64,000 nucleotides of DNA from Tardiphaga sp. P9-11. GTDB lineage: Bacteria > Pseudomonadota > Alphaproteobacteria > Rhizobiales > Xanthobacteraceae. The stretch is from assembly GCF_008329525.1 (NCBI RefSeq), contig NZ_NPKQ01000002.1, positions 124,001 to 188,000 on the forward strand, given 5' to 3'. Position numbers and translations under genes: made by a program. The notes beneath the pieces were generated by a model. That model was not told the origin of the DNA and did no database searches. It saw only the letters and a list, made by a program, of their open reading frames with translations. Shown here piece by piece: positions 1 to 64,000 of this stretch. Every line of letters begins with the position of its first letter. The first letter of the stretch is position 1.

Positions 1-415
1 CGCGGTGGCCGAAGGTCTGGTGATCATGAGCAAGGCGACGCTCGACATGATCGTCTCCGGCAATGCCAAGAAGGGCGACGTGCTCGGCACGGCGCGCATC
101 GCAGGCATCATGGCGGCGAAGCGCACATCGGATCTGATCCCGCTGTGTCATCCGCTAGCGCTGTCGAAGGTCACCCTGGACATCACGCCCGACAAGAAAC
201 TGCCGGGCTGCCGCGTACGTGCGTCGGTGAAGGTCACGGGCCCCACTGGAGTCGAGATGGAAGCGCTGACGGCCGTCTCGGTCGCATGCCTGACGATCTA
301 CGACATGATCAAGGCCGTGGAACGGGGTGTCCGTATCGAAGGCATCCACCTCGTCGAGAAAAAGGGCGGCAAGTCCGGGCACTATCTGGTGACGGACAAC
401 GCCGCGATCAGCTGA
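1..415 (+). CDS. moaC: Cyclic pyranopterin monophosphate synthase MoaC (5' end missing)
   Basis: MoaC converts the cyclic 3',8-cyclo-GTP intermediate made by MoaA into cyclic pyranopterin monophosphate, early in molybdenum cofactor synthesis in the cytosol. The frame is open from the window edge, so the N-terminus lies outside. What remains covers most of the family: [20 protein letters not shown], the CHPLALSKV stretch with the active-site His, [20 protein letters not shown] with the conserved Glu and Asp, then IKA with the conserved Lys. A GTG at position 5 could pass as a start but lies inside the conserved domain, so I treat the gene as truncated. moeA, acting later in the same pathway, lies about 6.7 kb downstream. 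Confidence 0.95.
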
Positions 416-422
416 CGTAGTC

Positions 423-578
423 TTACTTCAACGATGTGTTGATCGCGGTGAATTTGGTATTCAACTTCGTCCCGAGCCCATTTACGCCAGCAATGATCGC
501 CAGCGAGATGCCTGCGGCTATGAGGCCATACTCGATGGCCGTGGCACCTGTTTCGTCGGCAATAAAGCGTTTTAACAT
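423..578 (-). CDS. Flp/Fap-type pilin subunit
   Basis: This is a 51-residue type IVb (Flp) prepilin. A short basic leader (MLKRFIADETG) ends in the Gly before the prepilin peptidase cut, followed by ATAIEYGLIAAGISLAIIAG with the family's conserved Glu and Tyr in a hydrophobic helix. Such proteins polymerise into tad pili used for adhesion. No tad/cpa assembly genes lie nearby, so this is a lone pilin gene. The ATG at 578 has no close ribosome site. A GTG three codons upstream (587) sits 9 bases behind a GAGG and could be the true start, adding three residues. It converges on moaC with only 7 bases between the stops. Confidence 0.85.
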   Translation of the reverse strand: MLKRFIADETGATAIEYGLIAAGISLAIIAGVNGLGTKLNTKFTAINTSLK

Positions 579-1030
579 TCCGAGCACTGTCTCATTCCTC
601 ACGCAATAACTGACATTAATTGCCTCGCAACACGCGTTACGAGCACCCGATTCACAGTGACGGACCTGCAATCAGCGAGCCAAAACTACTGCGTGCAATG
701 TCAATATCTTAGATGGTTAAGTCTTTTTCTGCGTTAGGAATTAAGTGCACGGTAGTTGCCTGCCCGGCAACAATTGCCTGTGTAGTCGCGCTCAAATCAA
801 GCCAGACGGGCGGCCCGCGTGGCGATCCAGCAGACCTTCGGGCGCCGACGTTCTATCTTGTGCGGGGCTAGTCGAGACGTTTCATCGCGTTCCGAGCACA
901 TCGGCATCCACACGAACTCTTCGAGGCTGCGTCCAGCCGCGAACTGAAACACCAGCCGGCGCAGACGCAGACCCTACCCGACCAGACGCGCCGATTGTGA
1001 GTTTTGCGGTAACCTAAATAGGGGTGGATT
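579..1030. other. Non-coding stretch upstream of the Flp pilin gene
   Basis: About 450 bases without a convincing gene. The only structure I see is at 755-778, where TTGCC, GGCAA and TTGCC follow one another (756-760, 766-770, 774-778), so the middle segment can pair with either flank. It may be a protein-binding site or a small hairpin. Open frames crossing the region have no family resemblance. The pilin promoter presumably lies in the left part. Confidence 0.4.
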
Positions 1031-1204
1031 TCAGCGAACGCTGTCATCGCGGTGCTTGCGCAGGAGACGTTGCGGGCTGCGCTGCGGCTTCATCTCGTCG
1101 ACAATCCACGGCCCGATCTGCGCATCGAGATGCCGCTCGTATCGTTTGACCAGCAGCCACGCAGCGGGCAGCAGCAGCACCATCAGTCCAACCACGATCG
1201 ACAT
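1031..1204 (-). CDS. Small single-span membrane protein, function unknown
   Basis: A 57-residue open frame with a good ribosome site (AGGA six bases before the ATG). Residues 1-19 form one hydrophobic segment (MSIVVGLMVLLLPAAWLLV). A charged tail follows (KRYERHLDAQIGPWIVDEMK), with a basic C-terminus rich in Arg and Lys. It would be anchored in the inner membrane with the tail in the cytosol. It follows the ABC binding-protein gene on the same strand after a 175-base gap containing an inverted repeat, so it is probably a separate transcript. I do not recognise a family. Reality of the gene rests on the ribosome site and the membrane-then-charged pattern. Confidence 0.6.
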   Translation of the reverse strand: MSIVVGLMVLLLPAAWLLVKRYERHLDAQIGPWIVDEMKPQRSPQRLLRKHRDDSVR

Positions 1205-1335
1205 TCCAGATCCTTTAAATCAAAGGGTTTCGATGTCGTTAGGTACGTTAAACAGCCTTTTAGGTTTGAAATAGCCCGCATGTATTTTCTGCGGAGCAGC
1301 AAATTATCTACCGATGCCCGCAACTGGCCCCACAC

Positions 1336-1367
1336 CGATACCGGAACGACTGATGTTGCCGGTATCG
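1336..1367 (-). terminator. Inverted repeat behind the binding-protein gene, possible terminator
   Basis: CGATACCGG (1336-1344) and CCGGTATCG (1359-1367) are perfect 9-bp arms around a 14-base loop, 12 bases after the stop of the binding-protein gene. There is no U-run after it, so a classical intrinsic terminator is not proved; it could also protect the 3' end of the transcript. Confidence 0.45.
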
Positions 1368-1379
1368 ATGCGCGATAGG

Positions 1380-2594
1380 CTACTTGATCATCGGACAACC
1401 ACCCTCGGCCATCGGCCGGAACGCCTTTTCGGCAGGGATGGTCGAGAGCAGCTTGTAGTAATCATACGGCCCCTTCGACTCTGCCGGCTTCTTGATCTCG
1501 AACAGGTAGATCGGGTGGATGACACGGCCATCGGCGCGGATTGTGACCTCACCGAACAGTCTGTCCTTGCCCTTGAAGGTCTTCATCTGCGGCACGACCA
1601 CGCCGGCATCATCGCTACCCTTGGCGGCCACCGCATTGAGATAGGCCAGCGTGGAGGCATAGACGCCCGCCTGATTGGCGCTCGGCATCTTGCCATTCAT
1701 GCCCGGCCGCGCCGCAAAGCGTTTGCCAAAGGCGCGGGTGTCGTCATCCATGTCCCAGTAGAAGGATTCCGTCAGCAGCAAGCCCTGCGCGGTTTTCAGG
1801 CCCATGCCGTGAACGTCGTTGATGAAGATCAGGAACGCGACCAGCTTCTGCGGGCCATCCTGCATGCCGAACTCGCCGGCCTGCTTCACCGCATTGATGG
1901 CATCGGCGCCGGCATTAGCCAAGCCGATCACCTTGGCCTTGGAGCTCTGCGCCTGCAGCAAGAGCGAGGCGAAATCGGAGGTGCCGAGCGGGTGCTTCGA
2001 TGACCCCAGCACCTTGCCGCCGTTCTTCGTGATGTAATTGGTAGCTTCGGCCTCGATGCCCTGCCCCAGCGCATAGTTCACCGTGAGAAAGTACCAGTCG
2101 TCACCGCCTCGCTGCATCATCGCCGCCGCGGTGGTGTTGCCGGTGGCCCATGCGTCGTTGACCCACTGGATGGTATTCGGCGAGCACTCCTTGCCCGTGA
2201 GGTCCGAGGTCGCCGTGGACGATGCCAGGAACGTCATCCTGGTGTTGCGGGCGATATTGTTGATGGCGAGCCCTACGGACGAATTCGGCACGTCGACGAT
2301 GGCGTCGACCTTCTCGACATCGAGCCATTTGCGCGCGATGGCAGAGCCGACATCCGCCTTGTTCTGGTGGTCGGCATAGACGATCTCGACCTTGATGTTC
2401 TTGCCGCCGCCGTTGAAATCCTCGGCCGCCATGCGCGCGGCTTCCACCGAGCCCATGCCGTTGGTGTCCTGGAACACGCCGGAAATGTCGTTGAGCACAC
2501 CGACCCGCACCACATCGTCTGACACCTGTGCGTGCACGGCCGTCGCCATCACGCAGGATGCCGCAGCTGCCAAAACTATCTTCAAACCCTTCAT
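1380..2594 (-). CDS. ABC transporter substrate-binding protein, branched-chain amino acid (Leu/Ile/Val) type
   Basis: A 404-residue periplasmic binding protein. Residues 1-22 are a signal peptide (basic start, AAAASCVMATAVHA, cut before QVSDD). The mature part begins VVRVGVLNDISGVF, typical of the type I fold of LivJ-like receptors, and NALG-type and ADAINAVKQ segments follow in family order. In Bradyrhizobiaceae these receptors often bind aromatic acids rather than amino acids. Here the gene sits 66 bases behind a CYP199A-ferredoxin pair on the same strand, suggesting a para-substituted benzoate-like ligand; that is inference. No permease or ATPase genes are adjacent, so the transporter core must be encoded elsewhere. 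Confidence 0.9.
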   Translation of the reverse strand: MKGLKIVLAAAASCVMATAVHAQVSDDVVRVGVLNDISGVFQDTNGMGSVEAARMAAEDFNGGGKNIKVEIVYADHQNKADVGSAIARKWLDVEKVDAIVDVPNSSVGLAINNIARNTRMTFLASSTATSDLTGKECSPNTIQWVNDAWATGNTTAAAMMQRGGDDWYFLTVNYALGQGIEAEATNYITKNGGKVLGSSKHPLGTSDFASLLLQAQSSKAKVIGLANAGADAINAVKQAGEFGMQDGPQKLVAFLIFINDVHGMGLKTAQGLLLTESFYWDMDDDTRAFGKRFAARPGMNGKMPSANQAGVYASTLAYLNAVAAKGSDDAGVVVPQMKTFKGKDRLFGEVTIRADGRVIHPIYLFEIKKPAESKGPYDYYKLLSTIPAEKAFRPMAEGGCPMIK

Positions 2595-2660
2595 TTCGTC
2601 TCTCCCCTCTACCTTGATTACGCGGGTCCGGACGTTGCCGGTCGCGGTCTTGCTTGCGAG

Positions 2661-2984
2661 TTACACCTGTCGCTCCGGTAGCCGGAGCACGAGGCCATCC
2701 AGCGCCTCGGTGATCTTGATCTGGCACGACAGCCGGCTGTTCGGCAGCCGCTCGCTGACGACGCCTTCCAGCAACTCATCCTCGTCGGCACCGACTGCGC
2801 CGACTTTGCCCAGCCAGTTGTCGTCGACATAGACGTGGCAGGTGGCGCAAACCGCGCCGCCGCCGCATTCGCCCGTAATGCCGTCGATGCCATGGAGCAG
2901 CGCCGTATACATGGCGCTGTCGCCGTCATTGGCGCTGACTGTCTCGGCACGGCTGTCGTGATGAATGAACGTAATACTCGGCAT
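2661..2984 (-). CDS. [2Fe-2S] ferredoxin, palustrisredoxin (Pux)-like, electron donor to the P450
   Basis: A 107-residue vertebrate/bacterial adrenodoxin-type ferredoxin. The cluster ligands are Cys40, Cys46, Cys49 (GECGGGAVCATCH) and Cys87 (RLSCQI). It should carry single electrons from a flavin reductase to the P450 encoded just upstream, in the cytosol. The start at 2984 has a GAGG 5 bases upstream, and only 7 bases separate it from the P450 stop, so the two are translated from one message. Longer in-frame starts would run into the P450 gene and lack family similarity. No ferredoxin reductase gene is present in the window. Confidence 0.92.
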   Translation of the reverse strand: MPSITFIHHDSRAETVSANDGDSAMYTALLHGIDGITGECGGGAVCATCHVYVDDNWLGKVGAVGADEDELLEGVVSERLPNSRLSCQIKITEALDGLVLRLPERQV

Positions 2985-2991
2985 GGAATCC

Positions 2992-4257
2992 TCAGGCAGG
3001 CGTGAAGGTGACCGGCAGGCTCTCCAGCCCGCGCAGCGTGTTGTTGTAACGGCGCTTGACCTCGCCGGTGATCTCGATCGACGCGACCTTGCGCGCCAGT
3101 GCGGACAGCATGACCTCGCCTTCAAGCCGGGCCACGAGCTGCCCGACGCACATGTGGATGCCGGAGCCGAAGCCGACATGGCCCGATGTCTTGCGGGTGA
3201 TGTCATAGCGTTCGGGATCGGCCCAGCGGCGCGGATCGCGGTTGGCGGCGGCCAGGAACATCAGCACCTTCTCGCCCTCACCGACATGGCAGCCGCTGAT
3301 CTCGACGTCGCGCGTCGTGGTGCGGAAGAAGGTCTGCACAGGGCTTTCATAACGCACGGCCTCCTCGAAGGCGTTGCGCGCCAGCGACAGATCGCTGCGC
3401 AGCCGCGCGAATTCCTCTGGGTAGCGCGCCAGGCAATAAACGGCCGCGCCGATACCGTTCACCGTCGTGTCCAGTCCTGCCGACAGCAATGAGCGCACCA
3501 GCAGCGGCGCCTCGTCAGCGGTGATATCGCCGGTGTCGACACGCGCATGGATGCAGGCGCCGAAGCCGCCGGGCGCGAGATTCTCGCGCTGGCATTGCGA
3601 CTGCACATAGGCCTGATGCGGCGCCGAACGCTCGATGGCGTCCTGACGCAATTTGTTCGGCGGACCGAAGGCATTGAAGACGAGACCGGCATAAGGCAGC
3701 AGGTTTTCGCGGCCCTCCTTCTGCAGCCCCATCGCATCGGGGAACACCGATAGCGGATAGGCTTCGGCAAGATCCGCGACCGCGTCGAAACTGCCGCGCT
3801 CCAGGAGTTCATCGACCTTGGCGTCAGCCGCCGCAGCAAACCCGTCCCGCAACTGCTTCATCACTGCCGGCGACAACACCTTGTTGAGGACCGTGCGCGT
3901 ACGCGTATGCGCCGGCGGGTCGGCTTCGAGGATGAGGCTCTGCGGGCGCCACGGCTTCTCCTTGGCGAAGTCGCTGAGCCCCACGCCGCGACTCGAGCAG
4001 AACGTCGCGGGATCGTTCAGGACTGCATGAACTTCCGCATAGCGCGCGACCGCGTAGACATTCCATTTGTCGAGATACACCACGGGGCCGGCGTCACGCA
4101 GAACCTCGTGGGTGGGGTGCGGATCGGCGAAGAAGTCCATGGCGAAGGGATCGACATCGAGGTGGACGACGGGCTGAGACGATGCGTCGTTCGGCACGGC
4201 GCCGAAGGACAGTACCTGCGTGGTGTGGGGCGGAGCCGTTGTAACCGTGGCAACCAT
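2992..4257 (-). CDS. Cytochrome P450, CYP199A family
   Basis: A 421-residue soluble bacterial P450. The haem loop is FGSGIHMCVGQ with the thiolate Cys370. The I-helix has SAGLDTTVNG with Asp263-Thr264, and the ExxR motif is EAVR. As I recall the R. palustris CYP199A2/A4 enzymes, the likeness is strong end to end. The residues that hold the benzoate carboxylate there (an Arg and a Ser in RGVGLS, and the Arg, Ser, Ser of RSLLS) are all present. Those enzymes oxidise para-substituted benzoates, for example by O-demethylating 4-methoxybenzoate, so this one probably does the same. It is first in an operon with its ferredoxin, and GGGAGG precedes the ATG by 6 bases. The divergent marR gene probably regulates it. 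Confidence 0.95.
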   Translation of the reverse strand: MVATVTTAPPHTTQVLSFGAVPNDASSQPVVHLDVDPFAMDFFADPHPTHEVLRDAGPVVYLDKWNVYAVARYAEVHAVLNDPATFCSSRGVGLSDFAKEKPWRPQSLILEADPPAHTRTRTVLNKVLSPAVMKQLRDGFAAAADAKVDELLERGSFDAVADLAEAYPLSVFPDAMGLQKEGRENLLPYAGLVFNAFGPPNKLRQDAIERSAPHQAYVQSQCQRENLAPGGFGACIHARVDTGDITADEAPLLVRSLLSAGLDTTVNGIGAAVYCLARYPEEFARLRSDLSLARNAFEEAVRYESPVQTFFRTTTRDVEISGCHVGEGEKVLMFLAAANRDPRRWADPERYDITRKTSGHVGFGSGIHMCVGQLVARLEGEVMLSALARKVASIEITGEVKRRYNNTLRGLESLPVTFTPA

Positions 4258-4321
4258 GTGAACCTCCCGTATTTTCTTGTTGGCAATTGTGGCTGCGTAT
4301 CTCTATTTCTCAGGACCACGT

Positions 4322-4345
4322 GATCTCGTCGATTTCGACGGCATC
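4322..4345. promoter_or_regulatory. Palindrome between the P450 and marR genes, candidate MarR operator
   Basis: The 24-base element reads GAT, two unpaired bases, CGTCGA, TT, TCGACG, two unpaired bases, ATC. That gives perfect 6-bp inner arms with 3-bp outer arms. It lies 21 bases before the marR start codon and 65 bases before the P450 start, where an autoregulated divergent operator would be expected. Confidence 0.5.
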
Positions 4346-4366
4346 ACGCAGGCAGGATCGTGGTGC

Positions 4367-4915
4367 ATGAGCAAGAATGGATCGGGCAAAACGGTTCGAA
4401 AGCCCGCCAAGGTGAAAGCGACAAAGGTCAATGTCAGGGCCGTCGCTGCGCGTACACCCGCTGCCAAAGGCGGACAGTTGCTCGATCTTGAGCGCTACGT
4501 GCCGGCCTTCGTGACGTTCATTGCGAACAAGCTCTCGCGCAACGCGACCGCGCTCTATCAGAAGCGCTTTGGCGTGAATGTCACGGAATGGCGCATCATG
4601 TCGCTGCTGGCGATCGAACCCGGCATTCCCGCCTCGCGCATCTGTCACGTCATCGGTTTTGACAAGGGCCCGGTCAGCCGCACGCTCGCCCTGCTGGAAG
4701 AACGCGGCCTGGTCGCCATCAATGCCGACCCGGACGACGCGCGCACCCATTCGATTACGCTGACCGCGAAGGGGCGCACGACCCATGACGCCGTTATCGT
4801 GACCGCGCTGGAACGCGAGCGAAAGCTGCTGTCCTGTCTTGAGGAAAGCGAACGCGAAGTGCTGATCGACTTGCTGCGACGCATTCACAGCAATCTCGGC
4901 GCTGTGACCGGCTGA
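4367..4915 (+). CDS. MarR-family transcriptional regulator
   Basis: A 182-residue winged-helix regulator. After a basic, disordered N-terminal tail (about residues 1-45, many Lys/Arg), the MarR core begins. ALYQKRFGVNVTEWRIMSLL is helices 1-2, SRICHVIGFDKGPVSRTLALL the recognition helix-turn-helix, and ADPDDARTHSITLTAKG the wing with the conserved D-x-R. MarR proteins usually repress a neighbouring gene and release DNA on binding a small aromatic ligand. It diverges from the P450 operon with a 109-base promoter region, so control of P450 expression by its aromatic substrate is the simplest reading. I chose the ATG at 4367; an upstream in-frame start would invade the promoter region. Confidence 0.88.
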   Translation: MSKNGSGKTVRKPAKVKATKVNVRAVAARTPAAKGGQLLDLERYVPAFVTFIANKLSRNATALYQKRFGVNVTEWRIMSLLAIEPGIPASRICHVIGFDKGPVSRTLALLEERGLVAINADPDDARTHSITLTAKGRTTHDAVIVTALERERKLLSCLEESEREVLIDLLRRIHSNLGAVTG

Positions 4916-5046
4916 GCCGGCACGGATCGCGCACGCAGCATCAAGCACTGTGCCGCACAAGCGGTCCACCATCGTTCCTCTCCCTGCGGGGCGCGGCAGT
5001 TGACTGCTCTCGTATGCGCCCTCTTTGGAAAGGCTCTCACGAATTA

Positions 5047-5060
5047 GTTGCCTAGGCAAC
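5047..5060. promoter_or_regulatory. Perfect 14-bp palindrome matching the MarR-box consensus
   Basis: GTTGCCTAGGCAAC reads the same on both strands and contains TTGCC-N2-GGCAA, the core of the E. coli marO sites. It lies in the 245-base gap between the end of the marR gene and the phosphatase gene (ATG at 5161), not in the marR/P450 promoter. The rest of the gap shows no gene. It may control the phosphatase gene, or be a leftover operator of a lost gene. Confidence 0.6.
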
Positions 5061-5160
5061 AAAAATATCGAGACGGCTTGTCACGCGGGAGCAAGGATTT
5101 TCTGCCACCATCCGCTAACCTGCGCCGCAACATGTTCAATCGTTGAGCCAAAAGATACAG

Positions 5161-5781
5161 ATGTCGCTTACGCCAAATTCCGCCGACGCCCTGCTGTTCG
5201 ATCTCGGCCGCGTTGTCCTGGATATCGATTTCACGCGCGTGCTGAAGGTCTGGTCGGACTATGCGCATTGTGCACCGGACGACATCGTGAGTCGGTTTGC
5301 ACGCGGCGACGTCTATATGCGACACGAGCGCGGCGAGATTTCCGACGACGCATTCTTTGCGTATCTACACGACACACTCGGTATCGATCTGACGCCGGCA
5401 CAATTTCTCGAAGGCTGGAATGCGATCTTCGTCGGAGAGATGCCGGGTATCGCCGAACTCCTCGCGCATGCCTCGAAACGCTGGCCGCTTTACGCGTTTT
5501 CAAACACCAATGTCGCGCATGTCACACATTTCTCGGAGCACCATGCCGATCTGCTCAGCCACTTCCGAACGGTGTTTCTGTCGTCCTCGATCGGACTTCG
5601 CAAGCCCGATGCAAAATCCTATGAGCACGTCATCGCGGAAATCGGTGTCCCCGCCGAGCGCATCGTGTTCTTCGACGACCTTGCCGATAATATCGAGGCT
5701 GCCCGTGCTTGCGGATTGCAGGCGGTGCATGTGACCTCGCCGACATCCGTCGCCGAGGCGCTCAAGGCACTCGGGCTTTAA
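5161..5781 (+). CDS. HAD-superfamily phosphatase, YihX-like (sugar phosphate phosphatase)
   Basis: A 206-residue haloacid dehalogenase subfamily IA enzyme. Motif I is FDLGRVVLDID (nucleophile Asp14, with Gly at the usual second-Asp position as in YihX). Motif II is FSNTN, motif III the Lys in LRKPDAKSYEHV, and motif IV FFDDLADNIEAA. HERGEISDDAF is very close to the E. coli alpha-D-glucose-1-phosphate phosphatase YihX, so a small phosphorylated sugar is the likely substrate. The ATG at 5161 matches the family start. The gene converges on cbtA and their stop codons overlap by 3 bases, so neither has room for its own terminator. Confidence 0.88.
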   Translation: MSLTPNSADALLFDLGRVVLDIDFTRVLKVWSDYAHCAPDDIVSRFARGDVYMRHERGEISDDAFFAYLHDTLGIDLTPAQFLEGWNAIFVGEMPGIAELLAHASKRWPLYAFSNTNVAHVTHFSEHHADLLSHFRTVFLSSSIGLRKPDAKSYEHVIAEIGVPAERIVFFDDLADNIEAARACGLQAVHVTSPTSVAEALKALGL

Positions 5782-6503
5782 GTCCGCGAGATGCGCTGGA
5801 AGGCGATGCTGGTGAGCACGCCGAGCAATGCCCAGAACAGCAGGCTAGTCAGCGTCGCTGCAACGACGAAACTGTGCGACAGGGCTTCCGGGACATCCGT
5901 ATGGCCAGCGGGCGCCTGAGGGGCTCCAATCAGGTGCGGCAGCACGATCAGGCCAAGGCCGAGAATGGCGGCCCATGACGCCTTGCGGAACACCAGCAGG
6001 CCAAGCCCCGCTGCAGTGGCGCAGGCGGTGCTGACCCACCAGGTCTGGCGCAGTGAAAGGTCCGCGACAGGCATTCCAGGCAGCTCCGGCGGCAGGCCGA
6101 GGCCAGGCGCAGCCGTGAAGACGACGAAACCGCCGAGACCCCAGAACAGCCCTTCCCGCCAACTCACGGTCCGGCCACGCAGCGCGAAGATGCCGGCCAG
6201 CAACAGTGCGAAACCGATGGCAGTCAGGATATTGGCGCCGGTGGTGAAGGCATTGCGCTGGAAGCCCTCGGCGGGCTCCCATTCGGCCTCATGGCTATGG
6301 GCGGCGGCGCCATGGTCGTGGGTATGGGCGGGCTGCGTGGCATCCGTCGGCGCAACAGCTGCCGGAGCTTCCGCCTTGCGCTCATAGACTTCGCTTTTCT
6401 GGATCAGGGGAATGGTCCCGACCATCTGCGCGCCGGTGATGGCAGCGCCAGTGATCACGCCAGCCAATGCTGCCGAGAAAACGATCGACCTGAAGACGGA
6501 CAT
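5778..6503 (-). CDS. cbtA: CbtA, predicted cobalt transporter membrane subunit
   Basis: A 241-residue integral membrane protein with about five hydrophobic spans (near residues 7-28, 93-108, 119-140, 165-195 and 215-235). The long first external loop is histidine-rich (PAHTHDHGAAAHSHEAE, about residues 58-75), fit to catch Co2+ or another divalent metal. The family is found with B12 synthesis genes and under B12 riboswitches in many alphaproteobacteria. I see no such riboswitch here. cbtB lies 3 bases upstream, so the two subunits are co-translated. Confidence 0.88.
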   Translation of the reverse strand: MSVFRSIVFSAALAGVITGAAITGAQMVGTIPLIQKSEVYERKAEAPAAVAPTDATQPAHTHDHGAAAHSHEAEWEPAEGFQRNAFTTGANILTAIGFALLLAGIFALRGRTVSWREGLFWGLGGFVVFTAAPGLGLPPELPGMPVADLSLRQTWWVSTACATAAGLGLLVFRKASWAAILGLGLIVLPHLIGAPQAPAGHTDVPEALSHSFVVAATLTSLLFWALLGVLTSIAFQRISRT

Positions 6504-6506
6504 GTC

Positions 6507-6689
6507 TCAGTGGCAGGGAAATGCGTTGGCGTGGCGCGTGTCATGGGCCGCATTGTGGACGGCGCTGATATGCGAGAAGCCGACCACACCGACGATGAAC
6601 AGACCGAGCGCCATGGCCAGAACGGCCTGCACGACGACATTTACGTCAGTGGTGACGGCGGAGATCTGGGCGGTCTGGGTCTGTTGCAT
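6507..6689 (-). CDS. cbtB: CbtB, predicted cobalt transporter small subunit
   Basis: A 60-residue protein with one transmembrane helix (about residues 18-42, AVLAMALGLFIVGVVGFSH). The C-terminus is metal-ligand rich (HNAAHDTRHANAFPCH), the mark of the CbtB family. It is thought to feed metal to CbtA. The start at 6689 is preceded by GAGG at good spacing; a longer in-frame start lacks a ribosome site. Confidence 0.88.
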   Translation of the reverse strand: MQQTQTAQISAVTTDVNVVVQAVLAMALGLFIVGVVGFSHISAVHNAAHDTRHANAFPCH

Positions 6690-6752
6690 CGGAATCCTCG
6701 CGAAATAGACCGCCAATTTAGCCGAGTTGCACCGGCGGCGCGACCGTTAATT

Positions 6753-7037
6753 TTACATCGCGCGGGCGACATCGCGGCTGGTTAGATGAAAATTCGCATC
6801 CGCCGCCACCGACGCACGCACGAGCTTGGCGCTGGCCGCCGCCTGAAACACTTCTCTGTGGTCGCGGAAATAGGCCGCGCAGTCCTCCGGCGACGGGTAG
6901 CGCCGGAGCAGCGTCCGGAACGCGTGACGGTGCACCATGCACAGCCCGCGATGGCCGGACGGCCGGAATGTCAGTGCATCGACATCCACCCGCCAGACAG
7001 GCGCTTCATCGTCGGTTGCTGCGAGGTTGTCGGTCAT
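6753..7037 (-). CDS. Uncharacterised small protein upstream of cbtB
   Basis: A 94-residue soluble protein with no signal peptide or membrane span. It has an N-terminal beta-like segment (VWRVDVDALTFRPSG), a Cys/His pair in LCMVHRHAF, an amphipathic helix (SPEDCAAYFRDHREVFQAAA) and a conserved-looking end (FHLTSRDVARAM). The overall layout faintly recalls DUF1488-type proteins, but I cannot confirm this. It is 63 bases upstream of cbtB on the same strand and diverges from moeA, so it may be the first gene of a metal-uptake operon. Confidence 0.65.
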   Translation of the reverse strand: MTDNLAATDDEAPVWRVDVDALTFRPSGHRGLCMVHRHAFRTLLRRYPSPEDCAAYFRDHREVFQAAASAKLVRASVAADANFHLTSRDVARAM

Positions 7038-7146
7038 GATCGCCGATGTCTATCGCGTTTCCCTGCCCTGCCAAAGCGGCTGTGGTTTTGCGTCCGCTCC
7101 CGCTCTCCGCTATGACGGGCGCCCACACTGCCGGAGATCCCCCGCG

Positions 7147-8355
7147 ATGGCCCTGATGCCGGTTACCGATGCCATGGCCGCGATTCTCGCGGGCGCCGAC
7201 GCGCTGCCTGAGGAGATGGTGCCACTGGAGGACGCGTTCCACCGCGTGCTCGCCCGCGACATCGCTTCGCTGCGCACCCAGCCACCGGAGCCCATGTCAG
7301 CGATGGACGGCTATGCCGTGCGCGCCGCCGATGCCACACTGGGCACCAAGCTCCGCGTGATCGGCGAGATCGCCGCAGGCAAGCCGTTCGACCGCCCGCT
7401 GCAGACCGGCGAAGCCCTGCGAATCTTCACCGGCGGCGTGCTGCCCGCTGGCGCCGACGCCGTCGTGATCCAGGAAGACACCACGCGCGATGGCGATATC
7501 GTCGGGATCAGCGAGGCCGCGATCTCCGGTAAGCATATCCGTCCGGCGGGCGTCGACTTCAACGAAGGCGACGTTCTGCTGCGCGCCGGCACCCGCCTCA
7601 CCGATCGCGATCTGGCCCTTGCTGCCGGCATGAACCATCCGTCACTGCCCGTGCGGCGACGGCCGGTTGTTGCCGTGCTCGCCACCGGCGACGAACTGGT
7701 AATGCCCGGCGCGGTCCCCGGCCCCGGCCAGATCGTGCTCTCCAATGGCTTCGCGCTGCGTGCGCTGGCCCGTGCCGAAGGCGCCGAGGTGATCGATCTC
7801 GGTATTGCCGTCGACACGCTGGAGGCGACCACATCAGCCATTCAACGCGCGATCGATCTGAAGGCCGATGTGCTGATCACCACAGGCGGCGCGTCGGTCG
7901 GCGACCACGACCTGGTGCAGCAATCCCTGATCAATGCCGGCGTCGAGATGGCGTTCTGGCGCATCGCCATGCGGCCCGGCAAGCCGATGATGCACGGACG
8001 CCGCCAGGGCATGCGGGTCATAGGCCTGCCCGGCAATCCCGTCTCGTCCTATGTCTGCGGATTCCTGTTCATGGTGCCGCTGCTGCGCGCGCTATCCGGC
8101 CGAAACGAGATCGCTCACGCGCTCGAACCCGCGGTGCTCGGCCGCGACCTCGCCGCCAACGACCAGCGCGAGGATTACCTGCGCACGCGTCTGGAAACCC
8201 GCGGCGACGGCACCGTGGTGGCGACACCGGTGATGAAACAGGACTCGTCGCTGCTGGGAAACCTGGCTGTTGCCGAAGGACTTCTGATCCGCAAGCCATT
8301 CGCTCCCGCCGCCGCCGCTGGCGATTCCTGCGCAATCATGCGACTGCCTGTTTAA
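7147..8355 (+). CDS. moeA: Molybdopterin molybdenumtransferase MoeA
   Basis: A 402-residue enzyme that inserts molybdate into adenylylated molybdopterin, the last step of basic Moco synthesis. Visible marks are PPEPMSAMDGYAVRAAD (domain I/III junction), FTGGVLPAGADAVVIQED, the MogA-like domain with STGDEL-type ATGDELV and TTGGASVGDHD (about residues 240-245), and RPGKPMMHG with LPGNPVSSYV. The length matches the family. An in-frame extension reaches further upstream, but the ATG at 7147 with GGAGA ahead gives the normal MoeA N-terminus. It is divergent from the 94-residue gene. Confidence 0.96.
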   Translation: MALMPVTDAMAAILAGADALPEEMVPLEDAFHRVLARDIASLRTQPPEPMSAMDGYAVRAADATLGTKLRVIGEIAAGKPFDRPLQTGEALRIFTGGVLPAGADAVVIQEDTTRDGDIVGISEAAISGKHIRPAGVDFNEGDVLLRAGTRLTDRDLALAAGMNHPSLPVRRRPVVAVLATGDELVMPGAVPGPGQIVLSNGFALRALARAEGAEVIDLGIAVDTLEATTSAIQRAIDLKADVLITTGGASVGDHDLVQQSLINAGVEMAFWRIAMRPGKPMMHGRRQGMRVIGLPGNPVSSYVCGFLFMVPLLRALSGRNEIAHALEPAVLGRDLAANDQREDYLRTRLETRGDGTVVATPVMKQDSSLLGNLAVAEGLLIRKPFAPAAAAGDSCAIMRLPV

Positions 8356-8427
8356 AGGCCGGGATACGCGATGGGATGCCGGGCCACCGGAAACTCGACC
8401 GCGCAGCATGTTCTCTGAGCTTTTTTC

Positions 8428-8458
8428 TGACTGAGATACCTTAACACGGCTTCAGTCA
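8428..8458. promoter_or_regulatory. Inverted repeat upstream of the decarboxylase gene
   Basis: TGACTGA (8428-8434) and TCAGTCA (8452-8458) are perfect 7-bp arms with a 17-base spacer, 56 bases before the decarboxylase ATG in a 158-base gap. The spacing fits two half-sites on one face of the helix, so an operator is plausible. The regulator is unknown. Confidence 0.35.
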
Positions 8459-8513
8459 CTGAATTGTCACGTAACGCAGCGAGACATCGCAGCGAAACAA
8501 GATCGGTGGACAG

Positions 8514-10871
8514 ATGGACTATTTCAAACGCTTCAATTTCCTGTTTGCGATGCCAACATTCGACGCCGACGATCTCGAGGGCATTCGCCTCAATCAGATC
8601 GTCGATGAGATCGAGCGTTCCGGCTTCGAGGTCGTCAAAGCGCGCAAGCTCGAAGACGCTACGATCGCAGTCCAGACCGACGCGGCGATCGGCTGCATGG
8701 TGGTCGACTGGGGCAAGAAGGGCCTGGAAGGCAAGACCGCGGCGCTGATCAACCTGATGCGCAAACGGGGTCTCGATTTCCCCATCATCCTGCTGATACG
8801 TCGCAAGCGGTTTGAAGACGTCCCGGTCGAGGTGCTCGATTTCATCGACGGCTATGTCTTCCTGTCCGAAGAAACGCCACCGTTCATCGCCAAGAATCTG
8901 ATCAGCCGGTTGAAGCAATATGCGGAAACGCTGAAGACACCGTTTTTCGGCGCCCTGGTCGACTATGCCGAGGAAGGCAACCAGCTCTGGACCTGCCCCG
9001 GGCACAATGGCGGCGTGTTCTACAGCCGCAGCCCGATCGGCCGTGTGTTCATGGAACATCTCGGCGAAGCCGTGTTTCGCGACGACCTCGACAATTCGGT
9101 GCTCGATCTCGGCGATCTGCTGACCCATGAGGGCCCTGCTTTGCAGGCGCAGAAGGAAGCCGCGCAAATCTTTGGCGCGGAGAAAACCTATTTCGTGCTC
9201 AACGGCACCTCGACCTCCAACAAGGTCGCGCTATCGGCTTTGGTCACCGATGGCGATCTGGTGTTGTTCGATCGCAACAACCACAAGGCTGCCCTGCACG
9301 GCGCATTGATGATTTCAGGCGGTGTGCCGATCTATGTGCCGACGACGCGCAATCCCTGGGGCCTGATCGGCCCGATGAACTGGGACGCACTCGACGAGAA
9401 CGCACTGCGCGAGCGCATCCGTATCAATCCGCTGGTCACGGATCCCGATGCCTGGAAACGCCCGCGGCCGTTCCGCGTCGCCGTGGTTGAACAATGCACC
9501 TATGACGGCACCATCTACAGCGCCGAGATGATCATCGCGCGCATCGGTCATCTCTGCGATTACATCCTGTTTGATGAAGCCTGGGCAGGCTTCATGAAAT
9601 TCCACCCGCTCTATGCAGGCCGCTTCGCCATGGGGCTCAAGGAATTAGGCCCGGACTCGCCGGGCATCATCGCCACGCAGTCGACCCACAAGCAGCTCGC
9701 CAGCTTTTCGCAGGCGTCGCAGATCCACATGAAGGATCGGCATATCCGCGGGCAGAAGCGCCGCGTCGAGCATCGGCGCTTCAACGAAAGCTTCATGCAG
9801 CACGCCTCGACCTCGCCATTCTATCCGCTGTTCGCATCATTGGATGTCGGCGCGCAGATGATGAAGGGCCGCTCCGGCGAAGTGTTGTGGGACGACACGA
9901 TCCGCCTCGGCATCGAACTGCGCAAGAAGATGCGCGCGGTGCGCCGCGAGTTCGAGGAGAAGGAAACCCGCACCGAGCGCCGCTGGTTCTTCGAACCCTT
10001 CGTGCCCGAGCGCGTCGCGATTCCCGACGCAGCCAGCGAAGGCGCTGTTCACAATGTGCCCTGGGAAAGTATCGGCACTGACCAGCTGGCCACCAATCCG
10101 TCCTATTGGCAGCTCGCGCCCGACGCCGCTTGGCATGGCTTCCCCGGCATGGTCGCCGGTTTCGCCATGACCGATCCGAACAAGCTGACGGTGCTGACGC
10201 CGGGCTTCGATCGCACCACCGGCGCCTATGCCGATCATGGCATCCCTGCTCCGGTGGTCGCTCAGTTCCTGCGCGAGAACCGCATCGTCCCCGAGAAGAA
10301 CGACCTCAACTCGCTGCTCTTCCTGCTGACGCCCGGCGTGGAGGCCAGCAAGGCCGGCACGCTGATCTCTGGCCTTGTCGCCTTCAAGAAATTTCATGAC
10401 GACAACGCGCTGCTGGAAGACGTCATCCCGGAATTCGCGCGGCGCAGGCCGGCGCGTTATGCGGGCGTCCGCCTGCGGGATCTGTGCGGCGACATGCACC
10501 GGTTCTTTCGCGAGGCCAATGTGAGCGACCTCCAGACCAGGCAATTCTCCGCCGACCATCTGCCGGAGATCGCCATGTCGCCCCACGATGCCGCGCGCTG
10601 TCTGGTGCGTAACGACGTCGACTACCTCCCCATCGACGAGATATTCGGGCGTGTCGCCACGACGCCGTTCGTGGTCTATCCGCCGGGCATCGCCACGATC
10701 GTACCGGGCGAGCGGCTCACCGAACGATCCAAGCCGATGATCGATTATCTCAGGATGTTCGAGACCTGCTTCAACACCTTCCCGGGTTTCGACGTCGAGA
10801 TTCAGGGCATCTACCGCAAGGTCGACGCCAATGGCCGGATCCGGCTTTACACTTACGTGGTCTCCGAATAG
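8514..10871 (+). CDS. Orn/Lys/Arg decarboxylase family enzyme (PLP fold type I)
   Basis: A 785-residue basic amino acid decarboxylase. Residues 1 to about 130 are the receiver-like wing domain (VVDWGKKGLEGKTAALINLM). The PLP core follows with CPGHNGGVFYSRSPIG, the His of DRNNHKAALHG, the DEAW cofactor Asp, and the Schiff-base Lys in STHKQL (about residue 400). The C-terminal domain ends VVYPPGIATIVPGE. The family makes cadaverine, putrescine or agmatine from Lys, Orn or Arg and consumes a proton; the exact substrate cannot be read from sequence. It is 21 bases ahead of a GNAT acetyltransferase gene, so polyamine production may be linked to acylation. Confidence 0.92.
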   Translation: MDYFKRFNFLFAMPTFDADDLEGIRLNQIVDEIERSGFEVVKARKLEDATIAVQTDAAIGCMVVDWGKKGLEGKTAALINLMRKRGLDFPIILLIRRKRFEDVPVEVLDFIDGYVFLSEETPPFIAKNLISRLKQYAETLKTPFFGALVDYAEEGNQLWTCPGHNGGVFYSRSPIGRVFMEHLGEAVFRDDLDNSVLDLGDLLTHEGPALQAQKEAAQIFGAEKTYFVLNGTSTSNKVALSALVTDGDLVLFDRNNHKAALHGALMISGGVPIYVPTTRNPWGLIGPMNWDALDENALRERIRINPLVTDPDAWKRPRPFRVAVVEQCTYDGTIYSAEMIIARIGHLCDYILFDEAWAGFMKFHPLYAGRFAMGLKELGPDSPGIIATQSTHKQLASFSQASQIHMKDRHIRGQKRRVEHRRFNESFMQHASTSPFYPLFASLDVGAQMMKGRSGEVLWDDTIRLGIELRKKMRAVRREFEEKETRTERRWFFEPFVPERVAIPDAASEGAVHNVPWESIGTDQLATNPSYWQLAPDAAWHGFPGMVAGFAMTDPNKLTVLTPGFDRTTGAYADHGIPAPVVAQFLRENRIVPEKNDLNSLLFLLTPGVEASKAGTLISGLVAFKKFHDDNALLEDVIPEFARRRPARYAGVRLRDLCGDMHRFFREANVSDLQTRQFSADHLPEIAMSPHDAARCLVRNDVDYLPIDEIFGRVATTPFVVYPPGIATIVPGERLTERSKPMIDYLRMFETCFNTFPGFDVEIQGIYRKVDANGRIRLYTYVVSE

Positions 10872-10892
10872 GGAGCACGTAAGGAGCCAGAT

Positions 10893-11468
10893 TTGCAAAC
10901 GGAACTCGAACAGCCGGTCGTCATACGACCCTCGCGCGACACTGACGTCGATGCCATGCTGGCGATCTATCGCCGGCACATCAGGCAGGGCGTCGAGGAA
11001 GGCGTCAGCGACGCCGACACGCCGCAGCCCGACGATCTCAGAGACCGGCGCAAGAACCTGCGCAGCAAACGGTTTCCGCATCTCGTCGCCACGCAAGGCG
11101 GCGAGGTGGTGGGCTATGCCTATGTGGTGCTGTTCCGCAAGCGACCGGCCTATCGCTACACGGTCAAGCACTCGATCTATATCCACCACGGACATGTCGG
11201 CCGCGGTATCGGCCGCCTGTTGATGCGCGAGTTGATCGACGTCTGCGCGGCAGCCGGCTTCCGACAGATCATCGGCTATATCGATGCCGACAACACAGCT
11301 TCTCTCGGCCTTCATGAGAGCTTCGGCTTTGCCCGCGTTGGCTTGCTGCCCGGCGTCGCTTATCGCTCCGGCCGCTGGGCCGACACGATCATGGTCCAGC
11401 GCTCGCTGGCCACCGGCTCCACGACTCCACCGCCTTTGCCACTCTCCGGCCGGCCGCTTTCCGCGTAA
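10893..11468 (+). CDS. GNAT-family N-acetyltransferase
   Basis: A 191-residue acetyltransferase resembling phosphinothricin/L-amino-acid acetyltransferases. It has VIRPSRDTDVDAMLAIY at the start and the acetyl-CoA pyrophosphate loop GHVGRGIGRLLM. FRQIIGYIDADNTASLGLHE and FGFARVGLLPGVAYRSGRW form the C-terminal half. The start is TTG, set by an AAGGAG 6 bases upstream. The last 20 residues are Pro/Ser-rich and likely disordered. It follows the decarboxylase by 21 bases, pointing to one transcript; the acyl acceptor could be an amine or amino acid from that reaction, which is inference. Confidence 0.88.
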   Translation: MQTELEQPVVIRPSRDTDVDAMLAIYRRHIRQGVEEGVSDADTPQPDDLRDRRKNLRSKRFPHLVATQGGEVVGYAYVVLFRKRPAYRYTVKHSIYIHHGHVGRGIGRLLMRELIDVCAAAGFRQIIGYIDADNTASLGLHESFGFARVGLLPGVAYRSGRWADTIMVQRSLATGSTTPPPLPLSGRPLSA

Positions 11469-11593
11469 TTGCACGCGGTCTGCTCTGGCATTTTCACTGT
11501 TTGACGCGCTCACGGAAGGTCGGGAACGACTTCCTCGGTCATTGCCTTGCTCAGCTCCACATACGTCTTCTTGACGAGAAATTAAGCATTGCA

Positions 11594-11608
11594 GAACACA
11601 TATGGAAC
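11594..11608. promoter_or_regulatory. LexA box in the lexA promoter
   Basis: GAACACATATGGAAC is a perfect match to the alphaproteobacterial SOS box (GTTC-N7-GTTC read on the other strand). Two further GTTC half-sites follow at 11616-11623, one making GAAC-N7-GTTC with the second half of the box. It sits in the 312-base gap before lexA, as expected for autorepression. Apart from the stem at 11688-11728, the gap shows no gene. Confidence 0.85.
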
Positions 11609-11687
11609 ATATAGTGTTCGTTCATGATTTGTTTCGAGATTCTGTGGCTTTGAGTAGTTTGAGAGTGCCCGAACTCGCGCAACCGAT

Positions 11688-11728
11688 CTTCGAACGAGTG
11701 TCTCTGGATTGAGGCCGATCGTTCGAAG
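11688..11728 (+). repeat. Inverted repeat in the lexA leader
   Basis: CTTCGAACGA (11688-11697) and TCGTTCGAAG (11719-11728) are perfect 10-bp arms with a 21-base spacer, downstream of the LexA box and 52 bases before the lexA ATG. It would fold in the mRNA leader and also carries GAAC/GTTC half-sites. No U-run follows. Confidence 0.5.
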
Positions 11729-11780
11729 GCCCTTTGAAACGCACGCGGCGGCCGACACCGTCAACTGAGGATGGCTTCAG

Positions 11781-12503
11781 ATGCTCACGCGCAAACAATA
11801 CGAACTCCTGCGATTCATCGATCAGCGATTGAAGGAAGCCGGCGTCCCGCCCTCCTTCGACGAGATGAAGGATGCGCTCGACCTGCGCTCCAAGTCCGGC
11901 ATCCACCGCCTGATCACGGCCCTGGAAGAACGCGGCTTCATTCGTCGCCTGCCGAACCGCGCCCGCGCGATTGAAGTGATCAAGCTGCCCGAACTTGGCG
12001 CGCCAGTCACAGGCGGCACTGGCCGTCGCGGCTTCACGCCCAGCGTGATCGAAGGTACCCTCGGCAGGGTGCGGCCGGCCGCCAGCATCGGCAGCAACAG
12101 CGGCGATGATGACAATGGCCGCACGGTTGCCATCCCGGTGATGGGCCGGATCGCGGCAGGTACACCGATCGAGGCGCTGCAGACCCGCAGCCACACGATC
12201 AGCATGCCGGCCGACATGCTCGGCTCCGGCGAACATTACGCGCTCGAGGTGCGCGGCGATTCCATGCAGGACGCCGGCATTCTCGATGGCGACACCGTGC
12301 TGATCCAGCGCAACGAGAGCGCCGACACGGGTGACATCGTGGTGGCCCTGATCGACGACGAGGAAGCCACGTTGAAGCGCTTCCGCCGCCGCGGCGCGTC
12401 GATCGCGCTGGAGCCGGCGAACGACGCCTACGAAGTCCGCATCCTGCCGCCGAACCGGGTGCGCATTCAGGGCAAACTGATCGGTCTGTATCGACGCTAC
12501 TGA
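11781..12503 (+). CDS. lexA: LexA repressor of the SOS response
   Basis: A 240-residue repressor with an N-terminal winged helix ([13 protein letters not shown], then the recognition helix near [18 protein letters not shown]). A linker leads into the S24 peptidase domain. The self-cleavage site is Ala126-Gly127 ([10 protein letters not shown]), the nucleophile Ser161 (RGDSMQDAG) and the general base Lys199 (ATLKRF). RecA filaments trigger cleavage and release target promoters. The linker (about residues 70-115) is long, as usual in alphaproteobacteria. A LexA box lies in its own promoter. It converges with comEC, 18 bases apart. Confidence 0.97.
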
Positions 12504-12521
12504 GGCCGTTGCCTCGGCGGA

Positions 12522-14804
12522 TTACTGATCTTCGGGTTGAAGATCGGTTTCCGCCGGCGTCGCATCCACCGGCCGGTTTTGCGGCGTACGCCCGGTCTGG
12601 ATGATGTTGGGCTGGGGCTCATCGGGAATGGCGCGCGACCACGGGCGGTCAAGGCCAAGCGGCCGCACGGCATCGATTGCAAAACCATTCGTGGTGCGAC
12701 GCAGGGTCATCGCGCCATTTCGTTGCAGGCGATCCTGATTGATCACCAGCGCCCTACAATCCTCAGGCGGTTGTCGCGTCGTGACGATCAGCGCCGCTTT
12801 CTCGCAATCATCTGTGAAGGCATCCGGCTGTAAAACCAGCGCTACTAAAGCGCCATCGGCCAGCGGCACGATGCATCCGTCGCGGTCGCAGGACACGCCG
12901 TGGCTGACTGAAGCATCGGTCGGCAAGCGTGCATCGGCATCGCCGGCAAGCCACTCTTTCAGCAGAAACGTATCCTTGGCGCTGCGCATCACATGCAGGT
13001 GCCCGTCCCTGCCCCGTACCGCAACGCTGTGACCATCGCCCGAGATCAGCACATCGGGCTGCCTGACTAGCAATGCCCAGACGATCGAGAGCGCAAGCAC
13101 GCCAACGCCCGCAAGGCGCAAGGGCGTGCGCAGCAATCCGAGCACGATGATGCCGATACTCGCTGATATCAGCGGTCCGGTGCCGAAGGCCGGCATCCGG
13201 CTAATGGCGCCGGGCAAGGCTGCCACCCATTGCGTCACCACGATCATCCACTGGATGCCGACATCCATCAGCCGCCAGAACACACCGTCAAAGCCGAACG
13301 GCATGGCCACCAAGCCGAGAATGCCCGCGGGCATCACCAGTGCCGAGACCACCGGCATCGCCAGGAGATTGGCGACGACGCCATAAGGCGTGACGCGATG
13401 AAAATGAAACGCCGCGTAGGGCGTCGTGGCAAGCCCGGCGACGAGCGAGGCCAGCACGAGCGTCGCGATCTCACGTCCGCCCCACAGCGCCACGCGCGCC
13501 GTCGCGGAATGATCGAGCGACGCAAACAGCGCGGGCATGCCGATCTGCACCAATGCGACGAGCCCCAGCGTCGCCGCGAATGACATCTGAAAACTCGGAT
13601 GCACTAGCGCTTCCGGCGCAACGATCAGCACAACCATTGCCGCCACCGCCAGCGTGCGGAACGTCACCGCCCGGCGATCGACCATCACAGCGATCAGCAC
13701 GACGGCCGTCATGAAGAACGAACGCTGCGTAGCAACCTCGGCGCCCGACAGCAGCAGATAAAATAGTGCCGCGAGCAATGCCGCAGCAGCTGCGACTTTC
13801 TTGATCGGGAACGTCACCGTCAGCATGGGGATCAGTGCCAGCAGCGCGCGGATCGCAAAGAACACCACACCGGCGACAACGGCCATGTGATAGCCGGAAA
13901 TCGACAACACATGACCGAGGCCGGAGATGAACATCGCATCATTGACGTCAGCCGAAATCGCATCGCGGCGGCCTGTGAGCAGTGCCGTGGCAATGGCGCG
14001 GCTATCGCCCGAGAGCACGGTGCGGATTCGCGCATCGATGGCGTCGCGTAGCCCCTGCATGGTCACCGAATAGCGTAGCGCCATACTCGGCTGCGTCGGC
14101 GGATCCATCGCCTTGATGCCGCCCATCACGAAGCCGGATGCCCCAATACCCTGAAAATAAAGATCGCGACTGAAATCATAACTTCCCGGCCGCAACGGAG
14201 ACAGCGGCGGCTGCAGCCTCGCCTTCAATTCGACGAAGCTACCGACGGCAGGCGCCGTGCCCTTCTTCACCGATAACCGCACACGCGTGAGCTTTGGCGC
14301 GGCGCGCGGACTGTCCATCGTGGCGACGCGCAGCACGAAGCGATCAGTGCGCTCGCGTTCCTCATGGGTTTCAACGAAGCCGGTGAGCGCAACGGAATAG
14401 AGCGGCTTGGTCAGAACCTCATGTGCGATACGTGCGGTCTTTATGGCCGCCACTGCAAAGCCGGCCGCGATGGCCGCAACGAGCAAGATCAAGGGAAACC
14501 ATCGCTGCCGCCGCAGCAAAAACGCAGCCACGCAAAGAAGGCCGGCCGTTGCGCCGGCAACCCTGGCCACCGGCTCATGCTCAGCGGCAAAATACAGCGC
14601 AATGCCGGTACCAAAAGCGATCGGCACCCAAGGCAGCAAGCGACCGGGACCAGCTTCGGCCCGCACCCACGTCCAGAGCGTCCCGAAGCCCGATGTTGAC
14701 GACGTCGCTGACGGGACAGCGACGCCTGCCGTGGCCGGCGACGGCCATGTGGTCGCCGTGCCGGATCGGCCCCGCCGCTGTTGCTGATCCCCGCCCCGCG
14801 CCAT
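12522..14804 (-). CDS. comEC: ComEC/Rec2-family DNA uptake channel protein
   Basis: A 760-residue polytopic membrane protein for moving single-stranded DNA across the inner membrane. After a disordered Gly/Ser/Thr-rich start come membrane helices (about 60-120) and the DUF4131 OB-like region (VALTGFVETHEERERTDRF). The competence core follows (LLTGRRDAISADVNDAMFISGLGHVLSISGYHMAVVAG) with about eight more helices. The C-terminal 150 residues correspond to the beta-lactamase-like domain, but I see no HxHxDH zinc motif, so this part may be catalytically dead. No other competence genes are in the window. The N-terminal 40 residues are the least certain part of the start. Confidence 0.9.
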   Translation of the reverse strand: MARGGDQQQRRGRSGTATTWPSPATAGVAVPSATSSTSGFGTLWTWVRAEAGPGRLLPWVPIAFGTGIALYFAAEHEPVARVAGATAGLLCVAAFLLRRQRWFPLILLVAAIAAGFAVAAIKTARIAHEVLTKPLYSVALTGFVETHEERERTDRFVLRVATMDSPRAAPKLTRVRLSVKKGTAPAVGSFVELKARLQPPLSPLRPGSYDFSRDLYFQGIGASGFVMGGIKAMDPPTQPSMALRYSVTMQGLRDAIDARIRTVLSGDSRAIATALLTGRRDAISADVNDAMFISGLGHVLSISGYHMAVVAGVVFFAIRALLALIPMLTVTFPIKKVAAAAALLAALFYLLLSGAEVATQRSFFMTAVVLIAVMVDRRAVTFRTLAVAAMVVLIVAPEALVHPSFQMSFAATLGLVALVQIGMPALFASLDHSATARVALWGGREIATLVLASLVAGLATTPYAAFHFHRVTPYGVVANLLAMPVVSALVMPAGILGLVAMPFGFDGVFWRLMDVGIQWMIVVTQWVAALPGAISRMPAFGTGPLISASIGIIVLGLLRTPLRLAGVGVLALSIVWALLVRQPDVLISGDGHSVAVRGRDGHLHVMRSAKDTFLLKEWLAGDADARLPTDASVSHGVSCDRDGCIVPLADGALVALVLQPDAFTDDCEKAALIVTTRQPPEDCRALVINQDRLQRNGAMTLRRTTNGFAIDAVRPLGLDRPWSRAIPDEPQPNIIQTGRTPQNRPVDATPAETDLQPEDQ

Positions 14805-14816
14805 CGAACGCCCGCA

Positions 14817-14852
14817 CGCTTGCCCTCCCGAATGCTATCGGAAGGGCAAGCG
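14817..14852. repeat. Strong hairpin between glnS and comEC
   Basis: CGCTTGCCCT (14817-14826) pairs perfectly with AGGGCAAGCG (14843-14852), and CCGA/TCGG extends the stem inward. It lies between the glnS stop and the comEC start on the minus strand. No U-run follows on either strand, so it may be a factor-dependent terminator or a processing/stability stem. Confidence 0.55.
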
Positions 14853-14901
14853 GCGACTAGCGGAACGGATGCAGAATACGAAAACTAATCCGTAGGGTTG
14901 C

Positions 14902-16572
14902 TCAGGCCAGCTTGGCGTAGCTGTCGCGCAGACCGACGGTGCGGTTGAAGACCAGCTTGCCCGGCGCTGAATCCTTGTCCCGACAGAAATAACCCTGGCG
15001 CTCGAACTGCACGACATCGCTTGTGTTGTCGCTCGCCAGCGCCGGCTCCAGCATGGCGCCAGTCAGCGTCTCCAGCGAGTCTGGATTGAGCTGTGATGCG
15101 AATTCGGTCGCATTGGGCTGCGGATCGGCAAACAGCTGATTGTAGACGCGCACTTCCGCCGGCACGGCATCTGCGGCGCTCACCCAATGGATCGTCGCCT
15201 TGACCTTGCGACCGTCCGGCGCATTGCCGCCCCGGGTTTCCGGATCATAGGTGCAGCGCAGTTCGACCACCTCGCCAGCGGCGTTCTTGATGACGTCCTT
15301 GCAGGTGATGAAATAGCCGTAGCGCAAGCGCACCTCGCGGCCCGGTGCCATGCGGAAGAACTTCTTTGGCGGCTCTTCCATGAAATCGTCATGCTCGATG
15401 TAGAGTTCACGGCCGAACGGAATCTGCCGGCTGCCGAGCGCCTCATCGTCAGGATGATTGATGGCTTCGAGCTGCTCGCTCTGCCCTTCCGGATAGTTCT
15501 CGATCACGACCTTCAGTGGCTTCAGTACGGCCATGCGGCGCTGCGCCGTGCGGTTCAGCGTCTCGCGTACGGCGAAGTCGAACATCGAGATATCGACGGT
15601 CGAATTGGCCTTGGCGACGCCGATGCGCTTGACGAATTCGCGGAGCGCTTCAGCGGGAATGCCACGGCGCTGCAGGCCAGCCAGCGTCGGCATCCGTGGA
15701 TCGTCCCAGCCGGTGACATGGCCGCCGCGGACAAGTTCGGTCAGCACGCGCTTCGACAACAGCGTGTAAGTCATGTTGAGCCGCGCGAATTCATACTGAT
15801 GCGGCCGCGATGGCACCGGCAGGTTATCCAGACACCAGTCGTAAAGCGGCCGGTGATCCTCGAATTCGAGTGTACAGATCGAATGCGTCACGTGTTCGAT
15901 GGCGTCCGACTGACCGTGCGCAAAATCGTAGCTCGGATAAATGCTCCAAGCGGTGCCCGTGCGCGGGTGGTGCGCATGCAGGATACGATAGATCACGGGA
16001 TCGCGCAGGTTGATGTTGCCCGACGACATATCGATCTTGGCGCGCAGCACGCGGGCGCCGTTCGGGAATTCGCCAGCACGCATACGCGTGAACAGATCGA
16101 GATTCTCGTCGACCGATCGATTGCGGAAGGGGCTGTTCTGGCCAGGCTCGGTCAGGGTGCCGCGCTTGACGCGGATCTCTTCCTGCGACTGATCGTCGAC
16201 ATAGGCCTTGCCGGCGCGGATCAGGTCCTGTGCCCAACCATACAGCTGCTCGAAATAGTCCGAGGCGTAATGTAGATTGCCTTCGCCCCAATCGAACCCG
16301 AGCCAGCGGACGTCGCGCTGGATGGCGTCGATATATTCCTGCTCTTCCTTGGTCGGATTGGTGTCGTCGAAACGCAGGTTGCAGTGGCCGCCGAACTCCT
16401 CGGCAACGCCGAAGTTCAGGCAGATCGACTTGGCATGGCCGAGATGCAGGTAGCCATTGGGCTCCGGCGGAAAGCGCGTCACCACACTCGGATGCTTGCC
16501 GGATTGCAGGTCCGCCGCAACGATGTCGCGGATGAAGTCACGGCCTGCGTCGGATACCGATTCGTCTGTCAT
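14902..16572 (-). CDS. glnS: Glutaminyl-tRNA synthetase
   Basis: A 556-residue class I synthetase that charges tRNA-Gln directly. The HIGH motif is [15 protein letters not shown] (HLGH at residues 43-46), and the KMSKS equivalent is LLSKRVL near residue 274. The sequence [19 protein letters not shown] is diagnostic of GlnRS against GluRS, and the beta-barrel anticodon domain fills the C-terminal 200 residues. I chose the ATG at 16572, with AAAGG 7 bases upstream; an in-frame extension of 94 residues upstream is not family-like. It is divergent from gltX, its closest relative, across a 199-base promoter region. Confidence 0.96.
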
Positions 16573-16771
16573 TTTCTGCCTTTCAAGCTGCGCCCTATGT
16601 GCCAAATCCGGAAGGCCGCGCCAAGGCCGGATCAGGGGCCGGGTCCCGCGAAAGGGCCTTTTCCGATGCGGTTCCGGCCCCAAATCCGCGTTTATTCGCC
16701 GTGAGACAGCGCCCTGTCGTTGTGATAAACGCCCGCCAACACTCACACCGAACTCGATCGAACCCGCTGAT

Positions 16772-18196
16772 ATGACCGCTCCCGTCGTTACCCGTTTCGC
16801 CCCTTCGCCGACCGGCTTCCTCCATATCGGCGGAGGACGCACCGCGCTGTTCAACTGGCTCTATGCCAAGAAGACCGGCGGCAAGATGCTGCTGCGGATC
16901 GAGGATACCGACCGCGAGCGCTCAACGGATGCTGCGATCGACGCCATCATAGATGGGCTCAAATGGCTGGGCATCGAGTGGGACGGTGACACCGTCTACC
17001 AATTCGCCCGAGCCGGCCGGCACCGTGAAGTCGCCGAGCAGCTACTCGCCGAGGGCAAGGCCTATTATTGCTACGCCTCGGCCGAAGAACTGCAGCAAAT
17101 GCGCGAGACCGCCCGCGCCGAGGGAAAGTCCAAGCTCTATAACGGATTGTGGCGCGACCGCGATCCGTCCGATCCGCGCCCCGACGTCAAACCGACGATC
17201 CGCCTGAAGGCGCCACTCACCGGCGAGACCGTGATCGAGGATCAGGTGCAAGGCCGCGTAGTCTGGCAGAACGAAAATCTTGACGACCTCGTGCTGCTGC
17301 GTGGCGACGGCAATCCGACCTACATGCTGGCCGTGGTGGTGGACGACCATGACATGGGCGTGACCCATGTCATCCGCGGTGACGACCATCTGATCAACGC
17401 CGCCCGTCAGAAGCAGATCTACGACGCGCTCGGCTGGACCGTGCCCAGCATGTCGCATATTCCGCTGATCCACGGACCTGATGGCTCGAAACTCTCAAAG
17501 CGCCACGGCGCGCTCGGCGTCGAGGCCTATCGCGCGCTGGGCTATGTGCCGGCTGCCCTGCGGAATTACCTGGTGCGGCTCGGCTGGAGCCATGGCGATC
17601 AGGAAATCTTCTCGACCCAGGAGATGATCGACGCCTTCGACCTATCGGGGATCGGCCGTTCCGCCGCGCGCTTCGATTTCGCCAAGCTCGAAAATCTCAA
17701 CGGTCACTACATCCGTCACACCGACGATCAATCCCTCGTGACCATGTTCGAGGACGTGCTGAATTACGTGCCCGGCGGCGCCGAACTGAAGGCGAAGCTC
17801 AACGAAACCACGCGCGCCCAGCTGTTGCGCGCCATGCCCGGCCTGAAGGAGCGCGCCAAGACGCTGATCGAACTGATCGACGGCGCCAACTTCATCTTTG
17901 CCGATCGCCCGCTGGCGATGGAGCCGAAGGCGCAGGCCGTACTGACGCCGGAAACCCGCGTGTTGATCGGCAAGTTGCGCACGGCACTGGAAGCCGTCAC
18001 CGACTGGACCGCAGCAAATGCCGAAGCCGCTACCCGTGCCTTTGCGGAAGAAGCCGGCATCAAGCTTGGCGGTGTCGCGCAGCCACTACGCGTGGCGCTA
18101 ACGGGCAAGACCACGTCGCCCGGCATTTTCGATGTTCTGGCGGTATTGGGAAGGCAGGAATGCCTGGACCGGCTCGCCGATCAGGCATCTATTTAG
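16772..18196 (+). CDS. gltX: Glutamyl-tRNA synthetase
   Basis: A 474-residue class I enzyme. [24 protein letters not shown] carries the HIGH motif (HIGG, residues 18-21), [12 protein letters not shown] follows, and KLSKRHG is the KMSKS loop near residue 240. The C-terminal alpha-helical anticodon cage is full length. Many alphaproteobacteria have two GluRS copies; this one has the standard catalytic marks. The ATG at 16772 gives the usual N-terminus; an in-frame extension upstream is not conserved. gltA follows on the same strand after 154 bases. Confidence 0.96.
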
Positions 18197-18249
18197 CATA
18201 GCTGTAGGCTGCTTTTGCCCGCCTTGCAGCGCACACAGCAATACGCTAC

Positions 18250-18265
18250 GCATTCTGGCGAATGC
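18250..18265. promoter_or_regulatory. Short palindrome in the gltA promoter region
   Basis: GCATTC-tggc-GAATGC is a perfect 6-bp inverted repeat 85 bases before the gltA ATG, within the 154-base gltX-gltA gap. It could be an operator or a small hairpin; nothing else marks its role. Confidence 0.3.
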
Positions 18266-18350
18266 TCTGGAATTCCCGGCTAGCCTCCCCATTTCTCCTG
18301 AAATGTCGGTGGTTTGCCGGCCCCTCAACGATCTCATCGGGGACCACGCG

Positions 18351-19655
18351 ATGGACGCAAAAACCAATACCAAATCCGCAACGCTGACAGTCGACGGCAA
18401 GAGCTTCGACCTTCCGATTCACAGCGGGACGATCGGCCCTGATGTCATCGACATCGGTAAGCTCTACGCCCAGTCCGGGATGTTTACCTACGATCCGGGC
18501 TTCACCTCGACGGGCAGCTGCCAGTCCAAGATCACCTATATCGATGGCGATGCCGGTATCCTCGAATACCGCGGCTACCCAATCGAGCAGCTCGCCGCTA
18601 AGGGCGATTTCCTCGAGACCTGTTACCTGCTGCTGTACGGGGAACTCCCGACCGCCAAACAGAAGGCCGCCTTCGACACAATGGTCACGAACCACACAAT
18701 GGTTCACGATCAGATGAGCCGCTTTTTCCAGGGCTTCCGTCGCGACGCACATCCGATGGCTGTGATGGTCGCATCTGTTGGCGCCCTCGCCGCTTTCTAC
18801 CACGACTCAACTGATATCAACGATCCGAAGCAGCGCGAAATCGCGTCGATCCGCATGATCGCCAAGATACCGACGCTCGCCGCGATGGCTTACAAGTACA
18901 CGATCGGCCAGCCTTTCGTGTATCCGACCAACTCGCTCGACTTTGCAGCGAACTTCATGAAGATGTGCTTCGCCGTGCCGTGCGAGGACTTCAAGGTCAA
19001 TCCGGTGCTCGCCAAGGCGCTGGATAAGATCTTTACGCTTCATGCCGATCACGAGCAGAACGCATCGACCTCGACCGTCCGCATCGCCGGCTCGTCGGGC
19101 GCCAATCCGTTCGCTTGTATCGCCGCCGGCATCGCCTGCCTGTGGGGACCGGCACATGGCGGTGCCAACGAAGCCGCATTGCAGATGCTCGCCGAGATCG
19201 GCACCGTCGATAAGATTCCGGATTTCATCGCCAAGGTGAAGGACAAGAATTCCAGCGTCCGCCTGATGGGCTTCGGTCACCGCGTCTACAAGAACTACGA
19301 TCCGCGCGCTAAGATCATGCAGGAGACCTGCCACGAGGTTCTCAAGGAAACCGGCCACGGCGGCGACGAGATGCTCGCCGTTGCCATGGAGCTCGAGAAG
19401 ATCGCGCTGTCGGACCAGTACTTCATCGACCGCAAGCTGTACCCGAACGTCGATTTCTATTCGGGCATCACGCTGAAGGCGATGGGCTTCCCGACCTCGA
19501 TGTTCACCGTGCTGTTCGCAGTTGCCCGCACCGTTGGCTGGATCAGCCAGTGGAGCGAAATGATTGGCGATCCGCAGCAGAAGATCGGCCGTCCGCGCCA
19601 GCTCTATACCGGCGCAGCCCGCCGCGATTACGTGGACATCGCCAAGCGCAGCTAA
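18351..19655 (+). CDS. gltA: Citrate synthase (type II)
   Basis: A 434-residue enzyme condensing oxaloacetate with acetyl-CoA at the entry of the TCA cycle. Family marks are the N-terminal [15 protein letters not shown] beta domain, [11 protein letters not shown] (first catalytic His, near residue 235), [11 protein letters not shown] (second His), [14 protein letters not shown], and VDFYSGI with the catalytic Asp. The length and N-terminal domain fit the hexameric Gram-negative type. The start at 18351 has GGGGA 9 bases ahead. An intrinsic terminator follows the stop. Confidence 0.97.
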
Positions 19656-19685
19656 GGCCTCGGTTTCGCAGAGTGTGAAAATCAG

Positions 19686-19715
19686 AACGGCGGGTCTTGC
19701 GATCCGCCGTTTTTT
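19686..19715 (+). terminator. Intrinsic terminator of gltA, probably bidirectional
   Basis: AACGGCGGGTC and GATCCGCCGTT form an 11-bp stem with one G-U pair and a 4-base loop (TTGC), followed by a T-run to 19715. It lies between the converging ends of gltA and lpxB and can serve both. Confidence 0.9.
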
Positions 19716-19745
19716 GTTTCGCTGCAATCTCTTGAATTGAGGCCT

Positions 19746-20900
19746 TCAACTCTTCCGCATCGTGGCTAGCACAACATTCGCCGCACCGACGCTCGGCGAC
19801 GTCTCGCCGGTCGCCATGATCCCATCGAGCCGCGCCAACGCTTCAGCCTGACGCCGCCGCATCGGCGTATCCGCGAGCACCTCCTGCAACGAAGCCCCAA
19901 GCTTCTCCGGCGTGCAGTCTTCCTGAATGAATTCCGGGATCACGTTCTCGCCGATCACCAGATTGGCGAGAATGACCGACGACGAGGTGATGCGGCGACG
20001 GATGATCCAGGCTTCGACGCTTCCGGCCTTGTAGGCGGTGACCATTGGCACGCCCGAAAGCGCAAGTTCCAGCGTGACGGTTCCGGACTTGGCGAACGCT
20101 GCATGTGCGATGCGGAACGCGGCGCGCTTCTCTGTTTCACTCACAACGATCCGCGGCTGCACCGGCCACGCGTTCAGCGCTTCGGCGATCACCTCGACGA
20201 GATGCGGCATGGTTGGCAGGATCAGTTCGAATTTCGTGCCCTGCTTGTGCAGCAGATCGAGCGTCGCGCCGAACGTTGCCATATGATGACGGATCTCGCT
20301 GCGACGGCTGCCCGGCAATACCAGCAGCACCGGCGGCTTCGCTTCGCGACGCGCCTGCTCTTCCGCATTGGGACGGAGCGCATCGATCTGCTCGATCAGG
20401 GGATGACCGACATAGGTGCATGGCGGTCCGCCTAGCCGCCGGTGCGCCTCGGGCTCGAACGGCAACAACGCCAGCACATGGTCGACATAGGCGCGCATCG
20501 CCTTCGCGCGTCCCGGCCGCCACGCCCACACCGTGGGCGATACGTAATTGACGATGGGAATGGAAGGATCGCGCTGGCGCACGCGCTTGGCGACGCGATG
20601 GGTAAAATCCGGACTATCGATGATGATCAGCACGTCGGGTTTGGCCCGCAGCACATCTTCAGTCGCCCGCTTGATAAGCTTCAGGATAGACGGCAGCTTC
20701 CGCACGACGGCCGCGAGACCGATGATCGAAAGCTCCTCGATGGGAAACAGCGACTGCAGCCCTTCGCGCGCCATCGACGAACCGCCGACGCCCTGAAAGC
20801 GCACGTCATCGCCGAGTCGCTGGCGCAGCACCTTCATCAGCGCGGAGCCGAGACGGTCGCCGGATTCTTCAGTGGCGATGAGATAGATCGTCTTCGTCAC
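19746..20900 (-). CDS. lpxB: Lipid-A-disaccharide synthase
   Basis: A 384-residue GT-B glycosyltransferase (family GT19) that joins UDP-2,3-diacylglucosamine to lipid X at the inner membrane. Visible marks are IYLIATEESGDRLGSALM at the N-terminus, the FQGVGG motif, NYVSPTVWAWRPGRAK, YVGHPLIEQ and LLPGSRRSEI in the C-terminal domain, and AFAKSGTVTLELAL near residue 270. The start is GTG and overlaps the lpxI stop as GTGA, so translation is coupled. It is the last gene of the lipid A operon. Confidence 0.96.
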   Translation of the reverse strand: MTKTIYLIATEESGDRLGSALMKVLRQRLGDDVRFQGVGGSSMAREGLQSLFPIEELSIIGLAAVVRKLPSILKLIKRATEDVLRAKPDVLIIIDSPDFTHRVAKRVRQRDPSIPIVNYVSPTVWAWRPGRAKAMRAYVDHVLALLPFEPEAHRRLGGPPCTYVGHPLIEQIDALRPNAEEQARREAKPPVLLVLPGSRRSEIRHHMATFGATLDLLHKQGTKFELILPTMPHLVEVIAEALNAWPVQPRIVVSETEKRAAFRIAHAAFAKSGTVTLELALSGVPMVTAYKAGSVEAWIIRRRITSSSVILANLVIGENVIPEFIQEDCTPEKLGASLQEVLADTPMRRRQAEALARLDGIMATGETSPSVGAANVVLATMRKS

Positions 20901-21778
20901 GTCGGAAGTCCCGTCACGAAAAGACCTGCGGCATCGGCGGCGACAATCATCTGCTGCGGTTCGGCGACAATCGTATTGCCTGCGACGATGGCAATGCCGG
21001 CGAGCTTCGCGGCCGCAGCGCGCTCGATCGTACGCGGCCCCAATGTCGGCAGATCGAAGCGCAAGTCCTGTCCGCTCTTTGGCGCCTTCACCAGGACGCC
21101 CCGCCCTGCCTTGGCACGAATACGCCCCTGCTCACGCAGAAGCGCCACGCGGGCCAGCAATCCATCGGTACCTTCGATATCCTCGATCCCCACCACATGG
21201 CCGTCGATCACCACGGTCGCCTGGCCGATATCGAACGGGCTCAAGGCGCGCAGGACTTCGCGCCCGCGCGCGATATCGGCTTCAGCGTCTTGATCCGGTA
21301 CGGCACGTGTCACGCTGCCCGCCGGCATCAGCACATCCGGCGCAACGTCCTTGATCCCCAGCAGACGAAAACCTTCATGCTCGAACAGACGGCTGACACT
21401 CGTCAGCAAGTGATCGTCACCGCCGCGAAACGCGCGAAACACCTTCGGCATCACGCGAAGCGTTGCCCAGTCCAGCCTGATCTCGGAGATTGCCGGCCGC
21501 ACAAGCGTGCCGATGAAAGTGAGGTCCCGGCAGTTTTCGCTGCGCATCAGCTTCAGCAAACGGCCAAACTGGCCGATGGAAATCCAGTGGTGCTGAAATC
21601 GCGCCACCAGCGCCGGATCGCAGAACCCTTTCAGTGCGAACAACACCGGCTTGATGCCGCGAGCCTGCAACGAGGCTGCGACGGCGAAGGGCAGCGAACC
21701 GCCGCCGGCGATGATCCCGAACGGCGAGCCTATCGGCGGATGTTCTTGCAGATCCTGCGCTTGAGCCTGGTCGGTCAT
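20897..21778 (-). CDS. lpxI: UDP-2,3-diacylglucosamine pyrophosphatase LpxI
   Basis: A 293-residue enzyme that cleaves UDP-2,3-diacylglucosamine to lipid X, replacing LpxH in alphaproteobacteria. It has GIIAGGGSLPFAVA at the start, the DLTFIGTLVRP segment, LLTSVSRLFEHEGFRLLG, and the C-terminal GRGVLVKAPKSGQDLRFDLPTLG region typical of the family (DUF1009). Its place between lpxA and lpxB is the usual one. I chose the ATG at 21778. A TTG at 21805 overlapping the lpxA stop is an alternative that would add nine residues. Confidence 0.94.
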   Translation of the reverse strand: MTDQAQAQDLQEHPPIGSPFGIIAGGGSLPFAVAASLQARGIKPVLFALKGFCDPALVARFQHHWISIGQFGRLLKLMRSENCRDLTFIGTLVRPAISEIRLDWATLRVMPKVFRAFRGGDDHLLTSVSRLFEHEGFRLLGIKDVAPDVLMPAGSVTRAVPDQDAEADIARGREVLRALSPFDIGQATVVIDGHVVGIEDIEGTDGLLARVALLREQGRIRAKAGRGVLVKAPKSGQDLRFDLPTLGPRTIERAAAAKLAGIAIVAGNTIVAEPQQMIVAADAAGLFVTGLPT

Positions 21779-21801
21779 GGTTCGCCCCGCGATACCCGAA
21801 C

Positions 21802-22605
21802 TCAAGAGTTGTTCTTGCTATCCTCGGGCAGACACAGTGCGCGGTGCTTGGCGCCCGCGATAAATGTCAGAATTTCTGCAATCGCCGGATCGTCATTTGC
21901 CAAAGGCAGCACACGCTCAAGCCGCTCAGCGAAGACGCCGGAGCCATGGAAAAGCTTCTGGTAGAACGAGCGCACGGCGGCGACGCGCTCCTTCGTGAAT
22001 TTGCGGCGCTTCATGCCGATGATGTTGAGGCCTTCCAGCGCCGCATACTGGCCATTCACGAGTCCGAACGGGATGATATCACCGCGCACGCCGCAGATGC
22101 CGCCGACCATGACCTGGGAGCCAATGCGGGTGAACTGGTGCACGGCCGACAGCCCGCCCATGAAAACGAAATCGCCGATCTCGCAATGGCCGCCAAGCGT
22201 CGCCGAGGTCGCGAAGATCACGTCATTGCCGACGTGGCAATCATGGCCGACATGGGCACAGTTCATGAAGTAACCGCGATCGCCCACCGACGTGATGCCG
22301 CCGCCAGCGACAGTACCCGCATTCATGGTCACGGACTCGCGGATGGTACAGCCATTGCCGATGGTCAGCCTGGTCAGTTCGCCCTTGTAGCTGAGCGACT
22401 GCGGGGGCGTGCCTAATGACGCGAACGGATAGATCGTGCAGTTCTCGCCGATGGTCGTCTGCGCCGTCACGTTGACATGCGACAGCAGCTTCGTGCCTGC
22501 ACCGATCGTGACATGCGGTCCGATGATGCAGAAGGGCCCGATTTCGGCGCCCTCGCCAATGACAGCACCGTCGGCGACGCGGGCGGTTGGATCGATCTTG
22601 CTCAT
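21802..22605 (-). CDS. lpxA: UDP-N-acetylglucosamine acyltransferase
   Basis: A 267-residue trimeric left-handed beta-helix enzyme, the first step of lipid A synthesis, which moves a 3-hydroxyacyl chain from ACP to UDP-GlcNAc. Hexapeptide repeats run from VIGEGAEIGPFCIIGPHVTIG to about residue 190. The catalytic His is in MNCAHVGHDCHVG, and the C-terminal helices (RRKFTKERVAAVRSFYQ) are intact. In relatives it follows fabZ directly; here a block of about 2.4 kb on the other strand intervenes, so it needs its own promoter in 22606-22761. The ATG at 22605 gives the usual start. Confidence 0.96.
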   Translation of the reverse strand: MSKIDPTARVADGAVIGEGAEIGPFCIIGPHVTIGAGTKLLSHVNVTAQTTIGENCTIYPFASLGTPPQSLSYKGELTRLTIGNGCTIRESVTMNAGTVAGGGITSVGDRGYFMNCAHVGHDCHVGNDVIFATSATLGGHCEIGDFVFMGGLSAVHQFTRIGSQVMVGGICGVRGDIIPFGLVNGQYAALEGLNIIGMKRRKFTKERVAAVRSFYQKLFHGSGVFAERLERVLPLANDDPAIAEILTFIAGAKHRALCLPEDSKNNS

Positions 22606-22718
22606 CGAGAAGTCCAGTTCCTGCAAATTTCTAGGATTTTCCGCTGCGTAACCCGCGTCACGTGGACTGTCCAGTACCGCGCGGACAAGCGCCACTGGAA
22701 CCTTGCTGAACTCCAAAT

Positions 22719-22733
22719 GTTCATGATACGTTC
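22719..22733. promoter_or_regulatory. Possible LexA box upstream of the inserted operon
   Basis: GTTCATGATACGTTC fits GTTC-N7-GTTC exactly with an AT-rich spacer, 28 bases before the ATG of the first LuxR-type gene. A GAAC at 22708-22711 adds a GAAC-N7-GTTC overlap, as in the lexA promoter. An eight-base consensus can occur by chance in 64 kb, so position is the main support. Confidence 0.5.
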
Positions 22734-22744
22734 CTTTTGTATCA
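22724..22744. promoter_or_regulatory. TGATAC/GTATCA inverted repeat, candidate LuxR-type operator
   Basis: TGATAC (22724-22729) and GTATCA (22739-22744) are perfect arms with a 9-base spacer, 17 bases before the first LuxR-type ATG. It overlaps the possible LexA box, so the two readings compete or work together. Confidence 0.4.
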
Positions 22745-22761
22745 GTGTGGAATGACCTTTC

Positions 22762-23034
22762 ATGGCGCGTCTGACCAATCGGGAGGAGGAAGTATTGTCG
22801 CTGGTTGGCCAGTCAATGAGCTGCAAACAGATCGCCCGTGCCCTCGCCATTTCCGAGTTCACCGTCCGCAAACATCGCGCAAGCATCCTGCACAAGATGC
22901 GGCTGGGAACCACGGCGCAACTCACCGCCTTCGCCAAAACATCTTTCGCAAAGGCCTCTTTCACTAATACATCGCATGTCGGCGAGGCATCGCAACGCGC
23001 CGATCAGCGAGAAAGACACGACCGGTCTTTTTGA
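22762..23034 (+). CDS. Free-standing LuxR/GerE-type helix-turn-helix protein 1
   Basis: A 90-residue protein. Residues 1 to about 57 are a complete LuxR-type DNA-binding domain (LTNREEEVLSLVGQSMSCKQ, then ISEFTVRKHRASILHKM) without any sensor or receiver domain in front. The tail (58-90) is polar, rich in Ser, Thr and Arg, and likely disordered. GGA lies about 10 bases before the ATG. Its end overlaps the next gene as TTGA. The recognition part (KQIAR-x-L-x-IS and TVRKHR) is almost the same as in the next gene, pointing to a tandem duplication. Free-standing GerE-like proteins act as plain transcription factors; the target is unknown. Confidence 0.82.
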   Translation: MARLTNREEEVLSLVGQSMSCKQIARALAISEFTVRKHRASILHKMRLGTTAQLTAFAKTSFAKASFTNTSHVGEASQRADQRERHDRSF

Positions 23035-23273
23035 TCGACAGCCGACCCATCCTCCGACCGCGCGAAATCGACGTCGCGCGGCTCATTGCTGTTGGCCTCA
23101 CCAGCAAGCAGATCGCCCGCAAACTCGGGATCAGCCCCCTCACCGTCCGCAAGCATCGCGAGAACGCGATGCGCAGCCTGAACGTCCACAGCCTTGCCGA
23201 GCTGATCGACGCGGCGAGACGCCTCGGTTTCGTCAATACGCCATCGGAGCTATATCGCACAACCATCGGTTGA
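23031..23273 (+). CDS. Free-standing LuxR/GerE-type helix-turn-helix protein 2
   Basis: An 80-residue LuxR-type DNA-binding domain (LRPREIDVARLIAVGLTSKQ, ISPLTVRKHRENAMRSLNVH), again with no sensor domain. The start is TTG and overlaps the stop of the previous gene (TTGA), with no strong ribosome site of its own, so it is probably made by translational coupling. That would give the two proteins in fixed ratio, compatible with a heterodimer. The short C-terminal tail ends YRTTIG. The 119 bases after its stop, before the next gene, show nothing I can name. Confidence 0.78.
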   Translation: MIDSRPILRPREIDVARLIAVGLTSKQIARKLGISPLTVRKHRENAMRSLNVHSLAELIDAARRLGFVNTPSELYRTTIG

Positions 23274-23392
23274 CGCACGCTATGGTTGTTATCCGCGACA
23301 TCGTCACGACAGCACGCAAGCCGCAATACTTCCTCGCCTCGCAAGGCCGCTTGTTGTCGCCGACCAGTCACCATTCAGCCAGGAGCAGCAAC

Positions 23393-24046
23393 ATGGCCAA
23401 GTACACGATCAAGGTTCTGAACAACTCTGGGTTCGCGAAGAACTATGTTCTCTTCATGCAACCACCCGCCGTGACATCGACCGGCGGACAGCCCGTCGTT
23501 TACAGTAACGCGTGGGTGACATTTAACGGCATCCTGCCGGGTGGGACGGACACGGTCGAGTACACCGACGAGACTTTCGCCTACTGGGCAACTGCAACCA
23601 TGCCCGTCGCTCCAGGGACAACCATGGGCCAGAGCGGCGCTGCTGCGGTCGATGTCACTCTGCAGGATAGCGTCACCTTTGCCGGAACGACCCCCATCGG
23701 TTTCGGAACGGTTACGCCGGGCGGCGCCATGAGCGGCTCTTACAGGATTATCGCCAACAACGATTTCACCGCATCCAACGGATACTTGTTCGGTCTGGCG
23801 CGTCCCGGCAACGTTCCGAGCATCCCGTCACCGGTCGCGACCTTCATCGCGGAGCCGAACGACACGTTCAACGTGACACCTGTGATCAACTTCTATGTCG
23901 CCGATGGCGCATACACGCCCGGTCAGATCATCGACTACACCGCAGCCTCGACCAAGGCCGGCAACGTCAACTTCACGGGTCGCGCGCAAACCAGCGCTGT
24001 GGTCACGCAGAACCCCGACGGCTCATTCTCGCCTCAGTACTACTGA
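23393..24046 (+). CDS. Unrecognised 217-residue cysteine-free beta-rich protein
   Basis: I do not recognise this protein with confidence. It has no cysteine, few Lys/Arg, and is rich in Thr, Gly, Ala, Val, Asn and aromatic residues, with alternating patterns that suggest an all-beta fold (YTIKVLNNSGFAKNYVLFMQ, VVYSNAWVTFNGI, FNVTPVINFYVADGAY). There is no signal peptide or membrane span. AGGAG lies 7 bases before the ATG at 23393. Such composition occurs in secreted or surface structural proteins and fibre-like subunits. The gene stands between the LuxR-type pair and the seven-cysteine protein gene, on the same strand. A stable hairpin separates it from the latter, so it may be made in larger amounts. 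Confidence 0.75.
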   Translation: MAKYTIKVLNNSGFAKNYVLFMQPPAVTSTGGQPVVYSNAWVTFNGILPGGTDTVEYTDETFAYWATATMPVAPGTTMGQSGAAAVDVTLQDSVTFAGTTPIGFGTVTPGGAMSGSYRIIANNDFTASNGYLFGLARPGNVPSIPSPVATFIAEPNDTFNVTPVINFYVADGAYTPGQIIDYTAASTKAGNVNFTGRAQTSAVVTQNPDGSFSPQYY

Positions 24047-24123
24047 TCGTCGGCGTCGGTGAAGGCCTGCGTTCTGGCACGCACCAAATCCTGATCGGGA
24101 TCTGCACCATGTGCGTCGCGATC

Positions 24124-24150
24124 GGTGCCGCCGCAGCGGGCGGCGGCACC
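24124..24150 (+). repeat. Perfect 11-bp hairpin between the two unknown genes
   Basis: GGTGCCGCCGC (24124-24134) pairs with GCGGCGGCACC (24140-24150) around a 5-base loop. It has no U-run, so it is not a standard terminator. Lying 78 bases after the first gene and 48 before the second, it could stabilise the upstream message or reduce read-through. Confidence 0.65.
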
Positions 24151-24197
24151 GCATAATCATCCCTCCAATTCAAACGCTGACATCACAAGAGGTCCAC

Positions 24198-25022
24198 ATG
24201 GCTGTAGCCTATTCATCCTTTGTCACGCCGGCAGGGAATCTCGCACCGGCAATTCACGGCGCCAATTTCGACGCCCCGTTCAACTGTTCCGCCACATTCA
24301 CCGGCACCTGCTCGGCTGGCGAATATCGCCAGTATGTTATGGGCCAGAACACGGCCAATGGCAGCGTGGTCGCCCTCGTATTGTGCGGAGCTGTGGTGCT
24401 GCTACCAGCGGCATATCAGGAAGATGGCTGCCCGTCGGGCAGCTGTACGGCGTACGGACATCGAAGCTGTCCACAGCACCCGTATGATCGTTACGACCCT
24501 GCACGTGCGGACGGATGCCAGTTCTCGATGTATGATGCGCCCGGATTCAAGAACGTGGTGCGAGGGACCAGATACGTCGTCTACTTTTCATTCCAGGGAA
24601 AACTGATCGACACGTCAGCCGGCGGCGCCGTCCTTGCAACTAAAGGATGGACGGTAGAAGGAACTACGACCGTGGCAGAGACTCCTCCAACACCGGCCTT
24701 GGTTGGTTTGTCGGCAACCGAGAAACTCATTGGTGCGCATACCTCGCTCAATCTCGACACCGGCGCTCTTGAATTGCACATGGTGATCACGCGCCCCGCT
24801 GGCTTACCGGGCCTCGATGGCTCATCGATGAACCTGTCTCTCATCGATCCGGCGGGTAAAAGATCGCATCCGCCTGACGCACCAGCGGTCCACGAGATCG
24901 GGACGCAGAGCCAATCGACTGTGAGCCTCGTCTATACGCTTCGCCCAGGCGCCACTCCGCCGAGCTCAGTAGAATTGGCGGTACACGGTGGTATCGTCAC
25001 GATGCGCGTTCGGCAGCGCTAG
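24198..25022 (+). CDS. Unrecognised 274-residue protein with a cysteine-rich N-terminal half
   Basis: Seven cysteines (30, 38, 63, 78, 83, 91, 107) lie in the first 110 residues: FNCSATFTGTCSAGEYRQYV, LCG, QEDGCPSGSCTAYGHRSCPQ, DGCQF. The GEYRQYV ... QEDGC ... AYGHR ... GCxF pattern reminds me of a domain I associate with proteins near contractile-injection or toxin loci, but I cannot verify that. The second half (150-274) is Thr/Pro/Ser-rich and beta-like. There is no signal peptide. AAGAGG lies 5 bases before the ATG at 24198. The many cysteines suggest disulphides or a metal site. Confidence 0.72.
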   Translation: MAVAYSSFVTPAGNLAPAIHGANFDAPFNCSATFTGTCSAGEYRQYVMGQNTANGSVVALVLCGAVVLLPAAYQEDGCPSGSCTAYGHRSCPQHPYDRYDPARADGCQFSMYDAPGFKNVVRGTRYVVYFSFQGKLIDTSAGGAVLATKGWTVEGTTTVAETPPTPALVGLSATEKLIGAHTSLNLDTGALELHMVITRPAGLPGLDGSSMNLSLIDPAGKRSHPPDAPAVHEIGTQSQSTVSLVYTLRPGATPPSSVELAVHGGIVTMRVRQR

Positions 25023-25031
25023 ACGAATAAC

Positions 25032-25060
25032 ACGGGCTGAGCGGTATAGCCTCAGTCCGT
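25032..25060. terminator. Hairpin at the junction of the inserted operon and fabZ
   Basis: ACGGGCTGAG and CTCAGTCCGT pair over 10 bp with one G-U and a 9-base loop. It overlaps the fabZ stop codon and follows the inserted operon by 9 bases, so it may end both transcripts. U-runs are weak on both strands. Confidence 0.5.
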
Positions 25061-25531
25061 TAGCATTGCGCCGACATCAGCCTCGGCAACAGTGACGCCA
25101 TTGACCTTGGCGTCGCCGTGGAACCACCACATGGCCTTTTTCTTGCCGATCAGATGCAGGTGATACTCGATCGTATCGCCTGGCATCACCGGCTTGCGGA
25201 ATTTGCATTTATCGATGGTGAGGAAATACACGGCGCGCGGCTTGGCGGTGCCCTCGACCGACGCGATACCGATCACGCCGGCTGTCTGTGCCATGCCTTC
25301 GATCATCAGCACACCCGGATAAACGGGGCGGTCCGGGAAATGTCCCAGGAATGCCGGCTCGTTGATGGTGACGTTCTTGATGCCGATGCCGCTGAAGTCC
25401 TTGCGGATGTTCACGACGCGATCGATCAGCAGGAACGGATAGCGGTGCGGCAGGGTCTTGAGGATGGTGTTGATATCGACCGTCTCAATGACAATCGGTG
25501 ACTCGGCACCGCTTACTGTATCCTGGGTCAT
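25052..25531 (-). CDS. fabZ: 3-hydroxyacyl-[ACP] dehydratase FabZ
   Basis: A 159-residue hot-dog-fold dehydratase of fatty acid elongation. The active-site helix is [22 protein letters not shown], with the catalytic His and Glu, and [12 protein letters not shown] opens the fold. The start overlaps the lpxD stop as ATGA. Its proximity to lpxD and lpxA reflects competition for 3-hydroxyacyl-ACP between membrane lipid and lipid A. Downstream, the expected lpxA is displaced by the inserted block. Confidence 0.96.
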
Positions 25532-26613
25532 TCCCGCCCCTCGTCCTTCGTATCCAGCGTCGCCGCATCCGTTCCCGGCATGCTCTCGCGGGCGAGTCTC
25601 TCCACCGCAAGGATCTCGCGGAACCATTGCTTGGTCGGGCGGGCAAAGATGCCACCCCACCGCGCACGTGGCGGGATGCTGTCCTTCACGCCGGCCATTG
25701 CCGCGACCTGCGCACCATCGCCAATCGTAATGTGATTGTTGAGACCTACCATGGCGCCCAGCGCGACGTTGTCGCCGATGGTCAGGCTGCCCGCAAGGCC
25801 ACATTTCGCAGCGATCACACAGTGCCGTCCGATCGTCACGTTGTGACCGATCTGGACCTGATTGTCGATTTTGGTCCCCTCGCCGATCACGGTGTCACGT
25901 AGGCTGCCGCGGTCGATGGTGGTGCCGGCGCCGATCTCGACATCGTTCTGGATCAGGACGCGACCGGTCTGTGGGACCTTGATGTGCTTGTCCCGGCCGA
26001 ACACGAAGCCGAAGCCGTCCTGACCGAACTTGCAGCCGGGATGAACGAGTACATTATTGCCGATCAGCGTGAACTGCAGCGTGCTACCGGCGCCGATATT
26101 GCAGTCGCGGCCGATCTTGACCCCGGCCGCGATCACGGCGCCCGAGCCGATGATGGTCCCGGATCCGATCTCGACATCGGGACCTATTACGGCCAGCGGA
26201 TCCACAGTGACGTCGTCCTCGAGCTGAGCCGAAGGATGGATGACGGCGGAGGCCGCGATCCCCGAAATGTCGAAGCCGGAAGTCGGACGTAGCGCGTCCG
26301 GATTCAGCTCGCAGGCCAATTCCACGAAGGCCGCAAATGGCCGCTTGGCGCGCAGCACCGTTACGTGAGCCGGAATATCGCCCTTGAAGCTCTCGCTCAC
26401 CAGGCAAGCACCGGCCTTGGTGTGGGTGAGCTGATCGATGTAGCGGAGATTCTCGAAGAAGGTCAGGTGATGGGGGCCCGCCTCGTCGAGCGAGGCTACG
26501 CCGGTCACGATCTGGTCGGCCCGTGTCGGGTCGACCAGTCGCGCCTTCGTTGACGCGGCTATTTCAGCCAGCGTCAACGACGGCGATTGCTTGAAGAACG
26601 TCGGCAGAGCCAT
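25528..26613 (-). CDS. lpxD: UDP-3-O-(3-hydroxyacyl)glucosamine N-acyltransferase
   Basis: A 361-residue enzyme for the third step of lipid A synthesis. It has an N-terminal uridine-binding domain (about 1-105, [26 protein letters not shown]), then left-handed beta-helix hexapeptide repeats ([20 protein letters not shown] onward). The catalytic His is in [10 protein letters not shown], and the C-terminal helix ([15 protein letters not shown]) is present. I chose the ATG at 26613 for the family's MA-x-PTFF start; an in-frame start ten codons upstream is possible. It lies 32 bases after bamA. Confidence 0.96.
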
Positions 26614-26645
26614 TCCACCCGTCGCGGTCCGGCCGGAGATCAAAC

Positions 26646-29183
26646 TCAGAACGAAGTTCCGCCGCCGAACTTGAACTGCTGCACGCGATCATAGGCGCCC
26701 TTGGTGATCGGCACTGCGTAATCAAAGCGCAGTGGACCAAACGGCGACTGCCAGATCAGGCCCACACCGACCGACGACCGCACGACATTGCCGTCGTCAT
26801 AGGTCATGCCAGCGCAGTTACCGACCGAGGTGCGAGACGCAGCCACACAACCGGCGGCGTTGACTTCGCCAGTCTGAGCCCAGCTCGTCGGTCCCTGATA
26901 GTCCCAGAGGCCGCCGGCATCGGCATAGACAGCGCCCTTGATGCCAACTTCCTTCGGCAAGAACCAGAACGGCATCTGCAATTCAGCCGAAGCACCCCAA
27001 TACTTGGTGCCGCCGAGCGCGTCACCGTAGGATCCCAGCGCAACGTAGCTGATATCACGCGGACCGATACCGTTCTGCGCGAAACCACGCACCAGGTTCG
27101 GACCCATCTGGAAGTGATCCAGCATGCGGATATCTTCGCCAACCTTGTTCAGCATACCACCCTGGACGCGGAGCAAACCAACGATGTCGGCCACCAGCGG
27201 GGTGTAGTACTTCGCATCGATCGTGGTCTTCAGGTAGGTCACGTCGCCACCGACGCCAGCGTAGTCCTGCTTGAACTCCAGGAACAGACCGTCCGTCGGG
27301 TTCTTGTTGTTGTCGAGGGTGTTGTAGTTCAGCGTGTAGCCGAGCGCCGAGGTCAGCGTCTTGCCACTGGCCAGCTCGCGGCGAACCGGCAGCGACGACT
27401 CGCCATCTGCGTAACAGCCCCACGTGCCGGAATTGGCGGGATCGACAAAGCCAGGGCCAAACAATGAATTCAGATAGCCGGGCGTGTTGGTTGCCGTCGG
27501 GCTGCCTGGAAGGTTGTTACAGTTCGCCAATGTCGTCGGCAGCGAAATCTGCTGCTGATAGATCGAGTAGCGGAGCTGCAGCGCGAGATCTTCACGCAGC
27601 TGGAAGCCGAGACGCGGGCTGAAACCGAGCGTCTTGGTGTTGTACGAGATGTAGCTGTTGGATAGCTGCTCGCGCTGATAGAAATCGAGGCCGAGGGCCA
27701 CGCGATAGTCGAGCAGGTAAGGTTCGACGAAGGACAGCGAGTAGCCACGGGCATACTGGCCATACTGAACCGATGCCTTCGCAAACAGGCCACGACCAAG
27801 GAAGTTACGTTCCGAGACGCTGACTTCGCCGAGCGCACCGTCGGTGGTCGAGTAGCCGCCCGAGACCGAAAAGTCGCCGGTGGATTTCTCTTCCAGATCG
27901 ACCACCAGGATCACGCGATCGCTGGATGAACCGGGCTCGGTCGTCACCTTCACACTCTTGAAGAAGTCGAGGTTCTTCAAGCGGCGTTCGGCACGATCAA
28001 CCAGCGCGCGGTTATAAGCGTCGCCTTCAGCGAGATCGAATTCGCGGCGGATGACATAGTCACGGGTACGCGTGTTGCCGCGCACATTGATGCGCTCGAT
28101 ATAGACGCGCGGCCCCTCTTCCACCGAGAAGCCGATGGTAACGGTGTGAGATTCGAAATTGCGATCGCCTCGCGGACGCACGACGGCAAAAGCGTAGCCG
28201 CGGCGGGACATTTCGATCTGCATTTCCTCGACCGACTTCTCCAGCGCTTCCGCGTTGTAAAGCGAGCCGACGCCAACGCGCGAGAAGCTACGCAGCGAGT
28301 TCGGATCGAACTGCGGAATGGTGGATGAGAAGTCGACCGACGACACGCGGTACTGCTGGCCTTCTTCGATCTTGAAGGTGACCAGGAAGCCCTTCTGCTG
28401 CGGATCGTATTCAGTGAGCGCGGCAACGACCTGAACGTCGGCGAAGCCGTTCTTCAAATAATAGCGACGGATCAGATCGCGATCGGCTTCGATGCGGTCC
28501 GGATCATAGATATCACCCGAAGCCAGGAAGCTCAGGAGGTTCGATTCACGAGTCTTGATGACATCCTTGAGGCGGTAGGACGAGTAATAGTTGTTCCCGA
28601 TGAACTGGATCGACTTCACGCCGGTCTTCGCGCCTTCGTTGATCGTGAAGATCAGGTCGACGCGGTTATTCGGCTGCTCGATGAATTCCGGAACGACGCT
28701 GACATCGTAACGGCCAGAGCGGCGATAGATTTCGGAAATGCGCTGGGCATCGGCCTGCACCATCGGGCGCGACAGCGTCCCGCGCGGCTTCGACTGCACT
28801 TCTGCGTTCAGCTGGTCGTCCTTGACCTTCTTATTGCCCTCGAAGGCAATACGGCCAATGACCGGGTTTTCAACGACGCTGACGACCAGACGGCCACCGG
28901 CCTGATTGATCTTCACGTCTTGGAAAAGCCCCGTCTCGATGAGCGACTTGAGGCCGTCATCGATGGTGCCCTGATCCAGTCGGCCGCTCGGGCCGGGACG
29001 GAAATAAGAGCGGATGGTCTCCACATCCACGCGGCGATTGCCTTCAACAACAATCGAAGCGGCGGTCTGAGCCACGGCAGTCGAAGAAACGAGCGCAGCG
29101 GTCGCTGTAACGGCGACCGGCATGGCGACCAATAGCGAAGCAGCAAGAAGGCCGCCCCGGAAACCCCGCAAACCAAAAATCAT
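26646..29183 (-). CDS. bamA: Outer membrane protein assembly factor BamA
   Basis: An 845-residue outer-membrane beta-barrel insertase. It has a signal peptide (about 1-39, ending STAVAQ), five POTRA domains (from [19 protein letters not shown] to about residue 410), then a 16-strand barrel with the VRGF lid motif in [15 protein letters not shown] and a C-terminal Phe. It folds other outer membrane proteins with BamB-E. I chose the Met at 29183, which puts the signal peptide at the start, with AAGGG upstream. In-frame codons further upstream, towards rseP, code for non-family sequence. Confidence 0.96.
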
Positions 29184-29356
29184 GCGCAAAGCGCCCTTAT
29201 CATTCCATCGCCAGCCCGCACCCCTACGGTCTGACAGAATCCCTTTACTTGCCCAGCTTGTAGCCAATTTTACCTGACTGGCAAACGACCTTTCGCGCTG
29301 CAATTCTAATTTCATTCCAAGACGTTGCCCATCGGCCACGTTACCCCCAGCCTCGA

Positions 29357-30508
29357 TCATGACGAAGCCAGGTGAAGAATGTCGTTATAGGTCGCAAATA
29401 CCATCAACATCAGCACTAAACCGAGGCCAATGCGGAAGCCCATCTCCTGTGCGCGCTCCGATAACGGGCGCCCGCGAACGGCCTCGACGGCATAGAACAA
29501 AAGATGACCGCCATCGAGAAGCGGAACCGGAAACAGGTTGAGTAGGCCAATCGAGATCGACAGAACCGCCGCCAGGTGAATCAGGGCGGTCAGGCCGATT
29601 GTCGCCACCTGCCCCGAGATCTGTGCGATTCGCATTGGACCACCGATCTGGTCGGCGGCCTCGCGTCCGGTGAATACACCGCCGATATAGGCGATGGTGC
29701 GGTCCACGACGAACCAGGTTTCCTTGACGCCCAGCACGAAAGCGGTCGCTGGATTGACCCGCTCGGTGGTCGCCTCACCAACCGCGGTCGCGCGGGTAAT
29801 GCCGAGGACACCGAGACGATGGACATTGCCGAAGCTATCTTTGACTTCACGAAGCTCTGGCGTGGCCTTCAGCTCGACGGTGGCCTCGCCCCGCCTGACG
29901 CTGAAAGCGAGCTGCTCGCCGGCCTTGGTGCCGACGATGCGCTGCATGTCGGAAAAGCTGCCAATCACCTTGCCATCGATGGCCTTGATGATGTCGCCCG
30001 ACTGGAACCCCGCCTTCTCGGCCGCGCTGCCAGCCTGAATACTGTCGACCTTGGCCGTCGTGCTCGGCTTGCCAAAGAACGTAAACAGACAGGTGAAAAT
30101 AACGATCGCAAGGATGAAATTGGCGATTGGACCAGCAGCCACGATGGCCGCACGCTGGCCAACCCGCTTGTGATGGAAGCTGCCCTTGCGCTCATCCGCC
30201 GTCATGCCTTCGAGTGCAGTGCTGGAGGGGGTCGAGGCCTCGCTCTCGTCGCCAAAAAACTTGACGTAGCCACCGAGCGGGATCGCCGAAATCTTCCAGC
30301 GTGTGCCGTGGCGATCGTTGAAGCCAACCAGTTCGGGACCGAAGCCGAGCGAGAATGTCAGGACCTTAACGCCGTTCCAGCGGGCAACCAGGAAGTGGCC
30401 GAGTTCGTGGAAGAACACCACGATCGTCAGGACAAACAGAAAGGGGATGATATAGCCGATAAAGCCGTGGCTTAACGTATTGAAACTATGTTGGAAAAAC
30501 TCAAGCAT
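29357..30508 (-). CDS. rseP: Site-2 intramembrane metalloprotease RseP
   Basis: A 383-residue inner membrane zinc protease. The HELGH motif is at residues 34-38 in the first span, a PDZ domain lies at about 150-230 (AEKAGFQSGDIIKAIDG), and the third zinc ligand is in NLFPVPLLDGGH near residue 332. It cuts anti-sigma factors and leftover signal peptides within the membrane, linking envelope stress to gene expression. Only one PDZ domain is clear, against two in E. coli. It sits between dxr and bamA as in most proteobacteria. Confidence 0.95.
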   Translation of the reverse strand: MLEFFQHSFNTLSHGFIGYIIPFLFVLTIVVFFHELGHFLVARWNGVKVLTFSLGFGPELVGFNDRHGTRWKISAIPLGGYVKFFGDESEASTPSSTALEGMTADERKGSFHHKRVGQRAAIVAAGPIANFILAIVIFTCLFTFFGKPSTTAKVDSIQAGSAAEKAGFQSGDIIKAIDGKVIGSFSDMQRIVGTKAGEQLAFSVRRGEATVELKATPELREVKDSFGNVHRLGVLGITRATAVGEATTERVNPATAFVLGVKETWFVVDRTIAYIGGVFTGREAADQIGGPMRIAQISGQVATIGLTALIHLAAVLSISIGLLNLFPVPLLDGGHLLFYAVEAVRGRPLSERAQEMGFRIGLGLVLMLMVFATYNDILHLASS

Positions 30509-30551
30509 CCCGATCCCCTAACGCGAAGCCAAAGGCCCCGTCCCCAATGCT

Positions 30552-31775
30552 CTAGGATGCCTTTGCGGCAATTTGAGGCAAGAGGGTGGCAGCCATTTTT
30601 CTCGCTTTATGGTCAACAGCGATGGCGTCATCCGCCGATGACAACGGCGCCAAATTCCCTACCCGCACCCATTCATTCATGGTTGCTTCGACCAGCCGCG
30701 CAATGGCGCCAAAGCGGATCTTCTGGGCGATGAAGGCGGCCACGGCGATCTCATTGGCCGCATTGTAAACCGTGGTCGCGCCGCTGCCGGTACGCAGCGC
30801 GTCATAGGCCAGCTTCAGACCGGGGAACCGCGCGTAATCTGGTGCCTCGAAGGTCAGCGATCCAATTTTGGCGAGATCGAGCGGTGCGGCCCGGCCCGGG
30901 ATGCGGTCTGGCCAGCCCAGGCAATGCGCGATCGGCGTGCGCATGTCGGGCGAACCCAGCTGCGCCATCACCGAATAATCCCGGAACTCCACCATGCCGT
31001 GGATGATCGACTGCGGATGCACCAGCACGTCGATTTCGTCCGGCGCCAGCGCGAACAGATAGGACGCCTCGATCACTTCGAGGCCCTTGTTCATCATCGA
31101 CGCGGAGTCGATGGTAATTTTCTGCCCCATCGACCAGTTAGGATGTTTGAGCGCCTGCGCCAGTGTCGCCTGCTCGATGTCAGCGGCAGCCCAGGTGCGG
31201 AACGGTCCGCCCGAGGCGGTAATGATGACGCGGGTCAGTTCCTCGCGACTGCCGGAAGCCAGCGCCTGGAACAGCGCATTGTGCTCACTGTCCGCCGGCA
31301 GGATGCAGGCACCGGCCTTGGCAGCGCGATCCATGAAGAAATCGCCGGCGCAAACAAGGCATTCTTTGTTGGCCAGTGCAACGGTTGCGCCGCGGTCGAC
31401 GGCAGCAAGGGCGGGCTTCAAGCCGGCGGCGCCTGACACGGCAGCCATCAGCCAGTCAGCCGGACGCTCCGCAGCCTCGACGATGGCGCTATCCCCTGCC
31501 CCGCTGGCGATGCCGGTACCGGCAAGGGCTGCGCGGAGTTCGCCTAGCTTGGATTCATCGGCGACTGCCACGAAGCGCGCATTGAATTCCTTGGCCAGCT
31601 TGACCACGCCTTCGACGTTCCCGTTAGCCGTCAAAGCCTCCACCTGGTACCGCTCGGGCGACGCCCGCAGCAGATCCATGGTGCTGTCGCCGATCGAGCC
31701 GGTCGCGCCGAGGACAGTGATGGTGCGCAAACTGGACGCAGCGGGCTTGTTATTTCGCAGGGGAACAGCGCTCAT
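30552..31775 (-). CDS. dxr: 1-deoxy-D-xylulose 5-phosphate reductoisomerase
   Basis: A 407-residue NADPH enzyme making 2-C-methylerythritol 4-phosphate, the committed step of the MEP isoprenoid pathway. The Rossmann loop is [14 protein letters not shown] (about residues 19-32), and [27 protein letters not shown] and [17 protein letters not shown] hold the metal and substrate ligands. The ATG at 31775 lies 4 bases from the cdsA stop. Its product feeds uppS, two genes upstream. Confidence 0.96.
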
Positions 31776-31779
31776 TAAA

Positions 31780-32511
31780 TCACCAAACCATAAGACCGCG
31801 GCCGGCGCCATCTGCACCGCCGCGTAAAAGACCGATCACTGCGGCCGCAACGACGGCAAAAACATAGCCATCGAGGCGGTCCAGCAGACCACCGTGGCCA
31901 GGAATGATCCGACCGGAATCCTTTACGCCGAACTTGCGTTTGACCGCGGACTCGAAGAGATCGCCAAGTTGCGACAACACCGTCAGCACAGCTGCGATCA
32001 CGAGCAGCGGGATCAGTTTGCCGAGACCATTCGTGGCAAAGCCAACAGCAACAGCGAGACTAAGAATAAATCCGCCGATGGCACCAGCCCACGTCTTCTT
32101 CGGACTGACGCGCGGCCACAGTTTCGGACCACCGATGCCGCGTCCGGCGAAATAACCGCCGATGTCGGTCATCCAGACCACCAACAGAATGAATATCAGC
32201 GCCGAAAAGCCCCAGACGGGATCCAGGCGCACGACAATGGACGCAGCAAACGCAGCCAAGGCATAGACGAAACCGAGCCCGATCCAGCCGACACGATTGC
32301 CGACAATGCTCCGCCATTCCAGAAACAGGCCCACCGACACCAGTGCCACGAGGCCGAACCACAGCCAGCCACCGGTATAGGCTGCAAAAATAGCCACGGG
32401 GATCAGCACCAGCGCGGCCAGAACGCGCATCAGCAGATTGCGCAGCCCCCGGTCGTCCGCCTGCTTCGGCGTGTTGTCGTCAATCCTGTTGTCTTGGGTC
32501 ACGCCGGTCAC
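31780..32511 (-). CDS. cdsA: Phosphatidate cytidylyltransferase
   Basis: A 243-residue integral membrane enzyme making CDP-diacylglycerol for all phospholipids. It has about seven hydrophobic spans and the C-terminal signature [20 protein letters not shown] followed by [15 protein letters not shown], which holds the metal Asp. The start is GTG and overlaps the uppS stop as GTGA. The C-terminus ([14 protein letters not shown]) is a short extra tail. Confidence 0.95.
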
Positions 32512-33263
32512 GAACCGGTTTTCGCGGCAAGACCGCCGAAGCGCCGCTCGCGGCGGGCATATTCGGCAATGGCACTTTCCAGCGCGGCCTTGTCGAAATC
32601 AGGCCAGTGGATCGGAACGAATACGAACTCGCTATAGGCGGCCTGCCACATCAGGAAGTTCGACAGCCGCTGTTCGCCCGAGGTGCGGATGATCAGATCG
32701 GGATCCGGAATATCCGGCGCATCAAGATACTGACCAAGCGTATCGACATTGATGCTTTCAGGCGTCCGCTTGCCCTCGGCAACCTCGCGCGCGAGGCGCT
32801 GCGCTGCCGTCGCGATCTCGTGCCGCGAGCCGTAATTGAAGGCGACCACGAGATTGAGCTGCGTATTGTTACGCGTCAGGTCCTCGGCTTCTTTCAGCAG
32901 GGACGAGATGTCTGAATCCAAACCCAGACGCTCTCCGATCACACGTACGCGCACGCCATCGCGATGTAGCGTGGCAAGGTCGTTGCGGATGAAGCGACGC
33001 AGCAGACCAAACAGATCGCTGATCTCGGACGCAGGCCGCGACCAGTTCTCCGAGCTGAACGAGAAGATGGTCAGATACTGGATGCCGAGTTCGTTGGACG
33101 CCCGCACCACACGCCGAAGTGCCTCGACGCCGCGGCGATGGCCCTCGGCGCGCGGAAGCCCCCGCGCTGCAGCCCAGCGTCCATTGCCGTCCATGATGAT
33201 CGCGACATGCAAAGGCGTGGATCGGTCCGATCCATCATTTGCGGGCGCGGCGGCATTCGACAT
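32508..33263 (-). CDS. uppS: Isoprenyl transferase (undecaprenyl diphosphate synthase)
   Basis: A 251-residue cis-prenyltransferase that builds the C55 carrier for peptidoglycan and O-antigen. [20 protein letters not shown] holds the catalytic Asp and the phosphate loop, [13 protein letters not shown] follows, and [19 protein letters not shown] is the C-terminal signature. The first 18 residues are a variable tail. A 91-base structured gap separates it from frr. Confidence 0.96.
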
Positions 33264-33281
33264 CGATTAAAATCCCCAGCC

Positions 33282-33357
33282 TATGGTCCGGCACATATGT
33301 GACCAATTTGCGGACCATACGCTTTTCAACAGCTTAAAAGCGGCTCCTGACGCTTTA
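33282..33357 (-). repeat. Structured frr-uppS intergenic region with several stems
   Basis: Three elements lie in 76 bases. TATGGTCCG (33282-33290) pairs with CGGACCATA (33311-33319), with a CACATATGTG palindrome (33292-33301) in the loop. CGCTTTT (33320-33326) pairs with AAAAGCG (33336-33342). That same segment can instead pair with CGCTTT (33351-33356), which overlaps the frr stop. Two mutually exclusive folds are possible in the message leading into uppS. Confidence 0.55.
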
Positions 33358-33921
33358 AACCGTCATGATTTCCTTTTCCTTAGCCGCCAGCAACTGATCG
33401 ATCTCAGCGATTATGCTGTCGGTGACCTTCTGCACTTCGGTATCGTGGCGCTTCTGGTCGTCTTCGGAAATCTCGTGGGCCTTCTCGAGCTTCTTGATGA
33501 TGTCGAGACCGTCGCGGCGAACATGACGCACGGCGACCTTGGCCGCTTCGGCGTATTTGTGCGCGACCTTCACGAGTTCCTTGCGGCGCTCGGTGTTCAG
33601 TTCGGGAATACGCAAGCGCAGAATCTGACCTTCGGTTGCCGGGCTAAGGCCGAGGTTTGAATCGACAATCGCCTTCTCCACCGCCTTGACCATGGACTTG
33701 TCCCAGACCTGAACCGACAGCAGGCGCGGCTCGGGGACGCTGACGGTTGCAACCTGGTTCAGCGGCATGTGGCTGCCATAGGCCTCCACCTGCACCGGCT
33801 CCAGCATCGAGGCTGCAGCACGTCCAGTGCGCAAACCACCAAGTTCGTGCTTCAGCGACTGGGTCGAGCCCTGCATACGGCGTTTGATGTCGTTGATGTC
33901 GAATGGGGCCATGGTGGCCAT
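33355..33921 (-). CDS. frr: Ribosome recycling factor
   Basis: A 188-residue two-domain factor that splits post-termination ribosomes with EF-G. Marks are the long helix region [20 protein letters not shown], the domain II loop ([20 protein letters not shown]), and [26 protein letters not shown] lies 6 bases before the ATG at 33921; a second Met three codons in is possible. It belongs to the rpsB-tsf-pyrH-frr group. Confidence 0.96.
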
Positions 33922-33983
33922 GCAGCTCTCCCTTGTATCCTACTGGTGCGAAGCGGGTTATGGCGCTCCGAACCCGTCCAAAA

Positions 33984-34700
33984 TCAGCCCGCGACGATGG
34001 TGCCGCGACCAGTACCAGTCAAAATGGCGCCGATCGACCCCGGTTCGGCGATCGAGAACACGATGATAGGCAGCGAAGTCTCGCGGGCAAGCGCGAAAGC
34101 CGTCGCATCCATGACCTTGTAATTACCTTCCACCGCCTGCGAATGGCTGAGGCGCTCGAAGCGCGTCGCCTTCGGATCCTTCTTCGGGTCGGCGCTGTAG
34201 ACGCCGTCCACATTGGTTGCCTTCAGCACAGCCGACGCGCCGATCTCGGCAGCGCGCAACACCGCGGTCGTATCGGTGGTGAAATACGGATTGCCGGTAC
34301 CGCCGGCCAGCAGCACGATGCGGCCCTCGGACAGGTATTTGTGTGCGGCAGCACGTGTGAAGAGTTCGCAGACCTGCGGCATGACCATCGCCGACAGCGT
34401 ACGCGCCGGCACGGCGTGGCGCTCGATCGCAGCTTCCAGTGCCAGGCAATTCATGACGGTGGCGAGCATGCCCATTGTGTCGCCGGTCGGACGCGACACG
34501 CCACGCGAGGAGACTTCAACGCCGCGAAAGATGTTCCCGCCGCCGACGACGACCGCGACTTCAACGCCAAGTTTCTGGGCTGCAATGAGATCGCCGGCGA
34601 TGCGGTCGATGGTCGGCTGATCGATGCCGAATGACTGGCCCCCGGCGAAAGACTCGCCCGACACCTTAATCACGACGCGACGATAGAGCGGCTCACCCAT
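33984..34700 (-). CDS. pyrH: UMP kinase
   Basis: A 238-residue hexameric amino-acid-kinase-fold enzyme phosphorylating UMP to [16 protein letters not shown] is the phosphate loop, [12 protein letters not shown] and [19 protein letters not shown] follow, and [17 protein letters not shown] is the UMP site. The start at 34700 fits the family; an in-frame start 13 codons upstream would run into the hairpin region. It lies between tsf and frr. Confidence 0.96.
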
Positions 34701-34723
34701 GATGCGATCGCTTCCTTTCGAGG

Positions 34724-34753
34724 CGGCAACTCCCGGCATCGAGTTGCCGGGAG
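34724..34753 (-). repeat. Mutually exclusive hairpins between tsf and pyrH
   Basis: CGGCAACTC (34724-34732) pairs perfectly with GAGTTGCCG (34741-34749). Alternatively, CTCCCGGCA (34730-34738) pairs perfectly with TGCCGGGAG (34745-34753). The two 9-bp stems share bases, so only one can form. They lie 24 bases before the pyrH start, where a fold could tune pyrH translation or read-through. Confidence 0.6.
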
Positions 34754-34784
34754 GTCTTTTCGTATTTTTCGGTAACTTGCAGTC

Positions 34785-35708
34785 TTACTTCTGGCCGCTG
34801 GCGGCAGCAACTTCGGCTGCGAAGTCCGACGTGGCCTTCTCGATGCCTTCGCCGAGCGCGTAACGCACGAAGCCGGTCAGCTTGATCGGCGCGCCGACCT
34901 TGCCTTCAGCTTCCTTCACAGCCTGCGCCACCGACTTGCCGGTGTCGTGGATGAAGGCTTGATCGAGCAGGCAGACTTCCTTGTAGTAGGTCTTCAGGCC
35001 GTTCTCGACGATCTTCTCGATCATCGCGTCCGGCTTGCCCTGCTGACGATACTTGTCGGCCATGACTTCCTTTTCGCGCGCCACAACCACGGGATCGAGC
35101 GACGCGGAGTCCAGCGCCTGCGGATTGGCAGCGGCGACATGCATCGCGATCTGCTTGCCGAGGGTGGCCAGTTCATCGGCCTTGCCGGTGGATTCCAGCG
35201 CGACGATGATGCCCATCTTGCCGAGGCCATCGATGACCGCATTGTGGACGTAGCTTGACACCACACCGGCGCTGACTTCCAGCGTAGCGGCGCGACGCAG
35301 CGTCATGTTCTCGCCGATGGTAGCGATGGCTTCGGTGATCGCTGTCTCGACAGTGGCGTCGCCGATCTTGTGCGCCTTGATGGCGTCAACATCGGCGCCA
35401 ACCTTGAGCGCAACCTGGGCGATCATCTTGACCAGCCCCTGGAACTGATCGTTGCGCGCCACGAAGTCGGTCTCGGAATTGACCTCGACGACAACGCCCT
35501 TGGTGCCGGCGGTAACAAGGCCGATCAGGCCTTCGGCGGCAATGCGGTCGGACTTCTTGGCGGCCTTGGACAGGCCCTTCGCACGCAGCCAGTCGATAGA
35601 CGCCTGCATGTCGCCGTCATTGGCGGCCAGCGCGTTTTTGCAATCCATCATGCCGACGCCGGTGGTCTCGCGGAGGTCCTTGACCATCGCTGCAGTAATT
35701 GTTGCCAT
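34785..35708 (-). CDS. tsf: Elongation factor Ts
   Basis: A 307-residue guanine exchange factor for EF-Tu. The N-terminal UBA-like module ([20 protein letters not shown]) is followed by the [17 protein letters not shown] signature, and both core subdomains and the dimerisation insert are present. It follows rpsB by a 198-base gap with two strong stems. Confidence 0.97.
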
Positions 35709-35808
35709 CGTTGAACCCTTTGCCTGTCAGGGCGCCTGCGAGCCAGCCGGTGCTGATGAATCGCATAACGCCGCAGGAACTATCATCGAGTGAAGTGTAG
35801 AGATGGAA

Positions 35809-35832
35809 AGTGCGGCCGGAATGACGGCCGCA
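35809..35832 (-). terminator. Hairpin in the rpsB-tsf gap, possible attenuator
   Basis: GTGCGGCCG (35809-35817) pairs perfectly with CGGCCGCAC (35824-35832) around a 6-base loop. Read in the direction of transcription it is followed by only a short UUU, so termination would be partial. Such a stem could set the S2 to EF-Ts ratio. Confidence 0.55.
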
Positions 35833-35866
35833 CGATTTTCTTGGCCTTCGCTACGGCACGATCATG

Positions 35867-35890
35867 GCCGGAACCGAAAAACCGGTTCCG
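35867..35890. repeat. CCGGAACCG/CGGTTCCGG palindrome, possible dispersed repeat
   Basis: Perfect 9-bp arms (35867-35875 and 35882-35890) close a 6-base A-rich loop, and outer CGATC/GATCG bases extend the symmetry. It lies 16 bases after the rpsB stop. The form recalls short palindromic repeats scattered through Rhodopseudomonas and Bradyrhizobium genomes, but I see only one copy here. Confidence 0.5.
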
Positions 35891-35906
35891 GGATCGCGCC
35901 TGCGCG

Positions 35907-36899
35907 TTACTCGGCTTCCGCCGTCATTGCCTTGGCCTGGGCAACCCAGCCATCGGCACGGGCCGGAAGACCAACTTCTTCGCCGATCTTGTGCGCGTTG
36001 TCGTGATCGAGTTCGGCCAGCTGCCAGAAGTGGAAGATGCCGAGGTCGTTGAACTTCTTCTCGATCGCGCCGGACACGCCGGTGAGCTTCTTGAGATCGT
36101 CGGCGGTACCGCGCGGACCGGCCAGGCCCTGGAAGCCAGCTTCCGGAGCCGGAACAGCTTCAGCGATCGGCGCAGCCGAGGCACCGATGTCGAAGCCCGA
36201 GTCGCCCTGGGCGCGCGAGATACCGTCGATAACGGCGCGTGCGATCAGGTCGCAGTACAGCGACAGCGCGCGACCGGCGTCGTCGTTACCCGGGACCACA
36301 TAGGTGATGCCCTTCGGATCCGAGTTGGTGTCGACGATCGCCGCCACCGGGATGCCCAGACGCTGAGCTTCCTGGATCGCAATGTCTTCCTTGTTGGTGT
36401 CGATCACGAAGATCAGGTCGGGCAGACCGCCCATGTCCTTGATGCCGCCAAGCGAACGGTCGAGCTTGTCGCGCTCGCGCTGCAGCGTCAAACGCTCCTT
36501 CTTCGTGTAAGCCGATGCGTCGCCGGAGTTCAGCACTTCGTCGAGATGACGCAGACGCTTGATCGAGCCGGAGATGGTCTTCCAGTTGGTCAGCGTGCCG
36601 CCGAGCCAACGCGAATTGACGAAGTACATCGCCGAACGCTTTGCAGCTTCAGCAACGACGTCCTGGGCCTGGCGCTTGGTGCCGACGAACAGGATACGGC
36701 CGCCCTTGGCGACAGTATCGCTTACAGCCTTCAGCGCGGTGTGCAGCAAAGGCACGGTCTGCGCGAGGTCGATGATGTGGATGTTGTTGCGTGCGCCGAA
36801 AATGTAATCCGCCATCTTCGGATTCCAGCGGTGCGACTGGTGACCAAAGTGGACGCCAGCTTCGAGCAGTTGACGCATAGAAAATTCGGGTAGTGCCAT
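35907..36899 (-). CDS. rpsB: 30S ribosomal protein S2 with C-terminal extension
   Basis: A 330-residue S2, about 90 longer than in E. coli (241). The core is standard: [56 protein letters not shown]. From about residue 255 a linker ([20 protein letters not shown]) leads to a helix-hairpin-helix-like module ([29 protein letters not shown]). That extension is known in Rhizobiales S2. The likely promoter is at 37030-37057, leaving a leader of about 125 bases with short stems near the ribosome site. Confidence 0.97.
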
Positions 36900-37029
36900 A
36901 GTATCAATTCTCCGGTTGTTTCCTCCGGAAGCGTGTGAGCAACAAGGCGTTCGGACAGGACGATTCCTGCCTGAGGCCCGGATGCCACCGGACGGCGATT
37001 AAGCCATGCTTCCGTGTGAGATGGCGCGG

Positions 37030-37057
37030 TATATAGCCGGATTCCCGAGATAAGCAA
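37030..37057 (-). promoter_or_regulatory. Candidate sigma-70 promoter of rpsB
   Basis: On the minus strand TTGCTT (37052-37057) and TATATA (37030-37035) are 16 bases apart, about 130 bases before the rpsB start. It directly follows the dnaE terminator stem, as expected for a new transcription unit. Confidence 0.5.
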
Positions 37058-37080
37058 GAAAATCCGGCAGCTTCCGCCGG
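37056..37080 (-). terminator. Probable terminator of dnaE
   Basis: CCGGC and GCCGG (37064-37068, 37076-37080) close a short stem 22 bases after the dnaE stop, followed on the minus strand by ATTTTCTTG. The 5-bp stem is short, so efficiency is uncertain. Confidence 0.5.
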
Positions 37081-37101
37081 TTTACCGCGCGTGCGGCCGG
37101 C

Positions 37102-40100
37102 TTACAGCGTTTCGACCATTTCGACGCCCGAAACCGCCTTGATAGCGCCGGCGATCTGCGGCGAGACCATGAAGCGGCCCTCAAGCTTGAACTCGACTTC
37201 GGTCTGCAGATCCAGCCGCAGCACCAGCGAGACATCGCCGCCGCCTGCCACATTGCCGGGCTGGGGTTGAAGACGCTTTACCAATGAATCCAGTGATTTG
37301 GTATCCTTCATGGTCACCCTGAGACCCTTTTGCGTCTTGGCTGCGGCAGCGTCCAAAGGCTCGGCATGGAGCACCCGGGCACGAACGTCCTCGCCCTGCA
37401 GCTCGGCACCGAGTTGCAACAGCACCGCGGTACCCGGTTCCAGCACGTCACGGTATTGGGCGAGCCCCTCCGAGAATAGCACCGCCTCGAAATGCCCGGT
37501 CGGGTCGGACAGGCCCATGATACCCATCTTGTTGCCGGTCTTGGTGCGCCGCTCCATCCGCGACACCACCGTAGCCGCCACCCTGCCTGCGGTCGCACCA
37601 GTTTTGACGGCGCGGCAGAACTCGGCCCAGCTCTGCACCCGCAGCCGCTTCAGCGCGGTGGCGTAATCGTCGAGCGGATGGCCGGACAGGAAGAAACCGA
37701 TCGCATCATATTCCTTGCGCAGCTTGTCGGCCGCCAACCAGTTGTCGATCTGCGGCAGCATGATCGTCGGAGCGTCGGCCGCGCCACCGAACATGTTCCC
37801 CTGACCGATTGTCGTATCCACGTGGGCGCTTTGGCAGGCGGCCAAAATAGCATCCGCTCCGCCGTGCACGCGGGCGCGATGCGAATCGAGCGTATCGAAG
37901 GCACCGGCCGCAGCGAGTGTTTCGATGATGCGTTTGTTGACGGCGCGCGGACTGACACGTGAGGCAAAGTCGGCGAGCGAGGTGAACAGCCCGTTCTTGT
38001 TACGCTCCTCGACGATCTGTTCGACCGCGCCGGCACCGACCCCCTTGAGCGCTGCGAGCGCGTAGTAAATCGTGTTCTCGGACACCTCAAAAGTCACGCC
38101 TGAACGATTGATGTTCGGAGCCTCCACCTTGATGCCCAGCCGCTGTGCCTCGGCGCGGAATTCGGACAGCTTGTCGGTATTACCCATGTCGAGCGTCATC
38201 GACGCCGCGATGAACTCCACCGGATAATGCGCCTTCATATAGGCGGTGTGATACGACACCAGCGCATAGGCTGCAGCGTGGCTCTTGTTGAAGCCGTAGT
38301 CGGCGAACTTGGCGAGCAGATCGAAGATCGTGTCGGCCTGGGCCTTCGGCACGCCATTTTTGACCGAGCCCGCGACGAAGATCTCGCGCTGCTTTTCCAT
38401 TTCGGCGCGGATCTTCTTACCCATCGCGCGGCGCAGCAGGTCAGCGTCACCCAGCGAATAGCCGGCCATGACCTGCGCGACCTGCATCACCTGTTCCTGA
38501 TAGATGATGACGCCGAAGGTTTCCTTCAGGATCGGCTCGATGATCGGATGCAGATATTCCGGCTCTTCGTCGCCGTGTTTGCGCGCGCAATAGGTCGGGA
38601 TGTTTGCCATCGGGCCAGGACGATACAGCGCGACCAGCGCGATGATATCCTCGAGGCGGTCGGGCCGCATATCGATCAGCGCGCGCCGCATGCCCTGGCT
38701 TTCCACCTGGAACACCCCGACCACATCGCCGCGCGCCAGCATCTCGTAGCTTTTGGCGTCGGTGATGGGCAGCGTCGGAAGATCGACATGGATGTCACGC
38801 TGCTTCAACAGTTTCACGGCGACATCGAGCACCGTGAGCGTCTTGAGGCCGAGGAAGTCGAACTTCACCAGGCCCGCAGGCTCGACCCATTTCATGTTGA
38901 ACTGGGTCACCGGCATGTCCGACTTCGGGTCGCGATACATCGGCACCAGTTGCGACAGCGGCCGATCGCCGATCACGATGCCTGCGGCGTGGGTCGAGGC
39001 GTGGCGCGTCAGGCCTTCGAGGCGCTGCGCGATGTCGAAAGCCTTGGCGACGATCGGATCCTCGTCGCGGAACGCCTGTAGTTTGGGCTCGGACTCGATT
39101 GCCTGCGCCAGCGTCACCGGCGCCGCCGGATTCTGCGGCACCAGCTTGGTCAGCTTGTCGACCTGGCCATAGGGCATCTGCAGCACACGGCCGACGTCGC
39201 GCAGCACGCCGCGCGCCTGCAGCGTTCCGAAGGTGATGATCTGCGCCACCTGATCGCGGCCGTAGCGCTGCTGCACATAGTTGATCACCTCGCCACGACG
39301 ATCCTGGCAGAAGTCGATATCAAAGTCGGGCATCGACACGCGTTCCGGATTGAGGAAGCGTTCGAACAGCAGCCCAAATTGCAGCGGATCGAGGTCGGTG
39401 ATGGTCAGCACATAGGCAACCAGCGAGCCCGCGCCCGAACCACGCCCCGGTCCCACCGGAATGCCCTGAAGCTTGGCCCATTTGATAAAGTCGGACACGA
39501 TCAGGAAGTAGCCCGCATAATTCATGCGGGTGATGACGTTCAGCTCGAAATCGAGGCGCTTGTCGTAGTCTTCCTGGCTCAGGCCCTGCGCCATGCCGTG
39601 AACGTCGAGGCGCTTGCGCAGCCCCTCCAGGGCTTGTCGCTTCAGTTCGTCGGCCTCCTCCTGCGCCGCAGCTTCGGCATTGCTGCCGGCGCCTACCGTG
39701 AAGCGCGGCAGGATCGGCTTGCGCGTCCGTGGCCGGTAGGAACAGCGTTCGGCGATCTCGACCGTCGATGCCAAAGCCTCTGGTATATCCGCGAACAGGA
39801 CAGCCATTTCCGCGCGGGTCTTGAAGCGATGGTCCGCAGTCAGTTGCTCGCGATCGGTCTCGGCGATGATCCTGCCGCCAGCAATGCACAGCAGTGCGTC
39901 ATGGGCTTCGTAGTCGTCGGCAGCAGCGAAATACGGCTCGTTGGTCGCCACGAGGGGAATGCCCTTGGCGTAAGCAAGATCGATCAGCCCCGCTTCGGCG
40001 CGGCGCTCCTTCTCGACACCGTGGCGCTGCAATTCGATATACAAACGATCGCCGAACAAATCGGCCAGCTGGTCGCAGCGGGTTGTCGCCAGCGCCGAGT

Positions 40101-40584
40101 GATCCGCGACCAGCGCCTGGTTCAGCGGGCCATCGGGCCCCCCGGTCAGCGCGATCAGGTCCTCGGTCTCGCCTAGCAGCCATTCCAGCTTGATATGCGG
40201 GGTCTGGTTCGCCGGCGTCTCCAGGAACGCACGGGAATTGAGCTTCATCAGACTGTTGTAGCCGCGCTCCTTGGCAGCCAGCAGCACAATGCGCGGCATC
40301 ACCGCGTTCAGCGCATTGCGGGCATTGGGATCCTGGTCGCCGAAATCGATGGCGATCTCGCAGCCGGTGATCGGCTGGATGCCGTAGCCCACCAGCTTCT
40401 CGGAGAATTCCAGCGCGCCGAACATGTTGTCGCTGTCGGTCAGCGCCAGCGCCGGCTGGTGGTCGGCCTTGGCCAGGTCGACGAGCTTCTGGATCTTGAT
40501 GGAGCCCTTCAGCAGCGAATAGGCCGAATGCACGTGGAGGTGTACGAATCCGGCATTCGACGCGGCGGCAGGCTTCTGACTCAT
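37102..40584 (-). CDS. dnaE: DNA polymerase III alpha subunit
   Basis: A 1160-residue replicative polymerase. It has an N-terminal PHP domain (GFVHLHVHSAYSLLKGSI, His15-Val-His17), the palm catalytic aspartates in SMPDFDIDFCQDRRGEVINY (about residue 420), the helix-hairpin-helix region (LKGVGAGAVEQIVEE) and the OB-fold domain (TGNKMGIMGLSDPTGHFEAV). The length is normal. The start at 40584 gives the usual short N-terminus. A 199-base gap with a small stem (40631-40646) separates it from the LexA-boxed 32-codon gene on the same strand, so read-through from that SOS promoter is possible. Confidence 0.97.
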   Translation of the reverse strand: MSQKPAAASNAGFVHLHVHSAYSLLKGSIKIQKLVDLAKADHQPALALTDSDNMFGALEFSEKLVGYGIQPITGCEIAIDFGDQDPNARNALNAVMPRIVLLAAKERGYNSLMKLNSRAFLETPANQTPHIKLEWLLGETEDLIALTGGPDGPLNQALVADHSALATTRCDQLADLFGDRLYIELQRHGVEKERRAEAGLIDLAYAKGIPLVATNEPYFAAADDYEAHDALLCIAGGRIIAETDREQLTADHRFKTRAEMAVLFADIPEALASTVEIAERCSYRPRTRKPILPRFTVGAGSNAEAAAQEEADELKRQALEGLRKRLDVHGMAQGLSQEDYDKRLDFELNVITRMNYAGYFLIVSDFIKWAKLQGIPVGPGRGSGAGSLVAYVLTITDLDPLQFGLLFERFLNPERVSMPDFDIDFCQDRRGEVINYVQQRYGRDQVAQIITFGTLQARGVLRDVGRVLQMPYGQVDKLTKLVPQNPAAPVTLAQAIESEPKLQAFRDEDPIVAKAFDIAQRLEGLTRHASTHAAGIVIGDRPLSQLVPMYRDPKSDMPVTQFNMKWVEPAGLVKFDFLGLKTLTVLDVAVKLLKQRDIHVDLPTLPITDAKSYEMLARGDVVGVFQVESQGMRRALIDMRPDRLEDIIALVALYRPGPMANIPTYCARKHGDEEPEYLHPIIEPILKETFGVIIYQEQVMQVAQVMAGYSLGDADLLRRAMGKKIRAEMEKQREIFVAGSVKNGVPKAQADTIFDLLAKFADYGFNKSHAAAYALVSYHTAYMKAHYPVEFIAASMTLDMGNTDKLSEFRAEAQRLGIKVEAPNINRSGVTFEVSENTIYYALAALKGVGAGAVEQIVEERNKNGLFTSLADFASRVSPRAVNKRIIETLAAAGAFDTLDSHRARVHGGADAILAACQSAHVDTTIGQGNMFGGAADAPTIMLPQIDNWLAADKLRKEYDAIGFFLSGHPLDDYATALKRLRVQSWAEFCRAVKTGATAGRVAATVVSRMERRTKTGNKMGIMGLSDPTGHFEAVLFSEGLAQYRDVLEPGTAVLLQLGAELQGEDVRARVLHAEPLDAAAAKTQKGLRVTMKDTKSLDSLVKRLQPQPGNVAGGGDVSLVLRLDLQTEVEFKLEGRFMVSPQIAGAIKAVSGVEMVETL

Positions 40585-40783
40585 GGCGTGGGGCAATCCG
40601 GAACTTGGCAGTCATTGATGAGGATTGCGGCGGCCCGTTTGGGCCGACTCGCAACATCATCGTGATGCCTGCTCCTGGAGGAGTCCACGTGAAACCCGCT
40701 CAGGTCCGGAAACGTCCCCGCATTCCCGGGGGAATGCTTATCAGTCCCGGCGCCGGCTTCGCAGCCAGCGTCCCGGAGCAGGA

Positions 40784-40882
40784 TCACAGCTGGGGGATCA
40801 GCTGCGCCCAGACCGCAATCATGCCGACGAACAGAACGATCGATGCCAGTGCAGCGGCTTCTTCAACAAAGGTCTTCAGCAT
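40784..40882 (-). CDS. 32-residue single-span membrane peptide under LexA control, SidA-like
   Basis: A 32-codon gene. GGAGG lies 5 bases before the ATG, and two tandem LexA boxes lie 21 to 53 bases upstream. The peptide begins MLKTFVEEAAALASIV, continues LFVGMIAVWAQLIPQL, and forms one transmembrane helix (about 11-28) after a short amphipathic start. In Caulobacter, SidA is a 29-residue inner-membrane peptide induced through LexA that blocks division by binding FtsW. The size, topology and control here match that type, so a DNA-damage division inhibitor is the best guess. Sequence homology cannot be judged at this length. dnaE follows on the same strand. Confidence 0.75.
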   Translation of the reverse strand: MLKTFVEEAAALASIVLFVGMIAVWAQLIPQL

Positions 40883-40902
40883 GGTGGCCTCCGTGATCTC
40901 TG

Positions 40903-40917
40903 GAACATATGAAGAAC
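40903..40917. promoter_or_regulatory. LexA box 1 upstream of the 32-codon gene
   Basis: GAACATATGAAGAAC is an exact GAAC-N7-GAAC (GTTC-N7-GTTC on the minus strand) with an AT-rich spacer like the lexA box at 11594. It would cover the promoter of the peptide gene. Confidence 0.8.
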
Positions 40918-40920
40918 ATT

Positions 40921-40935
40921 GTTCTCATTTTGTTC
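40921..40935. promoter_or_regulatory. LexA box 2 upstream of the 32-codon gene
   Basis: GTTCTCATTTTGTTC is a second exact LexA box, 3 bases from the first and in opposite orientation. Two dimers side by side predict tight repression. The plus strand from 40936 to the DUF3551 gene at 41217 (281 bases) shows no gene. Confidence 0.8.
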
Positions 40936-41216
40936 CTTTAGTCAAGCAGGCGATCCGGGCGCATCACGCTTCATATTCGGGATGGTTAAAACGGCAGGCC
41001 GGCACTCTTTGCGCCCGGCCAGCCGACGCCTTCCCTCGCCGCGATCGGTTGCGCGGTATTGCGTCGCACGCGCCGACCAGGTCCCGTTACGACATGTTTC
41101 CGGCGCCAGATGCGGAGCGGAATCCGGCTTTGTGAGTTGACGAATACCGGTCAGACCGGCTTTGTGCCGGTCAGAGATCACATGCAGCCGGCTATCTGAG
41201 TCGGCAGGAGAATTCG

Positions 41217-41516
41217 ATGCGCGCAGCCCTGCTTGCTCTGGTCGCCCTCGGCGCCCTTTCGGCCCTCACCGTCACGCCCGCCGCAGCACAGCGCACCGAT
41301 CCCGGCCCGTTCTCGTTCAATACGCCGAGCGGTTATCCATTCTGCATGCGCTCACTCTATGATGACGACGACTGCAGCTACCGCACCTATGCGCAGTGCG
41401 CAGCGACGGCATCGGGCATAGGCCTGACCTGCTTCGCCAATCCGGCGCTGGCCTATGCACAAACCTACGCGCCGCAGAAGCCGCGCGCGAAGCGCAAGCG
41501 TAAGAGCAGCTACTGA
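41217..41516 (+). CDS. DUF3551-type exported small protein
   Basis: A 99-residue secreted protein. The signal peptide is residues 1-24 (MRAALLALVALGALSALTVT then PAAAQ). The mature part holds the family's YPFCMRS ... DCSYRTYAQCAATASGIGLTC pattern with four cysteines, probably two disulphides. The tail is very basic (KPRAKRKRKSSY). DUF3551 proteins are abundant in Bradyrhizobium and relatives, and none has a known role. AGGAG lies 6 bases before the ATG. It converges on lolD. Confidence 0.85.
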   Translation: MRAALLALVALGALSALTVTPAAAQRTDPGPFSFNTPSGYPFCMRSLYDDDDCSYRTYAQCAATASGIGLTCFANPALAYAQTYAPQKPRAKRKRKSSY

Positions 41517-41521
41517 GCGAC

Positions 41522-41551
41522 GGCGCCGTTCGCGGCGCTTCGCATTTTCTC
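41522..41551 (+). terminator. Candidate terminator of the DUF3551 gene
   Basis: GCGCCG-TTCG-CGGCGC makes a 6-bp stem with a stable UUCG tetraloop 6 bases after the stop, followed by a weak U-stretch (CATTTTCTCTC). Confidence 0.55.
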
Positions 41552-41575
41552 TCTCAAATGAGACAAGCGGCAGGG

Positions 41576-42283
41576 TCAGTCGAGTTCGACGACTTTGCCG
41601 TTTTCCAGCGACACCCGCCGGTCCATGCGGCCAGCCAGTTCCATGTTGTGTGTCGCGATCAGCATCGCCACCTTGGTCGCCTTCACCAGCTGCATCAGCG
41701 CCTTGAAGACGTGATCGGCGGTGTGCGGATCGAGATTTCCCGTCGGCTCGTCAGCGAACAACACGCGCGGTGCATTGGCCACCGCGCGGGCAATCGCAAC
41801 GCGCTGCTGCTCGCCGCCCGACAGCTCCGCAGGGCGATGGGTGATGCGTTCGGCCAGACCCAGATAGGCCAAGATTTCCTTGGCGCGGGCGACCGTCTCG
41901 GAGCGTTTCAAGCCGCGGATCATCTGCGGCAGCATGACGTTTTCCAGCGCGGTGAATTCCGGCAGCAACCGATGCGACTGGTAGACGAAACCGATATCGG
42001 TGCGGCGGATCTGGGTACGCTCGGTGTCCGACAGGCCCGAGGTCGCGGTGCCGCCGACATACACCTCGCCGTCATCCGGGCTCTCGAGCAGACCGGCAAT
42101 ATGCAGCAGCGTCGATTTGCCCGAGCCGGACGGTGCCACAAGCGCCACCGACTGCCCCGCCCACAAGGCCAGCTTCGCATTGTCGAGGATGGTCAGAACG
42201 GTTTCGCCCTGGGTGTATTGCCGCTTGATATCGTGGAGATAGACCACCGGTACATCATCTGCCCCTTGCGCCATGTCAGTCAC
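41576..42283 (-). CDS. lolD: Lipoprotein-releasing ABC transporter ATPase LolD
   Basis: A 235-residue ATPase of the LolCDE complex that extracts lipoproteins from the inner membrane for LolA. Walker A is [15 protein letters not shown] (Ala in place of the usual first Gly), the signature is [14 protein letters not shown], Walker [14 protein letters not shown], and the switch His is in IATHNME. The start is taken as a GTG directly after the lolC stop; an ATG three codons later is an alternative. Confidence 0.93.
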
Positions 42284-43564
42284 TCACTCGTATCTTAGCG
42301 CATCGACGGGATCGAGGCGCGCGGCACGCCACGACGGATACAGGGTGGCAAGGAACGACAGCGTCAGCGCCATGATCACGACTGCGCTGGTCTCGCCCAC
42401 ATCGACCTCGGCAGGCAGCTTGGACAGGAAATACAGCTCCGGCGAGAACAGCTCCGTGGATGTCATCCACGAGATGAATTGCCGGATCGACTCGATATTG
42501 AAGCAGACCAGAAGCCCGACAATGAACCCGACCAGCGTGCCGACCACGCCTATCGCGGCACCCGTGATCAGGAAGACGCGCATGATCGAGCCCTGAGAGG
42601 CACCCATGGTGCGGAGGATGGCGATATCGCTCCCCTTGTCCTTCACCAGCATGATCAGGCCGGAGACGATATTCAGCGCCGCCACCAGCACGATCAGCGT
42701 CAGGATCAGGAACATGACGTTGCGCTCGACCTGCAGCGCATTGAAGAAGGTCGAATTGCGCTGCCGCCAATCGACGATGAAGATCGGCCGCCCGGCCGCC
42801 TCGGTCACGAGCTTGCGATACTCGTCGATCCTGTCGGGATTGTTGGTGTAGACCTCGATGGAGGTCACGTCAGAGGGGCGATTGAAGTATGTCTGCGCCT
42901 CGGCCAATGGCATGAACACGAAGGTCGAGTCATATTCGGACATGCCGATCTCGAAGACGGCAGCAACCTTGTAGGGCTTGATGCGCGGCGTCGTACCCAT
43001 CGGGGTCACCGCCCCCTTTGGCGAGATCAACGTGATCATGTCGCCAGCGTGAATCGAGAGCTGATCAGCCAGCCGCCGACCGATCGCGACACCCTGCCCG
43101 TCATCGAAGCCCTCGAGCGTGCCCTGCTTGATGTTCTTGGCGATCGACGTGAGATTATTGAGATCGCCAGAGCGGATACCCCGGATAAAGATGCCGGCAG
43201 CACCGAACGCGGATGATCCTAGTCCTTGGCCATCCACAACCGGCGCCGCGAGACGAATGCCATTCACGCCGCTGATGCGGTCGGCGACATCCTTCCAGTC
43301 GGTCAGAGGACTTTCCAGTGGCTGTACCAGCAGATGCCCGTTGAGACCCAGGATCTTGTCGAGCAGCTCCTTCCGGAAGCCGTTCATCACGGCCATCACG
43401 ATGATCAGCGTGGCGACGCCGAGCATGATGCCCAGGAACGAGAAGCCGGCAATGACGGAGATGAATCCCTCTTTACGGCGTGCACGGAGATAGCGTCCGG
43501 ACAGCAGCCATTCGAAGGCGGCGAAAGGTGGGGTTCGAACTGGCTCGCTCATGGCATCATCCAT
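42284..43564 (-). CDS. lolC: Lipoprotein-releasing ABC transporter permease LolC/LolE
   Basis: A 426-residue FtsX/MacB-type permease. The first span follows FISVIAGFSFLGIMLGVATL, a large periplasmic domain covers about residues 65-275, and three more spans follow, with the coupling motif LRTMGASQGSIMRVF and the end PSWRAARLDPVDALRYE. In alphaproteobacteria a single protein often does the work of both LolC and LolE, so the exact name is open. A stem (43566-43589) with the ribosome site in its loop precedes the ATG by 1 base. Confidence 0.93.
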   Translation of the reverse strand: MDDAMSEPVRTPPFAAFEWLLSGRYLRARRKEGFISVIAGFSFLGIMLGVATLIIVMAVMNGFRKELLDKILGLNGHLLVQPLESPLTDWKDVADRISGVNGIRLAAPVVDGQGLGSSAFGAAGIFIRGIRSGDLNNLTSIAKNIKQGTLEGFDDGQGVAIGRRLADQLSIHAGDMITLISPKGAVTPMGTTPRIKPYKVAAVFEIGMSEYDSTFVFMPLAEAQTYFNRPSDVTSIEVYTNNPDRIDEYRKLVTEAAGRPIFIVDWRQRNSTFFNALQVERNVMFLILTLIVLVAALNIVSGLIMLVKDKGSDIAILRTMGASQGSIMRVFLITGAAIGVVGTLVGFIVGLLVCFNIESIRQFISWMTSTELFSPELYFLSKLPAEVDVGETSAVVIMALTLSFLATLYPSWRAARLDPVDALRYE

Positions 43565-43565
43565 C

Positions 43566-43589
43566 GCCCGACTCCCATACGAATCGGGC
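43566..43589 (-). promoter_or_regulatory. Stem holding the lolC ribosome site in its loop
   Basis: GCCCGA (43566-43571) and TCGGGC (43584-43589) pair perfectly around a 12-base loop that contains the GGGAG of the lolC ribosome site. The stem ends 1 base before the start codon, so it could tune translation of lolC relative to proS. Confidence 0.45.
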
Positions 43590-43640
43590 TTATTCTAGCC
43601 GTATCGTGAGCGATGCGGCGATCACGCAGTGGATAAGTTC

Positions 43641-44960
43641 TCAGGACGTCAGCTTTGCGACGACCTCGGCGGCACTGATGTTCTCACGCGAACCGTCGTC
43701 GCGCCGCTTCAGCTCGACCTTGCCTTCGGCCAGCCCCTTCGGCCCGACGAGAATCTGCCAGGGCACGCCGATCAGGTCGGCGGTGGCGAACTTGCCGCCG
43801 GCGCGCTGATCGGTGTCGTCATAGAGCACATCGACACCCTTGGCCGAAAGCTCCTTGTAGAGCGCCTCGCAGGCCGCATCGGTATCAGGCGAGCCCTGCT
43901 TCAGATTGAGGATGGCGGCGCGGAACGGCGCCACTTCCTCGGGCCACTTGATGCCGTTCTCGTCGTGGCAGGCCTCGATGATCGCGCCCAGCAGCCGCGA
44001 GACGCCAACCCCGTACGAGCCGCCATGGATCGGCGTTTCGGCACCATCGGCGCCGGCGACCGTCGCCTTCATCGCGTCGGAATACTTGGTGCCGAAATAG
44101 AAGATCTGGCCGACTTCGATGCCACGGGTGTTGAGCCGCCGCTCCGCCGGCACTTCGCTCTCGAAGCGCGCGGCGTCGTGAACGTCTTCGGTGGCCGCAT
44201 AGATCGAGGTCCACTGATCGATAACGCCAGTGAGATCGCCATTGTAATCGATATCTGCCGGCGGCACCGGCAGATTGAGGACGTCACTGTCGCAGAACAC
44301 GCCGGACTCGCCGGTCTCCGCGAGCACAATGAATTCGTGGCTGTGATCGCCGCCGATCGGGCCGGTCTCGGCGCGCATCGGGATCGCCTTCAGGCCCATC
44401 CGCGCAAAGGTGCGCAGATAAGCGACGAACATCTGGTTATAGGAGCGCTTCGCCGCAGCTTCATCGATATCGAACGAATAGCCATCCTTCATCAGGAATT
44501 CGCGACCGCGCATCACGCCGAAACGCGGACGCTGCTCGTCGCGAAATTTCCACTGGATGTGGTACAGGTTCAGCGGCAGGCTCTTGTAGGACTTCACATA
44601 GCCGCGGAAAATCTCGGTGATCATTTCCTCGTTGGTCGGCCCGTAAAGGAGCTCCCGCTTGTGGCGGTCCACGATGCGCAGCATCTCCGGCCCGTAGGCG
44701 TCATAGCGCCCACTTTCGCGCCAAAGATCAGCGAGCTGCAATGTCGGCATCAGGAGCTCGATGGCGCCCGCCCGGTTCTGCTCCTCGCGGACGATCTGCT
44801 CGATCTTTTTCAGCACCCGCAGGCCCAGCGGCAACCAGGCATAGATGCCAGCGGCCTCCTGACGGATCATGCCCGCGCGCAGCATCAGCCGGTGCGAGAC
44901 GATCTCGGCTTCCTTCGGCGTTTCCTTGAGAATGGGCAGAAAATAGCGCGACAATCGCAT
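43641..44960 (-). CDS. proS: Prolyl-tRNA synthetase, short alphaproteobacterial type
   Basis: A 439-residue class II synthetase. Marks are [20 protein letters not shown] (motif 1), [20 protein letters not shown] (motif 2 with the ATP Arg) and [17 protein letters not shown] (motif 3). The HxxxRPTNE-like loop is [11 protein letters not shown]. It is about 130 residues shorter than E. coli ProRS because the editing insertion is reduced to a few residues, normal for this group. I chose the ATG at 44960 for the [13 protein letters not shown] start. It heads proS-lolC-lolD. Confidence 0.96.
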
Positions 44961-45239
44961 GGTTAGGCCTGGGAATCGGAGGGACACGGGAGAACGCGAG
45001 TGAAACCGGATCGGCCGCCAAAACACAAGGGCAACGGGTCGGACGCCGGACAGTCTAGGACATGGAGCCAGCAATCACGGCTTAATTCCGTTCGCCTAGC
45101 GAATTCTTTCCCAGACTGCCGAATGGCTTGATTCATGGTCCTCACAGCGCCTCAGGGCACTCCGAAGATGGCGGAAAAGACTCCAATTCTATGCCTGCCT
45201 CAATTTTGAACAGACATTGCCGAAATTGGTGACAAACAA

Positions 45240-45425
45240 AAAAAGTTGAGCTACGACTCACAGCTCAGGCGGTTCGCAAGGACAGAGTCTGGTGGTCCAA
45301 GTCTCGGGAGGAGCCCTGACGCGCTCAAGCAGCGTCAACCCGCTAAGCAAGGATAAAATCCAAAGTTTGGGGTAATAGGGTCGACACAATTTTCCGAGCA
45401 GGGCTGCGGCCCTGCTCTTTTTTTT
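45240..45425 (+). ncRNA. Candidate small RNA with intrinsic terminator
   Basis: The 3' end is fixed by a perfect terminator (45395-45425). Upstream are further stems: TGAGCT/AGCTCA (45247-45252, 45262-45267), GGAC/GTCC, and TGACGC/GCGTCA (45317-45322, 45332-45337). An exposed GGGAGGAG lies at 45306-45313. The 5' end is a guess from where structure begins; I found no clear promoter. No open frame spans it. It does not match a small RNA family that I can name; 6S RNA and SRP RNA marks were looked for and not seen. Confidence 0.5.
45395..45425 (+). terminator. Strong intrinsic terminator on the plus strand
   Basis: GAGCAGGGC and GCCCTGCTC form a perfect 9-bp stem with a TGCG loop, followed by nine Ts. 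No plus-strand protein gene ends upstream within 3.8 kb, so it must end a non-coding transcript. Confidence 0.92.
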
Positions 45426-45498
45426 CAACAAACTTTCGACAGTAGCAGCGCGGCGTTTTTCATCGCGCGCGCGACTCCCATTGCCCAGAGCGCAATGA

Positions 45499-45524
45499 AA
45501 AGGCCGGCATTGATGCCGGCCTTT
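45499..45524 (-). terminator. Terminator of the nuo-birA-rnj-mce transcript
   Basis: AAAGGCCGGCA and TGCCGGCCTTT form a perfect 11-bp stem with a TTGA loop, 24 bases after the last minus-strand gene of the group. On the minus strand the stem ends in UUUU, as a terminator should. Confidence 0.88.
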
Positions 45525-45548
45525 ATTGTGCGACGATGACGTTGCGTC

Positions 45549-45929
45549 CTACAGCTCACCGCTCTTCGTCTTGACGCCTGACAACCATGAACAGACCGCG
45601 CCCTGCACCGCGCCAACGATCCCGAATGTGAGGATCTGACGCAGCGGAATCGACACCGACGTCCAGATCAACATCATCCCGATACTCACCACATAACCGG
45701 TCAGCGCCGAGGTCAGCACCTTCGGCCATAACCCCATCTTGTCTTCAAGAAACCAGTCCTCGAGCCACATCACCAGCGACGGGATGAGCCCGAACCAGTA
45801 GGCGAAAGGCAGTCCCATGATGAAGCCGGGAAAGCCGCCGATGATCCTGCCGCTGGCAATTTCACGCAGTTCGAAAACTGCGAAGCCGACGGCAGGTCCC
45901 AGCAACAGAAAAAGCAGAAAGCGCTTCAT
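45549..45929 (-). CDS. Uncharacterised 126-residue membrane protein
   Basis: It has four hydrophobic spans (about residues 3-20, 31-55, 68-92 and 96-115) and a short polar C-terminus (GVKTKSGEL). GGAG lies 8 bases before the ATG. The second span region (GFIMGLPFAYWFGLIPSLVM) and WLEDWFLEDK are distinctive. It may belong to the DUF5413 group known from Bradyrhizobium, but I am not sure. It is the last gene before the strong minus-strand terminator and follows the DUF1467 gene by 55 bases. Confidence 0.75.
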   Translation of the reverse strand: MKRFLLFLLLGPAVGFAVFELREIASGRIIGGFPGFIMGLPFAYWFGLIPSLVMWLEDWFLEDKMGLWPKVLTSALTGYVVSIGMMLIWTSVSIPLRQILTFGIVGAVQGAVCSWLSGVKTKSGEL

Positions 45930-45984
45930 ATGGCTGCTCCGAACGACACAGGACCAAATCAGTACTCGCTCAAAAACAAGTGCA

Positions 45985-46260
45985 CTAGATCGGCACGCCC
46001 ATCAGCTTCGAGAGCCTCTCGATGTTGAAATAGCCCATCCGATACGCATACATGCCGGCCCCGAACAGTACCGCAGAGATCAGCGTGGTCCAGATCAGCT
46101 TGCGCCCCATTCGCGCCAGCACGGGCGCACCGGGATCGGTGCCGTCGGTGCTCTCGCCATCCTCATGCTGGCTGCGCACGCCGAACGGCAGCGTCAGGAA
46201 CAGCGTGATCCACCAGATGACGAAATAGACCGCGAGCGACGTCGAGATCGTGTAGGCCAT
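45985..46260 (-). CDS. DUF1467 family membrane protein
   Basis: A 91-residue protein with two transmembrane helices (AVYFVIWWITLFLTLPFGVR at about 9-29 and LIWTTLISAVLFGAGMYAY at about 58-76). A negatively charged loop lies between them. VIWWITLFxxLPFGV is the DUF1467 hallmark; the family is confined to alphaproteobacteria and typically lies next to mce. GAGGATCCG precedes the ATG at 46260, which is only 7 bases from the mce stop. Its function is unknown. Confidence 0.88.
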   Translation of the reverse strand: MAYTISTSLAVYFVIWWITLFLTLPFGVRSQHEDGESTDGTDPGAPVLARMGRKLIWTTLISAVLFGAGMYAYRMGYFNIERLSKLMGVPI

Positions 46261-46267
46261 CGGATCC

Positions 46268-46672
46268 TCAGGACTGTTCGATTTCGACGAGGGCGCCCGA
46301 GAAATCCTTGGGATGCAGGAACAGCACAGGCTTGCCATGGGCGCCGATTTTCGGCTGGCCATCGCCGAGCACGCGCGCGCCTTCCTTGATCAGGTTGTCG
46401 CGCGCCGCGATGATGTCAGGCACCTCGTAGCAGATATGATGAATGCCGCCATCGGGATTGCGTTCGACGAATTTGGCGATCGGCGAATCCGCACCGAGCG
46501 GCTGGATGAATTCGATCTTGGTGTTCGGCAGCGTCGCAAACACCGTGATCACGCCATGCTCCGGCAGCGGCACGGTCGCGGAAATCTCAGCGCCGAAGGC
46601 GGTGCGGTAGATCTTCGCAGCTTTCTCCGCATCGGCGACGGCAATCGCCACATGATTGAGCCGGCCCAGCAT
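46268..46672 (-). CDS. mce: Methylmalonyl-CoA epimerase
   Basis: A 134-residue vicinal-oxygen-chelate enzyme that interconverts the two forms of methylmalonyl-CoA in propionate and odd-chain metabolism. Metal ligands are His in GRLNHVAIAV, Gln/Glu in KIEFIQPLG, His in GGIHHICYEV and Glu in GALVEIEQS. GGAGG lies 5 bases before the ATG. The mutase is not in the window. Confidence 0.95.
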   Translation of the reverse strand: MLGRLNHVAIAVADAEKAAKIYRTAFGAEISATVPLPEHGVITVFATLPNTKIEFIQPLGADSPIAKFVERNPDGGIHHICYEVPDIIAARDNLIKEGARVLGDGQPKIGAHGKPVLFLHPKDFSGALVEIEQS

Positions 46673-46702
46673 GGTGTCCTCCGTATTTTTTGTTCTTTGT
46701 GT

Positions 46703-48367
46703 TTAGTCTTCGACCTGCAGGATGTGAACGTAGCACATCGTCTTCTTGCCCCATTGATCGGCGAGTGACGAGCGGACAGCGCGTCGCACCGACTCCGCCA
46801 TCGCATCGGGATCGCGCTTGCGCGCCTTGGGCAGGTTCTCAACGACGTTGACGACGATGTCGAACACGACATCCTCCATCAGCTCGCCCTTGAGGTTCTT
46901 TTCGGGAATGCCGATCAGGTCGACCGCGGGATCATCGACGAGTTCGCCCTTCATGGTCACGGCCAATGCCACGAAAGCACAGCCGGCAAAGGACAGCCGG
47001 CGCCGCTCGGTCACCGCACGGGACTTGGAATCAACCAGGATATTGCCGTCCTTGAACATGCGGCCGGACGGCAATTCGTCGATCACAGCGGCATCGCCCG
47101 GCGCCAGGCGCACCAGATCGCCGTTCTTGACGATCATGGTCCGCGGCACGCCGCAGGCGCGCGCCAGCTTGGCATGCTCATGCAGATGCAACGCCTCGCC
47201 GTGAACCGGGATCAGCAATTGCGGACGCACCCAGGAGATCATGTCGCGCAATTCATCCTGACGCGGATGGCCGGAGACATGCACCAGCGCATTGCGATCG
47301 GTGATCACCTCGATGCCCTGCGTGACCAGACCATTGATGATGGTGCCGACGGCCTTCTCGTTGCCGGGAATGGTGCGCGACGAGAAGATCACCGTGTCGC
47401 CCTTGTTGAGGGTCACCATCGGATGATCGTTGTTGGCGATGCGCGCCAGCGCCGCGCGCGGCTCGCCCTGGCTGCCGGTACAGAGCGCGATCACCTTGTC
47501 CGGCGGGAAATGACCGTAATAATCTGCATTGCGAAACGGCTGCACGCCATCGAGGAAACCGGTCTCGCGCGCGACCTGCACCACGCGCTCCATGGCGCGG
47601 CCAACCACGACCACCTCGCGGCCCGAAGCCAGCGCCGCATCAGCGACAGCGCGCAGACGCGCCACGTTAGAGGCAAAGGTCGTCACCGCGACGCGGCCCT
47701 TGGCGGCCTTCACCAGTTCGGTGATGGTCTTGCCGACTTCCATTTCGGAAGGCGAACGCCCTTCCCGCACGGCATTGGTGGAGTCGCCGATAATGGCCAG
47801 CACGCCCTGATCGCCGAGCTCACGCAAACGGCGCTCATCGGTCGGCTTGCCGATGATCGGCGTCGGATCGATCTTCCAGTCACCAGTATGCAGCACGGTG
47901 CCGAGCGGCGTATGCAGCGCGATCGCATGGGATTCCGGAATCGAATGCGCAACCGGAATGAACTCGATATCGAACGGGCCGAGATTGATGCGGCCGCCCG
48001 ATGGCACCACGGTGACGGGGATCTTCGGCGGATTGCGCTCGCTGGCGCATTTGGCTTCAAACAATGCGGCGCTGAACTGCGTCGCATAGATCGGGCATTT
48101 CAACTTGGGCCACAGGTCGATGATGGCGCCGAAGTGATCCTCATGGGCATGGGTGAGCACGAGGCCGACGAGGTTCTTCTTTTCCTTTTCCAGGAAGCGC
48201 ACGTCGGGCATCACCAGATCGATGCCGGGCAGATGTTCCTCGTCGCCGAAATAGACCCCGAGATCGATCGCCAGCCACTTTCCGGCCAGGCCATAGATCG
48301 ACAGGTTCATGCCAATCTGGCCGACGCCTCCCAGTGGTGCGAAGGTCAATTCATTGGGTCGCGTCAT
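46703..48367 (-). CDS. rnj: Ribonuclease J
   Basis: A 554-residue metallo-beta-lactamase/beta-CASP RNase with 5'-3' exo- and endonuclease action on mRNA and rRNA. The zinc motif is GLVLTHAHEDHFGAI (HxHxDH near residue 72), HTGDWKIDPTP follows, the beta-CASP motifs include TTFASNVARL and STGSQGEP-type LCTGSQGEP, and SGHPRQDEL and IPVHGEALHL close the active site. A C-terminal domain is present. The start overlaps the birA stop (ATGA). Confidence 0.95.
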   Translation of the reverse strand: MTRPNELTFAPLGGVGQIGMNLSIYGLAGKWLAIDLGVYFGDEEHLPGIDLVMPDVRFLEKEKKNLVGLVLTHAHEDHFGAIIDLWPKLKCPIYATQFSAALFEAKCASERNPPKIPVTVVPSGGRINLGPFDIEFIPVAHSIPESHAIALHTPLGTVLHTGDWKIDPTPIIGKPTDERRLRELGDQGVLAIIGDSTNAVREGRSPSEMEVGKTITELVKAAKGRVAVTTFASNVARLRAVADAALASGREVVVVGRAMERVVQVARETGFLDGVQPFRNADYYGHFPPDKVIALCTGSQGEPRAALARIANNDHPMVTLNKGDTVIFSSRTIPGNEKAVGTIINGLVTQGIEVITDRNALVHVSGHPRQDELRDMISWVRPQLLIPVHGEALHLHEHAKLARACGVPRTMIVKNGDLVRLAPGDAAVIDELPSGRMFKDGNILVDSKSRAVTERRRLSFAGCAFVALAVTMKGELVDDPAVDLIGIPEKNLKGELMEDVVFDIVVNVVENLPKARKRDPDAMAESVRRAVRSSLADQWGKKTMCYVHILQVED

Positions 48368-49182
48368 TTGTATTCTGTCCTTGTCGACGCGGCCGATCCG
48401 AAATGAACGTCGCCGGCGGTAATAGGGATTCGCCGGCGATCCGCTGTCGCGACAATCATACAACCGGCCTCATCAATGGTATCGAAAATTCCCGAAATCG
48501 TCTGCACGCCGTTGTCCACGGACACCGGCTGGCCGATCCCTGCTGCACGCTCCAGCCACTGCCGCCGGATCTCGGCAAACCCACGGCCCAAATCCCAGAT
48601 GCCGCGCATCTCGTGCCAGGTGTCCGAAAGCGCCGCAAACAGGTCTTCGGCGCTGGCGCCGACGCCCATCGCATGCAGGCAAGCAACCGGATAAGGCATG
48701 TTGTCGGGGGCCGCCACCACATTCGTGCCGATACCGACGACAACGGCAAGCTGGCCGTTTGGCGCTGCTTCCGCTTCCAGATTCATGCCGACCAGCTTAT
48801 GGCCGCCTGCCAGAACGTCGTTCGGCCATTTCAACCGATAGTCATTCGCGGCCGATTGCGGCGCCCGAATCGCGGCTTCGACGCTGATCTGTCGGAGCGA
48901 CTTCTCGACGGCGACACCGGCCGCAAAGCCCAGCGTCGCCGCAACTGAGGGCGTCACATCAAGAACTTCCAGCACCGAACTGGCGAGGTTCCCACGGGGA
49001 GCGACCCACGGCCGATGCCGTCGCCCACGTCCCGCGGTCTGTTCCGTTGTGACAAACCACATCGGACCGCGCACGCCTGCGCGCGCGCGGTCCATGGCTT
49101 CCGTATTGGTCGAACCGGTTGTGTCGAATGCGGCGAGCTTCGTGCCCGCCGCGAGGGCTCGGGGACCGAGCGAAAATGCCAT
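48364..49182 (-). CDS. birA: Biotin-[acetyl-CoA-carboxylase] ligase, group I
   Basis: A 272-residue biotin protein ligase. The biotinyl-AMP loop is TAGRGRRHRPWVAPRGNL (about residues 49-66), RLKWPNDVLAGGHKLVGMNL holds the catalytic Lys, and a C-terminal SH3-like domain is present. It lacks the N-terminal DNA-binding domain of E. coli BirA, so it cannot repress bio genes directly. It begins directly after the nuoN stop, as in many alphaproteobacteria. Confidence 0.95.
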   Translation of the reverse strand: MAFSLGPRALAAGTKLAAFDTTGSTNTEAMDRARAGVRGPMWFVTTEQTAGRGRRHRPWVAPRGNLASSVLEVLDVTPSVAATLGFAAGVAVEKSLRQISVEAAIRAPQSAANDYRLKWPNDVLAGGHKLVGMNLEAEAAPNGQLAVVVGIGTNVVAAPDNMPYPVACLHAMGVGASAEDLFAALSDTWHEMRGIWDLGRGFAEIRRQWLERAAGIGQPVSVDNGVQTISGIFDTIDEAGCMIVATADRRRIPITAGDVHFGSAASTRTEYK

Positions 49183-50619
49183 CTAGAACAGCGACTTCGC
49201 TGCGAATGCCGCCGCGCTGACCAGAGGCGCCGGATAGACGAAGAACAGCACGTTGAAGAGACCAGCAACGGCCAGCACCGTGCGCAATTCAACGCGCATC
49301 GGATCGAGCTTCCCGACCGGCTCGTCGAAATACATCAGCTTCACGATGGACAGGTAGTAAAACGCACCCACGACGCTCGCCAGCACACCGACCACGGCGA
49401 GCACGAACAGGCCCGACTTGATGGCCGCCATGAAGACGTAGAACTTGCCGAAGAAGCCGGCCAATGGGGGAACGCCTGCCAACGAAAACAGGAACATCGC
49501 GAAGAAGAAGGCGATGATCGGATTGGTGCGCGACAGCCCAGCGAAATCCTTGATCGTCTCAACGGGCTGGCCATTGCGCTTCATGGTCAAGATGATGGCA
49601 AAGGTGCCGAGGGTCATCGCGACATAGATCGCGATATAGACCAGCACGCCCTGCGCACCTTCCTGGGTGCCGGCGGCAAGACCGACCAGCGCGAAGCCCA
49701 TATGGCCGATCGACGAATAGGCCATCAGGCGCTTGATGTTGGTCTGGCCGATAGCGGCGAACGAGCCCAGCACCATGGATGCCAGCGACACGAACACCAC
49801 GACCTGCTGCCACTGCACCATGATGCCCGGGAAAGCCGTCAACGCGACGCGCGTGAACACGGCGAGTGCGGCAACCTTCGGGGCCGAGGCGAAGAAGGCC
49901 GTGACGGGCGTCGGTGCGCCTTCGTAGACATCGGGCGTCCACATGTGGAACGGCACAGCCGAAACCTTGAAACAGAGGCCGGCAAGCAGAAAAACCAGCC
50001 CGAACACCAGGCCGATATTGCCGGTCTTGGCTTCGGCGGCGATGCCAGCGAAGGACACCGTGCCGGTAAAGCCGTAGATCATAGAAGCGCCGTAGAGCAG
50101 CATGCCGGACGACAGCGCGCCGAGCACGAAATACTTCAGGCCGGCTTCGGTCGACTTTGCATTGTCGCGGTTGGAGGCTGCGACGACATAGAGCGCAAGG
50201 CTCATCAGTTCGAGGCCGAGATACAGCATGATCAGGTCGCCGGCCGAGATCAGCACCATCATGCCGAGCGTCGAGAGCAGCACCAGGATGGCGTACTCGA
50301 AGATGCGACGGGACTGGTCCGCGAGGAATTCACGCGACAGGATCAGCGTCACGGCGGATGCGATGATCGCCAGCACCTTCAGGAAGCGCGCATAATCGTC
50401 GACGATGAAGCTGCCGCCGAAGGTGACATGCTTGCCTGCGGGCAGCATGATTTCAGCCGCACCGACCACCACCAGCAGGCAGACGGCGAGCGTGGTGACC
50501 AGTCCCGTGACCTTCGGTCCGTTGAACGCACCGATCATCAGCAACACCATGGCGCCAACCGCGAGCATCAGCTCCGGCAGCACGGGCAGCAGGGAATATC
50601 CGGCGGTCGTAATCGTCAT
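49183..50619 (-). CDS. nuoN: NADH-quinone oxidoreductase subunit N
   Basis: A 478-residue antiporter-like subunit of the complex I membrane arm, with about 14 helices. Proton-channel residues lie in KYFVLGALSSGMLLYG and FKVSAVPFHMWTPDVYEGAP (the Lys and the broken helix), and NIKRLMAYSSIGHMGF follows. It ends the core nuo series and is directly followed by birA. Confidence 0.96.
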   Translation of the reverse strand: MTITTAGYSLLPVLPELMLAVGAMVLLMIGAFNGPKVTGLVTTLAVCLLVVVGAAEIMLPAGKHVTFGGSFIVDDYARFLKVLAIIASAVTLILSREFLADQSRRIFEYAILVLLSTLGMMVLISAGDLIMLYLGLELMSLALYVVAASNRDNAKSTEAGLKYFVLGALSSGMLLYGASMIYGFTGTVSFAGIAAEAKTGNIGLVFGLVFLLAGLCFKVSAVPFHMWTPDVYEGAPTPVTAFFASAPKVAALAVFTRVALTAFPGIMVQWQQVVVFVSLASMVLGSFAAIGQTNIKRLMAYSSIGHMGFALVGLAAGTQEGAQGVLVYIAIYVAMTLGTFAIILTMKRNGQPVETIKDFAGLSRTNPIIAFFFAMFLFSLAGVPPLAGFFGKFYVFMAAIKSGLFVLAVVGVLASVVGAFYYLSIVKLMYFDEPVGKLDPMRVELRTVLAVAGLFNVLFFVYPAPLVSAAAFAAKSLF

Positions 50620-50644
50620 TGCGCGTTATCCTGATCTGCTGCGT

Positions 50645-52162
50645 TCATTGCAGCAGCGCGGCTGCCTTCACGGCAGACGTTGCAGCAGCGTAATTGTTAA
50701 CGAGGAGCTGGATCGAAGCCGCCGACATGTCGAGCACCGGCTTCGGGTAGACTCCGAACAAAATGGTGAGAATGACCAGCGGCACCAGCACCAGGCCTTC
50801 CCGGAACGTGATGTCCTTGATGCCCTGCAGCGCAGGCTTGGTCAGTTCACCAAACACGACCTTGCGGTACAGCCACAATGCATAGGCCGCCGACAGGATC
50901 ACGCCGAAGCTGGCGAATGTCGCCGTCGCGATCGAGACCTTGAAGGTGCCTATCAGCGTCAGGAATTCGCCGACGAAGCCGGAGGTGCCGGGCAGACCGA
51001 CATTGGCCATGGTGAACACCATGAACAGCGCCGCATAGATCGGCATCCGGTTGACGAGGCCGCCATAGGCCGCGATTTCGCGGGTATGCAGCCGGTCGTA
51101 GACCACGCCGACGCAGAGGAACAGCGCACCCGACACGATGCCATGCGACACCATCTGGAACACCGCGCCCGAGACGCCCTGCGTCGTGCCGGCGAAGATA
51201 CCCATGGTCACATAGCCCATATGCGCGACCGACGAATAGGCGATCAGCTTCTTGATGTCTTCCTGCATCAGCGCGACCAGCGACGTGTAGACGATCGCGA
51301 TCACCGAGAGCGTCCAGACCATCGGCGCGAAATAGAGAGAGGCATCCGGAAACATCGGCAGCGAGAAGCGCAGGAAGCCGTAACCGCCCATCTTCAGCAT
51401 GATCGCAGCCAGTACGACTGAACCTGCCGTCGGCGCTTCCACATGCGCGTCAGGCAGCCAGGTGTGCACTGGCCACATCGGCATCTTGACCGCGAAGGAT
51501 GCGAAGAATGCCAGCCACGCCCATGTCTGCAAGCTACGCGGCACGGCGGTGTGCATCAGCGTCGGGATGTCGGTCGTGCCCGCATTCCAGTACAGCGCCA
51601 TGATGGCCAGCAGCATCAGTACCGAGCCGAGGAACGTGTAGAGGAAGAACTTGAACGAGGCGTAGACGCGGCGCGGGCCGCCCCAGATGCCGATGATCAG
51701 GAACATCGGGATCAGGCCGCCTTCGAAGAACAGATAGAACAGCACCAGATCCAGCGCCGAGAAGGTGCCGATCATCAGCGTTTCCAGGAACAGGAACGCG
51801 ATCATGTATTCGCGAACGCGCTTGGTGACCGACTTCCAGCTGCACAGGATGCAGAATGGCATCAGCGCCGTGGTCAGGATCACGAAGGGCAGCGAAATGC
51901 CGTCCACGCCCATGTGGTAGTTGATGGTCGCGGCCAGCCACGGCGCCTTTTCGACAAACTGGAAGTCGCCGTTCGACGGATCGAAGCGCATCACCAGGAT
52001 CAGCGAGACCGCAAAAGTGATCAGCGTGGTCCAGAGCGCGATCCAGCGGGCATTGCCCTGCGCAGCCTCGTCGTCGCCGCGGCTGAGATAAATCAGGATC
52101 GCGCCGACGATCGGCAGGAAGGTGACGACCGAAAGAACCGGCCATGTCATGACGGACGCCAT
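50645..52162 (-). CDS. nuoM: NADH-quinone oxidoreductase subunit M
   Basis: A 505-residue antiporter-like proton pump of complex I. The channel Glu is in [12 protein letters not shown], the Lys in [20 protein letters not shown], and [17 protein letters not shown] and [10 protein letters not shown] are family signatures. About 14 helices. It begins 2 bases from the nuoL stop. Confidence 0.97.
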
Positions 52163-52164
52163 TG

Positions 52165-54243
52165 TTACTGGCCCCCCAGGCCGAAGATAAACCAGGTGAT
52201 CAACCCGGCGACGCCGATCAGCATCGCGAAGGCATAGTGATAGAGGTAACCGGTCTGCAGCTTGACCGCGCCGCGCGTGATATCGAGCACGCGGGCCGAC
52301 ACACCATCAGGCCCGAGGCCGTCGATGATCATGCCGTCGCCCTTCTTCCAGAGGAAGTGGCCGATCCACTTGGCCGGGCGAACGAAGATGATCTCGTAGA
52401 GCTCGTCGAAGTACCACTTGTTGAGCAGGAACTTGTAGAGCAGCGGATGCTGGTTCGCGAGTTCGACAGGCAGGTATGGCTTGCGAACATAGAACAGGTA
52501 CGAAATCAGGAAACCGAGCACCATCATCACGGTCGGCACATAGGGGACCCAGCCGGGGATGTGGTGCATCTCCTCGATGATGTGCGGGTTCATCTTCAGC
52601 GATTCCCGAAAGAACTCGCCGACGTGATGACCGGCAAAGAGCTCCTTGAACGGGAAGCCTGCGGCGAACGATCCGATACCCAGCACGGCCAGCGGGACCA
52701 GCATCCACAGTGGCGCTTCATGTGCCGCATCGTAATGCTTCTTGTCGTGCGGCTCGCCATGGAACGTCTTGAACACCAGACGCCACGAATAGAACGAGGT
52801 CAGCAACGCCGCGACCACGGTCATCAGGAAGCCGTAGAAGGCAAACGGATTGTGCGAGGCGTAAGCCGCTTCGATGATTGCGTCCTTCGAGAAGTAGCCG
52901 GCCGTGAACGGGAATCCGGTCAGCGCCAGTGTACCGATGGTCATCATCGCGTAAGTGAACGGGATCTTGTTCCACAGCCCACCCATCTTCCGGATGTCCT
53001 GCTCGTGATGCATCGCGTAGATCACCGAGCCCGAGCCCAGGAACAACAGCGCCTTGAAAAAGGCGTGCGTGAACAGGTGGAACATGGCGACCGAGTAAGC
53101 CCCCGTCCCCAGCGCCACAAACATGTAGCCGAGCTGCGAACAGGTCGAGTAAGCGACGATGCGCTTGATGTCGTTCTGCACCAGACCGATGGTCGCGGCG
53201 AAGAATGCGGTGGTCGCACCGACCAGCATCACGACAGCCTGCGCGTTCGGCGCGAGCTCGAACACCGGCGACATGCGCGCCACCATGAAGACGCCCGCGG
53301 TGACCATGGTTGCCGCGTGGATCAACGCCGACACCGGCGTCGGGCCTTCCATCGCGTCCGGCAACCAGGTGTGCAGCAGGAACTGGGCTGACTTGCCCAT
53401 CGCGCCGACGAACAGCAGCAGACAGGTCAGTGTCAGCGCATCGGCATGCCAGCCGAAGAAGTTGATGGTCTTGCCGGTCAGGCTCGGCGCGCTGGCGAAG
53501 ATGGTGTCGAAATCGGTCGAGCCGATCAGCATGAACAGCGCGAAGATGCCGAGCAGGAAACCGAAGTCGCCGACGCGGTTGACCACAAACGCCTTGATCG
53601 CCGCCGCATTGGCCGAGGGCTTCTTGAACCAGAAACCGATCAGCAGGTAGCTGGCCAGACCCACGCCTTCCCAGCCGAAGAACAGCTGCAGCAGGTTATC
53701 CGCCGTCACCAGCATCAGCATCATGAAGGTGAACAGCGACAGATACGCCATGAAGCGCGGCCGGTTCGGATCGTCTTCCATATAGCCGAGCGAATAGATG
53801 TGCACGAGCGACGACACCGTGGTGACGACGACGAGCATCACGGCGGTCAGCGTATCGACGCGCAGCGTCCAGGACAGCTGCAGGTCACCCGAATTGATCC
53901 AGTTCAGCAGCACGACGCGGGTATCATGATGCATGAAGGCGACATCGACGAAGGTCATCCAGGACAGCACCGCCGACACCACCAGCAGACCGGCGGTGAT
54001 CAGTTCGGCTGCACGCGAACCGAACGCGGCTGGCTCGGCAACGTGGTGATGATCGTCGTGATCATCGTTGCCATGATCGTCGTGGGCATGCGCCGCGTGG
54101 GCGCTGGCATCGCCGTGACCGTGATCGTCATGCGCATGGTCCATCTCGTCGCCGCTCGGGTTACGCCCATGCGCACCCAGAATGGCGATGAAGCCTGCGA
54201 TCAGCGCGCCGATCAGCGGCAGGAATACAAGAGCCTGGATCAT
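52165..54243 (-). CDS. nuoL: NADH-quinone oxidoreductase subunit L with histidine-rich loop
   Basis: A 692-residue subunit, the distal proton pump of complex I with the long lateral helix at its C-terminus. Signatures include [40 protein letters not shown] and [19 protein letters not shown]. Unusually, the loop after the first helix (about residues 34-72) is packed with Asp and His (12 His; for example [16 protein letters not shown]), facing the periplasm if the fold is standard. This stretch is absent from E. coli NuoL. Confidence 0.97.
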
Positions 54244-54250
54244 AACTGGC

Positions 54251-54559
54251 TCAGCCCTTCATCAGATTGACGTCTTCAACCGCGATCGAGCCGCGGTTGC
54301 GGAAATAGACCACCAGCACGGCGAGACCGATCGCTGCTTCCGCAGCGGCCACGGTCAGCACCAGCAGCGCAAACACCTGGCCGACGATGTCGCCGAGGAA
54401 GGTCGAGAACGCCACCATGTTGATGTTGACCGCGAGCAGTATCAGCTCGATCGACATCAGGATGACAATGATGTTCTTGCGGTTCAGGAAGATGCCGAGG
54501 ATGCCCAGCGTGAACAGGATCGCGCCGACCGCCAGATAGTGTCCGAGACCGATCGTCAT
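54251..54559 (-). CDS. nuoK: NADH-quinone oxidoreductase subunit K
   Basis: A 102-residue, three-helix membrane subunit. Conserved Glu residues lie in [15 protein letters not shown] and [13 protein letters not shown], part of the proton path. Its start overlaps the nuoJ stop as ATGA. Confidence 0.97.
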
Positions 54560-55194
54560 TTGACCCAGCTCCCCGCGTCGGCGTCCTGCAGGCCCTGCCC
54601 GGTCGCGACCTTGCGTACTTCCATAGCCAGTTCCGGATTGCGCGCGTTCTGAACATTGATGTCCTGGCGCCGGACTTTGACCTTGTGACGCAGCGTCAGC
54701 ACGATCGCGCCGATCATCGCCACCAGCAGCACCATGCCGGCCAGCTGGAAGTAATGGATGTACTTCGTATAGAGCACGAGGCCGAGCGCCTCGGTATTGC
54801 TCACATTGGTCGGGATCGCCGCCGTGATCGACTTGGTGACGTTCGGGTTCATCACCCAGCCACCTGCGACCAGCAGCAATTCGGCAAGGAAGATCGCGCC
54901 GATCACAAGACCGAACGGCAGATACTGAATGAAGCCTTCGCGCAGCTGCGTGAAATCGACGTCGAGCATCATGATGACGAACAGGAACAGCACCGCCACG
55001 GCGCCGACATAGACGACGATCAGCAGCATCGCGAGGAATTCGGCGCCCATCAGCACGAACAGGCCCGAGGCGTTGACGAAGGCCAGGATCAGGAACAGCA
55101 CGGAATGCACGGGATTGCGCGAGGCAATCACCATGACCGCGGAAGCCACGCAGATGCTGGCGAACAGATAGAAGAACAGTGCGGGAAGGATCAT
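54556..55194 (-). CDS. nuoJ: NADH-quinone oxidoreductase subunit J
   Basis: A 212-residue subunit with five helices. The key segment [20 protein letters not shown] carries the tilting helix of the E-channel. The C-terminal tail (about 170-212) is a soluble extension ending [10 protein letters not shown]. It overlaps nuoK by 4 bases. Confidence 0.96.
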
Positions 55195-55203
55195 CTGGTC
55201 ACC

Positions 55204-55692
55204 TTACCGGTACGGCGCGTCGAGTTCGATTGACTTCGCAATCTCGCGCTCCCAGCGGTCGCCGTTGGCGAGCAATTTCGCCTTGTCATAATAGAGTTCC
55301 TCACGCGTCTCGGTGGCGAACTCGAAGTTCGGTCCCTCGACGATCGCATCCACCGGACAGGCCTCCTGGCACAGTCCGCAATAGATGCATTTCACCATGT
55401 CGATGTCGTAGCGCACGGTACGGCGCGTCCCATCGTTGCGGCGCGGGCCGGCCTCGATGGTGATGGCCTGTGCCGGGCACACTGCTTCGCAGAGCTTGCA
55501 GGCGATGCAGCGCTCTTCACCGTTCGGGTAGCGGCGCAGCGCATGCTCACCGCGGAAACGCGGCGAGATCGGCCCCTTCTCGAACGGATAGTTCAGCGTC
55601 GGCTTCGGCTTGAAGAAATACCGCATGGCGAGGACGAACGCCGAAACGAACTCCGCCAGCAGAAGCGAATGAGCTGTTGCCCTGATATTCAT
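55204..55692 (-). CDS. nuoI: NADH-quinone oxidoreductase subunit I
   Basis: A 162-residue ferredoxin-like subunit carrying clusters N6a and N6b. The two motifs are [13 protein letters not shown] and [13 protein letters not shown]. An N-terminal amphipathic helix anchors it to the membrane arm. The start at 55692 lies 7 bases from the nuoH stop. Confidence 0.97.
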
Positions 55693-55699
55693 AGTGACC

Positions 55700-56725
55700 T
55701 CATTTCGGAGCAAGGCCCCCGAATTGCAGCACGGCAGCGACGATGATGACGTACGCCAACGACAGCGGCAGAAACACCTTCCAGCCCAGACGCATCAGCT
55801 GGTCGTAGCGGTAGCGCGGCACGATCGCCTTCGCCATCGCAATCAGGAAGAACATGAACATCACCTTGATGGCGAACCAGATGATGCCTGGCACCCAGGT
55901 GAATGGCGCGAACGGGATCGGCGACAGCCAGCCGCCAAGGAACAGGATCGTGGCCAGCGCACACATGGTGACGATAGCGACGTATTCACCGAGCATGAAC
56001 AGCAGATACGGGGTCGAGCCATACTCGGTCATGAAGCCGGCGACCAGTTCCGATTCCGCTTCAACGAGGTCGAAGGGTGGACGGTTGGTTTCAGCCAGCG
56101 CCGAGACGTAGAAGATCACGAACATCGGGAACAGCGGGATCCAGTACCAGCCGAGGATGCCCCACTTCGAGTCTTGCGCGGCGACGATGGCCGTCAGGTT
56201 CAACGAACCGACGCAGAGCAAGACCGTGATGATGACGAAGCCGATCGAAACTTCGTAGGACACCATCTGCGCAGCGGCGCGCAGCGCCGACAGGAACGGA
56301 TATTTCGAGTTCGACGACCAGCCGGCCATGATGATGCCGTAGACCGACAACGACGAGATCGCGAAGATATAGAGCACGCCGACATTGATGTCGGAGATCA
56401 CCCAGCCGAGATCCATCGGGATCACCGCCCAGGCCGCCAGCGCGAGCACGCAGGATACCAGCGGCGCCAGCAGGAATACGCCCTTGTTGGAGCTGGAAGG
56501 AACCACGGGCTCCTTCAACACGAATTTCAGCAAGTCCGCGAAGGATTGCAGCAGGCCGAATGGCCCGACCACGTTGGGGCCACGGCGGATCTGCACCGCC
56601 GCCCAGATCTTGCGGTCAGCCAGCAGGATGTAGGCAATCGCAATCAAGAGCACCACGAGCACAAGGAGGCTCTGCGCGACCATGATGATCAGCGGCCACA
56701 GGGTGCTTGTCCAGAATTCAGCCAT
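55700..56725 (-). CDS. nuoH: NADH-quinone oxidoreductase subunit H
   Basis: A 341-residue, eight-helix subunit forming part of the quinone cavity. Signatures are [56 protein letters not shown] and GFMTEYGS. It overlaps nothing but is 4 bases from nuoG. Confidence 0.97.
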
Positions 56726-56729
56726 CGGT

Positions 56730-58805
56730 TTACTCCGCCGCCGTCAGCATCTGGCCGGAGGCCAGGCGGGAGCATTCCGCCATGATGGCTGACGCACGCG
56801 CGATCGGGTTGGTCAGGTAGAAGTCCTCAACGGAGGGCTTGAACGGTGTCTTGTCGACGGTGCCGCCCTTGCCCGCAAGGGTCTTGATCGCGCCGGCATC
56901 GCCGGCCTCGATCTGATCGATGCGCATCAGGTGCGGAGCGGTCTTGAAGATCGCCTGCCGCAAGGCAGCCAGCGAGTCGTAAGGCAGCTTGTGGCCAAGC
57001 ACATCGGACAGCGCGCGGATCACCGCCCAGTCCTCACGGGCATCGCCCGGCGGGAAGCCGGCGCGTTCCGCCATCTGCACACGGCCTTCGGTGTTGACGA
57101 AGATGCCGGACTTCTCGGTATAGGCCGCACCCGGCAGGATCACGTCGGCGCGATGCGCGCCGCGGTCACCATGGGTGCCGACATAGACCACGAAGGTGCC
57201 GTCAGCGACTTTCACGTCGTCGGCGCCGAGCGAGAACAGCACGTCGAGCGAACCGGCCGATGTCATCTGCGCGAGGCTCAGGCTGCCCGATGTCGGCGCG
57301 AAGCCGATATCGAGCGCGCCGACGGTCGAAGCCGCCGTCTGCAGCACCGCAAAACCGTTCCAGCCGTCCTTGATGACGCCGAAGTCCGAGGCGAGCTTGG
57401 CAGCCGCCGCGAGTACCGCGGCGCCATCGGCACGTGCGGCCACACCGGCGCCAACCAGCACGATCGGATGCTTGGCGTTCTTCAGCACATCGGCGAAGGC
57501 GTTCTTGCCGGCGGCGAGTTCGGCCAGCGAGTCAGTGCCTGCACCAAGATAGTCGTAGCGATAGGTCAGATCGGACTTCTCGCCGATCACGCCGATCTTC
57601 AGCACACCGGTCCGCCACGCCTTGCGGATGCGCGCGTTGAGAACGGCGGCTTCCTTGCGCGGGTTGGCGCCCACGATCAGCAGCGCATCGGCCTGCTCGA
57701 TGCCGGCGATGGTCGGGTTGAAAATGTAGGACGCGCGGCCAGTGGCCGCATCGAACGCGCCGGCGCTCTGGGTCGCCAGATTGACCGAACCCATGCTTGC
57801 GAGCAGTTGCTTCAGCGCGAACATTTCCTCGACGGCAGCGAGATCGCCAGCGATGGCGCCGATCTTCTTGCTGCCAGCGACCTTCGCAGCGATGGCACTG
57901 AACGCTTCTGCCCAGGTCGCAGCGCGCAGCTTGCCGTTGTCGCGAATATACGGACGATCGAGGCGCTGCGTGCGCAGGCCGTCGACGATGTGGCGCGTCT
58001 TGTCGGAGATCCATTCCTCGTTCACCGCCTCGTTGACGCGCGGCAGGATGCGCATCACTTCGCGGCCACGGGTATCGACGCGGATCGCCGAGCCGACGGC
58101 ATCCATGACATCGATGGACTGGGTCTTGCCGAGCTCCCACGGACGCGCCGCGAAAGCATAAGGCTTCGAGGTCAGCGCACCGACCGGGCAGATGTCGACG
58201 AGGTTGCCCTGCAATTCAGAGGTCAGCGCTGTTTCCAGATAGGAGGTGATCTCCATGTCTTCGCCACGACCGGTTGCGCCCATTTCCGGCACGCCGCAAA
58301 CTTCCGCGGCGAAGCGAACGCAGCGCGTGCACTGGATGCAGCGATTCATCGAGGTCTTCACCAGCGCGCCGAGATACTTGTCCTCAACGGCGCGCTTGTT
58401 TTCGGCAAAGCGCGACGTGTCGACGCCGTAGCCCATCGCCTGATCCTGCAAATCGCACTCGCCGCCCTGATCGCAGATCGGGCAATCCAGCGGGTGGTTG
58501 ATCAGCAGGAATTCCATCACGCCTTCGCGTGCCTTCTTGACCATCGGCGACCGCGTCGAGATTTCCGGCGGCTCACCCTTCGGGCCCGGACGGCAATCGC
58601 GCACGCCCCAGGCGCAGCTCGCCACCGGCTTTGGTCCGCCCTTCACTTCGACCAGGCACATGCGGCAGTTGCCGGCGATGGACAGGCGCTCGTGATAGCA
58701 GAAACGCGGGATTTCGGCGCCGGCGGCTTCACACGCCTGCAGCAGCGTGTATTCCGCGGGGACCTCGATCTCTTTGCCGTCGATGATCAGTTTCGTCATA
58801 GCCAT
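56730..58805 (-). CDS. nuoG: NADH-quinone oxidoreductase subunit G
   Basis: A 691-residue peripheral subunit with three or more Fe-S clusters. N1b is in [19 protein letters not shown] with a later Cys, N5 in [20 protein letters not shown] (His ligand), and N4 in [16 protein letters not shown] with [15 protein letters not shown]. The rest is a molybdopterin-oxidoreductase-like domain without cofactor. N7 ligands are not apparent. The length fits the alphaproteobacterial/mitochondrial form. Confidence 0.96.
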
Positions 58806-58810
58806 GCGCC

Positions 58811-60136
58811 CTACTCCGCCGCGACCAGATGCGCGGGATCGAGTATGCCCTGATCGTCAAGCGTCGCCTTGCGGCTGAACTCTTCGATGCGGCGTTCGAT
58901 CTCCGGGCGGAAGGCGCGGATCAGGCCCTGCACCGGCCACGCAGCGGCATCGCCGAGTGCGCAGATGGTGTGGCCTTCAACCTGCTTGGTGACTTCGAGC
59001 AGCATGTCGATCTCGCGCTTGTGGGCGCGGCCCTCGACCATGCGGCTCAGCACGCGCCACATCCAGCCGGTGCCTTCGCGGCACGGCGTGCACTGGCCGC
59101 AGCTCTCATGCTTGAAGAAGTAGCTGATGCGGGCAATCGCCGCGACCACGTCGGTGGACTTGTCCATGACGATGACGCCAGCGGTGCCGAACGACGACTT
59201 CACCGCGCGGGTGCCGTCGAAATCCATGATAAGTTCTTCGCAATCCGCAGCGGGGATCAGCGGGCACGATGCGCCGCCCGGGATGATCGCAAGCAGATTG
59301 TCCCAGCCGCCGCGAATGCCGCCGCCGTGCTTCTCGATCAGCTCACGGAACGGAATGCTCATCGCGTCTTCGACGACGCAAGGCGTGTTGACGTGACCGG
59401 AGATGCCGTAAAGCTTGGTGCCGACATTGTTCGGACGACCGATCGAGGCGAACCACGCTGCGCCGCGACGCAGGATGTCCGGCGCGACTGCGATCGACTC
59501 GACATTGTTCACCGTGGTCGGGCAGCCGTAGAGACCGACATTGGCCGGGAATGGCGGCTTCAAGCGCGGCTGGCCCTTCTTGCCTTCAAGGCTTTCAAGC
59601 AGTGCCGTCTCTTCGCCGCAGATATAGGCGCCGGCGCCATGCGCGACATAGAGATCGAACGGGAAGCCGTGAATGTTGTTCTTGCCTATCAGATTGGCCT
59701 CATAAGCCTGATCGATCGCCGCCTGCAGATGTTCGCGCTCGCGGATGAATTCGCCGCGGACATAGATGTAACCGACATGGGCGCCCATAGCGCAGCCGGC
59801 GATCAGGCAGCCTTCGACCAGCGTATGCGGATCGTGCCGCATGATCTCGCGGTCTTTACACGTACCGGGCTCGGACTCGTCGGCATTGACGACGAGATAG
59901 CTCGGACGGCCATCAGCATTGTCCTTCGGCATGAAGGACCACTTCATGCCGGTCGGGAAACCTGCACCGCCGCGGCCACGCAGGCCCGACGCCTTCATCT
60001 CGTTGACGATCCAGTCGCGGCCCTTGTCGATGATGGCCTTGGTGCCATCCCAGCCGCCGCGGCGGCGTGCGCCGGCGAGGCCCCAGTCGTCGAGGCCGTA
60101 GAGATTGCGGAAGATGCGGTCGTTGTCGTCGAGCAT
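58811..60136 (-). CDS. nuoF: NADH-quinone oxidoreductase subunit F
   Basis: A 441-residue flavoprotein that oxidises NADH. The glycine-rich FMN/NADH loop is [35 protein letters not shown] follows, and the N3 cluster is bound by [13 protein letters not shown] and the Cys of [12 protein letters not shown]. The ATG at 60136 has GAGG upstream; a longer frame runs into the small gene before it. Confidence 0.97.
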
Positions 60137-60147
60137 GGCTTCCTCGA

Positions 60148-60312
60148 TCAGCGATTGGTTTGCTTGTAGGCGAGCATCGCGGCGCAACCGCCGAACACAA
60201 CGGCCCACAACAGACTGGATTCAAGCGTGGCGTTCAAAAAGAACCGCTGCAGCGAGAAAATGAACGCAGCCGCGACCATCGTATGCAGCGCGATGTAGAG
60301 CCACTTGTTCAT
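60148..60312 (-). CDS. 54-residue membrane protein between nuoE and nuoF
   Basis: A small gene with two hydrophobic helices ([19 protein letters not shown] at about 3-21 and [18 protein letters not shown] at about 32-49) joined by a short loop. GGGGGA lies 8 bases before the ATG at 60312; a longer frame starts 17 codons upstream. It lies 47 bases after nuoE and 11 before nuoF, so it is co-transcribed with complex I. I do not know a named family. It could be an assembly helper or an extra subunit. Confidence 0.72.
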
Positions 60313-60359
60313 TGCCGCGTCCCCCGACAGCGTTGCAAATTTCATCGACAGCGCGCGCG

Positions 60360-61148
60360 TCACTTCTTCGGCTCCTTCGGAGCGCCGCCCTTCGGCGGAT
60401 TGGTCTTGGTCGCGTCGGCAGCCGGCGGCTTCGGCGCCGGACGCTCCTGCACATTGGCAGCCTCGGTCTGCTTCTTCGGCTCGGCATCGGCGAGCGCGGG
60501 CTCCTTCGGCATATCCAGAACCTTGGTGTAACTGGCGGCGCCACTATTCTTCATCACGCGCGCGCCGCCTTCGGGCGCAGCGAACTGACGGCCGATCTGC
60601 GAACCCGGCTTCGGCGGCGTGCCGGCGGCGAAACCGTCGATCAGCTTGTTCATGCTCTCTTTGGTGAGATCTTCGTAGGTGTCGCTCCAGATCATCGCCA
60701 TCGGGGCGTTGACGCAGGCGCCGAGGCACTCGACCTCTTCCCACGAGAAGTCACCATCTGCAGACAGATGGAACGGGTCGTGATGGATGCGATGCTGGCA
60801 GACGTCGATCAGATCGCCGGCGCCGCGTAGCATGCAAGGCGTGGTACCGCAGACCTGGATATGCGCTTTCTTGCCGACCGGCTGCAGCTGGAACTGGGTG
60901 TAGAAGGTCGCGACTTCGAGCACGCGGATATAGGGCATTTCCAGCATGTCGGCGACGACGCGGATCGCCGCTTCCGAGACCCAGCCGGCCTGCTGCTCCT
61001 GTGCGCGCCACAGGATCGCGATCACCGCCGATGCCTGACGGCCGGGTGGATAATGCGTGATCTGCTCTTTCGCCCACGCCAGATTCTCAGGCGTGAATTC
61101 AAACGAAGCGGGCTGAACTTCTTTCGGAGCCAAACGGCGGACGGACAT
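60360..61148 (-). CDS. nuoE: NADH-quinone oxidoreductase subunit E with long C-terminal tail
   Basis: A 262-residue subunit with cluster N1a bound by Cys in [12 protein letters not shown] and [13 protein letters not shown]. The core (about 1-165) is standard. The remaining 95 residues form a tail with a motif near the core ([20 protein letters not shown]) and then a disordered Pro/Lys/Ala-rich end ([19 protein letters not shown]). Such tails are usual in Rhizobiales. It follows the fkbM-like gene by 10 bases. Confidence 0.95.
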
Positions 61149-61158
61149 GTCTAGTCTC

Positions 61159-62124
61159 TCAATGAGTGCGGCGCGCCGCGCTCGCATTCAGGCTGTTGAA
61201 ACGATCGAGCCAGAACGCACTCGATGTGCCGAACACATTGTAGCCAACGTGTGTGGACACCTTGATGCGATCCAGAATCGACAGTTCGGTCACGGTTTCG
61301 AAACGGTTGGTGGCGGGATCATGCACGATCAGCTTGAGCGGCGTATGATCCAGGATATAACGCGAAACGGTGTGCTGGGGGTCATTGCCGTGCTCTTCGC
61401 ACATGATGACCGAGTCGCCTTGCAGCAATCGCGCGCCACCCTTGATGGCTTCGATCTCGACGCCTTCGACATCGAGCTTGATCAGGTATTTTCCCGCCAT
61501 CGACACCTTGCCGTCTTCGAGCAGGTTGTCGAGCGAGATTACCGGCACTTCCTCGCCGCCGGCATTTGGATCGCCCGCGATGCTAAAAGCTTCGTGCTTG
61601 GTGCCCGACAGATGCGCCGTGCCACGCTGCGAGCCGATCGCGCATTTGATGACTTCGAAGCGGTCGCCATTGATCCTGGCGTTGTTGGCGAGCTTGGCGA
61701 AATTGTCGAACGACGGCTCGATCGCAATCGCCTTATGCGAGCCGAACGGCGCGCTCGAGACCAGCACCGACCAGTATCCGTAATTCGCGCCGCAATCGAG
61801 CAGCGTGTAATCGACATCGATCGAGTTCCGGAACAGCAGTTCAAGCTCATCTTCGTAGGAGAAGGTACGGTTGAGCAACTTGCTCCAGTAGCCATCGCCA
61901 TACGGGAACGCGAACAATGCATCGTCATTCATCTTCACGACGATGTCGCGCACTGGCAGCGTTTTGCGCAGCAGGTTGGCGCACATGTTGTAGCCACGAT
62001 GCGAGAACGACGACGAGATCTTCGAGCCCACCACCAGCGCACAGGCCATCGCGCGCTCCCAGAGATTTACCCCCTGGAGAACGCCCGACGCGCGGTCAAA
62101 CTGGATGGGAGGCGTCAGCGTCAC
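61159..62124 (-). CDS. FkbM-family methyltransferase within the nuo operon
   Basis: A 321-residue SAM-dependent methyltransferase of the FkbM type. Marks are [15 protein letters not shown] (SAM loop, about residue 108), [20 protein letters not shown], and [19 protein letters not shown]. The family methylates mainly sugar or polyketide hydroxyls. The start is GTG, overlapping the nuoD stop as GTGA, with AGAGG 7 bases ahead, so it is translationally coupled to nuoD and 10 bases from nuoE. A role in modifying complex I or quinone is tempting but unproved. The N-terminal 100 residues are less conserved. Confidence 0.85.
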
Positions 62125-63314
62125 CTATCGACCTCTCCGAACACGATATCGAGCGAACCGAGAATGGCGGAGACGTCGGCGAGCAGATGGCCGCGGCACA
62201 TGAAGTCCATGGCCTGCAGATGCGCAAAGCCCGGCGCGCGGATCTTGCACTTGTAGGGCTTGTTGCTGCCGTCGGAGACGAGATAGACGCCAAACTCGCC
62301 CTTCGGTGCTTCAACGGCGGCGTAGACTTCGCCTTCCGGCACGCGAAAACCTTCGGTGTAGAGCTTGAAGTGATGGATCAGCGCTTCCATCGAGCGCTTC
62401 ATCTCGCCGCGACGCGGCGGGAAAATCTTGTTGTCCTCGACGGCGACAGCGCCCTGCCCGTCCGCCGCGCGCATCTTGGCGATGCACTGCTTCATGATCT
62501 TCGTCGACTGCCGCATCTCCTCGACGCGAATGCAGTAGCGGTCATAGCAGTCGCCGTTCTTGCCGATGGGAACGTCGAATTCCATTTCGGCGTAGCATTC
62601 ATAGGGCTGCGACTTGCGCAGGTCCCATGCGGCGCCGGAACCGCGCACCATCACGCCGGAGAAGCCCCACTTCCAGGCGTCTTCGAGCGAGACCACGCCG
62701 ATATCGACATTGCGCTGCTTGAAGATGCGATTGCCCGTCAGCAGCGTCTCGAGATCGTCGAGCACCTGCGGGAACGCATCGCACCAGGCGTCGATATCGT
62801 TGATCAGCTTTGGCGGCAGATCCTGATGCACACCACCGACGCGGAAGAACGCGGCATGCATACGCGAGCCCGAGGCGCGCTCATAGAACACCATCAGCTT
62901 CTCGCGCTCTTCGAACCCCCACAGCGGCGGGGTCAGCGCGCCGACGTCCATCGCCTGCGTGGTGATGTTGAGAAGATGCGACAGGATCCGACCAATCTCG
63001 GAATACAGCACGCGGATCAACTGGCCGCGGCGCGGCACGGTAATGCCGAGCAGCTTTTCAGCAGCGAGACAGAACGCGTGTTCCTGATTCATCGGCGCGA
63101 CGTAATCGAGCCGGTCGAAATACGGGATCGCCTGCAGATAGGTCTTCTGTTCGATCAGCTTCTCGGTGCCGCGGTGAAGCAGGCCGATATGCGGGTCGAC
63201 GCGCTCGACGACTTCACCGTCGAGCTCCAGCACAAGGCGGAGCACGCCGTGCGCGGCCGGATGCTGCGGTCCGAAGTTGATCGTGAAATTGCGAACGTTG
63301 GGTTGTTCGGTCAT
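62121..63314 (-). CDS. nuoD: NADH-quinone oxidoreductase subunit D
   Basis: A 397-residue subunit forming the quinone pocket with Nuo[21 protein letters not shown] holds the quinone His, and [18 protein letters not shown] holds the Tyr and following loop. The C-terminal CDPCF-like segment of hydrogenases is replaced by [12 protein letters not shown], as in all complex I. The start overlaps the nuoC stop as ATGA. Confidence 0.97.
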
Positions 63315-63925
63315 GGCTTGACCTCTGCCTTCTCGTCACCCGGCAGCACGGGATAATCCGCGCCTTCCCAGGGCGAGAGGAAATCGAATTTGCGGAATTC
63401 CTGGTTGAGCCGGACCGGCTCGTACACCACCCGCTTCTCCTGGTCGTCGTAGCGAACCTCGACGAAACCGGTGAGCGGGAAATCCTTGCGCAGTGGATGG
63501 CCGTCGAAACCGTAATCGGTCAGCAGACGGCGCATGTCGGGATGACCGACAAAGATCACGCCATAGAGGTCATAGGCTTCGCGCTCGAACCAGTCGGCGC
63601 CGGGAAACACCGAAATGATCGACGGCACCTGCGTCGTCTCGGATGCCAGACCTTTCAGACGGATGCGAGTGTTCAGCGTCGGCGACATCAGATGATAGAC
63701 GACGTCGAAGCGCTTCTCGCGGCCGGGATAGTCGACCGCCGTCGCATCAGTGAAATTGACGAAGCGGCAACGCGGGTCATCGCGCAGGAATTGCACGACT
63801 TCGACGATCTTCGATGTTTCCACCGCAATCGTCAGCTGGCCGAACGCCACCTCATGCGCGAGCGCGGCACCCGGAAGGGCACCGACAATCATCTGACCCA
63901 GTGTGTCGAGCCTCACATCGTCCAT
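63311..63925 (-). CDS. nuoC: NADH-quinone oxidoreductase subunit C
   Basis: A 204-residue 30-kDa subunit of the hydrophilic arm. The signature is [20 protein letters not shown] then [19 protein letters not shown]. It is separate from nuoD here, unlike the fused E. coli form. AAGG lies 8 bases before the ATG. Confidence 0.97.
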
Positions 63926-63966
63926 GACAAAGCCTTAAGCGTTCGCGAGTCTTAGCGTTCTTAGTC

Positions 63967-64000
63967 TTATCGTTCGATCGTGCCGGTGCGGCGGATCTTC
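63967..64000 (-). CDS. nuoB: NADH-quinone oxidoreductase subunit B (C-terminal fragment)
   Basis: The last eleven codons run off the window edge and read KIRRTGTIER then stop, the normal NuoB C-terminus in this group. It lies 41 bases before nuoC. The call rests on this tail plus gene order. Confidence 0.8.
   Translation of the reverse strand, partial: KIRRTGTIER

Follow-up and report, generated by a model that had tools for sequence, protein, structure and literature searches.

How does an operon of essential lipid A genes come to be interrupted by four genes on the opposite strand, and what might these genes do? The question is raised by a 64,000-nucleotide stretch of DNA from Tardiphaga sp. 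P9-11 (hereafter the window). In an ORF reading of the window, positions 22606-25051 hold four plus-strand genes between fabZ and lpxA, both of which lie on the minus strand. lpxA (21802..22605, 267 aa) starts at 22605 and, in operon order, follows directly on the block, and fabZ (25052..25531, about 159 aa), the upstream gene of the split operon, begins at an ATG at 25531, a start taken from the sequence, and has its stop codon beginning at 25052. The four ORFs, here called Lux1, Lux2, P3 and P4, occupy 22762-25022. Lux1 (22762..23034, plus strand, 90 aa) and Lux2 (23031..23273, plus strand, 80 aa, TTG start) are arranged in tandem with an overlap of 4 nt and share 37% identity. Both are GerE-only regulators, with a LuxR-type HTH that passes the Pfam cut-off (PF00196; 51.8 and 63.2 bits, respectively), and Lux1 also narrowly passes that of Sigma70_r4. 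P3 (23393..24046, plus strand, 217 aa) contains no cysteine, and P4 (24198..25022, plus strand, 274 aa) contains seven, none of them beyond residue 107; an N-terminal domain of P4 spans residues 19-163 approximately. No family was found for P3 at E<=1 in Pfam, NCBIfam, PHROGs or PADLOC. For P4, no Pfam or NCBIfam family was above cut-off, and neither PHROGs nor PADLOC gave one at E<=1; three Pfam families appeared only at E 0.1-0.47, far short of their cut-offs. A first-pass annotation had described this locus as a four-gene block splitting fabZ from lpxA, with two free-standing LuxR-type proteins and a cysteine-free and a cysteine-rich protein without family, and this description agrees with the ORFs, their coordinates and the family searches. 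We regard it as the probable answer, read from sequence comparison, that the fabZ-lpxA junction is a hotspot for accessory genes at which lpxA has an element of its own, and that the cargo here is a regulator-controlled, rhi-like operon.

We compared the junction across the genus, where LpxA gave a match in 17 of 18 genomes (G214, a fragmented assembly, gave none). The same block is present between fabZ and lpxA in three of the 17, all of them soil bacteria (G000, G088 and G107). Plain spacers of 101-191 nt are found in six: the close relatives G066 and G026, with LpxA 98-99% identical, have an empty spacer of 191 nt, so that the block is indeed accessory at this site as first proposed, and G237, G124, G230 and G222 have spacers of 101-172 nt. 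One genome, G180, has a junction of 533 nt with an 82-codon ORF on the opposite strand. Other cargo, named here from a reading of the translations, consists of a TonB-receptor-like gene with two further genes in G140, and of an FkbM-like and an acyltransferase-like gene in G155. The remaining junctions, five of 17, are tight, at 5-10 nt (G189, G198, G169, G244 and G206). In a sample of the family, 60 of 61 genomes gave an lpxA match; 30 of these yielded loci, two of which belong to genus members counted above, and of the 28 further junctions 21 were tight (<=20 nt), six measured 138-527 nt, and one (G042), where lpxI was also out of view, had no fabZ within 1.5 kb. The other junctions of the operon served as controls in 56 loci, including 11 re-fetched genomes, and were counted only where both genes were in view, so that a larger insert could escape by pushing the partner gene out of view. 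The gap was 2 nt for bamA-lpxD (11 loci), <=25 nt for lpxA-lpxI (53 loci) and <=47 nt for lpxI-lpxB (51 loci), and there was none for lpxD-fabZ (49 loci), where up to 69 nt of the measured overlap stems from upstream codons in the fabZ query. The lpxA-lpxI partner was out of view only in G222 (a contig end, two loci) and G042. With several unrelated cargoes at this one core junction and the other lpx junctions closed where in view, fabZ-lpxA has the appearance of an integrase-free insertion hotspot, one that would be flanked by essential lipid A genes of a single operon.

An element upstream of lpxA may explain why this junction tolerates inserts. In the window it lies at 22645..22674 on the minus strand and reads CTGGACAG...TTACGCA; the second half is TTACGCA in the carriers and TAACCA in most relatives. 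CTGGACAG, followed after about 17 nt by TAACCA or a variant, stands 69-87 nt upstream of lpxA in 12 of the 12 genus genomes with non-tight junctions, empty sites included, and in none of the five with tight ones; two of the 12 have CTAGACAG in place of CTGGACAG. This pattern was drawn up once the alignment was known and spells out the variant of the carriers; the count of 12 in 12 therefore repeats that alignment, and the sole control comes from 20 unmatched loci (420 nt each where possible). In other genera the element occurred in one (G024) of 16 loci scanned, out of 28. Its -10 is poor, recognisable sigma-70 hexamers are lacking, and sigma-70 scans listed it neither in the window nor in the empty-site locus L052. 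From its conservation we infer that the element is a promoter. Because the block lies upstream of it, lpxA retains the element, and the suggestion that the insertion forced lpxA onto a new promoter is at odds with its presence in relatives without the block. With a promoter-like element of its own for lpxA, the two genes would already be separate transcription units. On the fabZ side, the 96 nt starting at the fabZ stop in G066 fold into a long hairpin (z -4.9) without a T run, which may end fabZ transcription; we keep it only as a possible terminator, since it is strong by folding yet absent from the terminator scan.

The age of the block was estimated from the three carriers. Among them dS is 0.21-0.30 for P3, 0.18-0.26 for P4, 0.19-0.29 for Lux1 and 0.09-0.10 for Lux2, and 0.15-0.30 for lpxA; the block, Lux2 apart, is thus about as diverged as lpxA, which does not agree with the earlier view of a recent acquisition. 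dN/dS is 0.01-0.04 for P3, 0.09-0.16 for P4 and 0.13-0.21 for Lux1, and 0.27-0.46, on few changes, for Lux2. Given these low values the block genes look real, and with its divergence close to that of lpxA and P3 strongly constrained the block is neither very recent nor decaying. The dS values would also fit an alternative in which the subclade inherited the block from its ancestor and G066 and G026 lost it, leaving no acquisition to explain at this depth. The lpxA-lpxI tree (<=2 kb, given without support values) points the same way, as it nests the empty sites among carriers: (G107 block,(G026 empty,(G066 empty,(G088 block, G000 block)))). This topology fits loss, or replacement by recombination in the flanks, and a tree from so short a flank may itself be recombinant. 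Against pure descent, the fabZ genes of G088, G066 and G026 are 98.9-99.1% identical although G088 carries the block; G088 fabZ is 99.1% identical to that of the empty-site genomes, with bamA at only 95.4 and 93.1%, and the fabZ-P4 spacer of G088 differs by extra sequence between P4 and fabZ. Swapping therefore occurs at the locus, and we consider simple ancestry with loss unlikely. This is one clear fabZ exchange among five genomes compared; it suggests that cargo at the proposed hotspot would most likely be swapped through homologous recombination in conserved flanking sequence, not by an integrase.

One clue to the cargo comes from P3. RhiA of Rhizobium leguminosarum is a root-associated, highly expressed cytoplasmic protein under quorum control; in the same rhi operon RhiB is a tail-collar protein, and RhiR is an AHL-binding LuxR-type regulator. 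In PMC2275737 the function of RhiA is given as unknown. A profile of 20 relatives matches P3 at 57 bits, and a profile of RhiA with two close relatives matches it at 31.7 bits, with a profile-profile probability of 92.3%. P3 was not listed for a single-sequence RhiA query, nor was RhiA for the 20-member profile without P3, L077_7 and L078_7. The profile similarity is significant and runs along most of the protein, and by this measure P3 belongs, as a divergent member, to the RhiA superfamily, although Pfam has no match for it. The two AlphaFold models were of very low confidence (pLDDT 35.8 and 40.1), too poor for a fold to back this link, and among solved structures neither P3 nor P4 nor the P3 family had a match at E<0.05. 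The label of an undescribed system, attached to the block at first, is accordingly only partly apt: neither P3 nor P4 has a Pfam family, but P3 falls in the RhiA superfamily and P4 has a domain in common with an eCIS_core protein. Members of the P3 family are found in genomes of Nitrobacteraceae and on plasmids of Rhizobiaceae, Phaeobacter and Serratia.

The plasmid occurrences, together with the presence or absence of the block between close relatives, would fit a mobile element of small size, or what is left of an island, with fabZ-lpxA as its specific target. RhiA-superfamily relatives on plasmids lie in 79 of 101 records on predicted conjugative plasmids, and P3 itself as query found four plasmid records at 28-30%. 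The block, on the other hand, has none of the hallmarks of an integrative element. The family search found no integrase or transposase among its four genes, the window contains no tRNA, and a repeat scan of 22500-25200 found no end repeats, in agreement with the first-pass annotation, which had seen neither integrase nor repeats; the longest repeat there is the 57-nt paralogy of Lux1 and Lux2, and the rest of those listed are imperfect and inside the block. No RNA family was detected in 22000-25700. GC content of the four genes (0.57-0.62) is close to that of the window (0.615) and so does not clearly point to a foreign source. Moreover, unrelated cargo occupies the same junction elsewhere, and the quartet Lux1-Lux2-P3-P4 turned up nowhere else in the genome collections searched, a result that the first-pass annotation would have counted against its reading. 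An element specific to this site is therefore a decidedly improbable explanation. A viral origin was also rejected, since neither phages nor the viral_contigs collection contained a P3 or P4 relative by these queries, and the domain of the G1054 protein described below found no relative in phages.

P4 led to a different set of proteins. Its orthologues in the three carriers are near-identical. A search of 391 genomes gave four matches, of which one (G180, E 2.8e-4), within a long ORF of another neighbourhood (L080), was taken as chance. A scan with two exact 7-residue patterns, which distant relatives could escape, picked out Tardiphaga robiniae Vaf-07 and Bradyrhizobium sp. NFR13, the named records of two carriers. 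In partly overlapping samples, P4 gave matches in one of 398 genomes of the phylum (its own), two of 397 of the order (its own and G1054) and two of 318 of the class (its own and G1123); neither P4 nor its domain was found on the plasmids searched. The relative in G1123, a genome of another family, is free-standing and full-length (281 aa, 109.7 bits), aligns over both parts and keeps six of the seven cysteines. In G1054 the P4 domain forms residues 500-661 of an 801-residue eCIS_core-OmpA protein, which sits beside genes with CIS-type matches; the C-terminal part of P4 aligns solely with the free-standing relatives. A resemblance by eye between P4 and the C-terminal extension of long RhiA-like proteins was ruled out by profile comparison.

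This link raises the possibility that P3 and P4 act as a pair, either of toxin and immunity protein or of injected effectors. At 31% over 167 columns, residues 19-163 of P4 match the eCIS_core-OmpA protein, encoded in an eCIS-like operon, in its C-terminal half. A weaker relative adjoins an eCIS_core ORF, in another frame, in L124, the sole viral_contigs record from the search with the P4-domain alignment; it scores 18.6 bits to P4 directly, which is weak, and 76.5 bits to the G1054 copy. Set against this, the block's own genome has no eCIS_core match, though control genomes likewise gave none; the G1123 relative adjoins a DUF2589 gene, and no eCIS gene was recognised in the 12 kb around it. 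No P4 relative occurs in 17 regions around other P3 relatives, and neither P3 nor P4 has a PADLOC match, a result on which we also rejected a defence system. We consider a toxin-immunity or effector pair very improbable. The chance is slimmer still that RhiA-superfamily proteins are cytosolic partners of phage-tail-derived modules, as RhiB being a tail-collar protein and the occurrence of the P4 domain in an eCIS_core protein might hint, with the block a minimal tail-less delivery or assembly derivative, placed beside the lpxA promoter in an essential operon, whose regulators could also tune lipid A synthesis.

For the rhi-like operon that we favour, the arrangement suggests the following model. 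The two coupled GerE-only regulators, divergent from lpxA, would switch on P3 and P4. P3 would be an abundant cytosolic protein of the RhiA type, and the cysteine-rich P4 its putative partner. A perfect 11-bp hairpin between them (24124..24150, plus strand), whose stem is identical in the three carriers, may set P4 below the level of P3; the 151-nt spacer folds with z -3.3. The intergenic scan found an inverted repeat, TGATAC-N9-GTATCA, upstream of Lux1, which is not conserved among the other carriers; the region before P3 had none. A single luxI match lies in this genome, about 50 kb from lpxA, behind an ORF that is LuxR-like by eye, which makes AHL signalling likely to be present; Lux1 and Lux2 have no autoinducer-binding domain that would bind AHL.

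Among the matches listed, we found no paper on the fabZ-lpxA junction or the block in Tardiphaga, in a search that had most subscription journals outside its range, and the matches listed for rhiA with Bradyrhizobium and for DUF2589 held none on either subject. Our results suggest that gene exchange can take place at a site within an operon of essential genes, here those for lipid A, once an internal promoter exists. They also provide two testable handles, an unnamed P3 family tied to RhiA and an unnamed domain common to the free-standing P4 and an eCIS_core protein.

How does the locus compare with known systems? PMC5635113 describes horizontal-transfer hotspots that are poor in integrases and have recombining core genes on either side. 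Like these hotspots, fabZ-lpxA shows several unrelated cargoes at one core-gene junction, a block without visible mobility genes, and allele exchange in a flanking core gene; here, however, the junction lies within an operon of lipid A genes, and our comparison covers 17 genomes of one genus. With rhiABC-rhiR the block has in common a protein placed in the RhiA superfamily, adjacent DNA-binding regulation of the LuxR family and the form of a small multi-gene cluster. It differs in having no match to RhiB or RhiC (no Collar match in P3 or P4, and <=4 bits for the P4 profile against either protein) and no adjacent RhiR or RhiI, Lux1 and Lux2 being without the ligand domain of the AHL-binding RhiR and luxI far off; it is also chromosomal, within the lpx operon, and P4 has no rhi counterpart. 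Lux1 and Lux2 resemble LuxR solos as LuxR-family regulators without an adjacent luxI, but match the DNA-binding domain alone. Finally, P4 shares with eCIS_core (PF13699) proteins a domain of about 145-170 residues with GE[YF]RQ, QED, YGxR, GC and D-x-P motifs, whereas it lacks their eCIS_core and OmpA parts, has no eCIS gene adjacent and carries a C-terminal part of its own.

The fabZ-lpxA junction was also occupied in two other genomes of the genus, where unrelated cargo was found at this same place. In G140 (L056, 2203-6611), the insert held a TonB-receptor-like gene, named by eye, and two further genes, while that of G155 (L057, 2206-4551) consisted of FkbM-like and acyltransferase-like genes, likewise named by eye. 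In G042 (L106), a distant family member, fabZ was not found within 1.5 kb upstream of lpxA, and no lpxI was in view downstream of lpxA.

For P4, the full-length relative in genome G1123 (L123/L125) stood in one gene row together with a DUF2589 gene and an additional ORF upstream. In the viral contig L124 (2916-5334), an eCIS_core ORF adjoined a P4-like stretch that lay in another frame, whereas in genome G1054 the two parts formed one protein.

RhiA-like genes, relatives of P3, adjoined a conserved gene set at nine Nitrobacteraceae loci (L063-L066, L070-L074), where they were partly in tandem. This set, defined by clusters C1-C3 with argS-, dgt- and erpA-like identities read by eye, possibly marks a second recurrent site. 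On a plasmid of R. leguminosarum bv. trifolii 9B (L085), two RhiA-like genes plus a small ORF lay behind a Cro/C1-type HTH gene, with luxR and luxI divergent from the HTH gene. This arrangement is an AHL-linked relative, distinct from rhiABC.
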